DNA from: Halobacterium noricense
GTDB taxonomy: Archaea; Halobacteriota; Halobacteria; Halobacteriales; Halobacteriaceae
Direction of reading: 5' to 3'
Assembly: GCF_021233435.1 (NCBI RefSeq)
Contig: NZ_CP089468.1
Span: 1,488,001 to 1,552,000, forward strand
Length of the DNA: 64,000 bases
Notes under the pieces: model-generated
What the model was told of the DNA's origin: nothing
Database searches by the model: none
What the model saw: only the letters and a program-made list of their open reading frames with translations
Part shown: piece after piece, positions 1-64,000 of the stretch
How the letters are laid out: the number at the start of each line of letters is the position of its first letter
Position numbering within the stretch: the first letter of the stretch is position 1
Position numbers and translations under genes: made by a program

Positions 1-252
1 GCTCCCGAACTCCTCGACGGTCGTCTGCACCAGGGCTTCCATCTCGTCCTCGTCGGTGACGTCGGCCTCGACACCGATGGCAGTCCCACCGTCGGCTTCG
101 ATGGCGGCGGCGGCCTCCTCGGCACGCTCCTGCGAGCGCGAGTTCACGACGACGTTCGCGCCCTCGGCGGCGAAGTGCTCCGCGATGCCCTTCCCGATTC
201 CCTGACTGGACCCCGTGATGATGGCGGTGTCTCCGCTGAGTCGTCCGGTCAT
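1..252 (-). CDS. SDR-family oxidoreductase, N-terminal part (cut by window edge)
   Basis: The first 84 codons of a short-chain dehydrogenase/reductase run off the left edge. The N-terminus reads TGRLSGDTAIITGSSQGIGKG, that is a TGxxxGIG dinucleotide-binding motif at about residues 13-20, followed by an SRSQERAEE segment and an ADV motif near residue 67, both usual for classical SDRs. The catalytic S-Y-K part lies outside the window. It starts next to uxaC and uxuA and is read in the same direction, so a role as D-fructuronate/D-mannonate oxidoreductase (the step between glucuronate isomerase and mannonate dehydratase) is a reasonable inference, but SDR substrates cannot be read from the N-terminus. 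Other sugar-acid or sugar dehydrogenase roles are possible. Confidence 0.85.
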   Translation of the reverse strand, partial: MTGRLSGDTAIITGSSQGIGKGIAEHFAAEGANVVVNSRSQERAEEAAAAIEADGGTAIGVEADVTDEDEMEALVQTTVEEFGS

Positions 253-282
253 ACGTACGCCAGACGACCCACGAGTGCCACT

Positions 283-1668
283 TTACTGTGTCGATGACGC
301 CGACAGGCCGTACAGCTCCTTCGGGCGGTCGTAGGCGACGTGCTCGACGAGGCGCTCTGCGTTGTCGTAGGGAATCCGGCCGCGTTCGACCATCTCACCG
401 ACCACGTCCGCGAGCGTCCGCCGGAACATCTCGAAGCGCGACCCGTAGGAGACGAGCTTCCGTGAGTCGCTGACCATCCCAGCGTGGTTCGCGAGCAAGT
501 CGACGGCTGCCACGCGCTCCAACTGGTTCTCGATGCCCATCGGGCTGTCGTTGAACCACCACGCTGGACCGATGCTCACGTTCGGATAGGCGCGCGCGAC
601 GACCGTCGCGCTCGGGTAGTGCGTCGGGTCGAGCGTGTAGAGGACGATTTCGGTCTCGCCGTCGAAACAGTCGAAGAAGTAGTCCAGTCCGTCCACGAGG
701 TCGACGTCCGGCGTGGACACGTCCCCGCCCGCGTTCTTCCCGAGGTCCTCGTAGAGGGACTCGCGGTAGTCCCGCACCGCGCCGACGTGCAGTTGGGTCG
801 TCCAGCCCGCCTCGCTGTTCAACTCGCCGACGAACTCCAGCAGGTACGCCTTGTAGTCGCGTATCTCCGCGTCCGAGAGGCTCGCGCCCCGGCGCGCCTT
901 CGCGTACACGTCGCCGGCGCGCTCGTCGCTCACGGGCTTGGAGACCGGATCCGTGCCCATTCCGACGTCGCAAGCGACGCAGCCGTGGTCCGCGAAGTAG
1001 TCGTGGGTCTCCGCGAGCGCGTCGAGGAACCCCTCGAAGTCACTGAGGTCGGCCGCCGTGACGTCGTCGAGTTCGGCGACGAACGTCTCCCAGGCCGCGT
1101 TCTCGACCTTCAACGCGCGGTCGGGCCGCCACGTCGGCCGGACGTCGACAGCCTCCACCTCGGTTTCGGCACGCTCGTGGTACTCGAGTCGGGAGGTCGG
1201 GTCGTCGCTGCTGCACAGCACCTCGACGTTCATGTCCCGCAGCACCTGCTGCGGGCGCATCTCGTCGTCGGCGAGCTGGCGCTTCGTCTCCGCCCAGATT
1301 TCGTCGGCGGTGTCGGCGTTCAGCGGCTTGTCGATACCGAATCGGCGCTTCAGGTCGAGGTGTACCCAGTCGTACGTCGGGTTGCCCGCGAAGTCCGGGA
1401 ACACGTCCGCGAGCGCGTCCCACTTCTCGCGGTTGGTGGCGTCGCCCGTGATTTTCGCTTCGGGGACGCCGCGCTTGCGCATCAACTGCCAGACGTAGTG
1501 GTCGGTCGCGCCCTCGACCGCCCAGATGTCGTCCCAGGGCTCGTTCTCGACGACCTCCGCGAGGTCGATGTGGTTGTGCGGGTCGACGACTGGCAGGTCG
1601 GCAATCGACTCGTAGAGATCGACTGCCGTCTCCGAACCGAGCAGGTAGTGCTCGTCGAGGAAGCTCAT
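283..1668 (-). CDS. uxaC: Glucuronate isomerase
   Basis: A 461-residue protein of the uronate isomerase family (amidohydrolase superfamily), which interconverts D-glucuronate and D-fructuronate (or galacturonate and tagaturonate). Length is close to the 470 residues of the E. coli enzyme. The family metal motif DPHNHID is at residues 29-35 (HxH at 31/33). The C-terminal part has the family motif SRFEMFRR near residue 413. The ATG at 1668 has a T-rich box (CTTTATTG, reading the minus strand) about 25 bases upstream, as for leaderless haloarchaeal genes. It lies just downstream of uxuA on the same strand (53-base gap) and in a xylan locus, so its natural substrate is most likely glucuronate freed from glucuronoxylan. 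Confidence 0.93.
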   Translation of the reverse strand: MSFLDEHYLLGSETAVDLYESIADLPVVDPHNHIDLAEVVENEPWDDIWAVEGATDHYVWQLMRKRGVPEAKITGDATNREKWDALADVFPDFAGNPTYDWVHLDLKRRFGIDKPLNADTADEIWAETKRQLADDEMRPQQVLRDMNVEVLCSSDDPTSRLEYHERAETEVEAVDVRPTWRPDRALKVENAAWETFVAELDDVTAADLSDFEGFLDALAETHDYFADHGCVACDVGMGTDPVSKPVSDERAGDVYAKARRGASLSDAEIRDYKAYLLEFVGELNSEAGWTTQLHVGAVRDYRESLYEDLGKNAGGDVSTPDVDLVDGLDYFFDCFDGETEIVLYTLDPTHYPSATVVARAYPNVSIGPAWWFNDSPMGIENQLERVAAVDLLANHAGMVSDSRKLVSYGSRFEMFRRTLADVVGEMVERGRIPYDNAERLVEHVAYDRPKELYGLSASSTQ

Positions 1669-1721
1669 GGACGTAGTTGCTCGGAGGTCGACAATAAAGC
1701 TTGGACAAATGAAGTTCGTAC

Positions 1722-2675
1722 CTAGGCGTTAGTCTGCTCCAGCAACCCCTTCATGTACCCGACGGCGAACAGCCGACCCATGTCCGTGTAGCCGGCTTGG
1801 GCGTCGTCGCGGTGGCCCTCGTCGAGCATGCGCGGAACGTGGTCGGGGCGAATCGGGCCGTCGAAGCCGACCTCGCGGTACGCCTCCATCGCCGCGAGCA
1901 TGTCCGTCGGGCCGTCGTCCTGCCACGTCTCGACGAACGACTCGGAGGAGCCGTCGACGTCCCGGAAGTGCACGAAGTGGATGCGGTCCCCGAACTGCCG
2001 AATCGTCTCGGGGACGTCGGCACCCATCGCCGCGTAGTTCCCCTGGCAGAACGTCAGCCCGTGGTTCGGGCTGTCGTGGAGGTTCAGGATGCGCTGGACG
2101 TTCTCGACGGAGTTGACGAGCCGCGGGACGCCCCGAACTGACTCCGTGGGTGGGTCGTCGGGGTGGAGCGCGAGCTTCACGCCCGCTTCCTCGGCGACCG
2201 GGACGATTTCGTCGAGGAAGTATTCGAGGTTCGCCCAGAGCTCGTCCGCCGTGATGTCGACGGGGTAGTCGGGCGCGCGCTCGGCTTGCTCGTGGTCGTA
2301 CGCCGTCGTCCGGGAGTCCCCGCGTAGCGGGACTTCGTCGGCGGTTCGGAGGACGCCGACTGGGTTCTCCGTCCACACCCAGCAGTAGACGTCGATGCCG
2401 GCGCGGCCCATGTTCCGAAGGAGCTGTTTGACCGTCTCAATTTCCTCGTCGCGGCCCTCGCGCCCGAGCACCGTCTTCGTCATCGGCGGCCGGTCCTCGA
2501 CGACGTCCAGCGAGAGGCCGTGGTCGTCGAACCGATTCTTCGTCTGCAGCAGCGAGTCGTACGTCCACCACTCGTCTTCGCCCCAGAAGCGGACGACGGC
2601 AGTCGAGAGGCCGAGTTGTCGGGCGAGCGTCCACCGTCGGTCGGGGTGGGGCGGGAGCATCGTCGTCGTGTCCAT
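1722..2675 (-). CDS. uxuA: Mannonate dehydratase
   Basis: A 317-residue protein of the UxuA family, which dehydrates D-mannonate to 2-keto-3-deoxygluconate. The family signature HPDDPP is at about residues 151-156, followed by TFCQGNY near 208-214 (conserved Cys), VHFRDVDG near 234-241 and RPDHVPRM near 277-284, which together carry the metal and substrate ligands. It is shorter than the 394-residue E. coli enzyme but similar to compact archaeal and Gram-positive forms. The ATG at 2675 is preceded by an ACTATTGT box about 25 bases upstream. It is followed by uxaC on the same strand. With the partial SDR this gives the glucuronate to 2-keto-3-deoxygluconate path. Confidence 0.93.
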   Translation of the reverse strand: MDTTTMLPPHPDRRWTLARQLGLSTAVVRFWGEDEWWTYDSLLQTKNRFDDHGLSLDVVEDRPPMTKTVLGREGRDEEIETVKQLLRNMGRAGIDVYCWVWTENPVGVLRTADEVPLRGDSRTTAYDHEQAERAPDYPVDITADELWANLEYFLDEIVPVAEEAGVKLALHPDDPPTESVRGVPRLVNSVENVQRILNLHDSPNHGLTFCQGNYAAMGADVPETIRQFGDRIHFVHFRDVDGSSESFVETWQDDGPTDMLAAMEAYREVGFDGPIRPDHVPRMLDEGHRDDAQAGYTDMGRLFAVGYMKGLLEQTNA

Positions 2676-2728
2676 ACGCTGTCTTCGTGGACCCCCACAA
2701 TAGTGGTTGCGCGACGAGCCGTCGAGTT

Positions 2729-2744
2729 ACGGGGACCACCCCGT
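2729..2744. promoter_or_regulatory. Perfect inverted repeat between uxuA and the xylanase gene
   Basis: ACGGGG (2729-2734) and CCCCGT (2739-2744) form a perfect 6-bp inverted repeat with a 4-base spacer in the 139-base divergent intergenic region of uxuA and the GH10 gene. It lies upstream of both likely TATA elements, so it could be a shared operator. No binding protein is known from the sequence. Confidence 0.4.
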
Positions 2745-2798
2745 GAGAAAATCCAACACACCCCTACAATTAAATAATAATAAATCGTGAGTGTTGTT

Positions 2799-2814
2799 GG
2801 AGTGAACACACTCC
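2799..2814. promoter_or_regulatory. Perfect inverted repeat abutting the xylanase start codon
   Basis: GGAGTG (2799-2804) and CACTCC (2809-2814) form a perfect 6-bp inverted repeat with spacer AACA; the ATG follows directly at 2815. An AT-rich stretch (2768-2786) just upstream is the likely TATA region, so the repeat would cover or follow the transcription start. It may be a repressor operator, or a 5' mRNA hairpin that hides the GGAG ribosome-binding sequence in its left arm. Confidence 0.45.
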
Positions 2815-4791
2815 ATGTCAGAAGACTTTCCCAGCTACGAGAGCAGGCGGCGTACGTTCCTCAAAGCACTCGGCGCGCTCGGCGCGATGGCGGCAGCAGG
2901 CCCCGCCGTAGCCGGGCAGGCCGCGGCCGACGAAGCCGCGGACTACCACGAGTCGCTACGAGCAGAACTCACAGCATCGAGCAGGCAAGCAAAGCAACTC
3001 CCCGCGGGCGAGTATGTCTACGACACCACGGAGGAAGCGACCATCGAAACGTTCTCCCTCGTAGGCAGCGGCTCGGAATCGACGATTAGCGTCGACACTG
3101 AGGCCGTGCCGTACACGCAGGCCGAACGCCTCGACGTTCCGAGCGCCGACGACCCCGCAGCAGTCGCGTATCGCGGCCCCATCACCGACCACGCCGTCGA
3201 GCAGGGCGACCTGCTCCTCGGCGTGGCGTGGGTGCGAAGCGACGACGACGCAGCCGAAGCGAGCGCGCGGTTCGGGTACGTCGACAGCGACGGCAACCAG
3301 GTCGGCGAGAACTTCGTCCAGCGCGGCGAACACGTCGACCCGCAGGGCGAGTGGCTCCGATACTTCTTCCCCGTCGAAATCGGCGCGAAACCCAGCGGTG
3401 CCGACGTCCCCGCGCTGGAACTCCAGACGGGATACGCCGACCAGACCATCGACATCGGTGGCGTCGCGCTGTTCGACTACAGCGGGACCGACGTCGGCCT
3501 CGGCACGCTCCCGCCCTATCACTACGACGGGCGCGCGGAGGACGCCGAGTGGCGGCAGGCCGCCCACGAGCGCATCGAACAGCACCGGAAAACCGACTTC
3601 GACGTCGAAGTACTGAACCCCGGCGGCGACCCGATGAACGGTGCGAGCGTCGACGTCGAGATGGCCGAACACGAGTTCGACTTCGGGAGCGCGGTCTCCG
3701 TCGAACACGTCACCGGCGACAGCGAGGACGACGAAATCTACCGGGAGACGTTCCTGGAGAACTTCAACAAGGCCGTCGTCGAGAACGGCCTCAAGTATCC
3801 CGCGTGGGAGGGCGTCTGGGGCACCGACAACGAGTCCACGCGCGCAACCCTCGACTGGCTGAACGAGCGCGACGTCCCGACTCGCGGCCACTACCTCCTC
3901 TGGGAGGAAGACCAGACCGATGGCGGCGGCGGGATGAACGTCGACCCCGAACTCTCCGACGAGGAGAAGCGCGAGGTCATCTCCGAGAAGATCGCCGAGC
4001 ACGCCACGGAGTTCGAGGGCGACGTCACGGAGTGGGACATGCACAACCACCCCGTCTGGCAGAATAATTACCGCGACGACCCCGAACTCGGCTGGGACGC
4101 CGTCGACAAGTGGTGGGCAGCCGCGGACGAAGCCACGGACACCGAACTGTACACCAACGAGATGGGTGCGCTCGGCGGACAGTGGCAGCGCAGCCAGTAC
4201 CTCGACTACATCGATCACCTCGTGGAGAACGACTACCCCATCGACGGCATCGGCTTCATGGGCCACCACCAGCAGCAGTGGGGCCAGATGCTGGACATGG
4301 GGAACCTCCTCTCTGGCATCGACCAGTTCGCGCAGTACGACCTCCCGCTGCTAGTCACCGAGTTCGACATCGAGATATTCGACCGCCGGAACGCACAGGA
4401 CGTCGACGTCCAGACGGACTACACGCGGGACTTCCTGACCGCGCTGTTCAGCAAGGAGTCCGTCGAGGGCGTCCTCTCGTGGGGCTTCTGGGAGGACGAC
4501 CACTGGCGGCCGACCGGCGCGTACTACGACTCCGATTGGACGCTCCGGGAGAACGGCGAGCAATTCCTGGACCTCGTCTTCGAGGAGTGGTGGACCGACG
4601 AAACCGGTCAGACCGACGCCGACGGCGTCTACGCCACGCGCGGCTTCAAGGGCGACTACCGCGTCGCCGCGGAGAAAGGCGCGCTCTCCGGCGAGACGAC
4701 CGTGACGGTCGACGACGAGACCGATACGGTCACCGTCGAACTGTCCACGCCCAGCAACGGAAACGGCAAGGGCGCGAAGAACGCTCAGTAA
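2815..4791 (+). CDS. Secreted GH10-type endo-1,4-beta-xylanase with unusual acid/base site
   Basis: A 658-residue exported protein. Residues 11-34 form a Tat signal (SRRRTFLKALG, then an Ala-rich hydrophobic stretch). Residues about 60-230 look like a beta-rich carbohydrate-binding or accessory module, and about 240-620 form a GH10 TIM barrel. Visible GH10 marks: FDFGSAV near 288, KYPAWEGVW near 324, RGHYLLW at 357-363, and the nucleophile-type VTEFDI with Glu516. At the normal acid/base position (usually W-D-V-V-N-E-P) the protein reads W407-D-M-H-N-H-P413, so the catalytic Glu is replaced by His412, and the usual WH after RGHTLV is W363-E364. Such NHP variants may be a separate GH10-like branch. 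The context (GH67, GH3, glucuronate and xylose genes) strongly supports glucuronoxylan as target. Activity should not be assumed. Confidence 0.85.
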   Translation: MSEDFPSYESRRRTFLKALGALGAMAAAGPAVAGQAAADEAADYHESLRAELTASSRQAKQLPAGEYVYDTTEEATIETFSLVGSGSESTISVDTEAVPYTQAERLDVPSADDPAAVAYRGPITDHAVEQGDLLLGVAWVRSDDDAAEASARFGYVDSDGNQVGENFVQRGEHVDPQGEWLRYFFPVEIGAKPSGADVPALELQTGYADQTIDIGGVALFDYSGTDVGLGTLPPYHYDGRAEDAEWRQAAHERIEQHRKTDFDVEVLNPGGDPMNGASVDVEMAEHEFDFGSAVSVEHVTGDSEDDEIYRETFLENFNKAVVENGLKYPAWEGVWGTDNESTRATLDWLNERDVPTRGHYLLWEEDQTDGGGGMNVDPELSDEEKREVISEKIAEHATEFEGDVTEWDMHNHPVWQNNYRDDPELGWDAVDKWWAAADEATDTELYTNEMGALGGQWQRSQYLDYIDHLVENDYPIDGIGFMGHHQQQWGQMLDMGNLLSGIDQFAQYDLPLLVTEFDIEIFDRRNAQDVDVQTDYTRDFLTALFSKESVEGVLSWGFWEDDHWRPTGAYYDSDWTLRENGEQFLDLVFEEWWTDETGQTDADGVYATRGFKGDYRVAAEKGALSGETTVTVDDETDTVTVELSTPSNGNGKGAKNAQ

Positions 4792-4815
4792 GCAGTCGAC
4801 ACCGTCGCGGCGGCG

Positions 4816-5271
4816 TCAGGCCATCTGGACGGTGACGTACCCCGGGAAGTTGAGGACGAGTCGCTGGGTGGTGTCGCCGAACACCGCTTTTCCCGTCGGG
4901 GAGCGCTGCCGGCCGACCGTGAAGACGTGGTCGCAGTCTCGTTCGTCCGCGATTTCGATGACCCGTTCGGCCTCGACTTCCTCGGTGACGTCGGTGACGA
5001 CGCTGTACGCCACGTCGAAGCCTTCCAGCGCCTCCGCGGTGACGTCCTCGGCGTACTGCTGGGCGACGCTCAGCGCGTCCTCGTCGCTGTAATCCTTGTT
5101 CTCCACGCGGCCGATTTCGTCGAGCGCGGCCAGCGACTCCTCGAACTCGTCCTCGCTTAGCGGCACGTAGAGCACGAGTTCCGTGTCCGCACCAGTCGCG
5201 TACGCAGCGGCTTCGCGGAGCACGCCAGCGGTACTCTCCCTGTCGTCGATGACTACGAGTGCATCGTCCAT
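4816..5271 (-). CDS. UspA-type universal stress protein
   Basis: About 151 residues, one Usp domain. It begins with the typical beta-strand DDALVVIDD and ends with a nucleotide-loop region (TVGRQRSPTGKAVFGDTTQRL) and the final strand YVTVQMA, all characteristic of haloarchaeal UspA proteins; the G-2x-G-9x-G ATP-binding pattern is only partly kept. A GTG at 5283 could add four residues, but a TATA-like box (TTTTATAC, minus strand, 5294-5301) sits about 27 bases from the ATG at 5271, which favours 5271 on a leaderless transcript. It is convergent with the xylanase gene (24-base gap). The role in the locus is unclear; Usp genes are common next to catabolic genes in haloarchaea. Confidence 0.85.
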   Translation of the reverse strand: MDDALVVIDDRESTAGVLREAAAYATGADTELVLYVPLSEDEFEESLAALDEIGRVENKDYSDEDALSVAQQYAEDVTAEALEGFDVAYSVVTDVTEEVEAERVIEIADERDCDHVFTVGRQRSPTGKAVFGDTTQRLVLNFPGYVTVQMA

Positions 5272-5355
5272 GGGTATCGCCACGAACTCATCCCGTATAA
5301 AAGTCGGCTCTCGATGGACGGCTAGAGACGGACCGCGGATGAACCGCGAGCGCCG

Positions 5356-6798
5356 TCAGTAGTTGTCGTAGACGGTTTTCTCGATGGTGTAGAACTCTAG
5401 TCCGGCATCCCCTTGCTCGCGCCAGGTTTCCGAGGAGGAGCGCTTGAACCCGCCGAACGGAACGTGCAGTTCCAGCCCGGTCGTTTTCTCGTTGACCTTC
5501 ACGACACCCGCTTCTGCCTCGTCGATGAAGCGGTTGGCTTCGGTGTGGTCGTCGGTCACGACGCTCGCCGAAAGGCCGTACTCGACGTCGTTGGCGGTTT
5601 CGAGGCCTTCCTCGAAGTCACTGACTTTGATGACGGCGACGACCGGCCCGAACACTTCCTCCTGGGCGATGCGCATGTCGTTGTCGACGTCCGCGAACAC
5701 CGTCGGCTCCACGAAGTAGCCGTCCTCGATACCTTCGGGCGTGTTCCCGCCAGCCGCCAACGTCGCTCCCTCTTCCTGAGCGATGTCGATGTACTCGAGT
5801 GTCGACTCAAGTTCGCTCTCGCTGACTTGGGGGCCCATCTCGTGGTCGAGACCGGGACCGATGTCGATGGCCTCAGCTTGGGCGACGAGTTCGTCGACGA
5901 ACTCGTCGTAAACATCCTCGTGAACAATCGCCCGAGAACACGCCGTACAGGACTGGCCGGTCGTCCCGAAGCCACCAGAAGCGACGATTTCTGCGGCTTC
6001 TGCGGGGTCCGCGGAGTCTGCGACCAGCGTCGGATTTTTGCCGCCGAGTTCGGTCTGGACGCGCTTGCCCTGGTCGGTCGCCTGCTCGTAGACCATCTCA
6101 CCGACTTGGCTGCTGCCCGTGAACGAGACGGCATCAGTACCCTCATTCTCGATGAATTCGCTGCCGACCGAGCTTCCGGGACCAGTCACGACGTTGAACA
6201 CGCCGTCCGGGAGACCGGCTTCGTCAAGGGCTTGCGCGATAGCCAGCACCACGCCAGGCGCTGCACTCGCCGGCTTGAGGACGACCGTGTTGCCGGCTGT
6301 CAGGGCGGGCGCGAGCTTCCACGCCGGAATGGCGATGGGATAGTTCCACGGCGTGACGAGTGCGGCGACGCCGACCGGTTCCTTGCGCGTGTACAGCGTC
6401 GTATCCCGGCTGCTGGAGCCTTTGACGGTGCCACCGAGGTCGGAGGCCTTCCCGGCGAAGTAGTGGAAGATGTCGATTGCCCGCTGTACCTCGCCCGCTG
6501 CCTCCGGGCGAGCCTTCCCCTCCTCTTCGACGAGCTGGTCGGTGAGTTCGTCTTTGCGGTCGGCCAGAATCGACCCGGCCTGCCGGAGGATGCGGCCGCG
6601 CTCCGGACCCGGTGTGTTCGCCCATTCGTCCTCGGCGGCGACGGCGGCCTCGACGGCCGCGGTGGCGTCGTCGGCGCTGGACTGCTGGTAAGTTACGACC
6701 GTCTCGCTGGGGTTCGCCGGGTTCTCGACGTCGAAGGTCTCGCCCGTCTCCGAAGAGACCCACTCTCCGTTGACGTAGTTCTGCTTGGTCTCAGTCAC
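5356..6798 (-). CDS. xacF: 2-oxoglutarate semialdehyde (2,5-dioxopentanoate) dehydrogenase
   Basis: An aldehyde dehydrogenase of 480 residues if it starts at the GTG at 6798 ([14 protein letters not shown]); an upstream in-frame extension to 6900 has no ALDH homology and would overlap the divergent xacA start. The ALDH fold marks are all present: [10 protein letters not shown], the nucleotide loop [17 protein letters not shown] with the general-base Glu, the nucleophile Cys in [10 protein letters not shown], and [10 protein letters not shown]. In the haloarchaeal oxidative pentose pathway XacF oxidises 2-oxoglutarate semialdehyde to 2-oxoglutarate with NAD(P). The divergent partner is the xylose dehydrogenase gene, and xacD and xacE homologues lie within 15 kb, which supports this specificity over other ALDHs. 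Confidence 0.85.
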
Positions 6799-6867
6799 AC
6801 TCGAAACGTCGCAAGTCAGCCATACCATTCTTACGATTCCGGCACTCCCCGATTCGGCGTCCAGTAC

Positions 6868-6875
6868 ACTTTTGC
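6868..6875 (+). promoter_or_regulatory. TATA-like box of xacA
   Basis: ACTTTTGC lies 24-31 bases before the ATG at 6899 in the 100-base divergent region of xacF and xacA, the spacing expected for a leaderless haloarchaeal transcript. It also helps to choose the start at 6899. Confidence 0.5.
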
Positions 6876-6898
6876 ATGGAGCCACGAACCTCACTACC

Positions 6899-7984
6899 AT
6901 GTCAGCCGCCGACTATCTGAGCACCGTTCGCGACCGCGACTGGGAGCAACTGGACTCCGGGACGCTCCGCGTCGCGATGATTAGCCTCGGGTGGTGGACC
7001 CGCGAACAGGCGATGCCCGCCGTCGACGACTCCGAGTTCTGCGAGACCACCGTCGTCGTCAGCAGCAGCCACGAGAAAGCCGAGAAGGTCGCCGCCGAGA
7101 CGCCGACCGTCGAAGCCGCGCTCACCTACGAGGAGTTCGAGGCCGGCGACGCGACGGACGAGTACGACGCCGTCTACGTCTGCACGCCGAACGCACTCCA
7201 CCTGCCGTACGCGGAAGCCGCCGCCGACCACGGGAAGGCAATCCTCTGCGAGAAACCCATCGAGGCGACCCGTGAGCGCGCGCAAGCGCTCGTCGACGCC
7301 ACCGAGGACGTCCCGCTGATGGTCGCCTACCGGATGCAGACCGACCCGCAGGTCCGCCGGATGCGCGAACTCGTCGCGGACGGCGCTATCGGCGACCCCG
7401 TTGCCGTCCACGGGAACATGAGCCAACAGATGCTCGACGTCGTTTCCAGCGACACCGACCAGTGGCGTCTCGACACCGACCTCGTCGGCTACGGCGCGAC
7501 CGTGATGGACCTCGGCATCTACCCCATCAACACCGCACGGTTCGTGCTCGACGCCGACCCCGTCAGCGTCACCGCACAGATGCACTCCGAGGACGAGGCG
7601 TTCCGCGACGTTCCCGACCAGCACGCCGCGTTCACCATGCAGTTCGACGACGGCACGTACGCCGCCTGCACGGCCAGCCAGCACGGCGCTCGCTCGGGCC
7701 ACCTCCGCGTCGTCGGCACCGACGGTGAACTCTGCCTCGAACCGACGTTCCTCGGGGAGTCCCCGCAGACGCTGACGCTGCGCGTCGACGACAAGGAGAT
7801 GGAGATCGACGACGGCCGCCGGAACGTGTTCGGCGACGAGATGACCCAGGAGTTCGACTACTTCGCCGACCGGGTGCTCCGCGAGGAACCGATTCACCCC
7901 GACGGCGATCACGCACTCGTCGACATGCGGGCGCTCGAAGCAATCTACGAGGCCGCAGAAACCGACGAAACAGTCTCGCTGTAA
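6899..7984 (+). CDS. xacA: D-xylose 1-dehydrogenase (Gfo6-like, Gfo/Idh/MocA family)
   Basis: A 361-residue NAD(P)-dependent sugar dehydrogenase. The start [15 protein letters not shown] and the Rossmann segment [10 protein letters not shown] closely resemble the haloarchaeal Gfo6/XacA xylose dehydrogenases. The family EKP motif is present ([11 protein letters not shown], about residues 117-127), as is the [15 protein letters not shown] segment near 200-214 that carries active-site residues. It would oxidise xylose to xylonolactone or xylonate, the first step of the oxidative pentose route. It is divergent from xacF. An upstream extension to 6785 is rejected because it would run through the promoter. 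Confidence 0.88.
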
Positions 7985-8003
7985 GCCGAACCGGAACTCG
8001 TTC

Positions 8004-8372
8004 TCACTCGGGCGTTTCGGGGTCGTGTTTGCCTTGCTGCTCGAGGATGTCTACGAGCTCGTTCGCAAATTCGACGGTCCGCCGTGGGAGCCCGTAGCGC
8101 TCCGTGCCCATGTCGTAGTCGCGTAGTTCCGCGACCGTCTCCGGCGTGTGCGGGAGCGTCGTCACTGTCTCGCGGACGTCGATTTCGAGCACGCCGTCGT
8201 CCGTGTCCAGCCACGGCTGCTTGCGCTGCTTCTGGTCGTACTCGATTGGATGCGTGTCGCCACCCATCGCGGCGACGACGTCCTCGACAGTGCCGATTTC
8301 GACGCGGTCGGCGTCGTCCTCGGCGACGAGAAAGAGCGCGTCGCCCTCGACGACCGGCTCGTAGCGTGTCAT
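8004..8372 (-). CDS. Uncharacterised small acidic haloarchaeal protein
   Basis: A 122-residue protein that I do not recognise. It starts at an ATG at 8372 with MTRYEPVVEGDALFLVAED and has a compact alpha/beta look with alternating hydrophobic segments, no membrane segment and no Cys pairs. Codon usage matches its neighbours, so it is probably a real gene. It sits downstream of the ABC-transporter operon, 80 bases past the end of the ATPase gene and on the same strand, and is convergent with xacA. No function is proposed. Confidence 0.65.
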   Translation of the reverse strand: MTRYEPVVEGDALFLVAEDDADRVEIGTVEDVVAAMGGDTHPIEYDQKQRKQPWLDTDDGVLEIDVRETVTTLPHTPETVAELRDYDMGTERYGLPRRTVEFANELVDILEQQGKHDPETPE

Positions 8373-8452
8373 ATCCCGACGTTAGCCTGCTCGCGTAATA
8401 ATCCTGTTGCCGCTGTCGACAGCCGCGAGTGAAGGAGTTCGCAGACCCGTGG

Positions 8453-10660
8453 CTACTGCTTCATCACGGCTGGGTCCTCTTCGGCCCCTTCGAGGGGGTC
8501 GCTCTCCCAGTACTCGTGGTCGGGGTCCTCGCGGAAGCACGCCGCCTTCCCGTCACCGCCGTCGATGTCGTTCAACGGGGGCTTCTCCTGGCGGCACGCC
8601 TCGCGGGCGACCGGACACCGCGTGTGGAACCGGCAGCCCGACGGCGGGTCGACCGGGTCCGGAACGTCCACTTCACGCAGCGGCGGCCCCGACTCGTCCA
8701 TCTCTTCGAGGTCGAGGTTCGGCGTCGCCCACCGTAGCACCTCCGTGTAGGGGTGGCGTGGGTCGTGAATGAGCCGCTCGGCGGACGCAATCTCGACGAC
8801 CTCGCCGAGGTACATCACTGCAATACGGCCGTCGCCGTGCTCGGCGAAGTACCGCGCGTTCGAGAGGTCGTGGGAGATGAACAGGAACGACGTCTCGAAC
8901 TCCTCCTGGAGTTCGAGCATGAGGTCCATAATCTCGATGCGCAGCGAGACGTCGACCGCGCTGATGGCCTCGTCGGCGAGAATCGCCTCCGGATTCATCA
9001 GCAGTGCACGCGCCAACGCGACGCGCTGTTTCTCCCCGCCGGAGAGCTGGTGTGGGTACCCGTCGAGGAAGTCGTCGGCCGGCGACATCCCCACGCGCTC
9101 CAGCAGCGAGCGCATACGTGCGCGCCGCTCCGTGCGGTCGCTGTCCGGGTGCGTGTGCCGGAGCGCCTCCGAGAGGATGTTGACGACGCGCTCGTTCGGG
9201 TTGAGCGCGCTGCCCGGGTCCTGGTGGATAATTTGGAGGGCTTGGCGAATCTCCTGGTAGTCGATGTCGCCGCCCCCGCGCTTGGCCTCCCAGATGTCCT
9301 GGCCGCGGAACTCGATGGAGCCGCCGGTCGGCTCCTGGAGGCCGATCATCGTCTTTCCGAGCGTCGTCTTCCCGCAGCCGCTCTCCCCGAGCAGGCAGAC
9401 GAGGTCCTGTTCGTCGATGTCCAGCGAGACGCCGTCGACGGCGCGCACCGTCTGGGAGTCGCTGAAGAACTGCTCGACGAGGCCCTGCTCCTCCTCGAAG
9501 TGGACTTCGACGTCGTTCAGCGAGAGCAGCGGCTCCTCGTCGCTGGCAGTAGCGACTTCGACGGGTTCGCTGTCACCGGTGGTCTCGACGGCTTCGGGGT
9601 CGACGCTGTCCTCCCCGAAGTTGAGGGGTATCTCCTCGCGGGCTTCCGCCCAGTGGTGGCACGCCGACCGGTGCTCGTTGCCGTCGTGGGAGACCAGCGG
9701 CGGGTCGTCCGTCCGGCACTCCGCGGTCGCGAGGTCACACCGCGGGTGGAACCGACACCCCGACGGAACGTTCACCGGTGCCGGACCTTCGCCCTCGATG
9801 GGCTGCATCTCCGACAACGGCGCGTCCAGGTTGGGTGTCGCGTTCAACAGCTTTCTCGTGTACGGGTGCGCGGAGTTCTGGATGATGTCGTCGCGCGGCC
9901 CGATTTCCGCGAACTGGAACGCGTAGATGATGGCCATGCGGTCGGCCAGCGACGCGACCAGCGGGAGGTCGTGCGTGATGAAGACGATGGTGAGGTCGTA
10001 CTCCTCCTGGAGTTCCTCGAGCAGCGAGAGAATCGAGCGCTGCATCAGCAAGTCCAGCGCCGCGGTCGGCTCGTCCATCACCAACACCTCCGGGTCGAGC
10101 ACCATGCTCAACGCGATGAGCGCGCGCTGCTGCATCCCTCCGGAGAGTTCGTGGGGGTAGGCGTCGAGTACGCGCTCGGGTTCGAGGTAGAGGTTCTCGA
10201 GGAGTTCGCGTGCGAACTCCAAGCCTTCCGAGACGTTCTTGTCGTGTGCTTTCAGCGTCTCCTCGAAATGCGCGCCGACTTTCATCGTCGGGTTGAACGA
10301 ACTCATCGCACCCTGGAACACCATCGACACTTCCTCCCAGCGGAACTGCCGGAGTTCCTCGTCGCTCAACTCGAGGATGTCGATGGTCTCCCCGTCGTCG
10401 CGGTGGTAGTGAATCTTCCCGCTGAGCACGCCGGGGTCCGGGATGGCGTCCAGCAGCGCGGACGCGAACATCGACTTCCCGCTGCCACTCTCCCCGACGA
10501 TGCCCAGCACCTCGTGTCGCTCGATGCTGACGTTGGCGTCGTCGAGGACGTACGTGTGTCCGTCGTTGAATGTGACGTTCGTGTCTTCGACTTCGATAAT
10601 CGGGTCCCCGACGGAGTGGTCCATCGCGGGCGTCCGAGTTTGGTTGTGTTCAGTACTCAT
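8453..10660 (-). CDS. Double ATPase of a dipeptide/oligopeptide-type ABC importer (DppD-DppF fusion)
   Basis: A 735-residue protein with two complete ABC ATPase domains of the Dpp/Opp type. Domain 1 (about 20-320) has Walker A GESGSGKS, signature LSGGMQQR and Walker B VLVMDEPTAAL; domain 2 (about 375-700) has GESGCGKTT, LSGGEKQR and ILADEAISAVD. Each ends in an oligopeptide-transporter C-terminal region with a CRFHxRC Cys-rich motif (CRFHPRCDLATAEC and CRFHTRCPVAREAC), which in this family often binds an iron-sulfur cluster. Both are joined by a roughly 50-residue acidic linker. The start directly follows the permease stop (no gap). Given the locus, the cargo is probably xylo-oligosaccharides or aldouronic acids, not peptides; this is an inference. 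Confidence 0.9.
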   Translation of the reverse strand: MSTEHNQTRTPAMDHSVGDPIIEVEDTNVTFNDGHTYVLDDANVSIERHEVLGIVGESGSGKSMFASALLDAIPDPGVLSGKIHYHRDDGETIDILELSDEELRQFRWEEVSMVFQGAMSSFNPTMKVGAHFEETLKAHDKNVSEGLEFARELLENLYLEPERVLDAYPHELSGGMQQRALIALSMVLDPEVLVMDEPTAALDLLMQRSILSLLEELQEEYDLTIVFITHDLPLVASLADRMAIIYAFQFAEIGPRDDIIQNSAHPYTRKLLNATPNLDAPLSEMQPIEGEGPAPVNVPSGCRFHPRCDLATAECRTDDPPLVSHDGNEHRSACHHWAEAREEIPLNFGEDSVDPEAVETTGDSEPVEVATASDEEPLLSLNDVEVHFEEEQGLVEQFFSDSQTVRAVDGVSLDIDEQDLVCLLGESGCGKTTLGKTMIGLQEPTGGSIEFRGQDIWEAKRGGGDIDYQEIRQALQIIHQDPGSALNPNERVVNILSEALRHTHPDSDRTERRARMRSLLERVGMSPADDFLDGYPHQLSGGEKQRVALARALLMNPEAILADEAISAVDVSLRIEIMDLMLELQEEFETSFLFISHDLSNARYFAEHGDGRIAVMYLGEVVEIASAERLIHDPRHPYTEVLRWATPNLDLEEMDESGPPLREVDVPDPVDPPSGCRFHTRCPVAREACRQEKPPLNDIDGGDGKAACFREDPDHEYWESDPLEGAEEDPAVMKQ

Positions 10661-11686
10661 TTACATCAGCCCCGTCGTCGTCTCGTCGTCCGTTTCTTCG
10701 ACCGATTCGGACTCCCCGGAGAAGCGGGTGCGCACCCGGGGGTTGAAGATTCGGTCCATCCCCTGACTCAGGAGGATGAGTCCGAACGCCAGCCCGACGA
10801 TGGCGACAATCGGGACGAGCAGCCAGTGGAGCGCCTGCATCGTGAACAGGCCACCTTGACTGTACGCGTTGTTTAATGTGACGCCCCAGTTCTGCCCGCT
10901 GTACGGCAACACGCCGATGAAGTAGAGCCCGACGGACGCGAAGATGGTGTAGCGGGCGGCGAGCACGAAGTTCACCATCACGTACGGCATGATGTTCGGG
11001 AGGACGTCCTTGCGGATAATCCGCAGCGTCCCGGTCCCCATCGTGCGCGACGCTTCGACGTAGCTCTCCTCGCGTATGGACAGCACCTGCGAGCGTATGG
11101 AGCGGCCGAGGCCGGCCCAGTAGTTGATGGTGAGGATGACGCCGAGCAACAGCGGGTTCTCCGGGCTGAGCGTAATCGCGAGCACGATGACCAGCGGCAG
11201 CCCCGGAACCGCCATGAAGAAGTCCGAGATGGACGTGATGACGGTGTCGACGCGGCCGCCCTTGTATCCCGAGATGGTGCCGACGAAGACGGCGAGACTG
11301 GTCGCCCAGACGCCGCCCGCCAGCACCATCAGCAGGATGAACGGCGTCGAGTCGATAATGAGCGCCAGCAGGTCGACGCCGGACTGGGTCGTCCCCAGCG
11401 GGTACTTCAGCGACTGGAACGGCGCGAGCAGCCGCTCGGTGGACTGGTTCGGACTGGCGTCCCGCCAGAGCCCGAAGACGTCGACCAGCGCCATGGCCAC
11501 GTAGGCGCTCAGGATGACGATGCCGGCGCGCGTGCGGTTGTCCGACCACGCGACGAGCGCGGGTTCTCGAACCGACCGACGGTAGAACTCCGCCAGACGG
11601 TCGCGAGTGCTCACTTCCTCCTCCGACGCGGCCGAGCGCCAGTCGAGGTCGTCCGACGAGGCGTTGGCGTCCGCGTCAGTAGGCAT
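10661..11686 (-). CDS. ABC-transporter permease, DppC-like
   Basis: A 341-residue inner-membrane permease of the DppC/OppC type. A cytoplasmic N-terminus of about 60 residues is followed by six or so hydrophobic helices and the EAA-type loop in EASRTMGTGTLRIIRKDVLPN, which contacts the ATPase. The ATG at 11686 (MPTDADANAS) is preferred over a GTG at 11695. It overlaps the end of the DppB-like gene by 11 bases, which indicates translational coupling within one operon: binding protein, DppB, DppC, fused ATPase. Confidence 0.9.
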   Translation of the reverse strand: MPTDADANASSDDLDWRSAASEEEVSTRDRLAEFYRRSVREPALVAWSDNRTRAGIVILSAYVAMALVDVFGLWRDASPNQSTERLLAPFQSLKYPLGTTQSGVDLLALIIDSTPFILLMVLAGGVWATSLAVFVGTISGYKGGRVDTVITSISDFFMAVPGLPLVIVLAITLSPENPLLLGVILTINYWAGLGRSIRSQVLSIREESYVEASRTMGTGTLRIIRKDVLPNIMPYVMVNFVLAARYTIFASVGLYFIGVLPYSGQNWGVTLNNAYSQGGLFTMQALHWLLVPIVAIVGLAFGLILLSQGMDRIFNPRVRTRFSGESESVEETDDETTTGLM

Positions 11687-12674
11687 TCGAATCACCCGCG
11701 CTGATGCGTGGGTCGATGAGCCCGTACGTCAGGTCGGCGATGTAGACGGCGACGACGAGTGTCACTGTAATCACGAGGAAACACCCCATCATGAGGGGGT
11801 AGTCGTTGGCGTTGACGGCCTGAATCAGGTAGTAGCCGAGCCCCGGATACGAGAAAATCTCCTCGAGGACGACGGTGCCCCCGAGCCGGAAGCCGACCTG
11901 CAGGAGCAGTCCCGTGTACATCGGGAGAATCGCGTTCTTCGCGACGTAGCTGGTCGCGATGCGGTTGTCCGAGAGGCCGCGTAGCCGCGCGACCTCGACG
12001 AACTCCTCGCCGAGCACCTGGATGCTGTTGCCGCGCATGTTGAGTGCTGTCGACCCGATGCCGCCGATAGTGAACGCCGCTATCGGGAGCGCTCCGTGGT
12101 AGAGGACACTCTTGAGGTACGCGACGGTGAAGCCCGCCTCAATACTGCGCGCGGATGCGTTCCCGGTCGGTAACCAGCCCCACTGGAACGCCAGGAAGAA
12201 CAGCCCCAGCACTGCGAAGATGTAGTACGGGACCGACATCAGGAAGATGGACCCGCCGGAGGCGAACTGGTCGAACCGGGACCCCTCGTAGTACGCCTGG
12301 AGCGCGCCGATGAGCACGCCGATGACGAACATCAGAATCGTGGACGTCACCACGAGGAAGACGGTCCACGGGAGCGCACGTGCGAGCACGTCTATCACGG
12401 GCTTGCCCAGTGAGATGGACTGTCCGAGATCCAACTGGACGACGCCGATGATGTAGTCGATGTACTGTTGCCAGAGCGGTGCGTCCGGTCTGATGTTCTG
12501 CAGCACCTCGATGCGCGCGTTGACCTGTTCAGCCGGGACCCCGCGCTGGAGGAGTTGTATTCGAAGCTGCGTGAACGGTCCGCCGGGAAGCAGTCGAATC
12601 AGCCCGAACGTGAGCGTCGCTACTGCAAGTATCGTCGCGGGGATGCGGAGCGTCCGTCTGAGGTAGTAGTTCAT
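11676..12674 (-). CDS. ABC-transporter permease, DppB-like
   Basis: A 332-residue permease of the DppB/OppB type: first helix at about residues 9-30, a long external segment with the family sequence GQSISLGKPV, then five helices and the coupling loop EVARLRGLSDNRIATSYVAKN near 235-255. The ATG at 12674 follows the binding-protein gene by 35 bases on the same strand. It pairs with the DppC-like permease to form the channel of the importer. Confidence 0.9.
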   Translation of the reverse strand: MNYYLRRTLRIPATILAVATLTFGLIRLLPGGPFTQLRIQLLQRGVPAEQVNARIEVLQNIRPDAPLWQQYIDYIIGVVQLDLGQSISLGKPVIDVLARALPWTVFLVVTSTILMFVIGVLIGALQAYYEGSRFDQFASGGSIFLMSVPYYIFAVLGLFFLAFQWGWLPTGNASARSIEAGFTVAYLKSVLYHGALPIAAFTIGGIGSTALNMRGNSIQVLGEEFVEVARLRGLSDNRIATSYVAKNAILPMYTGLLLQVGFRLGGTVVLEEIFSYPGLGYYLIQAVNANDYPLMMGCFLVITVTLVVAVYIADLTYGLIDPRISAGDSNAY

Positions 12675-12709
12675 GTTGATAAATGTTGGAAAGGGAACTA
12701 TCGCCTAGC

Positions 12710-14509
12710 TCAGCCGTTGTACTGGAGGTCGCCCTCGTGGACCCACCAGAACTGCGGCCACTTCACCTTCCGATTCGGATTGTCCTCGCTGGCGACCGTC
12801 CACTCGTCGTCGGTCGTCCACGACTGCTCGTACTTCGAGACCAGTCCCAGGAACGGCAACTCGATGTGGTTGTGCCACGCCGCCCGCTGGACGTACTCAC
12901 GGGCAGATTCGTCGTCGGGCTGTTGGGCGATCTGCTCGACCTCGTCCAGCGGCGTAATCGTCATTTCGCCGCCGTCGGGCCCCGGAATCGTCTGCTCAGT
13001 CTGGGCTGGTTCGCGGTAGTTGTGACCGCCGCCGATCTCCGACTCCCAGAGCTGGTAGTACAGCGGGAAGTACGGGAACGACGACCGCGACCCGCCCGGC
13101 AGCCAGTACAGCGACCCCATCGCGAAGTTGCTGTCCGAGTACTGACTGAACCAGTCGTTCGTGGGGAGGGTGCTAATCGAGAAGTCGAAGCCGAAGTCGT
13201 TGAGCTGACTGACCACCGTCTGCGTCATCGTCGTCCAGTCAGTCCAGCCGGCCGGCGAGAAGTAGTCGCCGCCGATGGTGTTGCCGCTGTCGTCTTTCCA
13301 CGTCCCGCCCTGCTTGGAGTAGCCGGCGTCTTCGAGGAGCTGAGTGGCTTCCTCCGTGTTCTGGGACTCGGGGCCGTACGTTTCGAAGGAGTCCTGCATG
13401 TCGTCCAGCCAGTACTCCTGGTCTTTCGGCGCGATACCACACGGGGTATTGGTCACGAACTTCGAGCGCGGACCCGCGTTCTCGACGAGTGATTGGCGGT
13501 TGATGACGTGGGCGACGGCCTGGCGAACGTTCCGTTTGCCGAAGTGCTCGTCGTTGTGGTTGAAGACGATGCCGTACCCCCATTTGGCCGGAATGTTGAC
13601 CTGCTCGACGTGGTCGGGGAACTGGTCGACGATTTCCGGCGGGCAGAAGAGGCTCGGAGAGCCGTCTACGTGATCGGCGGACATCAGCGCCTGCTGCTGG
13701 GCCGTGTTCCCGCCGAAGCTCTCGATCATGAAGCGATCGAAGTTGACGCTGTCGGCGTTGTAGAACTCCGAGTTGCGTTCGAATTCGAATGCCTGCCGGT
13801 CCTTGTTGACGAACGACCACATCCCGCTGGCAACCGGGTCCTCCCACGCCCACCGCAGGAACTCGGAGGCATCCTTGTCGAGGAACTGCTCGTGGGTTTC
13901 GGCCTTCGTGTCCACGAGGAAGTTCGTCAGCTCGAACTTGAGAATCCGCGAATTGGTCGGCCCGGAGAGCATGAGCCGCGCGGTCTTGTCGTCGACGATT
14001 TCGTAGTCGTCGAGATATCCCCACAGCGAACTTCCCGTCTTCTCCGCGAGCTGGAGCTGCACGTCGAGGTCCTCGGTAGTCCACTCGTCGCCGTTGTCCC
14101 ACGCCAGGTCGTCGCGGAACGTCAGCGTGACCTCCTGCCCATCGATCGTCAGGTCGCTGAGCGCGCCGAGAATGAACTCGTTGGTGGTGAACGAGTACTT
14201 CATGAACGGCGCGAACACCGAGCGGCCCGCCGGCCACCGGTAGTTCTGAATCCCCGACGTGTTGAAGTGCAGGTCGGCCGGATTGCCGGTGTAGGCGTTG
14301 GTGTACGTGGCCTCGTGGACCGTGTCACCGCTCCCGGTCGTTCCGGACGTCCCGGGACTTCCGGAGTCCTCAGTGGTTGAATTGGAGCCGCTGTCACCGC
14401 CGCTGCTACACCCGGCTAGCGCCGCGAGCCCGGACGCCCCGGCCACGGATAGTATTTTTCGGCGGCTAACTGCGTGGTCGTATCTGTCGCTCCCATCGTC
14501 GGCTGACAT
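12710..14509 (-). CDS. Tat-exported lipoprotein, family 5 solute-binding protein
   Basis: A 599-residue extracellular binding protein of the dipeptide/oligopeptide (SBP_bac_5) class. The N-terminus has SRRKILSVAGASGLAALAGC, that is a twin-arginine motif and a lipobox with the lipidated Cys near residue 34, then a Ser/Gly/Thr-rich linker typical of haloarchaeal surface lipoproteins. The mature part has the class marks RWPAGRSVFAPF and GYGIVFNHNDEHFGKRNVRQAVAHVI. It is the first gene of the importer operon and is divergent from the GH67 gene; an ATATTTATG box lies about 35 bases upstream. The likely ligand is an oligosaccharide from xylan; family 5 proteins bind both peptides and sugars. Confidence 0.9.
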   Translation of the reverse strand: MSADDGSDRYDHAVSRRKILSVAGASGLAALAGCSSGGDSGSNSTTEDSGSPGTSGTTGSGDTVHEATYTNAYTGNPADLHFNTSGIQNYRWPAGRSVFAPFMKYSFTTNEFILGALSDLTIDGQEVTLTFRDDLAWDNGDEWTTEDLDVQLQLAEKTGSSLWGYLDDYEIVDDKTARLMLSGPTNSRILKFELTNFLVDTKAETHEQFLDKDASEFLRWAWEDPVASGMWSFVNKDRQAFEFERNSEFYNADSVNFDRFMIESFGGNTAQQQALMSADHVDGSPSLFCPPEIVDQFPDHVEQVNIPAKWGYGIVFNHNDEHFGKRNVRQAVAHVINRQSLVENAGPRSKFVTNTPCGIAPKDQEYWLDDMQDSFETYGPESQNTEEATQLLEDAGYSKQGGTWKDDSGNTIGGDYFSPAGWTDWTTMTQTVVSQLNDFGFDFSISTLPTNDWFSQYSDSNFAMGSLYWLPGGSRSSFPYFPLYYQLWESEIGGGHNYREPAQTEQTIPGPDGGEMTITPLDEVEQIAQQPDDESAREYVQRAAWHNHIELPFLGLVSKYEQSWTTDDEWTVASEDNPNRKVKWPQFWWVHEGDLQYNG

Positions 14510-14680
14510 AGCGTAGCATCAATTACCGTAATAGGTCATAAATATTGGGGAGAATAGCGTCGTCGTCCTCACGACCCGTTGGACGAACACCCGGAACGAC
14601 TGCGCTTGCAGTACCCGCGTATTACAGGGACATATGTCTACCGCCGAACCGCTGGTGAACCGCTGGCACGACCACTACCA

Positions 14681-14686
14681 TTTTAC
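14681..14686 (+). promoter_or_regulatory. TATA-like box of the GH67 gene
   Basis: TTTTAC lies 31-36 bases before the ATG at 14717. The same hexamer stands at 18176-18181 before xacD, and TTTTAA precedes xacE. This supports 14717 as start and a short or absent leader. Confidence 0.45.
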
Positions 14687-14716
14687 CGGCTGCCGCCGAC
14701 CGTCCGAGCGACACCG

Positions 14717-16786
14717 ATGAATCAGTACGACGACTGCTGGCTCCGATACGAGCGCGTCGCCGACGACGACCGACGCGCCGCGTATCGACAGCGGTGCAGC
14801 CACGCGTACGTCGCCGAAAAGTCGCCCGAGTGTAACGCGGTCAGGGACGAACTCCGCCGCGCGCTCCCGGACCTCCTCGGGCGAGACCCCCACCTCTGGC
14901 AGCACCCGCCCGAGACCACCGACGGCTTCCTCGCAATCGGCACGCCCGACGACATGGCGATGGTTGCCGACACCGTCTCCCGCAACGAGGTCGAATCGCT
15001 CACCGACGGCGGCTATCTGCTGCGCTCGGTCACGTGGAACGACGCGGACTGCCTCGTCGTCACCGCGCCGACCGACCGCGGCCTCGTCTACGGGACGTTC
15101 CACCTCCTGCGCCTGCTGAGCACGCGCGAGCCAATCGACGACCTCGACGTCCGCGAGGAGCCCGCCCACGAACACCGCCTGCTGAACCAGTGGGACACAC
15201 CCTTCCACCGCTCCGTCGAGCGCGGGTACGGCGGCGAATCCATCTTCGATTGGGAGCGCCTGCCCGACCTCCGTGAACGCTACGAGGACTACGCGCGCCT
15301 GCTGGCGTCCGTCGGCGTCAACGGCATCGTCCTCAACAACGTCAACACGACGAAGCCCCCGCGGGAGAGCGCGAACGAAGCGTTCGACGCCTTCGAGGGC
15401 TGGCAACTGCTCGAATCCGGCCGACTCGAAGACCTCACGGGACTCGCGTCGACGTTCCGGCGGTACGGCATCCGGACGTACCTCTCGGTGAACTTCGCGG
15501 CGCCGATGCTCGTCGGCGACCTCGACACTGCCGACCCGCTCGACGAGGACGTCCGCGAGTGGTGGCGACAGAAGGCCGACGAAGTGTACGACCTGATTCC
15601 GGACTTCGGCGGCTTCCTCGTCAAAGCGGACTCGGAGGGTCAGGCTGGCCCCTACGACTACGACCGCAACCACGTCGACGGCGCGAACGCCATCGCGCAG
15701 GCACTGGAACCCCACGGTGGCCGCGTCTGGTGGCGGGCGTTCGTCTACGGCACCCACGAGGACCGCGCGGTGCAGGCCTACGACACGTTCGAGCCGCTGG
15801 ACGGCGAGTTCGCGGACAACGTCACCGTCCAGGTGAAGAACGGCCCCATCGACTTCCAGCCCCGCGAGCCGGTGTCGACGCTGTTCGGCGCGATGCCCGA
15901 GACCGACCTCGGCCTCGAACTCCAGATTACCCAGGAGTACACCGGCCAGGGCGTCCACGCGACCTACCACCTCCCGATGTGGGCGGAGGTCTTCGACTTC
16001 GACACGCACGCGGACGGCCCGGGGACGCCCGTGAGCGACCTGTTCCGCGAGAGCGGCGAGGGCGTCGTCGGCGTCGGGAACGTCGGCGAGGACTACAACT
16101 GGACGGGACACTATCTCGCACAGGCGAACCTGTACGCGTTCGGGCGCGTCGCGTGGAATCCCGAGGCTGACACGGACGCGGTGACCGAGGAGTGGGTGCG
16201 ACAGACGTTCGGTGCCGACGAGGCAGTCATCGAAACCGTCGCCGACATCCTGCACGACTCCTGGGAGGCCTGCATCGACTACGAGACTGGCGGCCTCGGC
16301 CTGATGCACATGATGCACAACGGCGAGGAGTACCTCGAAAACCACTACTACCCATCGCCGGGAGAATGGCCGGGCTACCACGGTGCCACCGAGGACGGCA
16401 TCGGCGTCGACCGCACCGAGAGCGGGAGCGGGTACACAGAACAGTACCGCGACCCGGTCGCCGAGCGGTTCGCGTCCGTCGAGGACTGCCCCGAGCAGTA
16501 CCTCCTGTTCTTCCACCACCTCCCGTGGGACCACGAACTCGCCGACGGGACCACCGTCGTCCAGCGCCTCTACGACAACTGCTTCGCGGGCGTCGAGGAA
16601 GCCCGTCGGCTCCGCGCGCTGTGGCAGGACCTCGAAGGCAGCGTCGACGAGCGGCGCTTCCGCCACGTCAGCGAGCGCTTCGACGAGCAGGTCGCGCAGG
16701 CCGAGCAGTGGCGGGACGTGCTCACGGAGTACTTCTACGAGTACTCGGGCATCCCCGACGAGCAGGGCCGCATCCCCGCCGAGTAG
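14717..16786 (+). CDS. Alpha-glucuronidase (GH67)
   Basis: A 689-residue enzyme that removes 4-O-methyl-glucuronate or glucuronate from the non-reducing end of xylo-oligosaccharides. The start MNQYDDCWLRYERV is chosen because upstream codons lack homology and a TTTTAC box precedes it. The GH67 catalytic set is complete: acid Glu307 in KADSEGQ, and the general-base pair Asp379 in PIDFQPREP and Glu407 in ITQEYTGQ; the D-E spacing of 28 equals that of the Cellvibrio enzyme (Asp365/Glu393). No signal peptide is visible, so it probably acts inside the cell on imported aldouronic acids. It is divergent from the importer operon, which fits this. Confidence 0.95.
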   Translation: MNQYDDCWLRYERVADDDRRAAYRQRCSHAYVAEKSPECNAVRDELRRALPDLLGRDPHLWQHPPETTDGFLAIGTPDDMAMVADTVSRNEVESLTDGGYLLRSVTWNDADCLVVTAPTDRGLVYGTFHLLRLLSTREPIDDLDVREEPAHEHRLLNQWDTPFHRSVERGYGGESIFDWERLPDLRERYEDYARLLASVGVNGIVLNNVNTTKPPRESANEAFDAFEGWQLLESGRLEDLTGLASTFRRYGIRTYLSVNFAAPMLVGDLDTADPLDEDVREWWRQKADEVYDLIPDFGGFLVKADSEGQAGPYDYDRNHVDGANAIAQALEPHGGRVWWRAFVYGTHEDRAVQAYDTFEPLDGEFADNVTVQVKNGPIDFQPREPVSTLFGAMPETDLGLELQITQEYTGQGVHATYHLPMWAEVFDFDTHADGPGTPVSDLFRESGEGVVGVGNVGEDYNWTGHYLAQANLYAFGRVAWNPEADTDAVTEEWVRQTFGADEAVIETVADILHDSWEACIDYETGGLGLMHMMHNGEEYLENHYYPSPGEWPGYHGATEDGIGVDRTESGSGYTEQYRDPVAERFASVEDCPEQYLLFFHHLPWDHELADGTTVVQRLYDNCFAGVEEARRLRALWQDLEGSVDERRFRHVSERFDEQVAQAEQWRDVLTEYFYEYSGIPDEQGRIPAE

Positions 16787-16873
16787 CGCACCGAAATCCG
16801 ACCCTCCCCGGCGGGCCGCACAGCGAGCGAGGTCACCGCTGGATTTTTGCCGTTCGTCCGCTACGCTGCCAGT

Positions 16874-17113
16874 ATGTCGAAGACATCGACGCTGCTCGAC
16901 CTCGTCTGCGCGCACCGGCCGCAGATGAAGGTCGCACTCGCCGTGCTGATCGCGTGTGGGTTACTCCTCGGACTCTCCGCGCTCGTCGTCTCACCCGGGG
17001 ACGACGCGTGGCCCATCCTCGTCATCGACGGCGTCCTCGTCGGCGGTGGCATCGTCTTCTTCGCAGGAACGTACTGGTACTGCACGAAGCGCGCGATGGA
17101 CGAGTCGGCCTAG
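16874..17113 (+). CDS. Small membrane protein with two transmembrane helices
   Basis: A 79-residue protein starting MSKTSTLLDLVCAHRPQMK, with hydrophobic helices at about residues 20-40 and 46-68 and a short polar tail. It resembles small haloarchaeal proteins of unknown function; I assign no role. The stop codon lies in the palindrome GCCTAGGC, and the convergent HEAT-repeat gene stops in the same palindrome on the other strand, so both genes overlap by four bases. Confidence 0.65.
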   Translation: MSKTSTLLDLVCAHRPQMKVALAVLIACGLLLGLSALVVSPGDDAWPILVIDGVLVGGGIVFFAGTYWYCTKRAMDESA

Positions 17114-18015
17114 GCGTCGGTGAGGAAGTCCGCCGTCTCGGCTGCGAGCTCCTGGACGTCCTCGTTTTCGTCTGTGTCTGCAAGCGTGCGGAGTTTCGGC
17201 ACGGCGCTCACGTCGCCGAGACGGCCAATCGCACCGATTGCTCGTGCACGCACGGAGGGATTGTCGTGGTCGAGACAGTCCCGCAACTGGTCGCTGACGG
17301 GCGCGACAGCCGTCTGGTCCGCGACGGCCACCTCTCCGAGTGCGTCGATGGCGGGACTGACGACACTCGCGTCGACGTCGTCCAGCAGCGCCGCGAGCGC
17401 TTCGACCGCGTCGAGCGCCGACCCCGGCGTTTCCTCCGTGACGGCGACGACGACGTTGACGAGCGTCTGGCGCGCGGAGACCCGACGTTCGCGCTCCTCG
17501 CGCTCGTGTTCGGCAATCGTCTCCCGGGTCCCGGGGTGGTCGACGAACTCGCTGACGTCCGTCGGTTCGTCGGCGGGTTCGGTAGCGTGAACGCCCTCGG
17601 CGATAGCTCGCGCGTGCGGGGCGACGAGGTCGGGGCGTTCGACGACGAGCTTGCCGAGAACCATCGCAGCGGTCAACTGGACGTCGACGATGGTGCTGCC
17701 GGTGGCGGCGACGAGTGCGTCGAGACGGCCGTCGAGCGCTTCCGGGTCGGCGGTCGCGACGGCGTCGAGCACTGAGATGGCGCTCAACCCAATCGCGGCG
17801 TTGCTGTCGTCGGGCAGCGCCGCGATATTGTCGAGCAACGGACGCACGGCGTCGACGTCGTCCTCGGCGAGCGATTCGCAGACGTCGATGCCGCGCTGGC
17901 GGACCAGCGGGCTCGTAGAGTCCAGCGCCGCCCGCACCTCCGTGATATCGACGTCGCCGGCCGAGACCGAGCCGGGTTCGACTCCGTCGAGCGGGTCTGT
18001 CGAGTTCGTAGCCAT
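17110..18015 (-). CDS. HEAT/PBS-lyase-type repeat protein
   Basis: A 301-residue, very acidic, all-helical protein starting MATNSTDPLDGVEPG at 18015. It contains several helix-turn-helix repeats of the HEAT type, for example LDSTSPLVRQRGIDVCESLAED, LDHDNPSVRARAIGAIGRLGD and its C-terminal neighbour. Such proteins are protein-protein interaction scaffolds; a link with sugar metabolism is not evident. It is convergent with the small membrane protein. An ATG at 18060 exists upstream, but its extra residues have no repeat character. Confidence 0.8.
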   Translation of the reverse strand: MATNSTDPLDGVEPGSVSAGDVDITEVRAALDSTSPLVRQRGIDVCESLAEDDVDAVRPLLDNIAALPDDSNAAIGLSAISVLDAVATADPEALDGRLDALVAATGSTIVDVQLTAAMVLGKLVVERPDLVAPHARAIAEGVHATEPADEPTDVSEFVDHPGTRETIAEHEREERERRVSARQTLVNVVVAVTEETPGSALDAVEALAALLDDVDASVVSPAIDALGEVAVADQTAVAPVSDQLRDCLDHDNPSVRARAIGAIGRLGDVSAVPKLRTLADTDENEDVQELAAETADFLTDA

Positions 18016-18175
18016 GGACGTACGATGTGTGTCGCGGTGTAAATACGTGCGGGTCGCCACCGTAATTCACCAGCAGAGCCGCGTCAGCCGCGACGAGCGG
18101 GTCGTTGGCTACGACGACCGAGTGCCCGGAATCGCAGGGTATGGGATGGGGTGGGACCCAGTAGCACATCCAAAG

Positions 18176-18181
18176 TTTTAC
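18176..18181 (+). promoter_or_regulatory. TATA-like box of xacD
   Basis: TTTTAC lies 29-34 bases before the ATG at 18210, consistent with a very short leader. Confidence 0.45.
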
Positions 18182-18209
18182 TATCGGGTTGCGGAATATA
18201 CGGACGCAA

Positions 18210-19448
18210 ATGGTCGATCACGCGAAGCTCCGCGACCCGAACGCGGAGTATACCATGCGGGACCTCTCCGCAGAAACGATGGGCATCTCCAACGAGCGCG
18301 GCGGTGTCCGCGACGCGGAGATTACGGACGTACAGACGACGATGGTCGACGGCAACTACCCGTGGATTCTGGTCCGCGTCTACACCGACGCGGGCGTCGT
18401 CGGCACCGGTGAATCCTACTGGGGCGGCGGCGACACCGCCATCATCGAGCGGATGAAGCCGTTCCTCGTCGGGGAGAACCCCCTCGACATCGACCGGCTC
18501 TACGAACACCTCATCCAGAAGATGAGCGGCGAGGGTTCTATCTCCGGAAAAGTCGTCTCCGCCATCTCCGGCATCGAAATCGCGCTCCACGACGCCGCTG
18601 GCAAGCTCCTCGACGTTCCGGCCTACCAGCTCGTCGGTGGGAAGTACCGCGACGAGGTCCGTGTCTACTGTGACCTCCACACCGAGAACGAGGCCGACCC
18701 GCAGGCCTGCGCCGCCGAGGCCGAGCGCGTCGTCGAGAACTTCGGTTACGACGCCATCAAGTTCGACCTCGACGTGCCCAGCGGCCACGAGAAGGACCGC
18801 GCGAACCGCCACCTCCGCAATCCCGAAATCGACCACAAGGTCGAAATCGTCAAAGCGACCACCGAGGCCGTCGGCGACAAGGCGGACGTCGCCTTCGACT
18901 GCCACTGGTCGTTCACCGGTGGCTCCGCGAAGCGCCTCGCCAGCGAACTCGAGGAGTACGACGTCTGGTGGCTCGAAGACCCCGTCCCCCCGGAGAACCA
19001 CGAGGTGCAGGAGCAGGTGACGAAGTCCACGACGACGCCCATCGCGGTCGGCGAGAACGTCTACCGGAAGCACGGCCAGCGGACGCTGCTGGAGCCGCAG
19101 GCCGTCGACATCGTCGCGCCGGACCTGCCCCGCGTCGGCGGGATGCGCGAGACCCGCAAAATCGCGGACCTCGCCGACATGTACTACATCCCCGTGGCGA
19201 TGCACAACGTCTCCTCGCCCATCGGGACGATGGCGTCCGCGCACGTCGGTGCCGCCATCCCGAACTCGCTGGCGCTGGAGTACCACTCCTACGAGCTCGG
19301 CTGGTGGGAGGACCTGGTCGAGCAGGACGACCTCATCGAGGAGGGCCGCATGGAGATTCCCGAGGAGCCGGGCCTCGGCCTGACCCTCAACTTCGACGCC
19401 ATCGAGGAGCACATGGTCGAAGGCGAGACGCTGTTCGACGAAGCCTAA
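18210..19448 (+). CDS. xacD: D-xylonate dehydratase (enolase superfamily)
   Basis: A 412-residue member of the mandelate racemase/muconate lactonising group of the enolase superfamily. The metal ligands are visible: Asp in AFDCHW (about residue 230), Glu in WWLEDPVPP (about 257) and Glu in VGENVYRK (about 284), with the catalytic-type His in AMHNVSSP near 332. XacD converts xylonate to 2-keto-3-deoxyxylonate. The surrounding xacA, xacE and xacF homologues make this the likely activity; related sugar-acid dehydratases (gluconate, arabinonate) cannot be excluded by motif alone. Confidence 0.88.
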   Translation: MVDHAKLRDPNAEYTMRDLSAETMGISNERGGVRDAEITDVQTTMVDGNYPWILVRVYTDAGVVGTGESYWGGGDTAIIERMKPFLVGENPLDIDRLYEHLIQKMSGEGSISGKVVSAISGIEIALHDAAGKLLDVPAYQLVGGKYRDEVRVYCDLHTENEADPQACAAEAERVVENFGYDAIKFDLDVPSGHEKDRANRHLRNPEIDHKVEIVKATTEAVGDKADVAFDCHWSFTGGSAKRLASELEEYDVWWLEDPVPPENHEVQEQVTKSTTTPIAVGENVYRKHGQRTLLEPQAVDIVAPDLPRVGGMRETRKIADLADMYYIPVAMHNVSSPIGTMASAHVGAAIPNSLALEYHSYELGWWEDLVEQDDLIEEGRMEIPEEPGLGLTLNFDAIEEHMVEGETLFDEA

Positions 19449-19460
19449 CTCCGACGAGCA

Positions 19461-19560
19461 CGGGACACAAGTCCCGGACGGCCGATACGTAACCCTCTGG
19501 CTCGCGCCGCCCGGCCCACGTCTCGGGTCGGCAACGCGGCAAAGCCCGTGTCGCGGGCTT
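19461..19560 (+). terminator. Two perfect hairpins downstream of xacD
   Basis: CGGGAC/GTCCCG (19461-19466 and 19471-19476, 4-base loop) and AAGCCCG/CGGGCTT (19542-19548 and 19554-19560, 5-base loop) follow the xacD stop. There is no clear T-run, so a role in termination or mRNA 3'-end stability is only a suggestion. Confidence 0.3.
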
Positions 19561-19647
19561 CGCAACAGGCCACTTCTTCGCTGTGCGGTCGTGTCTGTCC
19601 GACAACCGGGTATTATGAGTGGGTTCACGGGCAGGGCGGCGATACTC

Positions 19648-19653
19648 TTTTAA
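19648..19653 (+). promoter_or_regulatory. TATA-like box of xacE
   Basis: TTTTAA lies 23-28 bases before the ATG at 19676, exactly the spacing of a leaderless haloarchaeal gene, and fixes the start at 19676 in place of the longer frame from 19619. Confidence 0.55.
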
Positions 19654-19675
19654 CTACATCGGTGTATCAACGAGT

Positions 19676-20554
19676 ATGCGGTACTACCGACTCCCTAGTA
19701 GAGAGCAGGGAACGGACTCGCTCGTCGTCGTCGACGGGGAAGACGACGCCTACAACCTGACGACGGCGTCCGACGACCTCGGTTCGTTCACTGAACTCGC
19801 TCGCGCGGCGAACGCCAGCAACCGAACCATCGACGCCATCGCGCGCGACCGGATTCCCGACGCCGACCAGTTCGAACCCGACCGCGCCGAGCGGGACGCG
19901 CTCCTCCCGGTCGTCCCCGACGAGGTCTGGGCGGCGGGCGTCACGTACAGCATCAGCGAGGAAGCCCGGAAGGCCGAGAGCGGGAAACCCGAGGTGTACA
20001 TCGACGTCTACGACAGCGACCGCCCGGAGCTGTTCCTGAAGGCGACACCCTCCCGGACCGTCGGCCCGAACGACGCCATCGGCGTGCGCGGTGACTCCGA
20101 CTGGAACGTCCCCGAGCCCGAACTCGGCGTCGTCCTGCACCGCGAGGAAGTCGTCGGCTACACCATCGGCAACGACGTGTCCAGCCGGGATATCGAAGGG
20201 GAAAACCCACTGTACCTCCCGCAGGCGAAGGTGTACGACCGTTGCTGCTCGCTGGGCCCCTGCGTCGCAACCGGCGACGTCATCGAGGACCCACACGACC
20301 TCGGGATGTCGCTGACCATCGAACGCGACGGCGAGGTAGTCTTCGAGGACGAGACCACGACCGCGGAGATGGCGACGACCTGCGAGACGCTCGTGAAGTA
20401 CCTGCGCCGCCACAACGACCTCCCGGAGACGCTAGTGTTGCTCACCGGTACCGCGCTCGTGCCGCCGGATACGTTCACCCTCAACGAGGGCGACGAGGTC
20501 ACTATCGACATCGACCACATCGGCGAACTCGTCAACGACACCGTCGTCGTCTGA
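19676..20554 (+). CDS. xacE: 2-keto-3-deoxyxylonate dehydratase (FAH family)
   Basis: A 292-residue protein of the fumarylacetoacetate hydrolase fold, starting MRYYRLPSREQ. The metal-binding Glu cluster is in PEPELGVVL, and the family motif GYTIGNDVSSRD is at about 163-174, followed by PCVATGD. In haloarchaea XacE dehydrates 2-keto-3-deoxy-pentonate to 2-oxoglutarate semialdehyde, the substrate of XacF. It follows xacD by 227 bases with its own promoter. FAH proteins include many other hydrolases; the pathway context makes the call strong. Confidence 0.88.
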   Translation: MRYYRLPSREQGTDSLVVVDGEDDAYNLTTASDDLGSFTELARAANASNRTIDAIARDRIPDADQFEPDRAERDALLPVVPDEVWAAGVTYSISEEARKAESGKPEVYIDVYDSDRPELFLKATPSRTVGPNDAIGVRGDSDWNVPEPELGVVLHREEVVGYTIGNDVSSRDIEGENPLYLPQAKVYDRCCSLGPCVATGDVIEDPHDLGMSLTIERDGEVVFEDETTTAEMATTCETLVKYLRRHNDLPETLVLLTGTALVPPDTFTLNEGDEVTIDIDHIGELVNDTVVV

Positions 20555-20654
20555 GCGCGAACGGACCGAAGCACAACAAGTGCGCTGAGCGACGAACGAG
20601 CGGAAGTAATCCCGGCGCTGCGTACGACGCGGCGAAAAAACGGCTGCTCGCTCG

Positions 20655-22985
20655 CTATTCTGCGTTTCCGACGTCGGTCTCCGTGAAGTACGTCCGTCCG
20701 CCTTCGGGAACTTCCTTCGTGCCGGTGACCTCGAAGGCCGCCGTCGAGACGATGTCCGCGGCGGAGTGGCCGACGCGGAACTCGTAGGGGCCTTCTTCGA
20801 CCGCGAGGTTCATGTCGCGGTCGTGGTACGCCAACTGGGAGGCGTCGACTTCGAAGCTGACGCGCTTGGCCTCACCCGGGTCGAGGGCGACGCGCTCGAA
20901 CGCGACCAGCTCCTGTACGGGACGTGCCTGGTCGGGGTTCTGTGCGCTCCCGTACAGTTGGACGACGTCGTGGCCCGCGGTGTCGCCCGTGTTCTCGACG
21001 GTCACCTCGGCAGTGATGGTGCCTGCGGGCGCGAGTTCAGTCGTTGACAGCGAGAGGTCGTCGTACTCGAAGTCCGTGTAGCTGAGCCCGTGGCCGAACG
21101 GAAACAGCGGGTCGCTCTCCGTGTAGACGTACTCCTCGTTAGCGGTGTTGGACTTCCGGCTGTAGTGGACCGGGAGCTGCCCGACCGACCGCGGAATCGA
21201 CACCGGGAGGTGGCCACCGGGGTTGTGCTCGCCGAACAGCACCTCGGCGACGCCCTCACCACCGCGCTCGCCGGGGAGCCACGCCTGCAGGACCGCGGGC
21301 ACCGACTCGGCGATGGCCTCGATGGAGTGGGGTTTCCCGCTGACGACGACCGTCACGACCGGCGTCCCAGTCTCGTCGACGTGCTCGACGAGCGCGCGCT
21401 GCACGCCGGGGAGGCTCAGGTCAACGACGTCACAGCCCTCGCCACTGGTGGCGACGCTGGGCATGTTGACGCGCTCGCGGTCCGAGTCCGAGAAGTCGAC
21501 CGCCGAGCGCGCGCCGACGAACGCGAGCACGACGTCGGCGTCTTCGGCGGCCTCGGCGGCCGCGTCGAAGTCGTCCGTGTCGGGTCCGGTCGTCGTGCAG
21601 CCCTGCTCGTAGTGGACGTCGAAGCCGTGCTCGTCGCCGCGTTCGCGAACCGCGTCCAGCGGCGTCGTGGCGTCGAGTTCGACCTCTTCTTCGGGGTAGT
21701 GGGCGGGGTACGCGTAGTCGCCCATGAGCTCCTGGGCGTCGTCGGCTTTCGGGCCGACGACCGCGACGGCGTCCGTGTCCTCGCCGACCAGGGGGAGCAG
21801 GTCGTCTTCGTTCTTCAGCAGCGTCATCGACTCGCGCGCGGCGCGCGTCGTGAGTTCGCGGGCTTCCTCGGTGCCGAACGGCTCGGTCGCGGCGTCGGCG
21901 TCGACGGTCGGGTCGTCGAGGACGCCCTTCTCGGCTTTCGCACGTAGCACGCGACGGACCGCACGGTCGAGCGTCGCCTCCGAGAGTTCGCCGGCTTCGA
22001 CGGCGTCTGCGAGGTGTTCGCCGTAGCAGTCCGTGTACGGAAGTTCGACGTCGATGCCGGCTTCGACGGCGGTGATGCCGGCTTCGCGCTCGTCGGCGGC
22101 GACGCCGTGTTCGCTGCGGAGGAACTCGACGCTGTAGTAGTCCGAGACGACGGTCCCGTCGAAGCCCCACTCGCCGCGGAGCACGTCGGTCAGCAGCCAC
22201 TCGTCGCTGGCGCACGGAATACCGTCGATGTCGTGGTAGGCGTTCATCACGGACTCGGCGTCCGCCGTGCGAATGGCAGCCTCGAACGGAAACAGGTGGG
22301 TCTCGCGGAGTTCCCGTCGGCCGATGTTGACGGAACTCCGGTTCTTCCCGCCCTCGCCAGCGCCGTGACCGGCGAAGTGCTTGAGCGTCGCGGTGATGCC
22401 GTCACCGTCGCCCTGCAGGCCGTCGACGTATCCGCAGGCCATCGCGGCGACCAGGTAGGGGTCTTCGCCGAACGTCTCCTCAACGCGCCCCCAGCGGAGG
22501 TCGCGGGCGATGTCCAAGACTGGGGAGAGCGCGTGCACGGTGCCGATAGCTTCGAGTTGGTCGCGGATGGTGTCCGTGACCGTTTCGAGGAGCTCCGGCG
22601 ACCACGTGCTCGCCATCCCGATCATCTGCGGGAAGGTCGTGGCTTCCGGACCCATGTAGCCGCTCAGACACTCCTCGTGAGGGATAGCAGGAACACCGAG
22701 TCGTGTCTCCTTGCGGAGGTATTCCTGGAGTTCGTTCGTCCGTTCGGCCGCTTCCTGTGGCGCGAGACTCCCCTCGCCGCCAATACGGGTGAGGTGGCCG
22801 ATACCGTTCGAGAGGTGTTCGTCGACGGCCGCCTCGTCGAGCGTGCCGTCCTCGTTCAGGAGCTTCTCGGCGTTCACGGAGCCGAGTTGTGCAGCCTTCT
22901 CCTCGACGGCCATCCGATCGAGGAGCTGCTCTACGCGTCGGTCGGTCGGTGTCTCGGCGACACCACCGTCTGAGCCAGTTCGCAT
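20655..22985 (-). CDS. Glycoside hydrolase family 3 beta-xylosidase/beta-glucosidase
   Basis: A 776-residue GH3 enzyme with the three usual parts: TIM barrel (about 1-340), alpha/beta sandwich (about 370-620) and a fibronectin-III-like C-terminal domain. The nucleophile is Asp282 in VVSDYYS; KHFAGHGAGEGGKN near 202-216 and the sandwich domain complete the site. The ATG at 22985 (MRTGSDGGVAETP) is preferred to one at 23093. There is no clear signal peptide, so it is probably intracellular. In this locus it most likely releases xylose from xylo-oligosaccharides; beta-glucosidase activity is equally possible for the family. Confidence 0.92.
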   Translation of the reverse strand: MRTGSDGGVAETPTDRRVEQLLDRMAVEEKAAQLGSVNAEKLLNEDGTLDEAAVDEHLSNGIGHLTRIGGEGSLAPQEAAERTNELQEYLRKETRLGVPAIPHEECLSGYMGPEATTFPQMIGMASTWSPELLETVTDTIRDQLEAIGTVHALSPVLDIARDLRWGRVEETFGEDPYLVAAMACGYVDGLQGDGDGITATLKHFAGHGAGEGGKNRSSVNIGRRELRETHLFPFEAAIRTADAESVMNAYHDIDGIPCASDEWLLTDVLRGEWGFDGTVVSDYYSVEFLRSEHGVAADEREAGITAVEAGIDVELPYTDCYGEHLADAVEAGELSEATLDRAVRRVLRAKAEKGVLDDPTVDADAATEPFGTEEARELTTRAARESMTLLKNEDDLLPLVGEDTDAVAVVGPKADDAQELMGDYAYPAHYPEEEVELDATTPLDAVRERGDEHGFDVHYEQGCTTTGPDTDDFDAAAEAAEDADVVLAFVGARSAVDFSDSDRERVNMPSVATSGEGCDVVDLSLPGVQRALVEHVDETGTPVVTVVVSGKPHSIEAIAESVPAVLQAWLPGERGGEGVAEVLFGEHNPGGHLPVSIPRSVGQLPVHYSRKSNTANEEYVYTESDPLFPFGHGLSYTDFEYDDLSLSTTELAPAGTITAEVTVENTGDTAGHDVVQLYGSAQNPDQARPVQELVAFERVALDPGEAKRVSFEVDASQLAYHDRDMNLAVEEGPYEFRVGHSAADIVSTAAFEVTGTKEVPEGGRTYFTETDVGNAE

Positions 22986-23093
22986 CAACGGAATCGTCGC
23001 AATCCCCGATATTAATAATTCGGATATGGGAACGTCTGACTCATCGTGAGGACCGTCCCGACCCCGAACGGTATTTTCTCGAATAGAGAACAC

Positions 23094-23450
23094 CCTATCT
23101 AGTAGAGGGAACAGGAACCATCTCGAAGAAAATGATTCCAGAGGCCTGCTGGGCGGTAATATCGTTTATTGCTGGTCACCACCTCGGCAATCTAAAATAT
23201 TGGTTGATTCTACTATAGAGAACGCTGTTTGAGGGTTGTGGCCACTATCACCGACACACCGGAACGGGGCTGCAATCGGTGGCAAACTACCACCGGCAAA
23301 AATCGGCGAGTACGGACGGTAACGCACGGAATCGTCCGACGCCGAGCGTCACTTCGCTTCTGTTCAGTTAGCACGGCCGGAGCTGAATCGGTTTCTCGGG
23401 AGTGCTTGGTCCGACGGCCACCGGAACGGACACGCATAATGGTTCGCTAT
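23094..23450. other. Gene-free stretch upstream of the first hairpin element
   Basis: No supported coding region. Short frames on either strand lack homology-like features. The left end contains two similar short pieces, ATAGAGAACACC (23084-23095) and ATAGAGAACGCT (23215-23226), of unknown meaning. Confidence 0.5.
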
Positions 23451-23458
23451 CATAGAAC

Positions 23459-24003
23459 GGTGGTGTTCAGATAGGGACTCGTCTGAACACAGCTTCAGCC
23501 GGCGGACCAGCCGGTAATCCTGGCGGTCGCCGGGAGAGCAACGCGCTCCCGAGGCCTCGGAAATCGGAGATTTCCGGCGGATTGAAAGCGCGAGGCGCAC
23601 GTGGCGGCGAAGCCGCCACGTTTTGCAGCGGTCGGTGCAGCCGACCGCCCACTCGACGAACCCCAGCGAAGTAAGCACGTGAGCGACCACCGGGAGCGAA
23701 CGCGCGTGGTCCGAGAGACGCGGAGCGTCTCTCGTCGCAATTCGTGAGGGCGGCGAACGCTTCGCGTTCGCCTGCTCTCGAAAGAGCGCTGTGCGCTCTT
23801 TCGGCGACAGAGAGGGAGCAAGCTCCCTCAGGCAGCCGGCGGGCTATGCCCGCCGGCGACAGCGAGCCACGGGAGTCTCGTGAGTGCAACGAACGAGACC
23901 ACGGGAGACGAGCACTGCGAGTCTCCCGACGGTCGAGACTGCCGAGGGCTTTCAAAACGCAACATCGTCTCCGCTACTTTCGTCTGCTTATCTGAACACT
24001 GCC
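23459..24003 (+). mobile_element. Non-coding hairpin-array element, copy A (545 bp), with 8-bp target duplication
   Basis: The element starts GGTGGTGTTCAGATA and ends (read inwards from the other side) GGCAGTGTTCAGATA; it is flanked by the direct repeat CATAGAAC at 23451-23458 and 24004-24011, an 8-bp duplication as made by IS6-family transposases. Inside is a string of hairpins, most with 3-base loops. Arms: GTGTTCAGA (23463/23482), GGAAATC (23559/23569), CGTGGCGGC (23600/23612), GCGGTCGG (23628/23641), CGAGAGACGC (23712/23725), GGCGAACGC (23752/23764), CGAAAGAGCGC (23779/23793), GAGGGAGC (23812/23822), GCCGGCGGGC (23835/23848), GGGAGAC (23903/23921). All these are perfect. Open frames inside are by-products of the palindromes. 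The element has no transposase and was probably moved by an IS6-type enzyme. Confidence 0.8.
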
Positions 24004-24406
24004 CATAGAACGAAACTAATGCGAAAATGACGTCATCTGCCGGTAATCCCATGTGTAAAATTATTATTGATTGGAGTTAGTGGACGACCACAGACGACGA
24101 GATGGGGTCCCAATTTCGCAGTCGGGATTACACCAATACCTTTGTAATTCTTTGGTGAGTGGCTCGTCGCATGCATGACTCACCGTCGCGGCCCAACAGC
24201 AAGTCGCACCACTCAGGCCGGTAACGACATCAGCGACGACACCAGAGCGTAGAACGACGGGTGACTCCGTGGCCATGGATACGTTGCGATTGTTGGATTA
24301 CCCTAATGATTCTGAGTTAGCCTTGCATCAGTACGAGGGGTTTTCATTACTTTAGGATACTATCGGGTACACCCGTACGAGGATTTCTAGACCGCGATTA
24401 TTCGCT
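24004..24406. other. Gene-free stretch between hairpin element A and the broken IS630 gene
   Basis: The first eight bases are the right target duplication of element A. The rest has no supported gene; its 3' part may contain the left end of the IS630-type element, but I could not find a clear terminal repeat. Confidence 0.45.
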
Positions 24407-25133
24407 GTGAAACAAGTCTATACGGGCTACGACCTGTCGCTTCTCATTCAGGGACTGTTGCAGAGGGTAGTGAATCATCTCGACGAAATTTCCGCCGAGG
24501 AATTACAAAATGCCTCAGACAACGTGGACGGAAAGAAGCCGACATAACGGCTCTTAGCGACAATTGCGTACAAGAACGGTGTGACGCAGATCGAGTTAGC
24601 CGAGTGGTACGATGTTCAGCAGCGGACGGTCTACAGCTGGCTCGAGCGACTCGACACCGACGAGTCGCTTGAGCAGGCTGCATCTAATAATAAACGAGCT
24701 GAGAGGAAGCGAAAACTCTCAGAAACACAGCAAGAAGAATCTGAACAACCAATTCACGAACCACCTGAAAAGGCAGGAATCGACGCGCCGGCATGGGCGC
24801 CGGCGCTCGCCCAGCAATTCCTCGAAGAAACGTACGACGTGGAGTACTCAATCCCGAGTTGCCGGCTGCTGTTGAAAGAGGCGGGATTGAGCTATCAGAA
24901 ACTACGCCGTTCAGCCGCCGAATCTGACGAAAGCGAGCAAGAGGGGGCTCTATGACGAACTCAAAAAGCGGCGGGAGATGAACGCCACCGTAGTCTGTAT
25001 CGACCAAACGAAGCAATCCGTGCAAGTCGAGCCGCGGGCCGCGTGGTTTCCGCGCGCACCGAGAACGGTGCTCGCTTCTTCTCTCGATTCACCGAGTACG
25101 TCACGGCCGAACACGCGAAACATTTCATTTTCG
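24407..25133 (+). pseudogene. IS630-family transposase, broken and truncated
   Basis: The reading starts at GTG 24407 (VKQVYTGYDLSLLI). An in-frame TAA at 24546 interrupts it; the same frame continues with RLLATIAYKNGVTQIELAEWY and an HTH segment QQRTVYSWLERL typical of haloarchaeal IS630 transposases, then VEYSIPSCRLLLKEAGLSYQ. Near 24940 an extra G shifts the frame; the next frame reads LYDELKKRREMNATVVCIDQ, which contains the first catalytic Asp of the DDE domain (VCIDQT). A further disturbed part ends with FTEYVTAEHAKHF at about 25129, where the IS6 element begins. The last third, with the other catalytic acids, is missing. So it carries one nonsense mutation, at least one frameshift and a truncation by insertion. 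Confidence 0.8.
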
Positions 25134-25252
25134 GGCACTGTCTAGTTGAGTCAGTTTGAGAAGTGAGCAGGTCGTTGAGTAAGTTGGTCAAGATGCTCGC
25201 AGACCTGCTCAACGAGAGATGAACCGGATTTAGAAGAAACTTGGGAGAATGA

Positions 25253-25345
25253 GCGGACGGCGACGTGACGAGACGCTCTGCGTCTCGTTCGCACATCAGA
25301 ACCCGTTGGGTTCTGAGGACGCCCGTTAGGGCGTTCGCCGTCCGC
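25253..25345. repeat. Three tandem hairpins inside an 11-bp outer stem, within the IS6 transposase region
   Basis: GCGGACGGCGA (25253-25263) pairs perfectly with 25335-25345. Enclosed are three hairpins: arm ACGAGACGC with loop TCT (25268-25288), arm TCAGAACCC with loop GTT (25296-25316), and arm ACGCCC with a 4-base loop (25319-25334). This is a four-way, cloverleaf-like layout. It falls between the N-terminal codons of the transposase (frame reading NERTAT) and FAVRLHQTG, and breaks that frame, so it looks like an insertion of hairpin units of the same kind as those in elements A and B. Confidence 0.65.
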
Positions 25346-25924
25346 CTCCATCAGACCGGTTGTTTTCTTCGAGAAACAACAACAATTTTAGCTGAATTAG
25401 GCATGCAACGCTCTCATGGTGCGGTTTGGAACTGGGTGCATCGGCTATCTGACAGCGGACGCGACCCGCCTGAGGCCCAGCCGTCAAGGGTCGCCGTCGA
25501 CGAGACCGCTGTCAAAATTAACGGTGAGTGGTCTTGGCTGTATGCTGCAATAGACATCGACACAAAGTTGATTCTCGATGTCGCGTTGTTTGGTCGGCAT
25601 GGCACTGATCCGGCCGCTGCGTTTCTGCAGAAACTCCAGGAGAAACATGATCTCTCGGAGGCTGAGTTTCTCGTCGATCAGTTCGGCTACCGGACTGCCC
25701 TTGCTCGAGTAGGATTGAGCGGCCGGGTCAACTATACCGAGCGAAACCTCATCGAAAAGTGGTTTCACACGCTCAAAATGCGGGTCGGCCGCTTCCATAA
25801 CTCGTGGGTGGGCAGTCGATCGAGCGTTCGAGAGTGGCTTGAACAATTTATGCATTACTACAACCGCCACAGACCGCATCAAGCTCTCGATGGAAAAACG
25901 CCGATCGAGGAGGTCCAGAACTAG
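25265..25924 (+). pseudogene. IS6-family transposase, 5' end disrupted
   Basis: The frame from GTG 25265 gives 219 residues, of which those from FAVRLHQTG onward match the haloarchaeal IS6 type: HTH with RSHGAVWNWVHRL, DDE catalytic domain with VAVDETAVKINGEWSWLYAAID, FLVDQFGYRTAL (second Asp) and RNLIEKWFHTLKMR (Glu), ending RPHQALDGKTPIEEV. The N-terminal part normally encoded upstream is visible in other frames (KMLADLLNER, then DEPDLEETWENERTAT) and is separated by frameshifts and the hairpin nest. The DDE domain itself is intact, so a shorter protein started at the GTG might still act, but loss of function is more likely. Confidence 0.75.
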
Positions 25925-26064
25925 ACAGTGCCGCGTCACAAAATTGAAGATTGAGCGTCATTAGCGGCTTCATAGACCTCATCTGAACAGTACTTGATAT
26001 TCGACATGCTAATGCTAATCAGTACTTCGGCGCGCGATCTATTGGTATAAGTATCCCCCTCACC

Positions 26065-27210
26065 TTAGAAATTCTGATAGATGATATCTCGATGGATGGC
26101 GCTCACGCCCTCGTAGATTACCGGGTTCCGGGCGTCCCTATAGACTCGCGAAATCCGACTGTCGTCGATAATCCCACGTCCGCCGTGCAGTTGAATCGCA
26201 GTTTCCGCACAATCGGTGGCGGTTTCCGTCGCTTTCAGCTTCGCCATCGATGCCCATCGTTCAGAACTGTCGCCGCTCTCTACCCGATCGATAGCCTGCC
26301 AGAGGAGTGCTCGTGCGCTTTCAAACTCCGTGCGCATTTCAGCGAGATCGTGTTGTACCGACTGGAAGTCCGCCACGCTCTGGCCGAACTCTTCTCGGTC
26401 GTGGACGAACTCCCAAGCCTCCTCGATGGCCGCAGCAGCAAGTCCAATACCTTGCCCCGCAACACGCGTCCGGCCGTGGTTGAAAAACTTCGCAAGCATC
26501 CGAAAGCCGTCTCCTCGATTCCCGACGAGATATTCGGCGGGAATTCGGCAGCCGTCGAACGTGATATGGGCCTGTTCAGACGCTCGCATTCCCATCTTCT
26601 CGGGGATGTGTTCTGCCTCGTAGCCCGCAATATCTGTCGGGACGATGAACAGTGAATGGTTGCTGTGACGGTCATCCGTATCTTCGGTTCTAGCATATAC
26701 AGTGATCCAGTCAGCCGACACACCGTGACCGATCCAATACTTCTCGCCGTTGATGACCCACCCATCACCGTCTTTCCGAGCGCGTGTGGCGACGCCAGCT
26801 AGGTCGCTTCCTGTCTCTGGTTCGGAAATCGCCATCCCTGTCGTCGCGTCACCAGTTGCAACAGACCTGAGGAATTCTTCTTTTTGCGAGTGGGTGCCGA
26901 ATTCCTCAAGAATTCCGGTACCGAAGCTCTGGCCGAGGATAGCAAGTCCAATTCCAGCATCGGCCCGGAAGAACTCTTCGATCGTCCCGACTACCTGTGC
27001 AAGAGACCGGCCTTGACCGCCGTACTCCTGACTGATTTCTTGGCCAACAAAGCCAGCGTTTTGCGCTGCCTCGACGACGGCAGCGGGATATTCGCCTGAC
27101 TTGAAATGTTCTGGGGCGGCGGGCTTGATTTCTTTGCTGGCGAATTCTCGGGCCTGTTGTTTGATAGCTCTAGCTTCTGCTGGTACCGAATTTTCGGAAA
27201 GTAGCTCCAT
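26065..27210 (-). CDS. Acyl-CoA dehydrogenase
   Basis: A 381-residue FAD-dependent dehydrogenase starting MELLSENSVPAEARA at 27210 (an upstream frame to 27303 lacks homology). FAD/substrate motifs: GMAISEPETGSDL, YWIGHGVSADW, RVAGQGIGLA, QLHGGRGI. The catalytic base is the Glu in VIYEGVSAIHR near the C-terminus, as in medium-chain type enzymes. It oxidises an acyl-CoA to the enoyl-CoA in the cytoplasm and passes electrons to ETF. It stands alone on the minus strand next to the IS6 element and divergent from the extradiol-dioxygenase-like gene, at the left edge of the catabolic island. Confidence 0.9.
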   Translation of the reverse strand: MELLSENSVPAEARAIKQQAREFASKEIKPAAPEHFKSGEYPAAVVEAAQNAGFVGQEISQEYGGQGRSLAQVVGTIEEFFRADAGIGLAILGQSFGTGILEEFGTHSQKEEFLRSVATGDATTGMAISEPETGSDLAGVATRARKDGDGWVINGEKYWIGHGVSADWITVYARTEDTDDRHSNHSLFIVPTDIAGYEAEHIPEKMGMRASEQAHITFDGCRIPAEYLVGNRGDGFRMLAKFFNHGRTRVAGQGIGLAAAAIEEAWEFVHDREEFGQSVADFQSVQHDLAEMRTEFESARALLWQAIDRVESGDSSERWASMAKLKATETATDCAETAIQLHGGRGIIDDSRISRVYRDARNPVIYEGVSAIHRDIIYQNF

Positions 27211-27417
27211 ACGTGGTGTCTCTGCGCTTGCCACTAATATTCTCGGTTGGCGGTAGCTCTGGGTACTGTCATCTGCTCGCTTGCCGAGCAACGATTCGTC
27301 CAATCTGCGATTGTAGGGTCATCATGATGGTTCCGCATCCGTCTGCTGATTCTCAATCAGGGGGCGATCGGTGAGTCGGAGGGAATTATTAAGTAGGCGG
27401 TTCTCATTACAGCAGCT

Positions 27418-28338
27418 ATGACGGGGTTAGAGCGGATCGACCATGCAAAGCTGCATGTACAGGACTTGGATACAGCCGTTGACTTCTATACGAGCGCGAT
27501 GGGGCTCGTAGAGCTGAGTCGTCGTAACAGGACAGCGTATCTCAGTACGGGCCTCGAAGGATCCTTCGACCTTGCTGTCGCTGAAGGTGGCACTGGTGTC
27601 GAGCACGTTGCACTGCGTGCAACTAACGAAGCCGTCGTGAATCAATTTGCCGAGCGGTTGTCTTCGCACGATCTCGATATTACTCGTACCGGGGGCACTG
27701 GGCCGGGCATCCAGGAGAGTGTTCGATTCAAGTTACCATCGGGAGTACCGGTTGAGATTGTCTCGATCGAAGAACCGGAATATTCGCATGCTGACGTTTC
27801 GGATTTGGGGCGGGCAGGCCATGCGCCTTCTGCGATCGACCACATTCAGTTCTTCACGCCCGACCTCCCGGCAGATCTATCCTTCCTGCGCGACACTGTC
27901 GGTCTGGCTGTCTCGGATATCGCCGGCCCTCGTGACGACCCAGAAATCGCCTTCACACGCTGTAACACTTTCCACCACGATATCGCCCTGAAGGCGAAAC
28001 CGGAGCTATCCCACACTAGTCTCCATCACTTCGCATGGGGCTTCGACAGTCTCGAACACATGAAGGTGTTCCTAGATACGGTCACAAATCGTGGAAGTGA
28101 ATTTGAACGGGGAATTGGCCGGCATTTTGCTGGGAACAATCTCTACGCATATATCTGGGAACCTGGCGGAAACCGGTTCGAGCTGTGTGCGGAGATGGCG
28201 GCTGTCCGGACGGAAACGGTGAATCACGTCGAGGACTACGAGAGCGCCACGACAGCTTGGGGGCCGTCTGCACCACCGTCCTTCGAAACCGGCTCTGGGT
28301 TAGTGCGTTCTGACGACGATTCGGCTATAGACAACTGA
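27418..28338 (+). CDS. Extradiol ring-cleavage dioxygenase-like VOC protein
   Basis: A 306-residue protein with two vicinal-oxygen-chelate (glyoxalase-fold) domains, about residues 5-118 and 138-265, the layout of type I extradiol dioxygenases such as catechol 2,3-dioxygenase. The C-terminal domain holds the expected 2-His-1-Glu iron site: His142 in AIDHIQFF, His203 or His204 in LHHFAWGF, and Glu255 in NRFELCAEM. It would cleave a catechol-type ring next to its hydroxyls. An IclR regulator gene follows in the same direction 96 bases on. The natural substrate is not known; the ending after residue 265 is a variable polar tail. Confidence 0.8.
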   Translation: MTGLERIDHAKLHVQDLDTAVDFYTSAMGLVELSRRNRTAYLSTGLEGSFDLAVAEGGTGVEHVALRATNEAVVNQFAERLSSHDLDITRTGGTGPGIQESVRFKLPSGVPVEIVSIEEPEYSHADVSDLGRAGHAPSAIDHIQFFTPDLPADLSFLRDTVGLAVSDIAGPRDDPEIAFTRCNTFHHDIALKAKPELSHTSLHHFAWGFDSLEHMKVFLDTVTNRGSEFERGIGRHFAGNNLYAYIWEPGGNRFELCAEMAAVRTETVNHVEDYESATTAWGPSAPPSFETGSGLVRSDDDSAIDN

Positions 28339-28434
28339 ATACGCGTGTTGACGTTCACGGGGATGATTCGTGCTCCACGGTGCGTCTAAGATATCCGGAC
28401 GACTTATTGTGGAGCGGGCGCACTACTGTGAGTA

Positions 28435-29196
28435 ATGGGGAACGACACGCCGCCAATCAAGTCCGTGCAACGGGCCTTCAGAGTATTTCACGCACTCTGG
28501 GAGCTACAGAGCGCTGGCCCATCTGAATTGGCCTCATATCTCGATCTCTCGAAGAGTACAGCTCACGTGTATCTCCGATCTCTTGAGGAAACCGGCTACG
28601 TCGTGAACCACAACGGTGAGTACGAACTCAGCTACCAGTTCTTGACTGTTGGCTCACAGCTGAAGTACCGGAACCGGCTGTTTCAGGTTTCTGAAGCGGA
28701 GATGAACCAACTCGCTCGTGACACTGGAGAACTGGTGACGTTGGTCATCGAGCAGGCCGGAGAGTCTGTGCTCATCCATCAGGAACACGGAGATCAAGCT
28801 CTGGAACTGGGGATGTATCCTGGACTCACGATTCCACTTCACTCGCACGCGTCCGGGAAGCTATTCTTGACACATATGTCTGAGGAGCGGCGGGAGGAGG
28901 TTTTCGATCGGCATGGGCTTGAGCCAGTGACAGAAGCGACGATTACGGATCGGAATACACTCTTGGCCGAACTAGAACAGATTCGGGACGCTGGATACGC
29001 GTATGATTGGGATCAGCAGGTCCGTGGAATGGGTGTCATCGCGCAACCGATTGTCGTAGAGGACGAACTTGAAGGAGTACTCTCCGTCGCCTGTCCAACA
29101 GGCCGCTTACAGGAGGAGAAGTATCGGGACGAGTTACGGCAGAAACTTCAGGGTGCTGTCGATACGATTAGTATCAAGTTCCAGTACGGCAACTAG
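28435..29196 (+). CDS. IclR-family transcriptional regulator
   Basis: A 253-residue regulator. Residues about 8-65 form a winged helix-turn-helix (IKSVQRAFRVFHAL, ASYLDLSKSTAHVYLRSLE), and about 80-250 the IclR effector domain with the typical HSHASGKLFLTHM and VRGMGVIAQPIV segments. IclR proteins control aromatic and sugar-acid catabolism in haloarchaea and bacteria. Its place between the ring-cleavage gene and the Liv transporter makes control of this island likely. The DNA site is not known; see the palindromes at 44793 and 57942. Confidence 0.9.
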   Translation: MGNDTPPIKSVQRAFRVFHALWELQSAGPSELASYLDLSKSTAHVYLRSLEETGYVVNHNGEYELSYQFLTVGSQLKYRNRLFQVSEAEMNQLARDTGELVTLVIEQAGESVLIHQEHGDQALELGMYPGLTIPLHSHASGKLFLTHMSEERREEVFDRHGLEPVTEATITDRNTLLAELEQIRDAGYAYDWDQQVRGMGVIAQPIVVEDELEGVLSVACPTGRLQEEKYRDELRQKLQGAVDTISIKFQYGN

Positions 29197-29591
29197 GTGC
29201 CATTTCGAGTTGGTCTGACCCTCAACGAGTATATTTTCGCGTAAATGCCTCCTAAGGGGCATCGTTCAATAATATTAGACGAACACGTAGCGTTGCTTTG
29301 CATGCCGTTTTCCGATTGTTCCCGTTCAGATAGCAGTATCTAGGTGACTTCCTCACATCCCTATATCTGTAATGGGGAGTTCGAATCCCACTCTGAGCGG
29401 TCCTTAAAGCGTACAACATTATCAGACGTACTCTGTTATTCTTTGGAACCGCATCAACCGATCCAAGCTCGTATTCCACTGAACTCTTCGTTGGTCCCAC
29501 GGAAAATCAAGCTGAAACGCAGTTCAGTTGAGGAAGACAGCGTAATCTCGATTTTTCCATAACGGTCCCAGCTAAACCGTCCGAAACAACT
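29197..29591. other. Intergenic region upstream of the first Liv operon
   Basis: About 395 bases without a gene. At 29323-29336 CCGTTCAGATAGCA resembles the terminal repeat of the hairpin elements (TGTTCAGATAAGCA), so an old element end may be here. At 29372-29400 there is a tRNA T-arm-like piece (GGGGAGTTCGAATCCCAC), but no complete tRNA. An AATATT-rich stretch at 29266-29278 and a T-run at 29561 could belong to promoters. Confidence 0.4.
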
Positions 29592-30872
29592 ATGAGGGTA
29601 AGGGGTAATTGGCGTGGTATGCCACACAATAGCAGTGGCCAGAGTATCGCAAGCCGTCGGCAAGTCCTTTCAACGCTCGGTGCCACAGGCGCATTCGGTC
29701 TCGCTGGCTGCCTCGGTAGCTCCAGTTCAGGATCGTCCACCATCACAATCGGTGCGATGGGGCAGAAGCAACATCCCGTCGGCCGAGGCGTTCTGAATGC
29801 CGCGAAACTCGCTGCCAAGCAGCTCAACAATAACGGCGGAATCCTCGACAGAGACATCGAGGTGATCACGAAAGACACGAAAGGCGACCCTGGAACGACG
29901 AAGTCAGTGTATCAAGAACTCACGGGGGCACAAAACGTTGATGCGACGATGGGGATCTTCTCAAGTGAGGCGCTGCTTTCACTCATGCCCCAAATCGCGG
30001 ACAAACAGACCATCCACATGTCGACGGCATCAAAGTCGCCAGAAGTACCACGCATGGTGTCGGACAACTACGAGAAATACAAATACGTCTTCCGAGCGGG
30101 CGCAGTCAACTCCCACTTCATCGGCGAACACATGCTCTCATACGCGGAAGAGCAATTCTCCGCCATGGGATGGGACCGCGTCGCGTTACTTGCCGAGGAC
30201 TACGCGTGGACCCAGCCAATCTACGACATCCTGAACGAGAACCTAGACGACATCGCAACAGTTCCCGTAACCAAACGCGTTGCAAAGGGAACGTCTGATT
30301 TCACTCCGATTTACGACGAAGTTGAATCGAACGACGTCGACGGTGCGTTCGTCATCTTCGGCCACATCGGTGCGACTGCCCTGACCCAATGGAAGGACCA
30401 GCAACGTGACTTCGGCTTCGGTGGCATGCACGCACAAGCGATCTTCCCACCGTTCTACCAATCAACGTCGGGTGCTCCAGAGTCCGTGTTCTCGCACACG
30501 CCCGCGACCCCGCAGAGCCAAATTACGGAAAAAACGGTTCCGTGGGCAGAAGCGTATAAATCCGAGTACGGCAATTACGGGGCTGATTCGGTCTATCCGA
30601 CGCGAGACGCTTTCACGATGCTGCAGACCGCAGCCGAAGAGGCGGGCTCGTTCGAGACGGACCCTCTTATTTCAGCCCTCGAGTCAATTTCCACGACGGG
30701 TACGCAAGGTCAACTCGAGTTTTACCCGAACAACCACGAGTTCGCCCACGATGTCAAGTACGGCGAAGAGTACGTCAAGGGTGTGACGATGCAGTGGCAG
30801 GACGAGAACATGGAAGTAATCTGGCCAGGAGACACAGCAACGAGCGAGTACACTTCGCCCTCGTGGCTGTAA
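29592..30872 (+). CDS. Substrate-binding lipoprotein of Liv-type ABC importer 1
   Basis: A 426-residue exported binding protein of the branched-chain amino acid (Peripla_BP_6) class. The N-terminus has a twin-arginine motif (ASRRQVLSTLG) and the lipobox LAGC, with the lipidated Cys near residue 38, followed by a Ser-rich linker and TITIGAMGQKQHP, the first strand of the mature fold. An alternative ATG at 29619 gives a shorter, more usual signal n-region. It opens a five-gene unit (binding protein, two permeases, two ATPases). In catabolic islands such importers often take up aromatic acids or amides, not amino acids. Confidence 0.9.
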   Translation: MRVRGNWRGMPHNSSGQSIASRRQVLSTLGATGAFGLAGCLGSSSSGSSTITIGAMGQKQHPVGRGVLNAAKLAAKQLNNNGGILDRDIEVITKDTKGDPGTTKSVYQELTGAQNVDATMGIFSSEALLSLMPQIADKQTIHMSTASKSPEVPRMVSDNYEKYKYVFRAGAVNSHFIGEHMLSYAEEQFSAMGWDRVALLAEDYAWTQPIYDILNENLDDIATVPVTKRVAKGTSDFTPIYDEVESNDVDGAFVIFGHIGATALTQWKDQQRDFGFGGMHAQAIFPPFYQSTSGAPESVFSHTPATPQSQITEKTVPWAEAYKSEYGNYGADSVYPTRDAFTMLQTAAEEAGSFETDPLISALESISTTGTQGQLEFYPNNHEFAHDVKYGEEYVKGVTMQWQDENMEVIWPGDTATSEYTSPSWL

Positions 30873-30907
30873 CGTTGCCGGATACGACCCAACGATAAAC
30901 ACTACTC

Positions 30908-31771
30908 ATGGTTAATGGAATCAGTCTCGTCACAAACTGGCTGCTGTTGAGCGCGCTGTACGCCCTCGTCGCGATCGGGTTGACACTCCTCTTTGGAATC
31001 GCGGGCATGCTCAACCTCGGCCACGGAGCATCGATCGTCATCGGCGCGTTTAGCGCCTACTACGTGACAAATTTGGGCTTCAGTATTTGGATTGGAGCCG
31101 CAGCCGCGTTCGTACTCCCAGCGGTACTGAATGCAGTTCTTTACCGTGGCGTCGTTCGAAAACTCGAGACGAACTCAATCAACCAGATCATCCTCACGCT
31201 GGCGATCACGCTGTTAGCTCACGAAATATTCTACGTCCTGGAGGGAACAGTTCCCAAAACGATCCCGTCACTCGTTGGTGGCCAGACGGCCATTCTTGGC
31301 CAAGGCGTCAGCAAGAACCGAATCGCAATCTTCGTGCTGTCGTGGGTCATTATAGGCGTGGTCTACTACTTCGTGAACCACACCAGATACGGGAAAGCAA
31401 TCAAGGCAACCGGAATGACGACCAAGGGCGCCAGTCTCTCCGGCATCAATCACGAGCACATCAATCTCGTCATCTGGCTTATCGCAGGGGGGTTAGCTGG
31501 CCTCGCCGGGCTCTTCCTCGGATCCTTCCAGAACGTTGTGTACAACATGTGGGAGTCACCGCTCCTACTCTCGTTCGGGATTGTGATCCTCGGCGGAATC
31601 GGCTCGGTCCGTGGCAGCATCATCGCCGCGTACATCATCGGATTCCTCGAAGTATTCGTAATTACCATGGTAAACACACGTCTGGCGGGACTCGCGTCCT
31701 TCGCCGTGCTGGCGCTCGTCATGCTCGTTCGACCAGAGGGTCTGTTCGGCCGCGAATTCACGGAGGCATAA
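30908..31771 (+). CDS. LivH-type permease, importer 1
   Basis: A 287-residue integral membrane protein with about eight hydrophobic segments. The family marks are visible: LFGIAGMLNLGHGA after the first helix, the coupling region GKAIKATGMTTKGASLSGIN (about 155-175), GGLAGLAG and LGGIGSVRGSI. It follows the binding protein by 35 bases and is followed after one base by the LivM-type gene. Confidence 0.92.
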   Translation: MVNGISLVTNWLLLSALYALVAIGLTLLFGIAGMLNLGHGASIVIGAFSAYYVTNLGFSIWIGAAAAFVLPAVLNAVLYRGVVRKLETNSINQIILTLAITLLAHEIFYVLEGTVPKTIPSLVGGQTAILGQGVSKNRIAIFVLSWVIIGVVYYFVNHTRYGKAIKATGMTTKGASLSGINHEHINLVIWLIAGGLAGLAGLFLGSFQNVVYNMWESPLLLSFGIVILGGIGSVRGSIIAAYIIGFLEVFVITMVNTRLAGLASFAVLALVMLVRPEGLFGREFTEA

Positions 31772-31772
31772 C

Positions 31773-32816
31773 ATGAACGCACAAAACCTCCTCCCGGCGA
31801 ACCTCGCACGACGTCACCAAGTCGGCCTACTTGCCATCGTCGGAATTCTTCTGGCTCCTGCTGTCCTTCCCCAGATTCTGGTATACAAAGCGACTGCCGC
31901 GTTGTTCTTCGCCGTATTCGTCATGTGTTGGGACGCAGTCTCGGGATACACCGGTCAGATCAGCCTCGGGCATGCACTCTTCTATGGTGTTGGCGCGTAC
32001 ACGTCCGGTCTACTGAACGTCCATCTCGGACTCCCGGTCTCCCTCACTATCCCCGCCGGGGTTGTTGTCGCAGCCCTCGCTGGCGTCCTTATTGGCGTTC
32101 CAGCGCTCCGACTCGAAGGGCCGTATCTGGGACTGATAACTCTGGTTGCACCGCTCATTCTGGTCCAGATCTTCGTGATCTTCAGTGACGTGACAGGCGG
32201 CGAGCTCGGCCTCCTCGGCCTTGACACCATCGTCGACGGCGTAATCGCTAATTACTACATCGCCGTCGTCATCTTCCTGATCTCCCTCGCCATCTTCATA
32301 GCCGTAACGCGCTCCGACGCCGGCAAAGTGTTCACGGCGATCAAGACGGACTCGGAGGTCGTCGACGCAGTCGGCATCAACAGTCGAAAGTTCAAACTGT
32401 TCTCATTCGTCTTGAGCGGCACTGTGGGCGGGCTCGCAGGCGCGTTCTACGTCCACACGCCGGTGGGTACCGCGTCGCCCAGCCAGGTGATCTCACTGAT
32501 GTTGAGTATTGAAGTCGTTATTGCGACCCTCGTCGGGGGCATCGGAACCATCACCGGAGCTGCTCTCGGTGGTTTCCTCTACTGGTTCATCCGGGACGCG
32601 CTTCGGTCCTCGAGTGTCGTTCTGCCAGTGCTCAATACTCCCATAAGCGAGCTAGATATGGTGATATTCATGCTATTGGCGATTGGTGTCCTCTTCTACC
32701 TCCCCGACGGAGTCCTACCGAGAATCGTTCGGTGGGGGGCACGACTTGATCCATTCGAGGTGTCGAATCCACAATCCAATACAAGCGAGGATGATGACGT
32801 GAACACTAATGACTGA
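31773..32816 (+). CDS. LivM-type permease, importer 1
   Basis: A 347-residue permease with about nine hydrophobic segments, the LivM sequence GYTGQISLGHALFYGVGAY (about 48-66) and the coupling loop VFTAIKTDSEVVDAVGIN near 188-205, then FVLSGTVGGLAGAFY. A polar, acidic C-terminal tail of about 30 residues is typical of halophiles. Its last 8 bases overlap the ATPase gene that follows. Confidence 0.92.
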   Translation: MNAQNLLPANLARRHQVGLLAIVGILLAPAVLPQILVYKATAALFFAVFVMCWDAVSGYTGQISLGHALFYGVGAYTSGLLNVHLGLPVSLTIPAGVVVAALAGVLIGVPALRLEGPYLGLITLVAPLILVQIFVIFSDVTGGELGLLGLDTIVDGVIANYYIAVVIFLISLAIFIAVTRSDAGKVFTAIKTDSEVVDAVGINSRKFKLFSFVLSGTVGGLAGAFYVHTPVGTASPSQVISLMLSIEVVIATLVGGIGTITGAALGGFLYWFIRDALRSSSVVLPVLNTPISELDMVIFMLLAIGVLFYLPDGVLPRIVRWGARLDPFEVSNPQSNTSEDDDVNTND

Positions 32817-33576
32817 GACTGAATCCCAGTACGACCCGGACGACGGCGTGCTCGTCGTCGACGATATGACCAAACAGTTCGGTGGACTCTTGGCAGTCGA
32901 TTCCCTCTCCTTCTCGATTCAGGAGGAGGAGATTGTCGGCTTCATCGGCCCGAACGGTGCCGGGAAGTCGACAACGTTCAGTTGTGTCACTGGCCGATAT
33001 ACCCCGACGAGTGGCCACATCTGGTATCAGGGCGAAGACGTCACTGAGACTCCGCTCTACCAGATGGTCGACAAGGGCGTCACGTTGACCTTCCAGGACT
33101 TCCGGCCGCTCCCGGACCGAAACGTCGTCCAGAACGTCGCACTCGCGTTAGTACCGAACCGCATCGTATCTATGGCGAGTCTACGGAATGAGGCGTACGA
33201 GCAGGCTGTCGACATCTGTAATCGTGTTGGTCTCGGAGACGACGTCCATCGCTTCCCAGACGAACTCCCTCACGCTGGGTTACTCCGCCTCGAAATTGCT
33301 CGTGGGCTCGCTACCGACCCGACGTTATTCCTCGTCGACGAGCCGTTTGCGGGTCTTACCAGATCGGAGGTCGACGAAATCGCGGCGCTACTCAGTTCGC
33401 TCAGAGACGACGGCCTGACGCTCGTCGTCATCGACCACAACATGCGCGGACTACTTTCCCTCGTCGACCGGACGGTCGTGATCGACTCAGGGGCGAAACT
33501 CGCGTCAGGCCCACCCGAGGCGATCCGGTCGAACCCTGACGTTCAGGAAGCCTATCTGGGCGGTGATATCGCATGA
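32809..33576 (+). CDS. LivG-type ATPase, importer 1
   Basis: A 255-residue ABC ATPase: Walker A GPNGAGKST (about 48-56), Q-loop region LTFQDFRPL, Walker B LFLVDEPFAGL and switch His in VIDHNMRG. The signature stretch is unusual: it reads ELPHAGLLRLEIARGL where LivG proteins normally have LSYGQQRRLEIARAL, so the LSGGQ-like motif is not recognisable while the following helix is kept. It overlaps LivM by 8 bases and LivF by 4, so translation is coupled. Confidence 0.88.
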   Translation: MTETESQYDPDDGVLVVDDMTKQFGGLLAVDSLSFSIQEEEIVGFIGPNGAGKSTTFSCVTGRYTPTSGHIWYQGEDVTETPLYQMVDKGVTLTFQDFRPLPDRNVVQNVALALVPNRIVSMASLRNEAYEQAVDICNRVGLGDDVHRFPDELPHAGLLRLEIARGLATDPTLFLVDEPFAGLTRSEVDEIAALLSSLRDDGLTLVVIDHNMRGLLSLVDRTVVIDSGAKLASGPPEAIRSNPDVQEAYLGGDIA

Positions 33577-34286
33577 CCGATGCCCCACTCCTCAGCGTCA
33601 GCGACCTCGAAGTCTATTACGGAAAAGTGACCGCCATCGACGACATTAGTTTCGACGTCGCGGACGACACGCTCGTGAGTGTCATCGGGCCGAATGGCGC
33701 CGGCAAGACGTCGCTGTCTGAGGCCATCACCGGGTACAAATCCTACGAGGGGTCGATTCGATTCCGCGGCCAGGAAATTCGCGAGTTCGCTCCCAGCACA
33801 CTCGTCGCTCGGGGAATGGCGTACTGTACCGAGAACCGCGACCTCTACGGTCATCTGAGCGTCGACGACAACCTCGAACTGGGGGCGTTCGCCCAGACGA
33901 ACGTTGCTATCGACGAGCGGCGCGAGTTCGTCTTCGACCTGTTTCCGCAACTCGCCGACCGCCGCGACCAGATGGCGCGCACGATGAGTGGCGGGGAACA
34001 GCAGATGCTCGCAATCGGACGCACGCTCATGGCTGATCCGGACTTCCTCATCCTCGACGAGGCAACGCTGGGACTCGCACCCGTCATTCTCGATGCCATC
34101 AGTGAGGGCCTTGAACAAATCCGCGACGAGGATGTGACGATCCTCCTGTGTGAGCAGAACGTGACGTTCGCATTGCAACACGCCGACAGAATCCTCCTAC
34201 TTGAGAACGGTACAATTCAGTGGGACGGGACGGGAGACGAACTCGAAGACAACGAGGAAATTCAGGAAGCGTACCTCGGCAGGTAA
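33573..34286 (+). CDS. LivF-type ATPase, importer 1
   Basis: A 237-residue ABC ATPase with Walker A GPNGAGKTS, signature MSGGEQQMLAIGR, Walker B FLILDEATLGL (usually DEPS in LivF; here DEAT) and the terminal motif EIQEAYLGR typical of LivF. It completes the first importer. The unit ends here; the next gene (amidohydrolase) has its own promoter-like box. Confidence 0.9.
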   Translation: MTDAPLLSVSDLEVYYGKVTAIDDISFDVADDTLVSVIGPNGAGKTSLSEAITGYKSYEGSIRFRGQEIREFAPSTLVARGMAYCTENRDLYGHLSVDDNLELGAFAQTNVAIDERREFVFDLFPQLADRRDQMARTMSGGEQQMLAIGRTLMADPDFLILDEATLGLAPVILDAISEGLEQIRDEDVTILLCEQNVTFALQHADRILLLENGTIQWDGTGDELEDNEEIQEAYLGR

Positions 34287-34424
34287 CCAATCCATCTTCC
34301 CTCACAGTATTTGAATTCATCCTGCGCCAATTATGAGCGGTAGTACCGTCGGAAAGAGAGGGGAGTCGTGAGTTACTTGTTGTGAGGGAGTACCTTTTTG
34401 CAAGGTGGTGCCAAACATCCGGTG

Positions 34425-35267
34425 ATGGCAACGATTATCGATACGCACGTCCATCCAGCGAACGACCTATTCGTCGAGCAGGGCGGAGAATCGCTTCAAC
34501 ATGCCTTGGACTACTTCGGGAAAGACTTCTCGCCGGAGCCAATCGAAGAAACTGGCGAGAAATTACGTGCTGCGGGCGTTGACACTGCCATACTGTTCGC
34601 GCTCGACAGTGAATCAAATACTGGCACCCCAGCAATTCCGAACGACTGGGTTGCTGAAGTCAAAGATGACTATGACCTGTTCCGCGGCTTCGCGAGCGTT
34701 GACCCTCACAAGGGGGAATCGGCGAGACAGGAGGCTGTAAGAGCTATTGAAGACCTCGATCTGGATGGTTTCAAATTCCAGCAGGCAGTGCAAGGCTTCT
34801 CGCCCAGTGACCGACAGTACGACGAGCTCTGGGCGACCCTCGAAGACCTCGGAAAGCCGGTCCTATTCCACGGCGGCCACACAGGTATTGGCGCCGGCAG
34901 CCCCGGTGGAGACGGCCTCATGCTCAAGCACACGCGCCCACTCCATATCGACGAGGTTGCCGCCCGATACCCCGACCTCGACATCATCATCGCGCACCCC
35001 GCGTGGCCCTACCACCAGGAACAACTCTCCATCGTGACACACAAGAGTAACGTTTACATGGATCTCTCAGGATGGCGGCCAAAGTACATCCCCGACGAAG
35101 TCATTCACTACGCGAAGTCCCGCATCTCCGATAAGGTCCTCTTCGGGTCGGACTACCCGATGGTCACGCCGGATGTCTGGCTGTCCGATTTCGAAGAAAT
35201 GGACTTCGACGACGAAACCCGGGAGAAAATCCTTCATGAGAACGCTGAACGTCTCTTCGACCTGTAA
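34425..35267 (+). CDS. ACMSD-type metal-dependent amidohydrolase
   Basis: A 280-residue TIM-barrel protein of the amidohydrolase_2 family, which includes non-oxidative decarboxylases and hydrolases of aromatic acids. The metal motif is complete at the start: ATIIDTHVHP with His8 and His10. Further marks are VLFHGGHTG, IIIAHPAWPYH (about 190-200) and FGSDYPM (about 245-251) with the final Asp. The start at 34425 is chosen because MATIID is the first strand of the barrel and a CTTTTTGC box lies about 28 bases upstream. Whether it decarboxylates, hydrates or hydrolyses cannot be told from the sequence. Confidence 0.82.
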   Translation: MATIIDTHVHPANDLFVEQGGESLQHALDYFGKDFSPEPIEETGEKLRAAGVDTAILFALDSESNTGTPAIPNDWVAEVKDDYDLFRGFASVDPHKGESARQEAVRAIEDLDLDGFKFQQAVQGFSPSDRQYDELWATLEDLGKPVLFHGGHTGIGAGSPGGDGLMLKHTRPLHIDEVAARYPDLDIIIAHPAWPYHQEQLSIVTHKSNVYMDLSGWRPKYIPDEVIHYAKSRISDKVLFGSDYPMVTPDVWLSDFEEMDFDDETREKILHENAERLFDL

Positions 35268-35389
35268 CGTGCCCACTCGCTGACTGAGACATAAGGGCTC
35301 GCTATCTGCCTAGTCTGAAGAGCGAGGAACCGGTCTCTTTTGGCTATCGGGGATACATTTAATGCGTCGGGTCGCATGGAGAATAGTGC

Positions 35390-37342
35390 ATGACGGTTAG
35401 TCAATTGGATATCTCAGCGGTCACGGTATTGGGTGCAGGTAGCATGGGGCACGGGATTGCGGAAGTCGCCTCAATCGCCGGCTACGATGTCGTCCTTCGC
35501 GACGTCAAGGAAGAATACGTCCAAGACGGTTACGAGCAACTTGAATGGAGCGTCGAAAAACTCGCCGAGAAGGGGCAGGTCGAGGAAGACGCGGGAACGA
35601 TTCTCAACCGGATCGAGACCACGACGGATCTCGACGACGCCGTCGCTGACGCTGACATCGTTATTGAGGCGGCCCCTGAGAACCTCGACCTGAAACAGGA
35701 TATTTTCAGTAACATCGAAGCTGCGACGGATGAGAATACTATTATCGCGACAAATACTTCGAGTCTCCGCGTTTCCGACATCGCCAGTGAGACGGAACGG
35801 CCTGCTCGTTGTTGCGGACTCCACTTCTTCAATCCACCCGTAAAGATGGATCTTGTTGAGGTCGTCTCTGGTGAAGCGACCGCCGAATCGGTTGCAGAGG
35901 CAGCGTACGAGTTCGCCGAGTCACTCGATAAGACGCCGATTCGTGTCCAAAAGGACGTTCCGGAGTTCGTTGTCAACAACGTCCTCACGCCGTTTATGGA
36001 GGAAGCCGGCTGGATGCTCGACGATGGTTCCGCGTCTATTGAGGGCGTTGATGCGGCGATGGTGTACGAACGAGGCTACCCGATGGGGCCCTGCGAGCTC
36101 AACGACTTTGGTGGGTTGGACGTGCTCGTCCATACGCGCGAACAGTGGAAAAATCCGATTCCCGAGTCGGTTCACCAGCGGTTCGAGGCCGAGGAACTCG
36201 GCCGCAAAACCGGGCAGGGGTTTTACGACTACGAAGACGGCGACGGTGTTTCCTACGTCCCCGAAGACGCGGAGGGCGTCGACACGCTCCGCATCGAGGC
36301 ACGGATGGTGAACGCCGCTGCTCGGCTCGTCGGAGAGAGTGTCGCCTCTCCGGAAGCGATCGACATCGGGATGCGTCTCGGTGGCCGCTTCCCGGAAGGG
36401 ACGTGCCGAACCGGCGACAAAGTCGGTCTGGATCGCGTGCTTGAGAAACTCGAATCGTTGCACGACGAGACCGGAGCTGACCGATACGAGCCCGCAGACT
36501 ATCTCGTGGAGCTCGTCGAGAACGGTCAGACCGGCGAAGAGGCAGGGGAAGGATTCTACGACTACACCGGCGATGGGCCGTACTTCTACGTGAACCACGA
36601 ACTCGACGACAGGGGCGTCCTCCACGTCACGCTCGACCGTCAGGAACGGCTCAACGCGTTCAACGACGACATGTTCGCGGAAGTGGAAACCCTGCTGACG
36701 TCAGTCGATACGGACGAGGTTCAATGTGTGGTCTTCGCGGGCGCTGGGGACACATTCAGCGCCGGGGCCGACGTTTCGGCGTTCCCGACGATGGAACCGG
36801 CCGAGATGATGGATGTTGATGAATCTATGGTCGCAGTAGCGGAATTCGACCGGCCGACAATCGCGAAAATAGACGGGCACTGCCTCGGTGCTGGACTGGA
36901 ACTCTCCCTAGCCTGTGACTTCCGTATTGCGACAGAAGACTCCACTCTCGGCGCACCTGAGATCGACTTAGGGTTGATCCCAGGTGGCGGCGGTACACAA
37001 CGGCTCGTTCGGTTAGTCGGTGAACCGCTTGCAAAAGAACTCATTCTTCGAGGCAAGCATATTCCGGCATCGAAAGCGGACGACTGGAACCTCGTCCACC
37101 AGGCCGTTGCAAGTGATGACCTTGACGAAGCCGTCGGGTCATACATCTCCGACATGGTTCAGGGGCCGCCGATTGCGCTCAAAGTTGCCAAGGACGTCAT
37201 CAACACTGGCCGTGATGTCGACCTTGAATCCGGTCTCAAACTCGAGAAACAGGGCTTCAGCACTCTCATGACCACCGACGACATGGTCGAGGGCGTCACT
37301 GCGTTCCGTGAAGACCGCGACCCCCACTTCGAAGGACGGTGA
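35390..37342 (+). CDS. 3-Hydroxyacyl-CoA dehydrogenase / enoyl-CoA hydratase fusion
   Basis: A 650-residue bifunctional beta-oxidation enzyme. The dehydrogenase is N-terminal (about 1-385): Rossmann motif GAGSMGHGIAEV at 15-26, CGLHFFNPPVKMDLVEVV with the catalytic His near 144, NNVLTPFMEEAGWML, and two C-terminal-type domains each ending in a GxGFYDY motif. The hydratase (about 395-650) has the oxyanion loop GAGDTFSAGADVSAF and both crotonase Glu positions (GAPEIDLGLIPGGGGTQRL and LAKELILRG). This order is opposite to bacterial FadB and usual in archaea. It would hydrate and oxidise the products of ring opening. Confidence 0.93.
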   Translation: MTVSQLDISAVTVLGAGSMGHGIAEVASIAGYDVVLRDVKEEYVQDGYEQLEWSVEKLAEKGQVEEDAGTILNRIETTTDLDDAVADADIVIEAAPENLDLKQDIFSNIEAATDENTIIATNTSSLRVSDIASETERPARCCGLHFFNPPVKMDLVEVVSGEATAESVAEAAYEFAESLDKTPIRVQKDVPEFVVNNVLTPFMEEAGWMLDDGSASIEGVDAAMVYERGYPMGPCELNDFGGLDVLVHTREQWKNPIPESVHQRFEAEELGRKTGQGFYDYEDGDGVSYVPEDAEGVDTLRIEARMVNAAARLVGESVASPEAIDIGMRLGGRFPEGTCRTGDKVGLDRVLEKLESLHDETGADRYEPADYLVELVENGQTGEEAGEGFYDYTGDGPYFYVNHELDDRGVLHVTLDRQERLNAFNDDMFAEVETLLTSVDTDEVQCVVFAGAGDTFSAGADVSAFPTMEPAEMMDVDESMVAVAEFDRPTIAKIDGHCLGAGLELSLACDFRIATEDSTLGAPEIDLGLIPGGGGTQRLVRLVGEPLAKELILRGKHIPASKADDWNLVHQAVASDDLDEAVGSYISDMVQGPPIALKVAKDVINTGRDVDLESGLKLEKQGFSTLMTTDDMVEGVTAFREDRDPHFEGR

Positions 37343-37398
37343 CCTGTTCCAACCGGTAAATCAACAAGGCCAGAGTGTATGCACAACATTACCACGCC

Positions 37399-39033
37399 AT
37401 GATGGACTACGACCTCACCCTCACGAAAACACTGCAGCGGGCCGTTACCCAGTTCCCACACAAGGAAATCGCCACTAAACTACCCGACGGAAGCTACCAT
37501 CGATACACGTACGCGGACGCGTACGACCGGATCTGCCAGTTGGCGCACGCACTCGACGAATTCGGCCTTGATCAAGGGAACCGTGTGTCGGTCATGGCAG
37601 CCAATCACTACCGCCACTACGAGCTCTACTACGGCCCGTCCTGCAGCGGCCGTAGCATCCACATGACGAACCACCGACTTCCACGGTCGCACCTCGTGAA
37701 AATCATCAACGAGGCCGAGGACCGACTGCTCTTCGTCGACCCGGCATTTCTGGACACGGCTGAGTCTATTGCACCGGACCTGGATACTGTCGAAGAATTC
37801 GTCGTGCTGGACGACGAGGTACCTGAAACGTCCCTTGAGCCCGTCACCGACTATGAGTCGTTCATCTCAGGATATCAGACCGACTACGACTGGCCGGACC
37901 TTGACGAGGAGACTGAATGTGGGATTTGCTATACGTCAGGGACAACGGGCCTCCCGAAGGGTGCGACCTACTCCCATCGTGGCCTCTATCTCCTGAGCAT
38001 GAATTACGGCGCAAAAGATACATTCGGGATTTGCGAATCAGACGTCATCTTGCCCGTCGTGCCGATGTTTCATGTCAACGGCTGGTGCCTTCCGTATAGC
38101 GGCACGTTCTACGGGTCCTCATTTGTCCTGCCTGGCCAGCACACCGAACTTGGGGACGTTGAGGGGATGATTCGGGCAGAATCAGTGACTGTCGCGGCGG
38201 CCGTCCCGACAATCTGGACGGACATGGCGAACTATCTCGACGAGACACCTGATGCCGATATTAGTTCGCTCGACCGTATTCTGACCGGCGGTAGCTCGCC
38301 GCCCCCAGCAATCATGCGGCGGTTCGAACAGGAATTCGATGCGCCGATCATTCAGGGCTATGGGATGACCGAAGCATCCCCGCATCTGGTGAACACGCTC
38401 GTCACGACGGAAGTTCAGGAGCTTCCCGAAGAAGAACAGTACGATCTCAAGACCAAGCCCGGGATGCCGGTTCCGGGAGTCGAACTCCGGCTTCGAGACG
38501 AAGGCGGTGAACTAGTACCGCACGACGGTGAGGCTAAGGGAGAAATCCAGGCGAGAGGCCCCTGGATAATCGAGGAATACTACAAACGCCCTGACGCTAC
38601 GAAGAGTTCCTTTACCGATGATGGTTGGTTCAAGACTGGTGACATCGGGACCATCGGTGAGTATGGATACCTCGACGTTGTCGACCGCGTCGACGACATT
38701 ATTAAAAGCGGTGGCGAGTGGATCTCCTCAGTAGAGCTTGAGAACGAAATCATCGCCCACGACACCGTAGCGGAAGCCTCCGTCGTTGGTGTCGACCACG
38801 AGCGATGGCAGGAGCGGCCGGTTGCCTATGTAGTCACGACCGACGACCTCAATGAAACCGCACTCCGCAAATATTTACTGGAGACATTCCCGAAATGGTG
38901 GCTTCCAGACCTTTTCGTGTTCACTGACGAACTCCCCCGGACGAGCACGGGGAAGTACGACAAGCAGGCAATCCGCTCCTCGTTTAAACAGGAGTTCGGA
39001 TCACTACCCACGGAAGAGAACGACGCCAACTAA
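37399..39033 (+). CDS. Acyl-CoA synthetase (AMP-binding, fatty-acid/aryl type)
   Basis: A 544-residue member of the ANL family. Marks: YTSGTTGLPKGATYSHRG (P-loop), PMFHVNGWCLPY, QGYGMTEASP, GWFKTGDIG, IKSGGEWISSVELEN and the catalytic Lys region RTSTGKYDKQAI near the C-terminus. The start MMDYDLTLTK at 37399 is taken since the first eight codons of the longer frame are poorly alike to the family. It resembles medium/long-chain fatty-acyl-CoA ligases of haloarchaea; the substrate in this island could be an aromatic or branched acid. It follows the fusion gene by 56 bases and may share its transcript. Confidence 0.9.
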   Translation: MMDYDLTLTKTLQRAVTQFPHKEIATKLPDGSYHRYTYADAYDRICQLAHALDEFGLDQGNRVSVMAANHYRHYELYYGPSCSGRSIHMTNHRLPRSHLVKIINEAEDRLLFVDPAFLDTAESIAPDLDTVEEFVVLDDEVPETSLEPVTDYESFISGYQTDYDWPDLDEETECGICYTSGTTGLPKGATYSHRGLYLLSMNYGAKDTFGICESDVILPVVPMFHVNGWCLPYSGTFYGSSFVLPGQHTELGDVEGMIRAESVTVAAAVPTIWTDMANYLDETPDADISSLDRILTGGSSPPPAIMRRFEQEFDAPIIQGYGMTEASPHLVNTLVTTEVQELPEEEQYDLKTKPGMPVPGVELRLRDEGGELVPHDGEAKGEIQARGPWIIEEYYKRPDATKSSFTDDGWFKTGDIGTIGEYGYLDVVDRVDDIIKSGGEWISSVELENEIIAHDTVAEASVVGVDHERWQERPVAYVVTTDDLNETALRKYLLETFPKWWLPDLFVFTDELPRTSTGKYDKQAIRSSFKQEFGSLPTEENDAN

Positions 39034-39173
39034 GCGTATTGATGCCTTCCTCCTGAAGGTACAGGTCTCTTCTCCTATCTAGTCCAGGGGGGAAGCTGAC
39101 GCTCTTCTATACTACAGGCAAGAAATGTGATGGGGGGTAATCTTCTGCGAGTGAGTCCATCACCGCCAACCAG

Positions 39174-39709
39174 GTAGTGTTCAGATAAGCAGTTTCCAGC
39201 AGCAGAGTTGTGGGGAACAGCTGAAAGCCCTCGGCAGTCTCGACCGTCGGGAGACTCGCAGTGCTCGTCTCCCGTGGTCTCGTTCGTTGCACTCACGACA
39301 CTCCCGCGGCTCGCTGTCGCCGACGGGCATAGCCCGCCGGCTGCCTGAGAGAGCTTGCTCCCTCTCTGTCGCCGAAAGAGCGCACAGCGCTCTTTCGAGA
39401 GCAGGCGAACGCAAAGCGTTCGCCGCCCTCGCAAATTGCGACGAGAGACGCCGTCGGCGTCTCTCGGTCGACTGCGGAAGACGCGTCGCGTCTTCCGAAC
39501 GCCGGGGTTCGTTGAGTGGGCGGTCGGCTACGCCGACCGGCGCAAAACGTGGCGGCGAAGCCGCCACGCGCGCCTCGCCCCTTCAATCCGCCGGAAATCT
39601 CCGATTTCCGAGGCCTCGGGAGAGCGTTGCTCTCCCGGCGACCGCCAGGATTACCGGCTGATTCGCCGGCTGAAGCTGTGTTCAGACGTATCCTTATCTG
39701 AACACCACC
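39174..39709 (-). mobile_element. Non-coding hairpin-array element, copy B (536 bp), inverted relative to copy A
   Basis: The ends read GGTAGTGTTCAGATAAG and, from the right, GGTGGTGTTCAGATAAG. Read on the minus strand it follows copy A over most of its length, with the same hairpins: arms GGGAGAGC (loop GTT), GGAAATC (TCC), CGTGGCGGC (GAA), CGGTCGGC (TAC), CGAGAGACGCC (GTC), GGCGAACGC (AAA), CGAAAGAGCGC (ACA), plus one not in A, CGGAAGACGC (GTC, 39476-39498). Two stems carry single mismatches (GCCGACGGGC and GAGAGAGC arms). The flanking octamers (GCCAACCA and TCTCGGCC) differ, so no target duplication is left. The 50 bases at its left end differ from A but match element C. Confidence 0.78.
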
Positions 39710-39884
39710 TCTCGGCCAGACAGTATCACGCGCCCATAGTTGTAATCCTCGTGGCGGCACTACTTGATCTGAACTAGGTTCGATTATATCGAAATTAGTG
39801 TCGGATCATCAGCAACGACCAACGAACAGCTGTAACTAGGCCTAATTCCGTCCTCACAGCAGCTGACTCACTACGGGCGAATAT

Positions 39885-40643
39885 TTATTCTAGGTTGTTG
39901 CCACCGAGCACTCGGCCTGCACCAGGGACCTGTGTGCTAAGATTGAGATGGTCCAGTATTTCGTACGTCGTTGCAGTCGCAGCAGAGAACACTGGCAGGC
40001 CGAACTTGTCTTCTGCGGCCTGAATCGACGCTAGGGACGGCATCTGAACACAGGATGAGAGAACGAGTGCATCAGCATCCGCCGTATCTAGGTCCTCCGC
40101 AATAGAGAGTAGATTCCGTTGATCGAGCTGCGCAACCTCGAGATTGTCCGGACATTCGAGTGCCTCATAATCGATGACGTCGACACCAGTTTCCTCGAAG
40201 TACTCGATCATCGTCTCCACGAGTTCCTCCATATACGGAGCGATCAGTACCACCTTCTCAGCCTCCAACCGTTCAAGCGACCGCACGAGCGCGCCAGCAC
40301 TGGTCACAACGGGTGCACCCCCACCATTTTCGACGGTTTTCTGGTGGAGTTTGGCCTCGCTCTCTTCGTGGTATCCTGGGCCCTGAGCCATAATCCCGAT
40401 CAGGCAGGCGTACGCGATTACGTCGCAACGAGCGTCCGAAAGCAGTGTCGCACATTTTTCGGACTGTTCGTCCATTCGCTCTAACTCCTCCGCAGTTACA
40501 CTCTGCATCCGCATCCGGCTAGAATGGAAGGTGAAGCTCTCCTCGTAGATCTCGGGGCGATTGTCTAACATCGCAGGAACTTCTGTCTCCATCGTGACGT
40601 TCGAGCTTGGGACGATCATCCCAATCCGGAAGTTGTCTGTCAT
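39885..40643 (-). CDS. Maleate cis-trans isomerase-like protein (Asp/Glu racemase superfamily)
   Basis: A 252-residue cytoplasmic protein of the maleate isomerase/arylmalonate decarboxylase group. Both catalytic cysteines are present, Cys80 in IAYACLIG and Cys198 in VLSSCVQMPS; their spacing of 118 is the same as in characterised maleate isomerases. The substrate loop VPSSNVTMETEVP near 11-23 is also kept. Maleate isomerase turns maleate to fumarate at the end of nicotinate and some aromatic (maleamate-forming) routes. The gene stands alone on the minus strand between element B and the amidohydrolase/Rieske pair. A racemase or decarboxylase role remains possible, but two Cys argue against the one-Cys arylmalonate decarboxylase type. 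Confidence 0.82.
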   Translation of the reverse strand: MTDNFRIGMIVPSSNVTMETEVPAMLDNRPEIYEESFTFHSSRMRMQSVTAEELERMDEQSEKCATLLSDARCDVIAYACLIGIMAQGPGYHEESEAKLHQKTVENGGGAPVVTSAGALVRSLERLEAEKVVLIAPYMEELVETMIEYFEETGVDVIDYEALECPDNLEVAQLDQRNLLSIAEDLDTADADALVLSSCVQMPSLASIQAAEDKFGLPVFSAATATTYEILDHLNLSTQVPGAGRVLGGNNLE

Positions 40644-40800
40644 AGCGCAGTCAGAGATTCTTTGCTTACCAGGATAAGCCTTGGGAGAACTGCAAGTATC
40701 TATTCTAGAGCGGGCTCTTCGCCCCTCCTAATCAGTATCAGCGTGGCTCCATTCCAAACAACAGTAAACTATATCAATCGTCTCTCACAATTGGCTATGC

Positions 40801-41937
40801 ATGGGAACGTCTACCGACCAGTTAGATCCGGACCGTGAGGTCCCTGAACAAGCGTTCGAGGACCACATCATCGACCTCGACTTCCACGTCAACCCCATGG
40901 AAGAGGAGTTACTGTCGTACGTCGACGACAGCGTGGTTCGAGACAAACTCTCGACCGAGTTCGGTGCCACACCGGTCAAAGGCAAGTGGGACGCCGCATT
41001 CGCGATCAAAGAAGGGACCGAAGGGCTATTCACGCAAGGACGGGCCAAATACGCTGATGACGTTCGTGAAGCCTGCGAGAAATTCGCTATCGACGAGCCC
41101 ATCGTCAATCCCGGGATTAACAACCTCAATCTCCAGCACAACCCCGTATTGAAAAACGGCGTCGCACAGGCGGCGAACGACTATATGCTGGACCACTTCG
41201 CCGACGAAGGAGTGGCGACGTCGATGATGGTCCCGAAGTGGGATCCTGAATACGCCGTCGAGGAAATCGAACGGGTTGGCAGCGAGGACAACATCGTGGC
41301 GGCGTACTCCTGGTTCGACCCGAAAGTCCCGTGGGGGAGCGAGCAGTTCGACCCCGTCTTCGAAGCACTGGTTGAAAACGACCTCCCGCTGTTGCTTCAT
41401 GGGTCGCTCGCGTACTGGCCGCAGCAGTCCTACATCGGGGACGAGATGCTGACCTGGACCGAAGTGCTCGGATTCGATTGGCCGATACATGGCATGGTCA
41501 ACGTGGTCAATATGATCATGCGTGGCGTCTTCGACCGATTCCCCGATCTGAACGTCGTCCTTCAGGAAGCCGGACACTGGTGGGTGCCGTTCGTCCGCTA
41601 TCGGATGGACGAATTCTACGAGATGCATCCGGAAGACATCAAAATCACGCCGCGAAAGCACAACTCCGGCGAGCAGTATCTCGACAGAACCCCCAGCGAA
41701 TATCTCCGCGACAACTTCTACCTCTGCACACAGCCGTTCGCATTACCCCGGAATGCGGGCGACGCAGAGGATATGTTGAATCTCAGCCTCGCGGAAGACA
41801 TGTTCATCTATTCCAGCGACTGGCCACACCAGACGCTTGACCCGCCGACGTGGTTCTACACGTCGCGTGCCTTCGACGAGAACACCCGAGAGTCAATCCT
41901 CCACAAAAACGCCGAAGAGATCCTCCGGCTCTCATAA
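40801..41937 (+). CDS. ACMSD-like amidohydrolase family protein with variant metal motif
   Basis: A 378-residue member of the amidohydrolase_2 family. The first-strand motif is IIDLDFHVNP, so the usual second His (HxH) is Asn, as in subfamilies with a DxH-type site. Other marks: LLLHGSLAYWPQ, VVLQEAGHWWVPFVRYRMDEFY (about 241-262) and YSSDWPHQTLDPP near the C-terminus, where the SDWPH motif takes the place of SDYPH. Proteins like it occur next to aromatic-degradation genes. It is followed after two bases by a Rieske ferredoxin gene, so a paired function is likely. It is a distant paralogue of the 34425 gene. Confidence 0.8.
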   Translation: MGTSTDQLDPDREVPEQAFEDHIIDLDFHVNPMEEELLSYVDDSVVRDKLSTEFGATPVKGKWDAAFAIKEGTEGLFTQGRAKYADDVREACEKFAIDEPIVNPGINNLNLQHNPVLKNGVAQAANDYMLDHFADEGVATSMMVPKWDPEYAVEEIERVGSEDNIVAAYSWFDPKVPWGSEQFDPVFEALVENDLPLLLHGSLAYWPQQSYIGDEMLTWTEVLGFDWPIHGMVNVVNMIMRGVFDRFPDLNVVLQEAGHWWVPFVRYRMDEFYEMHPEDIKITPRKHNSGEQYLDRTPSEYLRDNFYLCTQPFALPRNAGDAEDMLNLSLAEDMFIYSSDWPHQTLDPPTWFYTSRAFDENTRESILHKNAEEILRLS

Positions 41938-41939
41938 TT

Positions 41940-42317
41940 ATGAGTACAAAATCACCATTCGACGATCGCTTCACCAAAGTCGCCGAAACTGATGAAATCG
42001 AACGAGGAGACGGAATCGCTGTAGACGTGAATGGGATTGAAGTCGCCGTGTTCAACGTCAACGGTGAGTTCTACGCGATTAGTAACGTGTGTGCTCATCA
42101 GTGCGCCCCGCTCGACAAGGCGGGTGAACAGAAGATCAACGCCGACGACACGTGGACAGACACGCGTGGAGGGGTTAACGAAGACGCTTGCACTGTAAGC
42201 TGTCCATGGCATCTCTGGGAGTGGGACCTCGAGACCGGCGAACACGAAGCATCCGGGAAGCGCATCGGTACTTTCGACGTCGAAGTAGCTGATGGAGACG
42301 TGTACGTCGGGATCTGA
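41940..42317 (+). CDS. Rieske-type [2Fe-2S] ferredoxin
   Basis: A 125-residue soluble Rieske protein. The cluster ligands are visible: Cys51-x-His53 in NVCAHQC and Cys88-x2-His91 in SCPWHLWEW. Small Rieske ferredoxins pass electrons to ring-hydroxylating or other oxygenases. The insert of about 15 residues between the two ligand boxes (INADDTWTDTRGGVNED) is longer than in the shortest family members. The start at 41940 is two bases after the stop of the amidohydrolase gene; together they form one transcript. No oxygenase alpha subunit is in the window. Confidence 0.88.
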   Translation: MSTKSPFDDRFTKVAETDEIERGDGIAVDVNGIEVAVFNVNGEFYAISNVCAHQCAPLDKAGEQKINADDTWTDTRGGVNEDACTVSCPWHLWEWDLETGEHEASGKRIGTFDVEVADGDVYVGI

Positions 42318-42443
42318 CCTGCCCGTCACGCCCCTCTCGGCTCGACCTCCCACTCCCTGATTTACTGGGCCCGTGAGTGTTCGTTGCTGGCCTCAGAACG
42401 TTCTCGGTTGTACCTCACGTTCCACCGCTACGCCCACGAATAG

Positions 42444-43060
42444 GGCGGTGTTCAGATTAGCTGATTCCATGCGAAGGTGAAGGATTCGATCATCGGCGGT
42501 GGCTGCGTCGGCGTTGCTGAAATAGTTCGAGAACAAGGAGGTTTGTCGTTTTATTTCTTGGGAGACACGTTCGACAGCATTCCACTTTCCGTGGCGTTCA
42601 TACTGGAATCGAAATCCGTATCGACGACAGGCTTCTTTCAGCGGTGTTGCGCCATCATCGAGAAATACGGCATTATCGACATCGTGTTTCTCGCAGAGTT
42701 GTGCGAAAAACGAGCGAGCAATAACGTTGGTTCGAGTCGGATCACAATTCCGTCAACCCCGACGTGATTCGGATTCCGTCCAGCGTCGTGGGGACCGGAT
42801 TTGTGCAGCAGTTCTCAGCGGGGGACCATACACGCTCGACAGCTCGATACCGAATACCTCAAGAATAGAGACAGTACTCGAAAGCGAGAGTCCACCAAGA
42901 TGTAGCTGGATACTGAGCGCCATCAGCAGCTGCGATATCGCTTCTCGTTCAACAAACGCTAAGTCGTTCTGGTCGATACTCCCGCTGAGGCGAGCGCTAT
43001 CGGGATGAATTATTCAAGAAATGCTCCGCGTCACCGGTCAATCCTTATCTGAACATTTCC
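42444..43060 (-). mobile_element. Degraded IS6-family element with the same terminal repeats as the hairpin elements
   Basis: The ends read GGCGGTGTTCAGATTAGC (from 42444) and, inwards from 43060, GGAAATGTTCAGATAAGG. The inside carries a degraded IS6 transposase on the minus strand. It is about 617 bp, roughly 150-200 bases shorter than a normal IS6 element because of internal deletion. Flanking octamers ACGAATAG and GACACAAC do not match. The shared end sequence makes this family the likely source of the enzyme that moved the three hairpin/miniature elements. Confidence 0.75.
42452..43007 (-). pseudogene. IS6-family transposase remnant
   Basis: On the minus strand the frame reads (start codon lost, CAT in place of ATG at 43007) PDSARLSGSIDQNDLAFVER, then LGGLSLSSTVSILEVFGIEL. 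A damaged stretch follows with a stop. Another frame gives NPNHVGVDGIVIRLE, where the first catalytic Asp of the DDE triad is still present, and then jumps to LLLARFFAQLCEKHDVDNAV, which shows an internal deletion of the segment after the first Asp. The end (ACRRYGFRFQYERHGKWNAV, QEIKRQTSLFSNYFSNADA) is recognisable with further changes. It cannot encode an active enzyme. Confidence 0.8.
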
Positions 43061-43125
43061 GACACAACGCCCCCAATTTTGAAAACTAGATGCAATCAGA
43101 GAGGCCGTTTAGTGACGTACAAGAA

Positions 43126-43905
43126 CTAGCGACGCATGTATCCACCGTCGACGTGGAGTGTCTCTCCGGTTATCCAACTTGCGGCGTCACTTGCGAGAAA
43201 AACCACGCCATCCGCGACTTCTTCAGGCTGTCCGACACGGCCGAGTGCGTATGATTCGCCGAGTTTCTCACGATACTTCTCGACGAAATCTTTCGTCGAT
43301 TCCGTTTCCACGGTCCCGGGACAGACGCAGTTGACTCGAACACCCGAATCGCCGACCTCGGCGGCGAGTGTCTTCGTAAATGACCGGTTAGCAGCCTTGG
43401 AGGCGCCATACACCGATAATCCGGGATCGTTACCGCGATAGGATGAACTGGCGTAATTGATGATGCTGCCTTCGCCACGCTCAATCATCCCCGGAAGGGC
43501 GGCATGCGTACAGTTGAGCGTTCCGTACAGTGAGACCTGAAGCTTCTCGTCCCAGTCTTCAGGTTCAGAGTCTACGAAGTCCTGGCTGCCAGCCTTGCCG
43601 GCATTATTGACGAGTACGTCGAGACGACCAAATTCTTCCACGGTCGCTTCAACCATAGCCACGGCAGCGTCGTAATCCGTGACATCGGTCTCATGACCGA
43701 TTGCCCGTCCATCATATTCGTCCGAGATGCGCTCAGCGACGGCTTCCGCGCGTTCACCGTGGTGGTCTGTAACGACAACGTTGGCGCCAAGCGAACCGAA
43801 GGCCTCCGCCACGGATGCCCCGATCCCTTTTCCGGCGCCCGTTATGCATACAGTCTGCCCCTCGAAATTGAAGGCCTCGAGGACGTTGGAGTGACTAGCT
43901 GACAC
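43126..43905 (-). CDS. SDR-family oxidoreductase
   Basis: A 259-residue classical SDR. Cofactor motif TGAGKGIG at about 20-27, NNAG near 97, catalytic Ser and Tyr-x3-Lys in YASSSYRG and YGASKAANR (Tyr near 165, Lys near 169), and the C-terminal GGYM motif. The Asp in VVTDHHG after the second strand favours NAD(H). It is co-directional with, and 6 bases downstream of, the enoyl-CoA hydratase gene, so it probably oxidises a 3-hydroxyacyl-CoA or a ring-derived alcohol in the same route. Confidence 0.9.
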   Translation of the reverse strand: MSASHSNVLEAFNFEGQTVCITGAGKGIGASVAEAFGSLGANVVVTDHHGERAEAVAERISDEYDGRAIGHETDVTDYDAAVAMVEATVEEFGRLDVLVNNAGKAGSQDFVDSEPEDWDEKLQVSLYGTLNCTHAALPGMIERGEGSIINYASSSYRGNDPGLSVYGASKAANRSFTKTLAAEVGDSGVRVNCVCPGTVETESTKDFVEKYREKLGESYALGRVGQPEEVADGVVFLASDAASWITGETLHVDGGYMRR

Positions 43906-43911
43906 GAATAC

Positions 43912-44733
43912 TCACTTCCCCTCGAACTCGGGCTCCTCGTCCGTACCGAACGCTTCGATCGCTTTGGCGTAATCCTCCGATTGTGCCAGTGCAGGCCAAG
44001 CGTGGCTAGCGTACTCGATACCAGCATCATAGCCAACGTTGCGGGTAATGTTGGATGCCTGTTTAATCGAGCGGACCGCTAGCGGGGGCTTATTTGCTAG
44101 TTCGGTGGCTAATTCGTCGACACGCTCTTCGAGCTCTTCCTCATCGTCGACGACTTCAGTTAAGATGCCTTCCTCGGCAGCTTCGGTGGCACCGATCCGC
44201 TCTCCCGTCATGGTAAGTTCCTTCGCGCGACTTGCACCGACGATAGTCGTCAGCCGTTGTGCTGCGGCGCCACCCGGTAAGACCCCAAAGTTGACCTCCG
44301 GCTGACCGAAGGTACCGTCCTCGACCGCAAATCGGAAATCCGAGGACATGACAATCTCAAATCCGCCACCCAAACAGAGGCCATCTACGGCCGCGATTAC
44401 TGGTGCATCGTACCCCTCGAAGGCTGCACACATCTCACAGAAGAGGTCCGGGACGCGTTTCTTTTCGTGGTAGGTCGAGAAATCACTCATCTCCCCGACG
44501 TCGAGACCAGAACAGAAGGCTTTCTCACCGGCCGCATCAAGAATTACAGCCCGAACTGCAACTCCGTCGGCCTCATCGTCGAGCGCCTGAAAGGCATCAA
44601 AGGCCTCGATGAGGTCGTGTTGCATCTGGATGTTTATCGCGTTCATCGCGTTCGGGCGATCTAGCGTGATGTGACCGAGACCAGTTTCCTCGTCAAAGGA
44701 CCACTCGATAGTCTCGAAATTAGTGTCTGACAT
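43912..44733 (-). CDS. Enoyl-CoA hydratase/isomerase
   Basis: A 273-residue crotonase-fold protein starting MSDTNFETIEW at 44733. It has LDRPNAMNAIN, the oxyanion loop GEKAFCSGLDVGEM, the second oxyanion region AAVDGLCLGGGFEI and both acid positions (GQPEVNFGVLPGGAAAQRL and RAKELTMTG), so hydratase activity is plausible. It is the first gene of a two-gene minus-strand unit with the SDR. A perfect 20-bp palindrome lies 60 bases upstream of the start. It is a separate gene from the hydratase domain of the 35390 fusion. Confidence 0.92.
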   Translation of the reverse strand: MSDTNFETIEWSFDEETGLGHITLDRPNAMNAINIQMQHDLIEAFDAFQALDDEADGVAVRAVILDAAGEKAFCSGLDVGEMSDFSTYHEKKRVPDLFCEMCAAFEGYDAPVIAAVDGLCLGGGFEIVMSSDFRFAVEDGTFGQPEVNFGVLPGGAAAQRLTTIVGASRAKELTMTGERIGATEAAEEGILTEVVDDEEELEERVDELATELANKPPLAVRSIKQASNITRNVGYDAGIEYASHAWPALAQSEDYAKAIEAFGTDEEPEFEGK

Positions 44734-44792
44734 CACGCTCAGATTTTCCGCCGACCCATATATAATTAATGGAGGGGCGATTGGCAATCGTC

Positions 44793-44812
44793 AGTATACA
44801 ATATTGTATACT
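44793..44812. promoter_or_regulatory. Perfect 20-bp palindrome upstream of the enoyl-CoA hydratase gene
   Basis: AGTATACAATATTGTATACT is its own reverse complement. It lies 60-79 bases upstream of the start at 44733. Half-sites GTATAC recur nearby at 44941 and 44954 and ATTGTATAC at 45065. The size and symmetry fit a dimeric regulator site, for example of the IclR protein at 28435, but this link is a guess. Confidence 0.5.
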
Positions 44813-45105
44813 AACGCAATCTGTCTCGTAGCTAGTGGCGTCTTGTTGTGGAGATTACGCCCCTATGCTTGTAATGGAAATGGCCAAGTTGAGGATGTGG
44901 GTAATGTTATTGAATAGCGTACGTTAGACAGGCATCCATGTATACTAATAGGTATACGCCCCAGAACCATCGAACAATTCTCACAGCAATATGATGCTCA
45001 TTCAGTACTGGTTGAGAACGAGGACGAACAGAGTCCCGCATCTTAGAAACTTGTCGCTGGTGGATTGTATACTGCGAATATTTATATTCCATCCCAAGAA
45101 GGGGC
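44813..45105. other. Gene-free stretch with repeated GTATAC motifs
   Basis: About 290 bases with no supported gene. It holds the half-sites GTATAC (44941 and 44954) and ATTGTATACT (45065), and ends with the left target duplication GAAGGGGC of the miniature element C (45098-45105). Confidence 0.45.
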
Positions 45106-45218
45106 GGCGGTGTTCAGATAAGGACTGAAACTGGCTTGATGTGCTCGCCGAGACAGCCGAGGGCTTTCAGCTGTTCCCCACGACTCTGCTGCTGGAAACT
45201 GCTTATCTGAACACTACC
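45106..45218. mobile_element. 113-bp miniature inverted-repeat element C with 8-bp target duplication
   Basis: The ends are GGCGGTGTTCAGATAAGG and, inwards from the right, GGTAGTGTTCAGATAAGC. Perfect flanking repeats GAAGGGGC lie at 45098-45105 and 45219-45226. The right 60 bases match the left end of element B in reverse, but the hairpin array is missing, so it looks like an internal deletion derivative of a B-like element. The clean target duplication shows that it moved as a unit. Confidence 0.85.
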
Positions 45219-45485
45219 GAAGGGGCAGGCTGATCGAGGATGTGTTCAAAATCAAACGCAGGGACACAATCAGTTTGGGAGAGAGTATCACTCAGACCGC
45301 GACGAATGCCATCGCTCCAAACGACGAAGGGTATTACAGTTTCCTCCTTACAGGCGACGCAGCTGGCGATTCCCCCGAATTGGAGGTTGTGACTGAGCGG
45401 AGATGCTAATCAGTGCCGCATTCAGTCCCTTTGAATTCCTGTTCACGCCGGGGCGAATGGACTAGCTCAACCGTCACCCGTGTAT
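45219..45485. other. Gene-free stretch between element C and the CoA ligase gene
   Basis: The first eight bases are the right target duplication of element C. I see no supported gene in the remaining 260 bases. Confidence 0.4.
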
Positions 45486-47108
45486 TTATTCACGCAGCTC
45501 TTTTCTCCTGATTTTCCCGGTTTCGGTACGAGGCAGTTCGTCCATAAACTCAACATCTCGAGGATACTTATACGGTGCCAGCGTGTTCTTGACGAGGTTC
45601 TGGATGCTGTCAACGAGGTCATCTCCTCGAGTTACGTCCTCAGAAGGAACCACGTACGCTTTGACAATCTCGCCCCGTTCCTCATCGGGGACGCCGACAA
45701 CGGCAACTTCGGCAACATCGTCGTGCCCCTCGATTACAGCCTCAACTTCGGGCCCAGGAATGTTATAACCACTGGAAATGATGAGGTCATCCTCACGAGA
45801 TTTGTATTCGAGACGGCCGTCTTCGCGCTGAACAAAGATATCTCCGGGGATGGACCACCCGTCTTTGACGGATTCTGCCTGCTTCTGTGGACGATTCCAG
45901 TATTCGATCCCAGTCGGGCCACGAACAGCGAGCAGTCCAGATTCACCTCGATCGAGTTCGTCACCAGTTTCCGGGTCGATAATCTTACATTCGTATCCGG
46001 GTACCGAATATCCAGTCGCGCTGGGGTCAATTTCCTCATCATGCCGGTGGCTGACGAAGATGTGGAGCATCTCCGTCGTGCCAATTCCATCCAGCAGCTT
46101 GATGCCATACTCGGACGAAAATTCACCGTACGTTGCTGGTGTGAGCGGTTCACCAGCACTTAGTCCAACGCGCAGTGAACTGACATCGTACTCGTCCGGG
46201 CCGTTGGGATACTTGGATAGAATTTGATTGAAGCCCGTGGGAATCGAGCACAGGACCGAGATCCTGTGGTCTTCAATCGCTTCAAGTAAATCACCGGGAC
46301 TCGCGTCTTCGACGAGGCTGGTACTTGCGCCGAAGCGCAGCGGGAATGTGACTAAGTCACCATATCCGTACGCGAAGGGAAGTGGAGGATTGCCACCGAA
46401 AACATCCGCTTCGGTTGGCTCAAGGCAGTATTTGGCATATGAGTCTGCAGTAGCCAATATCCCCCTGTGCGTGTGTATCGCCCCTTTCGGGCGGCCAGTT
46501 GTCCCGCTCGTGTATAGCATCAGCGCGGGGTCATCACGATTCGTATCGTATCCCTCAACATCGGTGTCTGCCTCGGTGAGGAGCGTATCGTAGCTCAGGT
46601 GATCATGTTCAATCCCATTCCGCTCTGCGACAATCACCTGTTCAACTGTATCGAGTTCCGGAAGTGCATTCTCGATCTCGTTAAGCAAGTCATCATACAC
46701 AACGACCGTGTGAGCCTCGGCGTTATTGATTATGTACTCCAACTCCTTCGCCCGGAGGAGCTTCATCGAGGGGAGTGCGACGGCACCAATCTTCTGTGTC
46801 GCGAGGCAGCTAACGATCGCTTCCGGCCGATTTGGGAATCTGACGACAACCCGATCACCTGCCTCCACCCCGTGGTTTCGAAGTGCGTTCGCCATCCGAT
46901 TCACTCGTTCCTGAAGTTCGGCGTAAGTGATTTCTTGATCCTGAAAATAGATCGCGACGTTACTGCTCTTGCCTTCCTGGACGTGCTTATCGACTAACTC
47001 CTCGGCAGCGTTGATCTTCTTTGGGTAGTGTAGTTCTGGGAGAGAGTAGATGTAATCGGGTGCTTCGGATGCCTCTGGGAGGTACTCTGAAGGGATGGCT
47101 GGTTGCAT
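45486..47108 (-). CDS. Benzoate/2-aminobenzoate-type CoA ligase
   Basis: A 540-residue ANL-family ligase. Marks: YTSGTTGRPKGAIHTHRG, the aryl-CoA-ligase segment NPPLPFAYGYGD (compare the PPLAF..G of benzoate-CoA ligases), LDGIGTTEMLHIF and the C-terminal catalytic Lys in RTETGKIRRKEL. These fit the benzoate/2-aminobenzoate-CoA ligase branch better than fatty-acyl ligases. It would activate an aromatic acid for the paa-type epoxidase or another CoA-dependent ring attack. It is alone on the minus strand; a GNAT gene lies upstream in the same direction with a 113-base gap. Confidence 0.85.
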   Translation of the reverse strand: MQPAIPSEYLPEASEAPDYIYSLPELHYPKKINAAEELVDKHVQEGKSSNVAIYFQDQEITYAELQERVNRMANALRNHGVEAGDRVVVRFPNRPEAIVSCLATQKIGAVALPSMKLLRAKELEYIINNAEAHTVVVYDDLLNEIENALPELDTVEQVIVAERNGIEHDHLSYDTLLTEADTDVEGYDTNRDDPALMLYTSGTTGRPKGAIHTHRGILATADSYAKYCLEPTEADVFGGNPPLPFAYGYGDLVTFPLRFGASTSLVEDASPGDLLEAIEDHRISVLCSIPTGFNQILSKYPNGPDEYDVSSLRVGLSAGEPLTPATYGEFSSEYGIKLLDGIGTTEMLHIFVSHRHDEEIDPSATGYSVPGYECKIIDPETGDELDRGESGLLAVRGPTGIEYWNRPQKQAESVKDGWSIPGDIFVQREDGRLEYKSREDDLIISSGYNIPGPEVEAVIEGHDDVAEVAVVGVPDEERGEIVKAYVVPSEDVTRGDDLVDSIQNLVKNTLAPYKYPRDVEFMDELPRTETGKIRRKELRE

Positions 47109-47221
47109 GGTATGTCCAATCTATGACCCTCATAAAATATAATTAATGGTCATGGCAAATCAGTCCGCCGACAGAGTGACTACCAAAGTTCGCCCCCGGT
47201 CTAAATGGTTCGAAATATGAA

Positions 47222-47833
47222 CTATTCCTCTCGCTCTGCCGGAGGTAACTGTACGCGATCCGCTATCGGATGGCTCATCGGGAGCTCCATCTCGAGATCG
47301 GACGCTTCTCGCTTGGCGACGTCGAATCCGATGTTCTCATAGACGGTGATAGCGTGTTTGTTACCCCGCGAAACGTGAAGCTTGAGCCCCTCGTGTTCTC
47401 GTGCGCCTGCGTGGGCGACAAGGTGTTTGAGTAGTTCCGTTCCGATGCCGCGATTTCTGACCGATTGGTGGACGAATATCACGAGTTCGGGGCGTGGGGC
47501 GGAATCCGGGATCGCCGCAGTGTGAGCGATTATTTGTTCGCCATCCCCGTCAACGACGAGGTTCCAGCCCTCCTCAAAGAGGGATTCGATCCAATCGATT
47601 ATCTTTGACCGGGTAGTCGGCGGAATTCCCTGGGTTCGGCTGTAAGCGTCGAGATCATCGTACATGTCTACGACGGCGTCGAAATCGGTGGGTTCGAACC
47701 GTCGAGCGATCCGGGCTGTCCCGTCATCGTCGAAGAACCGCGGACAGCGCGGCGGACAGTGTTCGGTCCCCTCGCACGACGAGTTTTTCCACCCCGTACA
47801 GACCGAGTCGGTGTCCTCTGCATTCGCAGTCAT
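47222..47833 (-). CDS. GNAT-family N-acetyltransferase with Cys-rich N-terminus
   Basis: A 203-residue protein starting MTANAEDTDSVCTGW at 47833. Residues 12-30 hold four Cys (12, 20, 26, 30) in a CX7CX5CX3C pattern that may bind zinc. Residues about 42-195 are a GNAT fold, with the acetyl-CoA loop in SVRNRGIGTELLKHL (R/Q-x-x-G-x-G/A) and HVSRGNKHAITVYENIGF. The substrate is unknown. It is divergent from the thioesterase gene; the 139 bases between them carry both promoters. Confidence 0.82.
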   Translation of the reverse strand: MTANAEDTDSVCTGWKNSSCEGTEHCPPRCPRFFDDDGTARIARRFEPTDFDAVVDMYDDLDAYSRTQGIPPTTRSKIIDWIESLFEEGWNLVVDGDGEQIIAHTAAIPDSAPRPELVIFVHQSVRNRGIGTELLKHLVAHAGAREHEGLKLHVSRGNKHAITVYENIGFDVAKREASDLEMELPMSHPIADRVQLPPAEREE

Positions 47834-47972
47834 AGTATGACAGAGGTGTCGTAAACACTTTGTGAATGGGGCGAACATGTTCGAGTACCCGCTACTATCC
47901 GAGTCACCACGAACGCGTTACGATTTTTGCCGCCACCTGAACTAAGTTAATTCCAGCAGATAGCTTGGGTGT

Positions 47973-48809
47973 ATGCGAGCTATTGACGAACACCCGGTTA
48001 GGTTTGGTGAACTCGCTGGGCCACTAGTCCACGGTGCGAAGTTCTTCGACTGGCAGTTAATCTCGACCCAAGAACTTGCTCACGCAGTCGAATACCCCTT
48101 CGAGGATCTCGTCGCCGAAGATGCAATTCCGTATGCCCCCGTTAAGGTGGATACCACAGTCCATCGATATCCAACGTTCGACGACGTCATCTCGACCGAA
48201 GTGACGCCGACACACGTAGGTGACTCCAGCGTCGAGCTGGTCTATGAAGTGGTCGACAGCGATGGCGACCCCGTTTCGACAGCTCAAATGACACACGTTA
48301 CGATCGCCCCTGAGGGCGGTGCGCTACCCTTCCCACAAGCTGTTCAGAGTCGACTCGAAGACCGTCGAGAGAATGTCGACGTAAATCTCTCTCTTCAAGA
48401 CGAGTCGAGTGGGGAGTATCCGACGTTCAATCAGAGCTATTCTGTGAACAGCCCACATATCGAAGGGGCGGAGCTGGCGTACTTCGAGGAGTACCCTCGC
48501 TTCGCTGATCTCGCACTCGAGTCGTTTCTCGCCGATTCCGGTTGTCAACTGAGCGAACTCGCGGGCGACCGACAGCCGTTCCGCCTCCGCGATTGGCACT
48601 GGGAATTCAAATCTCCGGTCCATTTCGACTCGATACTCGACGTGACGAGCGATATCAAATCCGTCTCCACGGAGAGAATTCAAATCGCCCACACGTTCCG
48701 AACTGACGGCGAGATCCGGATTCAGGGAACTTCCGAATACGGCTGTTTCGACCGCGGCGGCAACCCAACGACGTTCACTACCGAGATGACCAATCCGTTC
48801 GAGAGGTGA
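47973..48809 (+). CDS. Double-hotdog acyl-CoA thioesterase/dehydratase-like protein
   Basis: A 278-residue protein that reads as two hotdog domains. The first (about 1-115) has VHRYPTFDDVISTEVTPTHVGDSSVELVYEV, the second (about 135-278) LRDWHWEFKSPVHFDSILDVTSDIKSV and ends in a beta-strand pair. The pattern F-x-S-P-V-x-F-D near 213 resembles 4-hydroxybenzoyl-CoA-type thioesterases. It may hydrolyse a dead-end or product CoA ester in the pathway, or hydrate one. Start ATG at 47973. Confidence 0.7.
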   Translation: MRAIDEHPVRFGELAGPLVHGAKFFDWQLISTQELAHAVEYPFEDLVAEDAIPYAPVKVDTTVHRYPTFDDVISTEVTPTHVGDSSVELVYEVVDSDGDPVSTAQMTHVTIAPEGGALPFPQAVQSRLEDRRENVDVNLSLQDESSGEYPTFNQSYSVNSPHIEGAELAYFEEYPRFADLALESFLADSGCQLSELAGDRQPFRLRDWHWEFKSPVHFDSILDVTSDIKSVSTERIQIAHTFRTDGEIRIQGTSEYGCFDRGGNPTTFTTEMTNPFER

Positions 48810-49205
48810 AAACCAGCGATTTACTGAAATGCAGGGCGCTAAGGCTCCCCCCTCAAGGAGCGACCGAGCGAAGCGAGGGAGCGAGTAGGGGGATACAGTG
48901 TCCGTCATCATCTGTGCAACCGTGCGAATCGGTATCCTTACTACCCGTGCGGTCGAATAGGGTAGTAAGACGGTAGTCAGTTGGCCCTGCGTTCAAATCC
49001 GAAAACACGGATGCGCAGTCAGCCACTCCCGATAATGGGACCGTCGAACAGGTAGGAAGGGGACGGTCCGAACCCAACGCCCTCGGAGACTGCGGTCCCC
49101 GTGCGACTTCGTCGTAAAAAGCGCGTCGAAGAACAGGGGGGCCCACCTCAGTGAACCGCCACAGGCGGTGAACAGGGTGGGGTAGTTCACAGACCGTACA
49201 CACCT
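48810..49205. other. Gene-free stretch with a possible IS200/IS605-type right-end remnant
   Basis: No intact gene. On the plus strand 49069-49190 one frame reads NALGDCGPRATSS, stop, KARRRTGGPTSVNRHRR, stop, TGWGSS, which resembles the ragged C-terminal tail of haloarchaeal TnpB proteins. It ends in a nested hairpin: outer arm CCCACC (49142-49147) with GGTGGG (49176-49181), inner arm CCGCC (49156-49160) with GGCGG (49164-49168). 48857-48890 is a run of GAGCGA-like repeats. A decayed IS605-group end is the best guess. Confidence 0.4.
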
Positions 49206-49679
49206 TCACATCTCGTGTACGGGCCATTCATTCGCTGCGACATCAGTAACGAGGATATTCGTCGCTCGCCAATAGATGACCTCCTCACTGTCGTCGTTTT
49301 CACCCCGAACCGCGTTCTGAACATATCCACGATCGTCGTGGCTCTCGGATGCCGTCGTTTCCAGTATTTCAACCTCGACGTCGATGGTGTCACCGGGATA
49401 GACCGGGTTGCGCCAACGAAGCTCGTCCAGCCCAAAGGAGCCGAGAGTCGCCGTCTCGGACAAGAACCCATCGACCATGAGAGCCATGCACGAACTAGCT
49501 GTATGCCATCCACTGGCGATAAGACCGCCGAATATTGTTTCCCGTGCAACTTCGGGATTGGTATGGATCGGTTGCGGGTCGTATCGTCGTGCGAACGATA
49601 GTACCTCCTCTTTCTCAGCTACATAAGAGCCGAGATCGTACGACTCGCCGACCTCGATGTCCTCAAAATAGCGAACCAT
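49206..49679 (-). CDS. MaoC-type (R)-enoyl-CoA hydratase
   Basis: A 157-residue hotdog protein of the MaoC family. The catalytic pair is in DPQPIHTNP with Asp34 and His39, and GGLIASGWHTAS follows, both typical of (R)-specific hydratases and of the hydratase domain of PaaZ-like proteins. It is the last gene of a minus-strand unit after the LivG and LivF ATPases, starting 4 bases past the LivF stop. It may hydrate an unsaturated ring-opened CoA ester. Confidence 0.88.
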   Translation of the reverse strand: MVRYFEDIEVGESYDLGSYVAEKEEVLSFARRYDPQPIHTNPEVARETIFGGLIASGWHTASSCMALMVDGFLSETATLGSFGLDELRWRNPVYPGDTIDVEVEILETTASESHDDRGYVQNAVRGENDDSEEVIYWRATNILVTDVAANEWPVHEM

Positions 49680-49683
49680 CTAT

Positions 49684-50376
49684 TCAGAGGTATGCGTTTT
49701 CAACGTGGTCGCTTTCCAGAAGCTCCATTCCAGTATCTTCGCGGACTATACGGCCATTTTCCAAAAGATATGCTCGGTTAGCCATCTTGAGCGCGCGGTT
49801 GACGTGTTGTTCGACGAGTAACACAGTGATGTCTTCGCTAATCTCGTCAATCTTCTCGAAGACACGATCGGTGATTTGGGGAGCCAGCCCCTCTGAAGGC
49901 TCGTCAAGTGCGAGAATCTTCGGCTTGGCCATCAGTCCACGACCGATTACGAGCATTTGCTGTTGGCCACCGCTCATCGACCCTGCTCGTTGGTCAGATC
50001 GTTCCTCGAGTATCGGGAAGAGATCGTAGACTTCCTGAATTGTCTCTTCGAGGTCATCACGGGTGGTATACGCACCCATTTCGAGGTTTTCCTTGACGGT
50101 CATGTCCCCGAAGAGATTCCGCTCCTCCGAGACGTGCACGAATCCACGTCGGACGATGTCGGATGGATCGAGATTGCTGACGTCTTCACCCCAGACTGAC
50201 ACGGTCCCCGCATCAACGGGGTGTAGTCCCGACATTACCCGGAGGAGGGTTGATTTCCCAGCGCCATTCGGACCCACAATCGAAACGACGCCATCGTCTT
50301 CGGCTATCTGAAATTTGAGATCCCAGATGACTTGGATATTGTCGTAGGAGACGTCAATATTGTCAAGCTTTATCAT
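49684..50376 (-). CDS. LivF-type ATPase, importer 2
   Basis: A 230-residue ABC ATPase: Walker A GPNGAGKST, signature MSGGQQQMLVIGR, Walker B ILALDEPSEGL and switch His in LVEQHVNRAL. The C-terminus DHVENAYL is the LivF ending. It overlaps the LivG gene by 4 bases. Its membrane partners are encoded 4 kb away on the other strand (54364-56243). Confidence 0.92.
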   Translation of the reverse strand: MIKLDNIDVSYDNIQVIWDLKFQIAEDDGVVSIVGPNGAGKSTLLRVMSGLHPVDAGTVSVWGEDVSNLDPSDIVRRGFVHVSEERNLFGDMTVKENLEMGAYTTRDDLEETIQEVYDLFPILEERSDQRAGSMSGGQQQMLVIGRGLMAKPKILALDEPSEGLAPQITDRVFEKIDEISEDITVLLVEQHVNRALKMANRAYLLENGRIVREDTGMELLESDHVENAYL

Positions 50377-51101
50377 GCATCATCAGCCCCTAAGTAGGCT
50401 TCAGTAACAGCCTTGTTGTTCCTGATGTCTTCGGGCGTCCCTTCTGCGATCTTTTGTCCACTTTTGAGGACTATGATCCGATCGGCGGTACCCATAATCG
50501 CGTCCATAATATGTTCAATCCAGAAGACGGAGATACCTCGGTCGTCCCGGAGCCGCCGTATAGTATCGGAAAGCTCCTCAATTTCACCCGGTGTCAGACC
50601 ACTCGCGATCTCGTCAAGCAGGACGAGATCAGGGTCTGATGCTACTGTCCGAGCGAGCTCAAGTTGCTTCTGCTGGGCAATCGGGAGGCTCCCTGCCTTC
50701 ATCTCAGATTTGTCCTCAAGCCCGACAAACGCCAGCACCTCGCGGGCCCGCTCTTCGGCCTGTTCTCGGGAAATGGATTCTTCAGTACCGAACATCGCTC
50801 CGGCGACCGCGTTCTCGAAGACAGTCATCTCATCAAACACCCGCACGATCTGGAACGTTCGCAGTAACCCAGTGCGCGCGATTTCATGAGTTTCGAGCGA
50901 GACCAGGTCCTCCCCGTTGAAGGTGATATCAGTCCCTTCCTCGGGTTCAAGCATACCGGTAATGGTGTTGAACAAGGTCGTTTTGCCAGCGCCATTTGGA
51001 CCAATAAGCCCGACAATCTCGCCGCGTCCGATCTCGAGATCAACCCCGTCGATGGCGACGAGACCGCCGAACGTCTTGCGTATGTTCGCGGCCGTAAGCA
51101 T
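50373..51101 (-). CDS. LivG-type ATPase, importer 2
   Basis: A 242-residue ABC ATPase starting MLTAANIRKTFGG at 51101 (five codons shorter than the longest frame). Walker A GPNGAGKTT, Q-loop LLRTFQIVRVF, Walker B LVLLDEIASGL (Glu kept, usual Pro replaced by Ile) and switch His in WIEHIMDAI. The signature position reads GSLPIAQQKQLELART in place of LSYGQQ, a variation seen in some LivG proteins. It is the first gene of the unit LivG-LivF-MaoC and is divergent from the amidase gene. Confidence 0.9.
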   Translation of the reverse strand: MLTAANIRKTFGGLVAIDGVDLEIGRGEIVGLIGPNGAGKTTLFNTITGMLEPEEGTDITFNGEDLVSLETHEIARTGLLRTFQIVRVFDEMTVFENAVAGAMFGTEESISREQAEERAREVLAFVGLEDKSEMKAGSLPIAQQKQLELARTVASDPDLVLLDEIASGLTPGEIEELSDTIRRLRDDRGISVFWIEHIMDAIMGTADRIIVLKSGQKIAEGTPEDIRNNKAVTEAYLGADDA

Positions 51102-51254
51102 GGCACGTACATACACGGAACCAGGGTATTATAATGGTTTTGTATGTCATATGTCCTATGTTTTGGCGGCCTTTCATCAGACTCGTACCTGTGCTGCGAA
51201 ACGCCAAACGTGGACAATACTTCTATATGTTATCGGTACCCACACTGACAAGGC

Positions 51255-52766
51255 ATGTCCAATCCACGGCCACCGACTGCCGATGAAATCGAACAGTATG
51301 CTGCAGTTCATCACATGGAACTGTCCGAAGAAGAAATCGAAGAGATGGCGGCAGTCATCCCGGAGCTACTCGGTGCATACGAGCGCTTGGAAGAACTGTC
51401 GCCGTCAAAGCCGGAAGTCAAGTATCCGGACGGGCGTGCGGGTGTCAAACCATCGACCGAGGACGACCCACTTAATGCATTTATCCGAACCTGTGAAGTC
51501 TCAGGGGCCGACTCGGGACTGCTCTCTGGATACGACGTCGGCCTGAAGGATAACGTCTCCCTGGCCGACGTCGAAATGACATTTGGGTCTACTGTCGTTC
51601 CGGGATACGTGCCCTCAATCGACGCAACCATCGTCACACGGTTGCTCGACTCCGGAGCATCGATTACGGGGAAGCTGAACATGGAAAATCTCGCGTTTTC
51701 CGGCAGCGGAGAGATGTCCGCGTTCGGTCCCGTCAAAAACCCCCACGACACAGACCACTTAGCAGGAGGCTCGTCGAGCGGATCGGCTGCAGCCGTCGTA
51801 ACCGAAGACGTCGACGTCGCAATCGGTGGTGACCAGGCCGGCTCGATACGTATTCCGGCCGCATGGTGCGGCTGTGTCGGTCATAAACCGACGTACGGGT
51901 TAGTTCCGTATACGGGCATCCTTGGCCTAGGACGTTCATTCGACCACACTGGCCCGCTCGCGCGGAACGTCGTCGACTGTGCCCGCGTCCTCGAAGTAAT
52001 CGCTGGCAAGGATCCGCTAGACCCTCGACAGGGGACGATCACAACCCAGTCCTACACCGACGTGACCGACAAAGACCCGACTCCTGGCGATCTCACGATC
52101 GGCGTTCTAGAGCAAGGTTTCGGCCACGAGGAGAGCGAGCCGGACGTCGATAACACGGTTCGGGGCGCGCTTGACGCCTTTGCTGAGGCGGGTGCGGAGA
52201 CCACTGCTGTCTCAATCCCGATGCACCTCGATGGACTGCCGATTTGGAACGGAGTCGCCAACGAGGGGACGACCGCGACCATCGCTGGTGAGGGCTTCGG
52301 TCATTTCGGAAACGGGTATTACGATACTGACTTGATGGAAGCGTTTGCCGAGGCTCGCCGGAAGAACGCCGACGAGTATCCTCCGACGATCAAACTCGTA
52401 GCGACGCTTGGAGAGTACCTCGCTGAGGAGTACCACAGCCACTACTACGCCAAGGCGCAGAACCTGTCGCGCGATCTCGCCGCTGCGTACGATGACGCCC
52501 TCAAAGATGTCGATGTACTGGCGATGCCAACGACGCCACAAACAGCCCACGAACGGATCGAGAACCCCTCCAACCTGCAGATCATCGATCGTGCAGTAGA
52601 CATGCTCGCCAACACGTCTCCGTTCGACGTGACCGGCCATCCCGCTATTTCGGTTCCGGCCGGAACGAGCAACGGGCTTCCAGTTGGCGTGATGTTCGTC
52701 GGTCAGCACTTCGACGATGCAACCGTGCTACGGACTGCTCACGCCTTCGAACAGTGCGTCGAATGA
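51255..52766 (+). CDS. Amidase signature family hydrolase
   Basis: A 503-residue amidase. The Ser-cisSer-Lys triad is visible: Lys in GLKDNVS (about residue 97), cis-Ser in the Gly/Ser-rich box GGSSSGSAAAVV (about 173-184) and the nucleophile Ser in GGDQAGSIRIPAAWCG (about 199). The family includes GatA but also many small-amide hydrolases; the lack of a GatB/C context and the neighbours (a Liv importer on both sides) suggest a catabolic amidase acting on an imported aromatic or aliphatic amide. The ATG at 51255 is preceded by AT-rich DNA 25-35 bases upstream (CTTCTATATG). Confidence 0.92.
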   Translation: MSNPRPPTADEIEQYAAVHHMELSEEEIEEMAAVIPELLGAYERLEELSPSKPEVKYPDGRAGVKPSTEDDPLNAFIRTCEVSGADSGLLSGYDVGLKDNVSLADVEMTFGSTVVPGYVPSIDATIVTRLLDSGASITGKLNMENLAFSGSGEMSAFGPVKNPHDTDHLAGGSSSGSAAAVVTEDVDVAIGGDQAGSIRIPAAWCGCVGHKPTYGLVPYTGILGLGRSFDHTGPLARNVVDCARVLEVIAGKDPLDPRQGTITTQSYTDVTDKDPTPGDLTIGVLEQGFGHEESEPDVDNTVRGALDAFAEAGAETTAVSIPMHLDGLPIWNGVANEGTTATIAGEGFGHFGNGYYDTDLMEAFAEARRKNADEYPPTIKLVATLGEYLAEEYHSHYYAKAQNLSRDLAAAYDDALKDVDVLAMPTTPQTAHERIENPSNLQIIDRAVDMLANTSPFDVTGHPAISVPAGTSNGLPVGVMFVGQHFDDATVLRTAHAFEQCVE

Positions 52767-52940
52767 TTTTCTCAGATACGGCAATTTCGACGATTTGAGA
52801 CCTGTTTTTCGTAATATCCCCCGGGAAGGTTGCCGTTCCTGTTGGATATATCCGTTCTATTTAATTATAATAATAATGCTATTTGTGGCTGTTAACATCC
52901 GCCAAATTAAAAACCCCGAGTTGTGTGATTGATAATGATA

Positions 52941-54209
52941 ATGTCGCGAGAATCCTACGACAGGCGCGCAGTTTTGAAAGCCACCGGTGGCGCAGCAACG
53001 CTCGGACTCCTCGCAGGCTGCTTGGGCGGGGGAGACGGGAACGGCACCGACGGAGACGACGGAGGCAGCACAACTAGCACCAGTGGTAACGGCGGTGGTA
53101 GCAGCGGTTCAAACTCCATCAACATCGGGTCAGTACAGCCGCTCTCCGGTGGGTTCGCCCCATGGGGACAGGCCCATTCGGCTGGCCTATCCTTCGCAGT
53201 CGACGAGATTAACAGTAATGGGGGCGTCCTTGACGGCCGGAATCTGAACATCGTCGAGGCGAATTCAGAGAGCGATCCTGCGGAGGCCTCGTCCATCTTT
53301 GACCGGTTTGCCGAGCAGAACGACATCGTGGCCGCCACGGGGCCCGTGAGCTCCGACGTCGGAATTCGGACATCACGAACCGCGCAGGAACTTGGCATTC
53401 CGATGGTGATGCACATGGCCGGTTCCGACGAGACAATCACCTCGGAGACGCGCCACTCATTTCGTCTCGGCCTGCTACCCGCGGCAACGACCATGCAGGC
53501 GCAGGCAGAGTTCGTCAGCGATGCTAACTATCAGAACGTTGCAGCCATCGTTGGTGACTATGCGTGGGGGCGGTCAGTCAAATCCGCTATAAACGAACAC
53601 TTCGACGTTGACGTAAACATCCAAGTTGCACCTGTTGGGGCAAGCGACTTCAGTTCGTACATCCGACAGATTTCACAGGACGTCGAGTTGGTGATTGCGA
53701 GTGGGCACCCGCCGGGTTCGCTATCGATCTCGCAACAGCTCTATGAACTCGGCTACAACCCTGACGTGATCACCGGTCCCGGACTGCCGCCGACAGTCAT
53801 CCGATCCGCGTTGGGTGACAACGCAACTCGTGGCTTTACGCACGTTCACATGACGGACGTGTACACCGACAAATTCGCAGAGGTTGCACAGCGCTTCGGA
53901 GAGCAAGTAGGAGAGCAGTTCGACACGCACACTTCCTACGGGTACATCACCGGCAAAATGATTGCACAAGCAATCGAAAATGCGGGTGAGTCGAACCCTG
54001 AAGCGGTTACCGAGGCGATCCGCAACATCGAGTTCGAAACGTTGTTCCCTGAACCGATCCAGTACTCCGAGTACGGCGAACTCAAGAATCAGGTTCAGCT
54101 GTACAGTACTCTTTCGACGGAAGCACCGCCGTACCATCCGTCGGGCAACTACAGTCTTCGGGAGGAGTACCGGACCGAACCGCTCCCTGCGCTGGATCCC
54201 GGGAATTGA
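52941..54209 (+). CDS. Substrate-binding lipoprotein of Liv-type ABC importer 2
   Basis: A 422-residue exported binding protein. MSRESYDRRAVLKATGGAATLG is a Tat signal and LLAGC the lipobox (Cys near 27), followed by a Gly/Thr/Ser-rich linker of about 40 residues and then INIGSVQPLSGGFAPWG, the start of the Peripla_BP_6 fold. A TTG and an ATG a few codons upstream are possible starts. It is clearly different in sequence from the binding protein at 29592, so the two importers probably take different ligands. Confidence 0.9.
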   Translation: MSRESYDRRAVLKATGGAATLGLLAGCLGGGDGNGTDGDDGGSTTSTSGNGGGSSGSNSINIGSVQPLSGGFAPWGQAHSAGLSFAVDEINSNGGVLDGRNLNIVEANSESDPAEASSIFDRFAEQNDIVAATGPVSSDVGIRTSRTAQELGIPMVMHMAGSDETITSETRHSFRLGLLPAATTMQAQAEFVSDANYQNVAAIVGDYAWGRSVKSAINEHFDVDVNIQVAPVGASDFSSYIRQISQDVELVIASGHPPGSLSISQQLYELGYNPDVITGPGLPPTVIRSALGDNATRGFTHVHMTDVYTDKFAEVAQRFGEQVGEQFDTHTSYGYITGKMIAQAIENAGESNPEAVTEAIRNIEFETLFPEPIQYSEYGELKNQVQLYSTLSTEAPPYHPSGNYSLREEYRTEPLPALDPGN

Positions 54210-54363
54210 GACTGCCTGCGGTGTGGGAAGGCACTTCCGCCCCTCTACGCTGCCCGTAGTGCTTGCGGGCGGCAGCCCGCCCATTCACAAAATGACACAA
54301 GAACACATCATAAGTCTGGGCAGTCGTAAAGTATTTAATAGAACCTGTGAATTAAAGCCATAA

Positions 54364-55227
54364 ATGGTATCAGTTAGCACACTCGCGGCGCTCGCTATTG
54401 ACGGGCTTGCGTTCGGCGCGTCCTTAGCGCTGCTCGGCGTGGGTATCACGCTTGTGTATGGGCTCGGAGAAGTGCTGAATCTAGCAATCGGGGCATTCGC
54501 AGTAATCGCAGCTATCAGTTCCGCGCTATTAGTTGACGCGGGAGCTCCGCTTCCAGCGGCCGTTTTTGGAGGCCTCGCGCTGGTCGGCGTTTTCAGTTTA
54601 CTCGTCGATCGGACACTTCTCTCACTCGTATACCGCTCCGAAGGCGAGGAACGCATCCTACTTGGCATTTTTACGACATTAGGGCTTTCAGTCCTACTGG
54701 AAGGTATCATGATCAACTACGTCTCCTCACAGTACTCGCTCCCGCTGAATATTTCGCCGATTCGCGTCGGGAGCTCCGTCGTCACCGGGACATCTGTAGT
54801 GAGCATCATCGTCGCAGCGGTGGTCTTAGCCGTTCTATTCCTCTTCCTGAACCAGACGTTTCTCGGAAAGGCGACGCGAACAATCTTCCAAGACGAGCGT
54901 GGCGCTCGTCTAGTCGGAATTGACCCGCGACAGATTCGAACCCTAGTATTCGTCCTCTCGGCACTGGTCGCGGGGCTAGCCGGCATTCTCGCAGCCGCAC
55001 GGTCAAACGTCAGCGTCTCGACCAGCTTCCAGTACACGACGTTCGCACTCATCGTCTCGATTGTCGGTGGAGTCCGGAGCATCATCGGCGCCGTCATCGC
55101 CGGTCTTCTACTCGGGCTGGTTAACACATATGCGAACTTCTTCATCGGATCGTACTTCGCAACAGTTGTCCTCTTCAGCGCCGCAATCGTTTTCCTGCTC
55201 ATCCGACCGGAGGTGATGTCGTCATGA
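54364..55227 (+). CDS. LivH-type permease, importer 2
   Basis: A 287-residue membrane protein with about eight hydrophobic segments; LLGVGITLVYGLGEVLNLAIGAF is the LivH start, RTIFQDERGARLVGIDPRQI the coupling region and VSIVGGVRSIIGAVIAG the second loop. It follows the binding-protein gene by 154 bases and has an AT-rich box (GTATTTAATA, 54331-54340) about 25-30 bases upstream, so it may have its own promoter. Its end overlaps the LivM gene by 4 bases. Confidence 0.92.
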   Translation: MVSVSTLAALAIDGLAFGASLALLGVGITLVYGLGEVLNLAIGAFAVIAAISSALLVDAGAPLPAAVFGGLALVGVFSLLVDRTLLSLVYRSEGEERILLGIFTTLGLSVLLEGIMINYVSSQYSLPLNISPIRVGSSVVTGTSVVSIIVAAVVLAVLFLFLNQTFLGKATRTIFQDERGARLVGIDPRQIRTLVFVLSALVAGLAGILAAARSNVSVSTSFQYTTFALIVSIVGGVRSIIGAVIAGLLLGLVNTYANFFIGSYFATVVLFSAAIVFLLIRPEVMSS

Positions 55228-56243
55228 ACAGCGACGTTCTCCCGGGCGCACGCAAACTCGCATTCGTTGGTCTCCTGTTCGTCATCGCTCCGCTCCCGAT
55301 ACTGGAAAGCGGCTACTATATCGGCGTGCTCTCCCGAATCGTCCTGTTCGCTCTGTTCGCGCTCGCGCTGAATATCGTGTTCGGACACAACGACCAGCTG
55401 TTCCTCTTCATGGGTGGTCTCGGTGGCTTCGGGGCTTACACCACGGCTCTGATTGCCGACAGCGTCGGTGTTTCACCGTGGATTGGACTCCCAGTCGCCG
55501 CGCTTCTATGTGGAATTATCGGTTTCTCAGTCAGTTGGATCTCCGCCCGACAGCGTTTCACCGTCATCCTCATTTCGATCCTGACGTTGAACCTCCAGTT
55601 GGTTTTCGAGGAAGTGTTCATCGGCGCTCGCGGCTTCACAGGCGGATCGACTGGATTCCCCTACGAACTGTTCTCGCTAAGCAGTATCGCGGACGCCGCA
55701 GGCGTATCAACGGGGGTCGTAATCTACTACATCACACTAGCGTTCCTGCTCGCTGGAATGGTCATGTACCTGTGGCTAATTGAGTCCTCACGCTACGGAG
55801 TCGCGTTTGAGGCGATCCGTGAAGACGAAACTGCGGCCGAATCTATCGGCATCAACGTCGTCCGATACAAGGCAATCGCAGGGTTCGTCGCCGGCGTTCT
55901 CATCGCAGTCGCCGGGACGATGCTGGCCCGTGAGGCGTCGTACATTACCCCCTCGGTGTTCACGTTCCTCGCAGTCGACTTCATCGCCTTGATCGCCCTC
56001 ATCGTCGGAGGAATTCGACGGACCTACGGACCAATTGTCGGTGCGGTCATCGTCGAACTCATCGAAGCTGCGCTCGGGACGTACGCATCGAGCTGGCGAA
56101 CCGCGATTTTCGGCCTGCTGCTCATCGTGCTATTCCTGTACTTCCGTAGCGGGGTCATCGTAGCGGTCGAAGAGTTCCTCGAGAAACGAGATATCTCGAT
56201 GGGTGGAGGTAACAGCGGGGATCAAGCTCGGGCAGAAGGATAA
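55224..56243 (+). CDS. LivM-type permease, importer 2
   Basis: A 339-residue permease with about nine hydrophobic segments, NIVFGHNDQLFLFMGGLGGFGAY as the LivM motif region (here without the usual GQISLGH sequence) and FEAIREDETAAESIGINVVRYK as coupling loop (about 191-212). It overlaps the LivH gene by 4 bases. With the LivG and LivF ATPases at 49684-51101 it completes the second importer. Confidence 0.92.
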   Translation: MNSDVLPGARKLAFVGLLFVIAPLPILESGYYIGVLSRIVLFALFALALNIVFGHNDQLFLFMGGLGGFGAYTTALIADSVGVSPWIGLPVAALLCGIIGFSVSWISARQRFTVILISILTLNLQLVFEEVFIGARGFTGGSTGFPYELFSLSSIADAAGVSTGVVIYYITLAFLLAGMVMYLWLIESSRYGVAFEAIREDETAAESIGINVVRYKAIAGFVAGVLIAVAGTMLAREASYITPSVFTFLAVDFIALIALIVGGIRRTYGPIVGAVIVELIEAALGTYASSWRTAIFGLLLIVLFLYFRSGVIVAVEEFLEKRDISMGGGNSGDQARAEG

Positions 56244-56401
56244 CCGGCCCTCGATTCTATTTGTGGTATGGAATCCGATTGCTTCAGCCTATTTGGTATA
56301 CGTTTCCGACTGGCTGAAAGAAGACCAACTCGATTCAGACACAACGCCCAGGGATCTAACCGGTAGATTTGTAAACGCGTGGCCATACCGTATCATCAAC
56401 T

Positions 56402-57403
56402 ATGCAGTCGATTAGTCTGCAAAACGCAGTCTTTGAAGGTGAGAACACCATCTATCTGCTGGGTGAAGGCGCCGAAGGGCCGCTTACCCTTCTTGATTCA
56501 GGCTTCGATGACCAGAAAATACGAGCACAAGTAGAAGACGGTCTGGCTAGCGTCGGATACTCCGTTGCAGATATTGACCAGATCCTGCTAACACATTACC
56601 ACGGAGATCATGCTGGCCTCGCAGGTTGGATTCAACAGAAAAGTGATGCTACTGTCCGTATGCATCCGACCGATGCTCACCTCGCGGCCCACGAAAGTGG
56701 CGCTATTCAGGAACTTCGTGATCGACAGGAGAGCTCCTTCGCTGACTGGGGAATGCCGGAAGCGAAACGTGAGGAGCTACGTGCTGAATTCGAACGTGAG
56801 ATTGACTTGAGTACTGGCACGCTGACTGTCGAGCCCATTTCAGACGGCGAAACGGTGCGCGCTGGCCCGTACGAACTTACTGCTTGCCACCTTCCGGGTC
56901 ACACTGCCGGCCACGTTGGCTATTTGAGTTCTGATGAACGTCTCCTCTGGGGAGGGGACGTTTTACTCCCGCATTATACACCAAATATTGGTGGGGCGGA
57001 TGTCCGTCTCGACGATGCTCTTGCAACGTATCTCGATACGCTCGCCGAGCTTGTTTCCCTCGACCTGGCGGCAGTCTGGCCAGGCCATCGTGAGCGTATC
57101 GATGACCCAAGCGAACGGGCAAGAGAGATCTATCATCATCACCGCGATCGTACAAGACACGTCGTAAACGTGTTGCGTGAATTCGGTCCTCTCGATACGT
57201 GGTCCGTGAGCCACAGGCTCTTCGGGGAACTTCACGAAATTCACATCCTTCACGGACCGGGTGAAGCTCACGTCCACCTCGAGCATCTGGAGACACACGA
57301 TGTAGTTTCAGCGACCGACGGCGTCTACGCTCTTCGCGACTCGGACCCGGACCTCGACGAATTCTTTCCCCACTTCTCAACGAATCCAGAAGCGAATCAG
57401 TAG
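56402..57403 (+). CDS. Metallo-beta-lactamase-fold hydrolase
   Basis: A 333-residue MBL protein. The metal motif HxHxDH is complete in LTHYHGDHAGL (about 61-71); further metal ligands are in LPGHTAGHVGY (about 162-172) and GGDVLLPH (Asp near 183). The C-terminal part (about 240-333) has a helical region and FGELHEIHILHGPGEAHVHLEHL, the C-terminal domain seen in LACTB2-like or glyoxalase II-like proteins. It may hydrolyse a thioester in the pathway. A second MBL gene of related layout lies at 62881. It follows the importer by 158 bases with an own promoter-like region. Confidence 0.87.
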   Translation: MQSISLQNAVFEGENTIYLLGEGAEGPLTLLDSGFDDQKIRAQVEDGLASVGYSVADIDQILLTHYHGDHAGLAGWIQQKSDATVRMHPTDAHLAAHESGAIQELRDRQESSFADWGMPEAKREELRAEFEREIDLSTGTLTVEPISDGETVRAGPYELTACHLPGHTAGHVGYLSSDERLLWGGDVLLPHYTPNIGGADVRLDDALATYLDTLAELVSLDLAAVWPGHRERIDDPSERAREIYHHHRDRTRHVVNVLREFGPLDTWSVSHRLFGELHEIHILHGPGEAHVHLEHLETHDVVSATDGVYALRDSDPDLDEFFPHFSTNPEANQ

Positions 57404-58059
57404 AACACATTTTTAGAGTGCGACGAGACAATATTTTGGACGGTATGGGCCTGCAAAATATTGGTTGCGGAACGCGCTTGTACTCGTGATTGACTAACCG
57501 CTTGTTCGCGAGTCCTGACGCGGAAACCTGGCAGTTGATTCGGTGTCTATCGCGGCGAGCGTTCCTCGCAAATCAAACAAGCGAGCCAGCCGCGCCGACC
57601 GACACGAACCAAATCCATCGAAGCCTCACAGGGTACGAGTGCCGACTTCGTGGCGATGCCAGTTCTGCCGGTCACAAAGCGTAGCGTCTCACCCTTCAGG
57701 ATTGACCGACCCGGCTGACACCGAGTGGGCAGTCCCCGCCGGAAGCAACGAGCAGCCCCCATAGAAGGTTTTTAGGCGGCGAATCCGGCGATTATTCTAG
57801 TATACGAATTTGTATTCGCATCTAGTGTTGGCAACTTCTCGCCTATGCTTTACAGTTGTATAAATGTAATCCATTCCCGTATTCGCTTACGACTGTATTT
57901 CCGTAATGGCTACTACCTCAGGGGGTCGAGACTGGAGACACACATTTGTATTCAGTAAATGTATACTGGGATGGTCGAAACCAGGGATGTTGAGCGATCG
58001 AGCAACGATGGAAGAACGAACGACGCCGCGTTCCTCTTCGCGTCGACTTGAAGCCGAAG
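57404..58059. other. Gene-free region upstream of the ferredoxin/paa genes
   Basis: About 650 bases without a supported gene. 57500-57770 is a GC-rich block with short frames on both strands, none recognised; it may be a decayed gene or a transposon end. 57790-57960 is AT-rich and holds the near-palindrome ATACGAATTTGTAT (57799-57812) and the inverted repeat at 57942-57962. Confidence 0.45.
57942..57962. promoter_or_regulatory. Inverted repeat ACATTT-N9-AAATGT
   Basis: ACATTT at 57942-57947 and AAATGT at 57957-57962 form a perfect 6-bp inverted repeat, followed by GTATAC. It lies about 100 bases past the end of the ferredoxin gene. With the AT-rich near-palindrome at 57799 it may be a regulator site, but no gene starts close to it, so a role is uncertain. 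Confidence 0.3.
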
Positions 58060-58344
58060 TTACGGGCTCTCGTTAGTTCGAAGGCGGAGGTCTGAGCGCG
58101 GTGTCGCCACGCAAGTAAGGACATATCCTTCCTCCTTCTCCCCACCAGAAAGGAACATTCCTTCGACTTGTTCGACGTCTCCCTCTTCAACACGGATGGC
58201 TGAACACACGCCACAGACCCCCATTCGGCATTGGTAAGGCACGTCGAGACCTGCTTCTTCAGCTGCTTCAAGAATTGGCTTGTTTTCCGGGATTTCGATG
58301 GTCCGACCTTCGTCGACAAACTCGACTTGGTATGTTGTGGCCAT
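58060..58344 (-). CDS. Plant-type [2Fe-2S] ferredoxin
   Basis: A 94-residue ferredoxin starting MATTYQVEFVDEGR at 58344. The cluster ligands are Cys39, Cys44, Cys47 (CRMGVCGVC) and Cys78 (LTCVATP), the CX4CX2C...C pattern of plant-type ferredoxins and of the C-terminal domain of PaaE reductases. It starts one base after the stop of the GNAT gene and both are divergent from paaA, only a few hundred bases away. It may deliver electrons to the PaaABC-type oxygenase in place of PaaE. The longer frame to 58521 lies inside the GNAT gene and is rejected. Confidence 0.92.
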   Translation of the reverse strand: MATTYQVEFVDEGRTIEIPENKPILEAAEEAGLDVPYQCRMGVCGVCSAIRVEEGDVEQVEGMFLSGGEKEEGYVLTCVATPRSDLRLRTNESP

Positions 58345-58345
58345 G

Positions 58346-58825
58346 TTAGATGTCTTTTTCGTAGACATGTTCGACCGGCTCGAGCCCATACTCTTCCAGC
58401 TTCTCGGTGGCCTCCTCGTCGCCTGCCAAAACATCGATGCGATAGAAATCAGCATCACGTGGCGACGTTGAGAACCATTCGCCGGCTTTGTCGAGGAGAT
58501 CCGCTCCGATTCCCTGCCCACGGTGGGCTTCTTTCACGTAGAGCCCGTTGACGTAACCGTGATTCGCGAGTCGGAAGATTGGGTGATTCCCGACGATACG
58601 TGCTTCGAGAACGCCGATGAGTTCGTTTTCCTCTTCAGCGAGAACTACCGTTCCGTACTTCGAGTCGACGAGTTGGTTTTCGAAGTAGGACAGCCACCGG
58701 TCGTTCGCTTGCTCTTTGTGTCGGTAGCGGTCGTCGTATTGGGCGAGGTGGTCGGTGAAGCCGTGCCACAGATTGAGGATTTGTTCGCCGTCTTCCGTAG
58801 TTGCATGCCGTATTTGAACTCCCAT
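58346..58825 (-). CDS. GNAT-family N-acetyltransferase
   Basis: A 159-residue single-domain GNAT. MGVQIRHATTEDGEQILNLW is the usual first strand and helix, and VKEAHRGQGIGADLLDKAGEWF (about 95-116) the acetyl-CoA-binding R-x-x-G-x-G/A motif; the ending YGLEPVEHVYEKDI is typical. The substrate is unknown. It is the first gene of a two-gene unit with the ferredoxin, divergent from paaA (118-base gap). Confidence 0.88.
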   Translation of the reverse strand: MGVQIRHATTEDGEQILNLWHGFTDHLAQYDDRYRHKEQANDRWLSYFENQLVDSKYGTVVLAEEENELIGVLEARIVGNHPIFRLANHGYVNGLYVKEAHRGQGIGADLLDKAGEWFSTSPRDADFYRIDVLAGDEEATEKLEEYGLEPVEHVYEKDI

Positions 58826-58943
58826 ATGCTATGCTTTCATCGGGGACTACTAAAATAGTTCGTGTCGGTGCCTATTCCAATACTGTAGAGAAAGTTCTAT
58901 TACGCTTCGTTCACAAGTGGGTATTGGGTACAACTAACAGACC

Positions 58944-59864
58944 ATGCCTAGCGAGAAAGAGTTTAAAAAGCAGTTGCAGAACGGGCGGATGATCGAGTCG
59001 GAAGACGAGATGACTGAGGGGTACCGGGACGCACTGAAGACCACGCTCAAAGTGTCCGGTGACACTGAGCTGATGAGTGCGCCTGCATACTACGAGCAGT
59101 CGATGAACGCGCCGACACTCGACGCTCGTGCGTCCTGCGTGAGCGTCATTCAAGATGAGCTCGGCCACGGTCACATCGCGTACCGGCTCCTCGAGGACCT
59201 CGGCGAGGATCGGGAAGAACTCATCTACGACCGCGAACCACACGAGTTCCGGAATACGTACGGATTCGACCAGCACCTCGAAACGTTCGCGGAACTCGTC
59301 TGTGGCCACGGACTGTTCGACCGTGCCGGAATGGTTCTCCTCAGCGACATCGAAGAGAACACTTCCTACGCGCCGTGGAAGCGCGCACTCCGCAAGGTCG
59401 GCAAGGAAGAGCAGTTCCACCTCCGTCACGGTGAAACCTGGATGCGCCGCTTAGTCGGCAAATCGGACAAAATGGAGAGTCGCGTGCAGGATGCCGTCGA
59501 TTGGATGTTCCCGATGGGAATTGAGTGGTTCGGCCTCCCAGACGACAAAAAGCACAACGACGACCAGCTTGAGTATCGTATCAAGGGGAAGTCGAACGAC
59601 GAACTCCGCCAGGAATGGCTGAGCCATATCGTCCCTCTGTCCGAGGAACTGGGCCTCGACGTGCCCGCACACTACGACGACGAGAGCGACGAGTACGTGC
59701 TCGAATACGACATGCCGGTCGCCTTCGACGAGGAGAACAAAGAGTGGCACTTTGACGAGCCCATTTCGTGGGACGACGTCATCGACCGGTGGCGCTCGCG
59801 CGGGCCGGCTAACGAGAAGTACGTCAATATGATCCAATCTGGTCAAATTGAGGTCGAAACCTGA
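58944..59864 (+). CDS. paaA: PaaA-type oxygenase subunit (aryl-CoA epoxidase, catalytic)
   Basis: A 306-residue ferritin-like diiron protein of the phenylacetyl-CoA 1,2-epoxidase alpha family. Two E-x-x-H iron motifs are visible: Glu72-x2-His75 in IQDELGHGH and Glu156-x2-His159 in KEEQFHLRHGE. Length is close to bacterial PaaA (about 309-315). In bacteria PaaABC adds one oxygen atom across the ring of phenylacetyl-CoA; here other aryl-CoA substrates are possible because no clear phenylacetate-CoA ligase of the PaaK type is in the window. It is the first gene of a five-gene overlapping operon. Confidence 0.92.
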   Translation: MPSEKEFKKQLQNGRMIESEDEMTEGYRDALKTTLKVSGDTELMSAPAYYEQSMNAPTLDARASCVSVIQDELGHGHIAYRLLEDLGEDREELIYDREPHEFRNTYGFDQHLETFAELVCGHGLFDRAGMVLLSDIEENTSYAPWKRALRKVGKEEQFHLRHGETWMRRLVGKSDKMESRVQDAVDWMFPMGIEWFGLPDDKKHNDDQLEYRIKGKSNDELRQEWLSHIVPLSEELGLDVPAHYDDESDEYVLEYDMPVAFDEENKEWHFDEPISWDDVIDRWRSRGPANEKYVNMIQSGQIEVET

Positions 59865-60229
59865 TGAGCGCCAACACGGCTGCGCCTAACTCGGCACATC
59901 CCGCACCGGACGACGTCGATGAGTTCGAGCAGGAACTCTGGAACACGTTGGACGAAGTGCCCGACCCACATATTCCGGTTAGTTTGGTCGAGATGGCGAT
60001 GATATACGACGTCACCGTGGATGACGGCGATGTCACCGTAACGATGACCTATCCGTGTATGGGCTGTCCCGCCTACGACATGATCCAGGAGGACGTTCGT
60101 GCGGTATTACGCGTCGTTGACGGCGTAACGTCCGTCTCCATCGACGTGACGTGGGACCCAGTTTGGTCGAAGGACATGCTCAGCGAACACGCCCACGAGG
60201 AACTCCGCGAGGCAGGGATTGGTCTATGA
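59864..60229 (+). CDS. paaD: PaaD N-terminal-type (DUF59/MIP18) iron-sulfur assembly factor
   Basis: A 121-residue protein with one MIP18-like (DUF59) domain: LWNTLDEVPDPHIPVSLVEM at about 25-44 and the conserved Cys motif YPCMGCPAYDM near 64-74, then the TWDPVWSKDMLS segment usual in PaaD. Bacterial PaaD carries a zinc-ribbon C-terminal to this domain; here the protein ends at GIGL and the zinc ribbon is encoded by the separate gene at 61199. It probably helps to mature the oxygenase metal site. Start and paaA stop overlap by one base. Confidence 0.9.
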   Translation: MSANTAAPNSAHPAPDDVDEFEQELWNTLDEVPDPHIPVSLVEMAMIYDVTVDDGDVTVTMTYPCMGCPAYDMIQEDVRAVLRVVDGVTSVSIDVTWDPVWSKDMLSEHAHEELREAGIGL

Positions 60230-60435
60230 GTACGAAATACCACGTCTTTACGCGATTGAGCGCTGGTGACGACATAATGCACGTCGGAACTGTGAACGCA
60301 GATTCCCCACGACTCGCGAAAACGTACGCCTATCGAACCTACGACGAAGAGGACTGGGACTACATGGCTGTCGTTAGTGACGACAACCTGATCCCCGTCG
60401 AGGAACACTCCGTAATTGAAGGAGGAAAGCCATGA
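60226..60435 (+). CDS. paaB: PaaB-type oxygenase subunit
   Basis: A 69-residue protein starting MSTKYHVFTRLSAGDD at 60226. It has the PaaB-family pattern: a VFTR strand, HVGTVNADSPRLAKTYAYRTYDEEDW and a final VVSDDNLIPV strand. It is shorter than bacterial PaaB (about 95 residues). PaaB holds the PaaAC complexes together. Overlaps of 4 bases with both neighbours. Confidence 0.9.
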   Translation: MSTKYHVFTRLSAGDDIMHVGTVNADSPRLAKTYAYRTYDEEDWDYMAVVSDDNLIPVEEHSVIEGGKP

Positions 60436-61202
60436 GCGACGATAACTGGCCCGAGTCGGCTGTCGACTACATTCAGGCAATTGCTGACACGAAAGCTCTG
60501 CTCGGGCAGCGCTATGCAGAATGGATGCTACAGGGCCCGAGTCTCGAAGACGATATTTCAGGAGCTAGCAACGCCCAAGACGAAATCGGGCAAGTTCGCC
60601 AGCTCTTCCGCAAGCTCGAAGATCAGGGTCGTGACAGCGACTGGCTCGAGAGCGAGCGTGAACCGGACGAGTACGCGAACGCAGAGACGCTTGACGAGCG
60701 TGCAACCACGTGGCCTTCGTTCATGGTTCAGGTCGCACTCACGGACCGTGCAGCGTGGCTCCTACTGGACGCCATCGACCATCCGGATTTCACGGGGATG
60801 GTCCAGAAGATGGGCGAGGACGAATACTTCCACCTCGAACACCACGATGCACGGTTGGAGTCCCTCGCTAACTCCCAGCCCAAAGCTGTCGAGGCCGCTC
60901 TGGAGACGTACCTCCCGGGAGCACTCGCGTTCATCGGGCCAGCAACCTACGGCTCAGACGACGATCCGCTGACCGCGGCGGGTTTCACGGATAGAGCAGT
61001 TGCGGAGATACGCGGTGCATTCCACGAGCATTACGTCGCGCTCTTCGAAGGGACTAACGTCGCCGTCCCATCGCTTGATGACAGCGTCCCCGATCCGAGC
61101 ACGTGGAACGAGACGCGACGACGTCGTAATGGCGGCCACGTCGAATCTGACGTTGTTCGCGAACTCCAGGGGATTTCGAACAAGGAATACGTGATTGAAT
61201 GA
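60432..61202 (+). CDS. paaC: PaaC-type oxygenase subunit (structural)
   Basis: A 256-residue ferritin-like protein homologous to PaaC: ADTKALLGQRYAEWMLQGPSLEDD near the start, AQDEIGQVRQLFRKLEDQG, GEDEYFHLEHHDARL near 137-151. PaaC is structural in bacteria and helps shape the active site of PaaA; the acidic and His residues here only partly follow the diiron pattern, which fits that role. It overlaps paaB and the zinc-ribbon gene by 4 bases each. Confidence 0.9.
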   Translation: MSDDNWPESAVDYIQAIADTKALLGQRYAEWMLQGPSLEDDISGASNAQDEIGQVRQLFRKLEDQGRDSDWLESEREPDEYANAETLDERATTWPSFMVQVALTDRAAWLLLDAIDHPDFTGMVQKMGEDEYFHLEHHDARLESLANSQPKAVEAALETYLPGALAFIGPATYGSDDDPLTAAGFTDRAVAEIRGAFHEHYVALFEGTNVAVPSLDDSVPDPSTWNETRRRRNGGHVESDVVRELQGISNKEYVIE

Positions 61203-61444
61203 GCTCACAGACCATCTCACGGATGACACGGGATACTGAAACGGACGCCGACCGCGACGACGTGGACTCACCAGTCGCGGTGTGTCCGTTCTGTGAATCC
61301 GACGATACCGAACTGGAATCGACGTTCGGCTCCGAGGTTTCGAAGAGCCAGTACTACTGTCAGGCGTGTCGAACGATTTTCGAGCGCATCAAGTTCGACG
61401 GAACGACGCCAAGCACTGGCCGCGAACACGACGGCTCACGGTGA
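61199..61444 (+). CDS. PaaD C-terminal-type zinc-ribbon protein
   Basis: An 81-residue protein that matches the C-terminal zinc ribbon of bacterial PaaD: Cys29-x2-Cys32 in AVCPFCESDD and Cys54-x2-Cys57 in YYCQACRTIF, with ESTFGSEVSKSQYYC and FERIKFDGTTP between and after, as in the FGSTLCRALYRC...FEHFK part of PaaD. The N-terminal 25 residues are acidic and probably disordered. The start overlaps paaC by 4 bases. With the DUF59 gene at 59864 it forms a split PaaD. Confidence 0.85.
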   Translation: MSSQTISRMTRDTETDADRDDVDSPVAVCPFCESDDTELESTFGSEVSKSQYYCQACRTIFERIKFDGTTPSTGREHDGSR

Positions 61445-61572
61445 GTCGCTTCGGGTCAAGCCCGGGGCCATTCGCCTTCACCGACTGCAAAAGTCCAAAT
61501 AGGGGAGTGGAATATCCGGGCCTGCTGTCGGCGGTGGGGCGTGTCGGAATTGTCGGATTTATCCTACCGTAA

Positions 61573-61591
61573 CGAGACGCGACGCGTCTCG
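61573..61591. repeat. Perfect hairpin between convergent genes, same stem type as the hairpin arrays
   Basis: Arm CGAGACGC (61573-61580), loop GAC, arm GCGTCTCG (61584-61591). The stem core GAGACGC/GCGTCTC is the same as in hairpins at 23712 (element A), 39442 (element B) and 25268 (IS6 region), each with another 3-base loop. It lies between the convergent paa operon and acyl-CoA dehydrogenase gene, so a bidirectional terminator role is possible. A following piece GCGAACGCTTCACGC resembles a decayed GGCGAACGC hairpin of element A. Confidence 0.6.
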
Positions 61592-61653
61592 CTCGTACAC
61601 GCGAACGCTTCACGCTCCGGGGATGCCGAGAAACGGGGTATCCTTCTGGTTCC

Positions 61654-62808
61654 TTATAACCCGAGAAGCTCCGTCGCTACGGTCGTCTTCTGAATCTCAT
61701 CAGTGCCACCGATTATGGAGAGAATTCGGGCGTCGCGGTAGTACCGTTCGAGAGCATACTCTGTCCGGTATCCCTTGCCGCCATACACTTGCATCGCGTT
61801 TCGAGTGACGAACTCGGCAGCTTCGCTCGCAGTGAACTTTGCCCTCGAGGACGATCGAGTATCGCCGTCGCCCTCCACAATCTGGGTCGCGGAGTCGTAA
61901 ACGAGATGGCGCGCTGACGCGAGCTTCGCGTCCATCTCCGCGACGAGAACCTGAACCGCTTGATACTCACCGACTGCCTGTCCACCTTGTTCACGATCGC
62001 CCGCGTAATCGACGGCGCTCTCGAACGCGGCATCGGCAATACCAGTCCCAATAGCACCCAAACCGGTACGTGCCTTGTCGATGGTGCCCATAGCGATCCG
62101 GAACCCTTCTCCGACGCTCCCGAGGATCGCGTCGTCGTCAATAACAACGTCATCGAAGGTTGAATCTCCAGTGACGTGCCCGTGCATACCGAGGTACTCG
62201 CCGCGCTCGAAGGTGAAGCCGTCTACTTCGTCAGGACTTGGCACGATGAAGACACTGACCCCGTGACCATTCTCGGGCACCGGTCGCTTACGTGCAACGA
62301 CGAGATGAATATCTGCGACGCCGGCATTCGTACCGAACGTCTTCTCGCCGTTAATCCGATAGCCATTCTCCATCGTTTCCGCGACGGTCTCAAGTTCTGT
62401 CGGGGAAGATCCAGCGTTAGGTTCCGTGAGGAGCATCGATGCGACCCGTTCCCCATTTACCATATCCGCGAGAAGCCGCTCACGCTGGGCTTCAGTTCCG
62501 AAGTTCAAGACCGGTAACGCCGCGAAGGTATGTCCCTGAATCGTCTCGGCGACGGCACCACTCTCCGCGGCGATTCGCTCGATAGCAAGACAGTACGCCA
62601 CGAAATCGGAACCGAGACCCCCGTATTCCTCAGGCACAAGGATTCCCAGCAGTCCGCGATCGCCCGCCTCCTCAATCACGTCGCGGGGGAAGTCACCGGT
62701 TTGCTCGATTTCTTCGGCGCGCTCGGCGACAACTTCGGTCGCGAATTTCTCGGCGCGTTCACGGACTGCGCGCTGTTCGGCAGATACGGCCTGCTCGATG
62801 AGTGCCAT
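61654..62808 (-). CDS. Acyl-CoA dehydrogenase
   Basis: A 384-residue FAD-dependent dehydrogenase: GILVPEEYGGLGSDFVAYC, SMLLTEPNAGSSPTEL, GEKTFGTNAGVADIH, RTGLGAIGTGIADAAFE and QVYGGKGYRTEYALERYYRDAR. At the usual catalytic-base position the C-terminal motif reads SIIGGTDEIQ, with Gly in place of Glu, as in long-chain/isovaleryl-type enzymes whose base sits on another helix. So it differs in type from the enzyme at 26065. It is convergent with the paa operon and upstream (on the minus strand) of no other gene of the unit; the MBL gene starts further right in the same direction (72-base gap). Confidence 0.9.
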   Translation of the reverse strand: MALIEQAVSAEQRAVRERAEKFATEVVAERAEEIEQTGDFPRDVIEEAGDRGLLGILVPEEYGGLGSDFVAYCLAIERIAAESGAVAETIQGHTFAALPVLNFGTEAQRERLLADMVNGERVASMLLTEPNAGSSPTELETVAETMENGYRINGEKTFGTNAGVADIHLVVARKRPVPENGHGVSVFIVPSPDEVDGFTFERGEYLGMHGHVTGDSTFDDVVIDDDAILGSVGEGFRIAMGTIDKARTGLGAIGTGIADAAFESAVDYAGDREQGGQAVGEYQAVQVLVAEMDAKLASARHLVYDSATQIVEGDGDTRSSSRAKFTASEAAEFVTRNAMQVYGGKGYRTEYALERYYRDARILSIIGGTDEIQKTTVATELLGL

Positions 62809-62880
62809 GGCTTCAACTCCAGTAGCCTGCCCCTTAGATTTAACGTGCTTCAGTTCACGTCAGCGAGTAGGCGAGGTAGA

Positions 62881-63804
62881 TCACGTCGCTCGGACGTATC
62901 GTACGGGGTGAAGACCGACGCGCTGTACGTCATCATTCGCTTCTGCGTAGGCAAGATGAGCGGCTGCTTCGCCTGCGCCCATCTTCGCGTGGATGCCGGA
63001 TATCTCCCCGAAGCACGCGCAGGCGACGCCCCAGGGCGTTTTCGCTACCTCTTCGTCAAGTGTGGCCACCATCGTTTCGACGCGATCATCGTGGTGTTGG
63101 CGTATCTCGTCGAGTCGACTGGGGATAGCGACACTGATTCCATGCCCTGGCTGAGTCGTCTGGTGTTCTTCGAGGATTGTCTCGAGCTGTTCGAGCGTCT
63201 CGAAGTAGGTGGCTAGAGCGTTGTCTAGCCGGGTGTCACTCCCACCAACGTTAGGAGTGTACGTCGGGAGTACCGCGTCACCTACGAAGCAATAGGTGCC
63301 GTTCGCGATAACGAGGTGCCCCTTCGTGTGGCCAGGTGCCGAATAAACAGTGTAGTCTGCAATTCGGTCCCCCGACGTGTGGGTCACGACAAGATATTCC
63401 GCGGGCATCGGCGACGTTGTATCGTTTTCACGAATCGCCGCCACGACGTCGTCAGGTACTCCCCATTTACGAAGGTGATCGGCGTCCCGGCTAAGCCGCG
63501 TCTCGCGTGCGTTGTCGTAGTCCGCAACGAGTGGTGCATCGTCTTCATGCATGTGTATTTGTGCACCCGCAACATCCGCGAGTCGTGGCGCAAGTCCTGC
63601 GTGGTCGACGTGCCAGTGGGTGACAACAATATGGTCGACATCAGTGATAGAGAACTCAGTAGCTTCGATCCCATCTATGAGTGTGTGCCACGACCCCTCG
63701 GTCGGCGGCCCAGGATCAACGATGAGCCTGGACTCCGGGACGAAATACGTGCTATTCGATCCTTCGGGACTACTGTCGTCGTGACTGATGTGATGTACTG
63801 CCAT
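62881..63804 (-). CDS. Metallo-beta-lactamase-fold hydrolase
   Basis: A 307-residue MBL protein. The HxHxDH motif is in VVTHWHVDHAGL (about 60-71), with further ligands in SAPGHTKGHLVI and CFVGDAVLPTYTPNVGG (Asp near 175). The C-terminal part AKTPWGVACACFGEISGIHAKMGAGEAAAHLAYAE resembles that of the MBL protein at 56402 (FGELHEIHILHGPGEAHVHLEHL), so the two are paralogues. The start overlaps the stop of the upstream gene (ATGA), so both are coupled. A thioesterase or lactonase role is possible. Confidence 0.87.
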   Translation of the reverse strand: MAVHHISHDDSSPEGSNSTYFVPESRLIVDPGPPTEGSWHTLIDGIEATEFSITDVDHIVVTHWHVDHAGLAPRLADVAGAQIHMHEDDAPLVADYDNARETRLSRDADHLRKWGVPDDVVAAIRENDTTSPMPAEYLVVTHTSGDRIADYTVYSAPGHTKGHLVIANGTYCFVGDAVLPTYTPNVGGSDTRLDNALATYFETLEQLETILEEHQTTQPGHGISVAIPSRLDEIRQHHDDRVETMVATLDEEVAKTPWGVACACFGEISGIHAKMGAGEAAAHLAYAEANDDVQRVGLHPVRYVRAT

Positions 63805-64000
63805 CAGCTCTCCGGCTCGTTCTCCGGTCCGTGATCAAAACCCATCTCTTCCCACGTCGTTTCGACGACGCGTCGAAGCTCTTCGGGGTACATATTTTCG
63901 AATGTTACCCGTGGCGCGATGTACTCTGTATCCCACCGCGGATCCCACGTTGCATCCACGTAGAGGTTCGACCCAGTCGCACCATCATCTCGGTAGTAGG
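63804..64000 (-). CDS. C-terminal part of an unrecognised protein (cut by window edge)
   Basis: The last 64 codons of a gene that enters from the right edge. The visible sequence includes NLYVDATWDPRWDTEYIAP and VTFENMYPEELRRVVETTWE and ends DHGPENEPES. I do not recognise the family. Its stop overlaps the start of the MBL gene in an ATGA, so it belongs to the same transcript and probably to the same pathway. The frame is supported by acidic composition and codon use alike its neighbours. Confidence 0.6.
   Translation of the reverse strand, partial: YYRDDGATGSNLYVDATWDPRWDTEYIAPRVTFENMYPEELRRVVETTWEEMGFDHGPENEPES

Follow-up and report, generated by a model that had tools for sequence, protein, structure and literature searches.

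The window analysed here, a stretch of 64,000 nucleotides from the genome of Halobacterium noricense, carries a non-autonomous IS6-family MITE whose interior has very probably collected small hairpin elements that jump independently of it. With somewhat less confidence, we favour the view that these hairpins represent an undescribed, order-wide class of haloarchaeal mobile DNA. Its members would measure 45-90 bp, consist of paired C(GNA)G mini-hairpins, encode no transposase and jump into intergenic DNA, transposons and, in frame, ordinary protein genes; template switching would keep their stems while their loops flip and hypermutate, so that archaeal proteins would continually be supplied with new polar loops. 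The carrier is of a known kind, and the novelty lies in its hairpin cargo.

The element (545 bp, 23459-24003, plus strand) has the termini GGTGGTGTTCAGATA and GGCAGTGTTCAGATA and is set between two exact copies of an 8-bp target duplication, in the order CATAGAAC, GGTGGTGTTCAGATA...TATCTGAACACTGCC, CATAGAAC, the duplicates lying at 23451-23458 and 24004-24011. Its terminal inverted repeats (TIRs), GGTGGTGTTCAGATAGG at 23459-23475 on the plus strand and its counterpart at 23987-24003 on the minus strand, match those of resident IS6-family elements, the left one fitting the form GG[CT][AG]GTGTTCAGATAAG of the IS6 parents. A first-pass annotation had proposed IS6-like ends, a perfect 8-bp duplication and movement as a unit; coordinates, ends and duplication proved exact, and the last two support such movement. 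When perfect hairpins were defined by a stem of at least 7 bp and a loop of 3-8 bases, 8 were found in the element; 500 dinucleotide shuffles gave 0.33 on average and never more than 3. Their stems measure 7-11 bp and six of the eight have 3-base loops, as annotated. The number of at least ten perfect stem-loops given in the annotation is reached only if imperfect ones are counted, and its description of the element as almost wholly made of hairpins was overstated, perfect hairpins accounting for 173 of the 545 bases. Folded as single-stranded DNA, the element has a z-score of -9.8 relative to shuffles. The hairpin count per 500-base bin reaches its maximum for the window around this element, and the next densest bins fall in a second long copy at 39173-39709 (537 bp, minus strand, 8 hairpins). 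No match to the element was found in plasmid and phage collections. The flanks of the window copy were not found in the other 12 Halobacterium genomes, so that no empty site is available for it.

To characterize the carrier, we searched the H. noricense genome with the element and obtained 78 matching stretches. The end motif was found in the genome as facing pairs, and 26 copies that do not encode a transposase are bounded by the TIRs; they range from 113 to 609 bp, and most show an exact 8-bp duplication. The same ends, GG[CT][AG]GTGTTCAGATA, delimit elements of 693-698 bp that encode IS6-family DDE transposases (PF13610 above cut-off), and several of these parents, 697-698 bp long, have intact frames of 212-213 amino acids. 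TIRs of IS6 type starting with GG, an 8-bp duplication and a DDE transposase partner with intact frames in the same genome establish the carrier as an IS6-family MITE whose likely autonomous partner is present. The resident 697-698-bp IS6 transposase would move the MITE in trans, as the shared ends and duplication suggest. Two backbones, A and B, are distinguished among the copies. The window element has backbone B, the second long copy is a recombinant (B on the left, A on the right), and a 113-bp copy at 45106-45218 (plus strand, 8-bp duplication GAAGGGGC) has backbone A and no hairpins. ISfinder lists two IS6-family MITEs, of 227 and 336 bp (PMC7986276); like them, the carrier has IS6 ends, an 8-bp duplication and no frame of its own, but it differs from them by optional hairpin modules and a length of up to 609 bp, and a chain of hairpins is indeed unusual for a MITE, as had been noted. 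Elsewhere in the genome (C1:1581832-1583911, L092 and L093), a 431-bp MITE and a 1641-bp TIR-bounded segment stand in tandem with the 8-bp duplication GTATGAGG present three times, an arrangement of the type left by IS6-type cointegrates.

The hairpins of the window copy are grouped in modules, all given here on the plus strand. Module A (23527-23580) consists of CGGGAGAGC, imperfect in this copy, and CGGAAATC; it is missing in several copies, and the pair recurs outside the MITE (L117, L127, L128). Module B (23598-23653), formed by CGTGGCGGC with the loop gaa and CGGTCGG with the loop tgcag, is missing in the copies of 228-285 bp and likewise recurs as a pair outside the MITE (L119, L120). 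It is followed by a core segment of intergenic-repeat type, CGAAGTAAGCACGTGAGCGACC...GCGAACGCGCG (23654-23706); module C, which is found in several MITE copies and not in the window copy, sits in those copies just before the CGAAGTAAGC stretch. Module D (23707-23859) comprises CGAGAGACGC, GGCGAACGC, CGAAAGAGCGC, GAGGGAG and GCCGGCGGGC; short copies lack it and its ordered array recurs outside the MITE (L116, L129, L130). Module E (23875-23931), 57 bp of imperfect inverted repeats, is optional, being present in some copies and absent from others. No hairpin module at all was found in 10 of the 26 copies: the interior of those of 113, 208 and 227-228 bp is free of hairpins. The two 285-bp copies carry module E alone, and the longer ones vary by whole modules A-E. 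Identical modules occur on the two backbones and on recombinants between them, and stems, linkers and their order recur outside any IS6 ends, both in this genome and in other species. The existence of hairpin-free copies and the differences by whole modules show that the hairpins are cargo and not part of the MITE design, which the first-pass annotation had taken them to be; the check that it had itself named, absence of the hairpins from other copies, comes out against that design to the extent of these 10 copies. The MITE interior would correspond to a haloarchaeal intergenic repeat that accumulated small mobile hairpin elements. Such a repeat, GACGTAAGCACCGCAGG...GAGGAGCGCAGCGAG, recurs as a frame holding hairpin arrays (L231-L310, Halorubrum loci), often adjoins the motifs CTCAAAGGGGC and GGGGCTTT, and has a version in the MITE core.

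Modules A, B and D may have been gained one by one or captured as a ready-made array, and gain and loss may both be at work within the MITE. The extreme form of capture would be that the MITE enclosed a pre-existing intergenic hairpin array once, the shorter copies being deletion derivatives and the hairpins not being separately mobile within the MITE. Arrays with matching order, found both in H. noricense itself (L116) and in other species (L129, L130) without the MITE around them, are in line with such an event, and deletion is plausible between the direct repeats GCCGATACAGCC/GCCGAGACAGCC for the 113-bp copy and between hairpins for copy 1573375. However, a single capture leaves unexplained both the independent insertion of double hairpins, module C included, into coding genes and the presence of inserts in particular species only. 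We regard it as possible, though doubtful.

Evidence for these insertions came from a comparison of 800 kb of the H. noricense genome with that of another Halobacterium species, G014 (593 kb aligned), in which indels were counted if they spanned 15 bp or more and had good flanks. A perfect hairpin is present in 24 of the 45 indels, compared with 3.3 expected from random windows, and a C-closed triloop in 19 of the 45, compared with 0.6 expected. The lengths of the hairpin-bearing indels cluster at 45-60 bp and usually comprise two hairpins. Twenty of the 24, most of them located in frame within conserved genes, are multiples of 3 (P = 6.6e-7), which is expected of any indel retained in a coding gene and indicates translation, not hairpin mobility. 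At 22 of the 24, a long open frame is common to both species, and 17 of these 22 sites show a clean in-frame protein gap, the remaining alignments being weak or doubtful. The inserted peptides encoded by the hairpins are polar, for instance DLRKTTASSSAAHQNAKRSED. The gene of a SAM hydroxide adenosyltransferase (Pfam) and one further gene were checked across Halobacterium; the insert is present in only 1 of 13 species for the former and in 1 of 12 for the latter, in both cases that of the window, which identifies these two differences as insertions. In-frame insertion into protein genes whose orthologues lack the insert is also the behaviour of Rickettsia palindromic elements (RPE). We propose that the mobile unit typically spans 45-90 bp and joins two different hairpins across a spacing of 4-9 bases. 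On this view such units jump on their own into intergenic DNA, other mobile elements and, in frame, protein genes, as the empty orthologous sites show, writing short polar peptides into proteins as RPE do. Of the alternatives offered by the first-pass annotation, a pile-up of tiny palindromic insertions is therefore the best supported. The insertion junctions are ambiguous by several bases; within this ambiguity, no long target duplication is evident at the units. A 3-bp GAC duplication, suggestive at several coding sites, was rejected because sites with GGC or CGC as their left flank do not conform to it.

Module C shares its hairpins and linkers with coding insertions at C1:382661, 765318 and 348825. 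We searched 146 genomes of the order for its right half, CAGCCCATCAGAACGCNNNGCGTTCTGAGGAC, allowing at most one mismatch; 25 of them, from 14 of the 56 genera covered, carry it, while the reversed control gave no match. In several genomes this motif is in frame and encodes the peptide DV[HR][QK]Txx..AAHQNAxRSED. Its hosts include a metallo-beta-lactamase/rhodanese protein, histidine kinases, a NAD kinase, a thioredoxin-like protein and TnpB proteins, and across genera the peptide lies inside or between domains of these unrelated proteins. A scan of 84,980 species with the hairpin alone gave, among the matches listed, 76 haloarchaeal loci out of 80. Outside the genus, the exact hairpin GGCGAACGC is almost absent, and the unit with TCAGAACGC is the wide one; single stems are thus poor markers of breadth.

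When the MITE copies are compared in pairs, diversity reaches 0.285 for loops and 0.081 for linkers, but only 0.030 for stems. Loops occur as reverse complements of each other (GAA in seven cases and TTC in four, ATA in three and TAT in five, GCA in five and TGC in one), and no intermediates were seen for the GAA/TTC and ATA/TAT flips. In an orthologous array near C1:113053, one loop reads GGA in H. noricense and TCC in G014, and another GAA and TTC, respectively. That the element encodes a multi-hairpin RNA with stems under selection, one of the options of the first-pass annotation, would agree with its strong folding, with a stem conservation far above that of the loops and with a few paired changes (TCAGAACCC..GGGTTCTGA versus TCAGAACGC..GCGTTCTGA), covariation being uninformative inside the MITE copies because their stems hardly vary. 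Yet the element has no match at E<=1 to the curated families of Rfam 15, and 10 copies have no hairpins, on which grounds we dropped this reading. Moreover, the units occur singly and in frame within many unrelated proteins, strand-flipped loops would not be tolerable for a strand-specific RNA, and the C(GNA)G motif is the signature of DNA mini-hairpins. A structured RNA is therefore highly improbable.

Perfect stems, paired changes and inverted loops are the predicted outcome of template switching at hairpins (PMC8794818), a process described there as mutation in RNA genes and not for mobile repeats. Could the hairpins be purely a product of such mutation, made locally and never dispersed? 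Template switching can create and repair perfect stems and invert loops (PMC8794818), and loop flips are observed; but local creation would yield unrelated stems, while unrelated loci, also of different genera, share identical stems and linkers in an unchanged order. The 29-base right half of module C, common to 14 genera, and a 48-bp unit present in two different genes, one in H. noricense and the other in G014, also disfavour local origin, which we hold to be very unlikely. Template switching may well maintain the hairpins: acting at an extruded hairpin, it would keep the stems perfect and invert or replace the 3-base loops, as the flips and the near-invariant stems suggest.

The loops also point to the form in which the units act. 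In 400 kb of the H. noricense genome, 82 triloop hairpins with a stem of at least 8 bp were counted, compared with about 18 expected from second-order Markov sequence; a C-G pair closes 80% of them (33% expected), and the loop is GNA or TNC in 54% (9% expected). The C(GNA)G excess is similar in G014 and in one genome of another genus (G019), absent or weak in the Halobacterium samples G009, G013 and G018, and in stretches pooled from 19 other genera the hairpin excess is no more than weak. The C(GNA)G mini-hairpin is exceptionally stable, among the most stable DNA mini-hairpins known, which suggests single-stranded DNA as the relevant form. Spread would most likely proceed by a single-strand mechanism, with a HUH/Y1-type transposase in trans or by templated insertion at replication forks, and without a long target duplication. 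An alternative reading is that the units, with hairpins such as TCAGAACGC and CGTCAGAC, are minimal PATEs, namely fused IS200/IS605 ends moved by a resident TnpA. In the passages of PMC3119063 that describe them, Haloquadratum PATEs can be as short as 52 bp and reduced to termini, with near-terminal palindromes and no duplication, and a long target duplication is not evident for the present units either. However, the six Y1 transposase loci of the H. noricense genome carry different hairpins in their flanks, with none of the mobile-unit type and no palindromes matching the units, and resident TnpA (Y1) elements found no support as their source in this genome. We consider minimal PATEs unlikely.

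Coding palindromes are, to our knowledge, known mainly from Rickettsia and from few other bacteria. Passages of a MITE review (PMC10969869) single out RPE (Ogata et al. 2000, 2002) as a striking example of palindromes inserted in frame. On that account, RPE and the present units are both small palindromic mobile DNA found in frame in unrelated protein genes, with several families and a recurring peptide per family. They differ in that RPE measure about 150 bp and are bacterial, whereas our units measure 45-90 bp, are archaeal and mostly pair two hairpins whose C-closed loops of 3 bases vary and flip; a MITE also carries them as arrays. The likeness drawn here is one of behaviour; the units work like RPE and are not filed as RPE. 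REP/BIME and the GTAG- and CGTC-tagged repeats are also short hairpins, often dimers of different units and sometimes inside genes (PMC3733652). GTAG repeats have a RAYT transposase (PMC3733652); neither a tag nor an enzyme was identified for the present units, with GTAG not evident at the unit ends that were read and the six Y1 transposase loci of this genome lacking such hairpins in their flanks. The CGTC class has stems of 8-9 bp, loops of 4-5 bases and an unpaired CGTC tag at one end (PMC3733652), in contrast to the 3-base, C-G-closed loops of the large majority of our units. REP surveys do not mention haloarchaea (PMC3733652, PMC12306157). Mitochondrial double-hairpin elements are also reported to consist of two adjacent GC-rich hairpins forming a mobile unit (PMC2800124, PMC5910586), but these are organellar and intergenic, and the likeness drawn here is in architecture. 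The Haloquadratum PATEs and SMRs, as presented in passages of PMC3119063, are transposase-free haloarchaeal repeats with palindromes, some families of which prefer other mobile elements as targets; unlike our units, PATEs are tied to IS605 ends and SMRs measure about 80-110 bp and have TIRs, and those passages describe no in-frame coding insertion of either. We found no description of the present units in the open-access literature searched. Halobacterium and Haloferax are genetically tractable. Archaeal coding palindromes with clean empty sites between close species make the spread of an enzyme-less DNA hairpin testable. They also give access to the preservation of perfect stems next to changing loops, and to the question of whether peptide insertions in haloarchaeal proteins originate from mobile hairpins.

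A stand-alone unit is present in the window at 25262-25321 (plus strand). It consists of ACGAGACGC (loop tct) and TCAGAACCC (loop gtt), ends in GAGGACG, and belongs to the same TCAGAAC/GGAC family as module C. This unit is located at the upstream side of a different IS6-family transposase gene (ORF 25265-25924, within 25180-25990 of the window). A similar sequence in a Natrialbaceae MAG (L293) has a related unit at the equivalent place with a different first hairpin. The partners of the TCAGAACGC hairpin vary freely, including CACGAGAGC, CGGAAGACGAC, CATCAGAC, ACGAGACGC and CGAAAATCG (L231-L310, L410-L439), as though the unit's first hairpin could be swapped. In two histidine kinase genes of one genome (L411 and L435; G327, genus g17), AVEHGSTS-like repeats stand beside the hairpin-coded peptide at the start of the ATPase domain, perhaps reflecting insertion with duplication.

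Follow-up and report, generated by a model that had tools for sequence, protein, structure and literature searches.

A probable two-hairpin mobile unit inserted in an IS6 transposase-gene palindrome points to a family of gene-entering elements in haloarchaea

The hairpin nest that interrupts an IS6-family transposase gene of Halobacterium noricense appears to be a composite of a natural palindrome of that gene and an inserted, non-autonomous two-hairpin mobile unit of 56 nt. We propose, with a probability of about 85%, that this unit represents a family whose members insert 3′ of RRCG, end in GACG and leave no target duplication, have entered the same IS6 site repeatedly, and also lie in frame within host genes. 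The window analysed here is a stretch of 64,000 nt from the 3.3-Mb genome, and the features that concern the unit are collected in Table 1.

Table 1. Positions of the unit, the surrounding nest, the host IS6 element and relatives of the unit within the window (R1, model of the unit).
Feature	Position	Strand	Basis or score
IS6-family element carrying the nest, 799 bp, with 14-bp terminal repeats (25134–25147 and 25919–25932)	25134–25932	+	
Remaining open frame, 219 aa, GTG start; DDE domain kept, N-terminal part missing	25265–25924	+	
Left arm of native IS6 palindrome (outer stem of nest), coding	25253–25263	+	Found in uninterrupted copies
GACG, insertion-site tetranucleotide (consensus RRCG), kept 5′ of unit	25262–25265	+	Uninterrupted IS6 copies of the same genome; RRCG in 83/109 flanks
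Two-hairpin mobile unit (putative), 56 nt, 1 nt below the common 57-nt form	25266–25321	+	Interrupted/uninterrupted comparison; R1 78.0 bits
Hairpin 1 of unit, 9+3+9, variable stem	25268–25288	+	Fold, covariation
Hairpin 2 of unit, 9+3+9, YCAGAA..TTCTGR	25296–25316	+	Fold, pattern scan, covariation
GACG, 3′ end of unit, itself a possible new target	25318–25321	+	Flank set, tandem copies
Third hairpin; native IS6 from 25322 on, first three bases from the unit end	25319–25334	+	
Right arm of native IS6 palindrome (outer stem of nest), coding	25335–25345	+	Found in uninterrupted copies
Weak relative of unit inside hairpin-array element A	23710–23752	+	R1 24.6 bits
Partial relative of unit inside hairpin-array element	39439–39499	-	R1 37.9 bits
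Degenerate copy of unit (element B)	61569–61625	+	R1 31.9 bits, E 2.7e-8

The nest spans 93 nt (25253–25345), and its DNA fold reaches −42.2 kcal/mol, compared with −19.6 ± 2.6 for shuffled sequences (z −8.7; 0/200 shuffles equal). The original prediction described an 11-bp outer stem (25253–25263 pairing with 25335–25345) around three hairpins, two of them perfect 9+3+9 structures, and all of these were located. It also treated the nest as a single inserted unit, a view that the other IS6 copies of the genome contradict. At the uninterrupted site these read GCGGACGGCGACG followed directly by CCCGTCAGGGCGTTCGCCGTCCGC, and variants thereof, forming an imperfect native palindrome in which the outer arms and the third hairpin nearly adjoin; therefore, the insert comprises only 25266–25321, directly after GACG. 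With its outer stem native to uninterrupted copies, the whole nest is ruled out as one element. We give virtually no credence to the idea that the hairpins arose by chance or are an ordinary component of IS6. Although the native site already forms a strong palindrome, the fold score, the 17 genomic matches to CAGAAN9TTCTGRGGACG (none in the reversed control) and the uninterrupted copies, which refute it, all stand against this idea. A tRNA or known RNA family was likewise ruled out for unit and nest: ARAGORN called no tRNA at 24800–25800, and Rfam gave no match above the gathering score at 23000–27000, where the sole sub-threshold match (sR2) falls elsewhere.

The interrupted gene encodes an IS6-family transposase (Pfam match PF13610, DDE_Tnp_IS240) whose frame is cut between the codons ERTAT and PVRAFAVRLHQTG. 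A break between the N-terminal codons and the FAVRLHQTG part had been predicted and lies there, but it holds only 25266–25321 and not the nest. This copy is also 2 nt shorter upstream than another interrupted copy (L002), and the 56-nt length of the unit together with this 2-nt loss disrupts the gene. No 8-bp target duplication surrounds this copy of the element (25134–25932). Directly 5′ of it lies an IS630-like transposase remnant (HTH_33; 24581–25130), which the IS6 copy seemingly entered or adjoins.

A BLAST search of the region against its own genome returned four interrupted IS6 copies (L001–L004), all at one site, and seven uninterrupted copies (L005, L007, L010, L011, L012, L014 and L015); L006 ends before the site and is uninformative. 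IS6 relatives with and without the insert therefore both exist, and the nest is not a constant part of intact copies: L007 is uninterrupted, its frame runs for 236 residues without a stop, and its 8-bp target-site duplication is perfect. Interrupted L002 has a near-perfect 8-bp duplication (AAGCGGAC/AAGCGGAG), and interrupted copies may therefore have been moved in trans by intact IS6.

In a tree of the IS6 backbone, with the unit left out, the interrupted state changes three times, each change being forced by well supported branches. Units of different sequence occupy the same IS6 site in another genus (genome G017), where they measure 57 nt (L344) and 54 nt (L352) and keep the frame locally, with an in-frame reading from MLADLL in L352. 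The site is again occupied by units of other sequence in Halovenus rubra and Haladaptatus litoreus (L233 and L230). These units in other genera, the three changes in the tree and the many unrelated sites that carry units argue against a single old IS6 insertion that spread with the IS and is immobile now. We regard such an origin as improbable, even though close copies occur in pairs (L001/L002 and L003/L004) and L002 has a near-perfect duplication. Gene conversion could mimic repeated insertion, because two IS6 groups share ∼95% identity in the insert but 81% in the backbone. A second hot spot was seen in IS6-type transposase genes of several genera, between ..DPP and AQPSRVAVDE (flanks of L179, L209, L241 and L156).

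Judged from its sequence, the two-hairpin unit belongs to a family that is widespread in haloarchaea. A model (R1) built from eight copies showed covariation in both helices (98.6% paired; 27 double-change cells versus 9.9 in shuffled data). YCAGAA..TTCTGR and the terminal GGACG are conserved, and hairpin 1 varies with compensatory changes. Units are mostly 54–60 nt long, and 80/84 right-half matches sit within a full two-hairpin unit. R1, whose E-values are rough, matched 76 places in its own genome at E 0.01, some of them reverse-strand echoes of palindromes. Matches were found in 37 of 40 related haloarchaeal genomes (own included), with genomes sampled at one per species. Across the phylum, 29 of 196 genomes matched, all within the same order; among the phylum genomes listed, which cover all but 147 of the non-matching ones, four of the order had no match and none outside the order had one. 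When a named species collection was scanned with the pattern, 79 of 80 loci among the matches listed were haloarchaeal, and the single exception, in a Paceibacterota MAG, contains no full unit. Genome G017 also holds a related 54-nt subfamily (GTGGCGAGAAC..GTTCTCGC..CCGGAACGC..GCGTTCCGGTGACG) in GAGCG/GAACG contexts (L338–L347, L353 and L357); this genome has no Y1_Tnp gene match.

Target and ends were read from 128 R1 matches of at least 45 bits, reduced to 109 by removing 3 identical copies and 16 with equal flanks; the copies examined are mostly the best-scoring ones, from the top of the score list. RRCG lies directly 5′ of the unit in 83 of the 109 distinct flanks, and the unit starts with TT in most. 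A second flank set had RRCG before 61 of 82 units, against a background of 3.5%. The right end is GACG, which the pattern behind this second set itself demands. Three further comparisons resemble that at IS6, none with a duplication. In a tnpB gene, TTCGGCG and TCGAAAT enclose 60 nt in L289 and L293, compared with uninterrupted TTCGGCGTCGAAAT in L283, L288 and L297. An IS605 left end carries a 57-nt unit in L283 and L288 that is absent from L284, L289, L293 and L297, and another tnpB has a unit in its 3′ part in L287, compared with L021 and L285 without one. The IS6 site, IS605 ends and tnpB are recurrent hot spots. At the level of sequence comparison, these pairs demonstrate precise insertion 3′ of RRCG without target-site duplication, the uninterrupted sites keeping the 5′ tetranucleotide once. 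The last 4 nt of the flank equal the last 4 nt of the unit in 24/109 cases. GACG at both ends of the IS6 insert had hinted at a 4-bp target duplication, which was ruled out by GGCG..GACG cases with known uninterrupted sites.

Since the right end is itself a target, units occur head to tail in tandem (G034:C49 7615–7784; 2331883–2331996 of the own genome). Target sites have a modest hairpin propensity (mean MFE −9.7 versus −8.1; p 1e-4), part of which comes from tandem units, and a base pair enclosing the junction was no commoner than in controls (103/124 versus 559/620). In L287 (G016, ∼1240–1390, + strand), the palindrome of an IS605 left end contains two different units in tandem, together ∼109 nt long. 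Another type of two-hairpin insert, with spacer CGTCATCA and end GGACG, lies within a palindrome at a tnpB 3′ end (L025:430–500).

The first hairpin had been predicted to share a GAGACGC stem core with two other elements of the window, A and B. For B a relationship holds in that it is a degenerate relative of the unit; for A the match is weak, and the core is not a signature of the family because hairpin 1 varies with compensatory changes. Element A itself reads AACCCCAGCG, uninterrupted, near 23661, and elements of its type elsewhere in the genome have a full unit after AACCCCGGCG. As other elements of this type in the genome contain complete units, nested insertion seems to have built part of the hairpin arrays. 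The window has two related elements of this array kind, at 23465–24010 and 39200–39703, each with about ten hairpins and with ends that read GTTCAGA..GTCTGAACAC.

Hairpin units had also been predicted to enter genes, and they do so beyond the IS6 transposase gene that holds the nest unit. An earlier GC3–GC2 coding test was too crude (99/125 unclear) and was replaced by a test of codon usage in the 150-nt flanks only, blind to the unit, on 107 distinct copies (the 109 minus two near contig ends). Twenty copies lie between coding flanks of one strand, all 20 in sense orientation and in the same codon phase, and by this test none of the 107 copies is antisense within a gene; for 85 copies the two flanks are not both coding, and for two they lie on different strands. 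Nineteen of the 20 are in frame (16 of 60 nt and three of 57 nt) and the remaining one, with 58 nt, shifts the frame. Some inserts are common to species, such as those in a DUF2797 protein (L087 and L133) and a DUF7561 protein (L060 and L134), which limits the independence of the 20.

Hosts include MinD, MenD, NAD(P)H-hydrate dehydratase, lipoate ligase and fibrillarin. A unit adds 18–20 mostly polar residues, typically a peptide like VRKTTKSSSAAHQNASRSED; VRKTTESSSAAHQNASRSED is an example for MinD, NAD kinase or NNR, and tandem copies in frame occur in L062/L073. Alignment of the MinD-like L090 with PDB 1g3q covers both sides and leaves out exactly the insert, that of L092 (NNR) with 2ax3 has a 19-residue gap, and the fibrillarin insert is located before the part alignable to a PDB sequence. 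Pfam domains span the insert in L087, L088, L090, L092, L062 and L135, among others; L054, L055 and L139 had no Pfam match. The inserts that the own genome has in fibrillarin (20 aa) and MenD (19 aa) are each missing in 11/11 other Halobacterium rows shown, these being 11 of 12 rows each after L324 (MenD) and L310 (fibrillarin) were filtered out, with L313 as part of a split fibrillarin match. The phase used in genes gives a polar, Ser/Asp/Glu-containing peptide, and another open frame is arginine-rich. Therefore, we infer that the single orientation and phase reflect selection; surviving in-gene insertions would be limited to one orientation, one phase and lengths that are multiples of three. 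Histidine-kinase-like genes in the flanks of L030 and L198 contain repeated NAVEH/DAVEHGST stretches, as if hairpins had inserted in frame one after another at a single site.

Mitochondrial byp elements are hairpins skipped by the ribosome, and in-gene units could in principle be skipped in the same way instead of being translated. A few gene copies do have frame-breaking units (L130, and L052/L121 in two species), but skipping would not need 19/20 units to be in frame and multiples of three, and in the own genome the thioesterase copy has its frame broken at a second point, which leaves this explanation with very long odds. In L052 and L121, from two species, a gene that we take from its motif to be thioesterase-like is split by a unit of 58 nt that breaks the frame; nearly all differences in the 40 codons upstream are synonymous, and the additional break in the own copy lies downstream. 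For this gene ribosome skipping was rejected as unsupported, the own copy being in decay.

How could such units move? Our best guess is that the mobilising route of the proposed family would be single-strand, HUH-type transposition in trans. Units would move as folded single strands, cut by a trans-acting enzyme after RRCG on the left and after GACG on the right, possibly in the manner of IS200/IS605 TnpA or REP/RAYT systems, and the right end would recreate the target, so that units stack head to tail. A narrower form names a Y1 TnpA of the IS200/IS605 type as the enzyme and the unit as a minimal relative of haloarchaeal PATEs, consisting of left-end and right-end hairpins only; its chances are slightly short of even. 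The two near-terminal hairpins, the short 5′ target kept once and the lack of duplication fit this form, as do Y1_Tnp genes, of which the own genome has six and which are present in five of six genomes searched. Terminal-only PATEs of 52 bp have also been described (PMC3119063, in the part available). Against it, G017 (99% completeness) has no Y1_Tnp match, yet 37 unit copies at E 1e-4; this genome could possibly have lost the enzyme after the unit spread. The one IS605 group that was delimited, from several copies, has ends that differ from those of the unit, with TTAGCTGAA at its start and ..TTCAC at its end, and a motif search of the six own-genome Y1 loci found no resident TnpA ends matching the unit. 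The ∼2 nt before hairpin 1 would barely accommodate a TnpA guide sequence. Another hairpin-nicking replication or recombination enzyme, such as a viral or plasmid rolling-circle Rep, would suit G017, and the available part of PMC13107129 describes the hairpin-nicking Rep-Arvir family as common in haloarchaeal viruses and plasmids; on balance we think such an enzyme unlikely.

The clean interrupted/uninterrupted pairs define target and ends, and culturable haloarchaea offer a way to test how palindromes lacking a transposase move and are tolerated by proteins. Part of the hairpin arrays of haloarchaea would be accounted for by insertions that stacked or nested, and loops annotated as insertions in haloarchaeal proteins call for caution, since they may be recent mobile DNA. 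Tentatively, with the odds somewhat against us, we suggest that the family comprises order-wide, minimal (54–60 nt), gene-invading archaeal elements with two hairpins, no terminal inverted repeats and no duplication, whose mover would not be a resident Y1 transposase. A 60-nt subtype would be shaped for translation by its fixed phase and length, and so would go on supplying MinD and other core proteins with linkers of 20 residues.

Among known systems, classical MITEs differ from the unit, which has no target-site duplication. Haloquadratum SMR-A elements, as far as the available text of PMC3119063 describes them, are ∼110 bp, have inverted terminal repeats and insert into IS605 palindromes without duplication, with no known mobiliser. 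The unit shares with them the lack of duplication, the near-terminal IS605 palindromes as targets and the lack of a known mobiliser, but compared by description it is half their size and has no such inverted repeats, its ends reading TTGACGAG.. and ..GGACG. The L287 tandem comes close to the 110-bp SMR-A in size and place, and SMR-A elements may each consist of two such units. Haloquadratum PATEs, whose ends are related to IS605 ends in the same partial source, resemble the unit in their near-terminal hairpins, short target, lack of duplication and, for the short forms, length; by description they may differ from it in their ends, those of the unit being unlike the ends of the sole IS605 group delimited. 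In bacteria, CGTC REPs occur in five phyla as single hairpins of 20–40 bp or dimers, have CGTC at one end and include the Rickettsia palindromic elements (RPEs) (PMC3733652, available part). Their 8–9-bp stems and lack of a known dedicated transposase recall the unit, the reverse strand of which starts with CGTC followed by hairpin 2. They differ in being single hairpins or symmetric dimers, whereas the unit is a fixed pair of different hairpins with a defined RRCG target and frequent in-gene sites. RPEs are in-frame palindromic elements of about 150 bp in Rickettsia protein genes (PMC10969869, available part). Like RPEs, the unit is a short palindromic repeat in frame inside unrelated genes (19/20 in frame) with CGTC at one end; compared by description, RPEs are bacterial and ∼150 bp long, whereas the unit has 54–60 nt and two hairpins, occurs in Halobacteria, and also lies in IS/MITE targets. 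Intergenic REPs in archaea have been analysed (PMC12306157, the available portion of which has no mention of 'halo'), and the literature searched, which included few subscription papers and no supplements, holds no report of an in-frame palindromic element in Archaea. By this comparison, the unit behaves as RPEs do and has features in common with CGTC REPs, while its length or architecture sets it apart from each. In Archaea it seems to be the equivalent of the Rickettsia palindromic elements, distributed across an order and not a genus.
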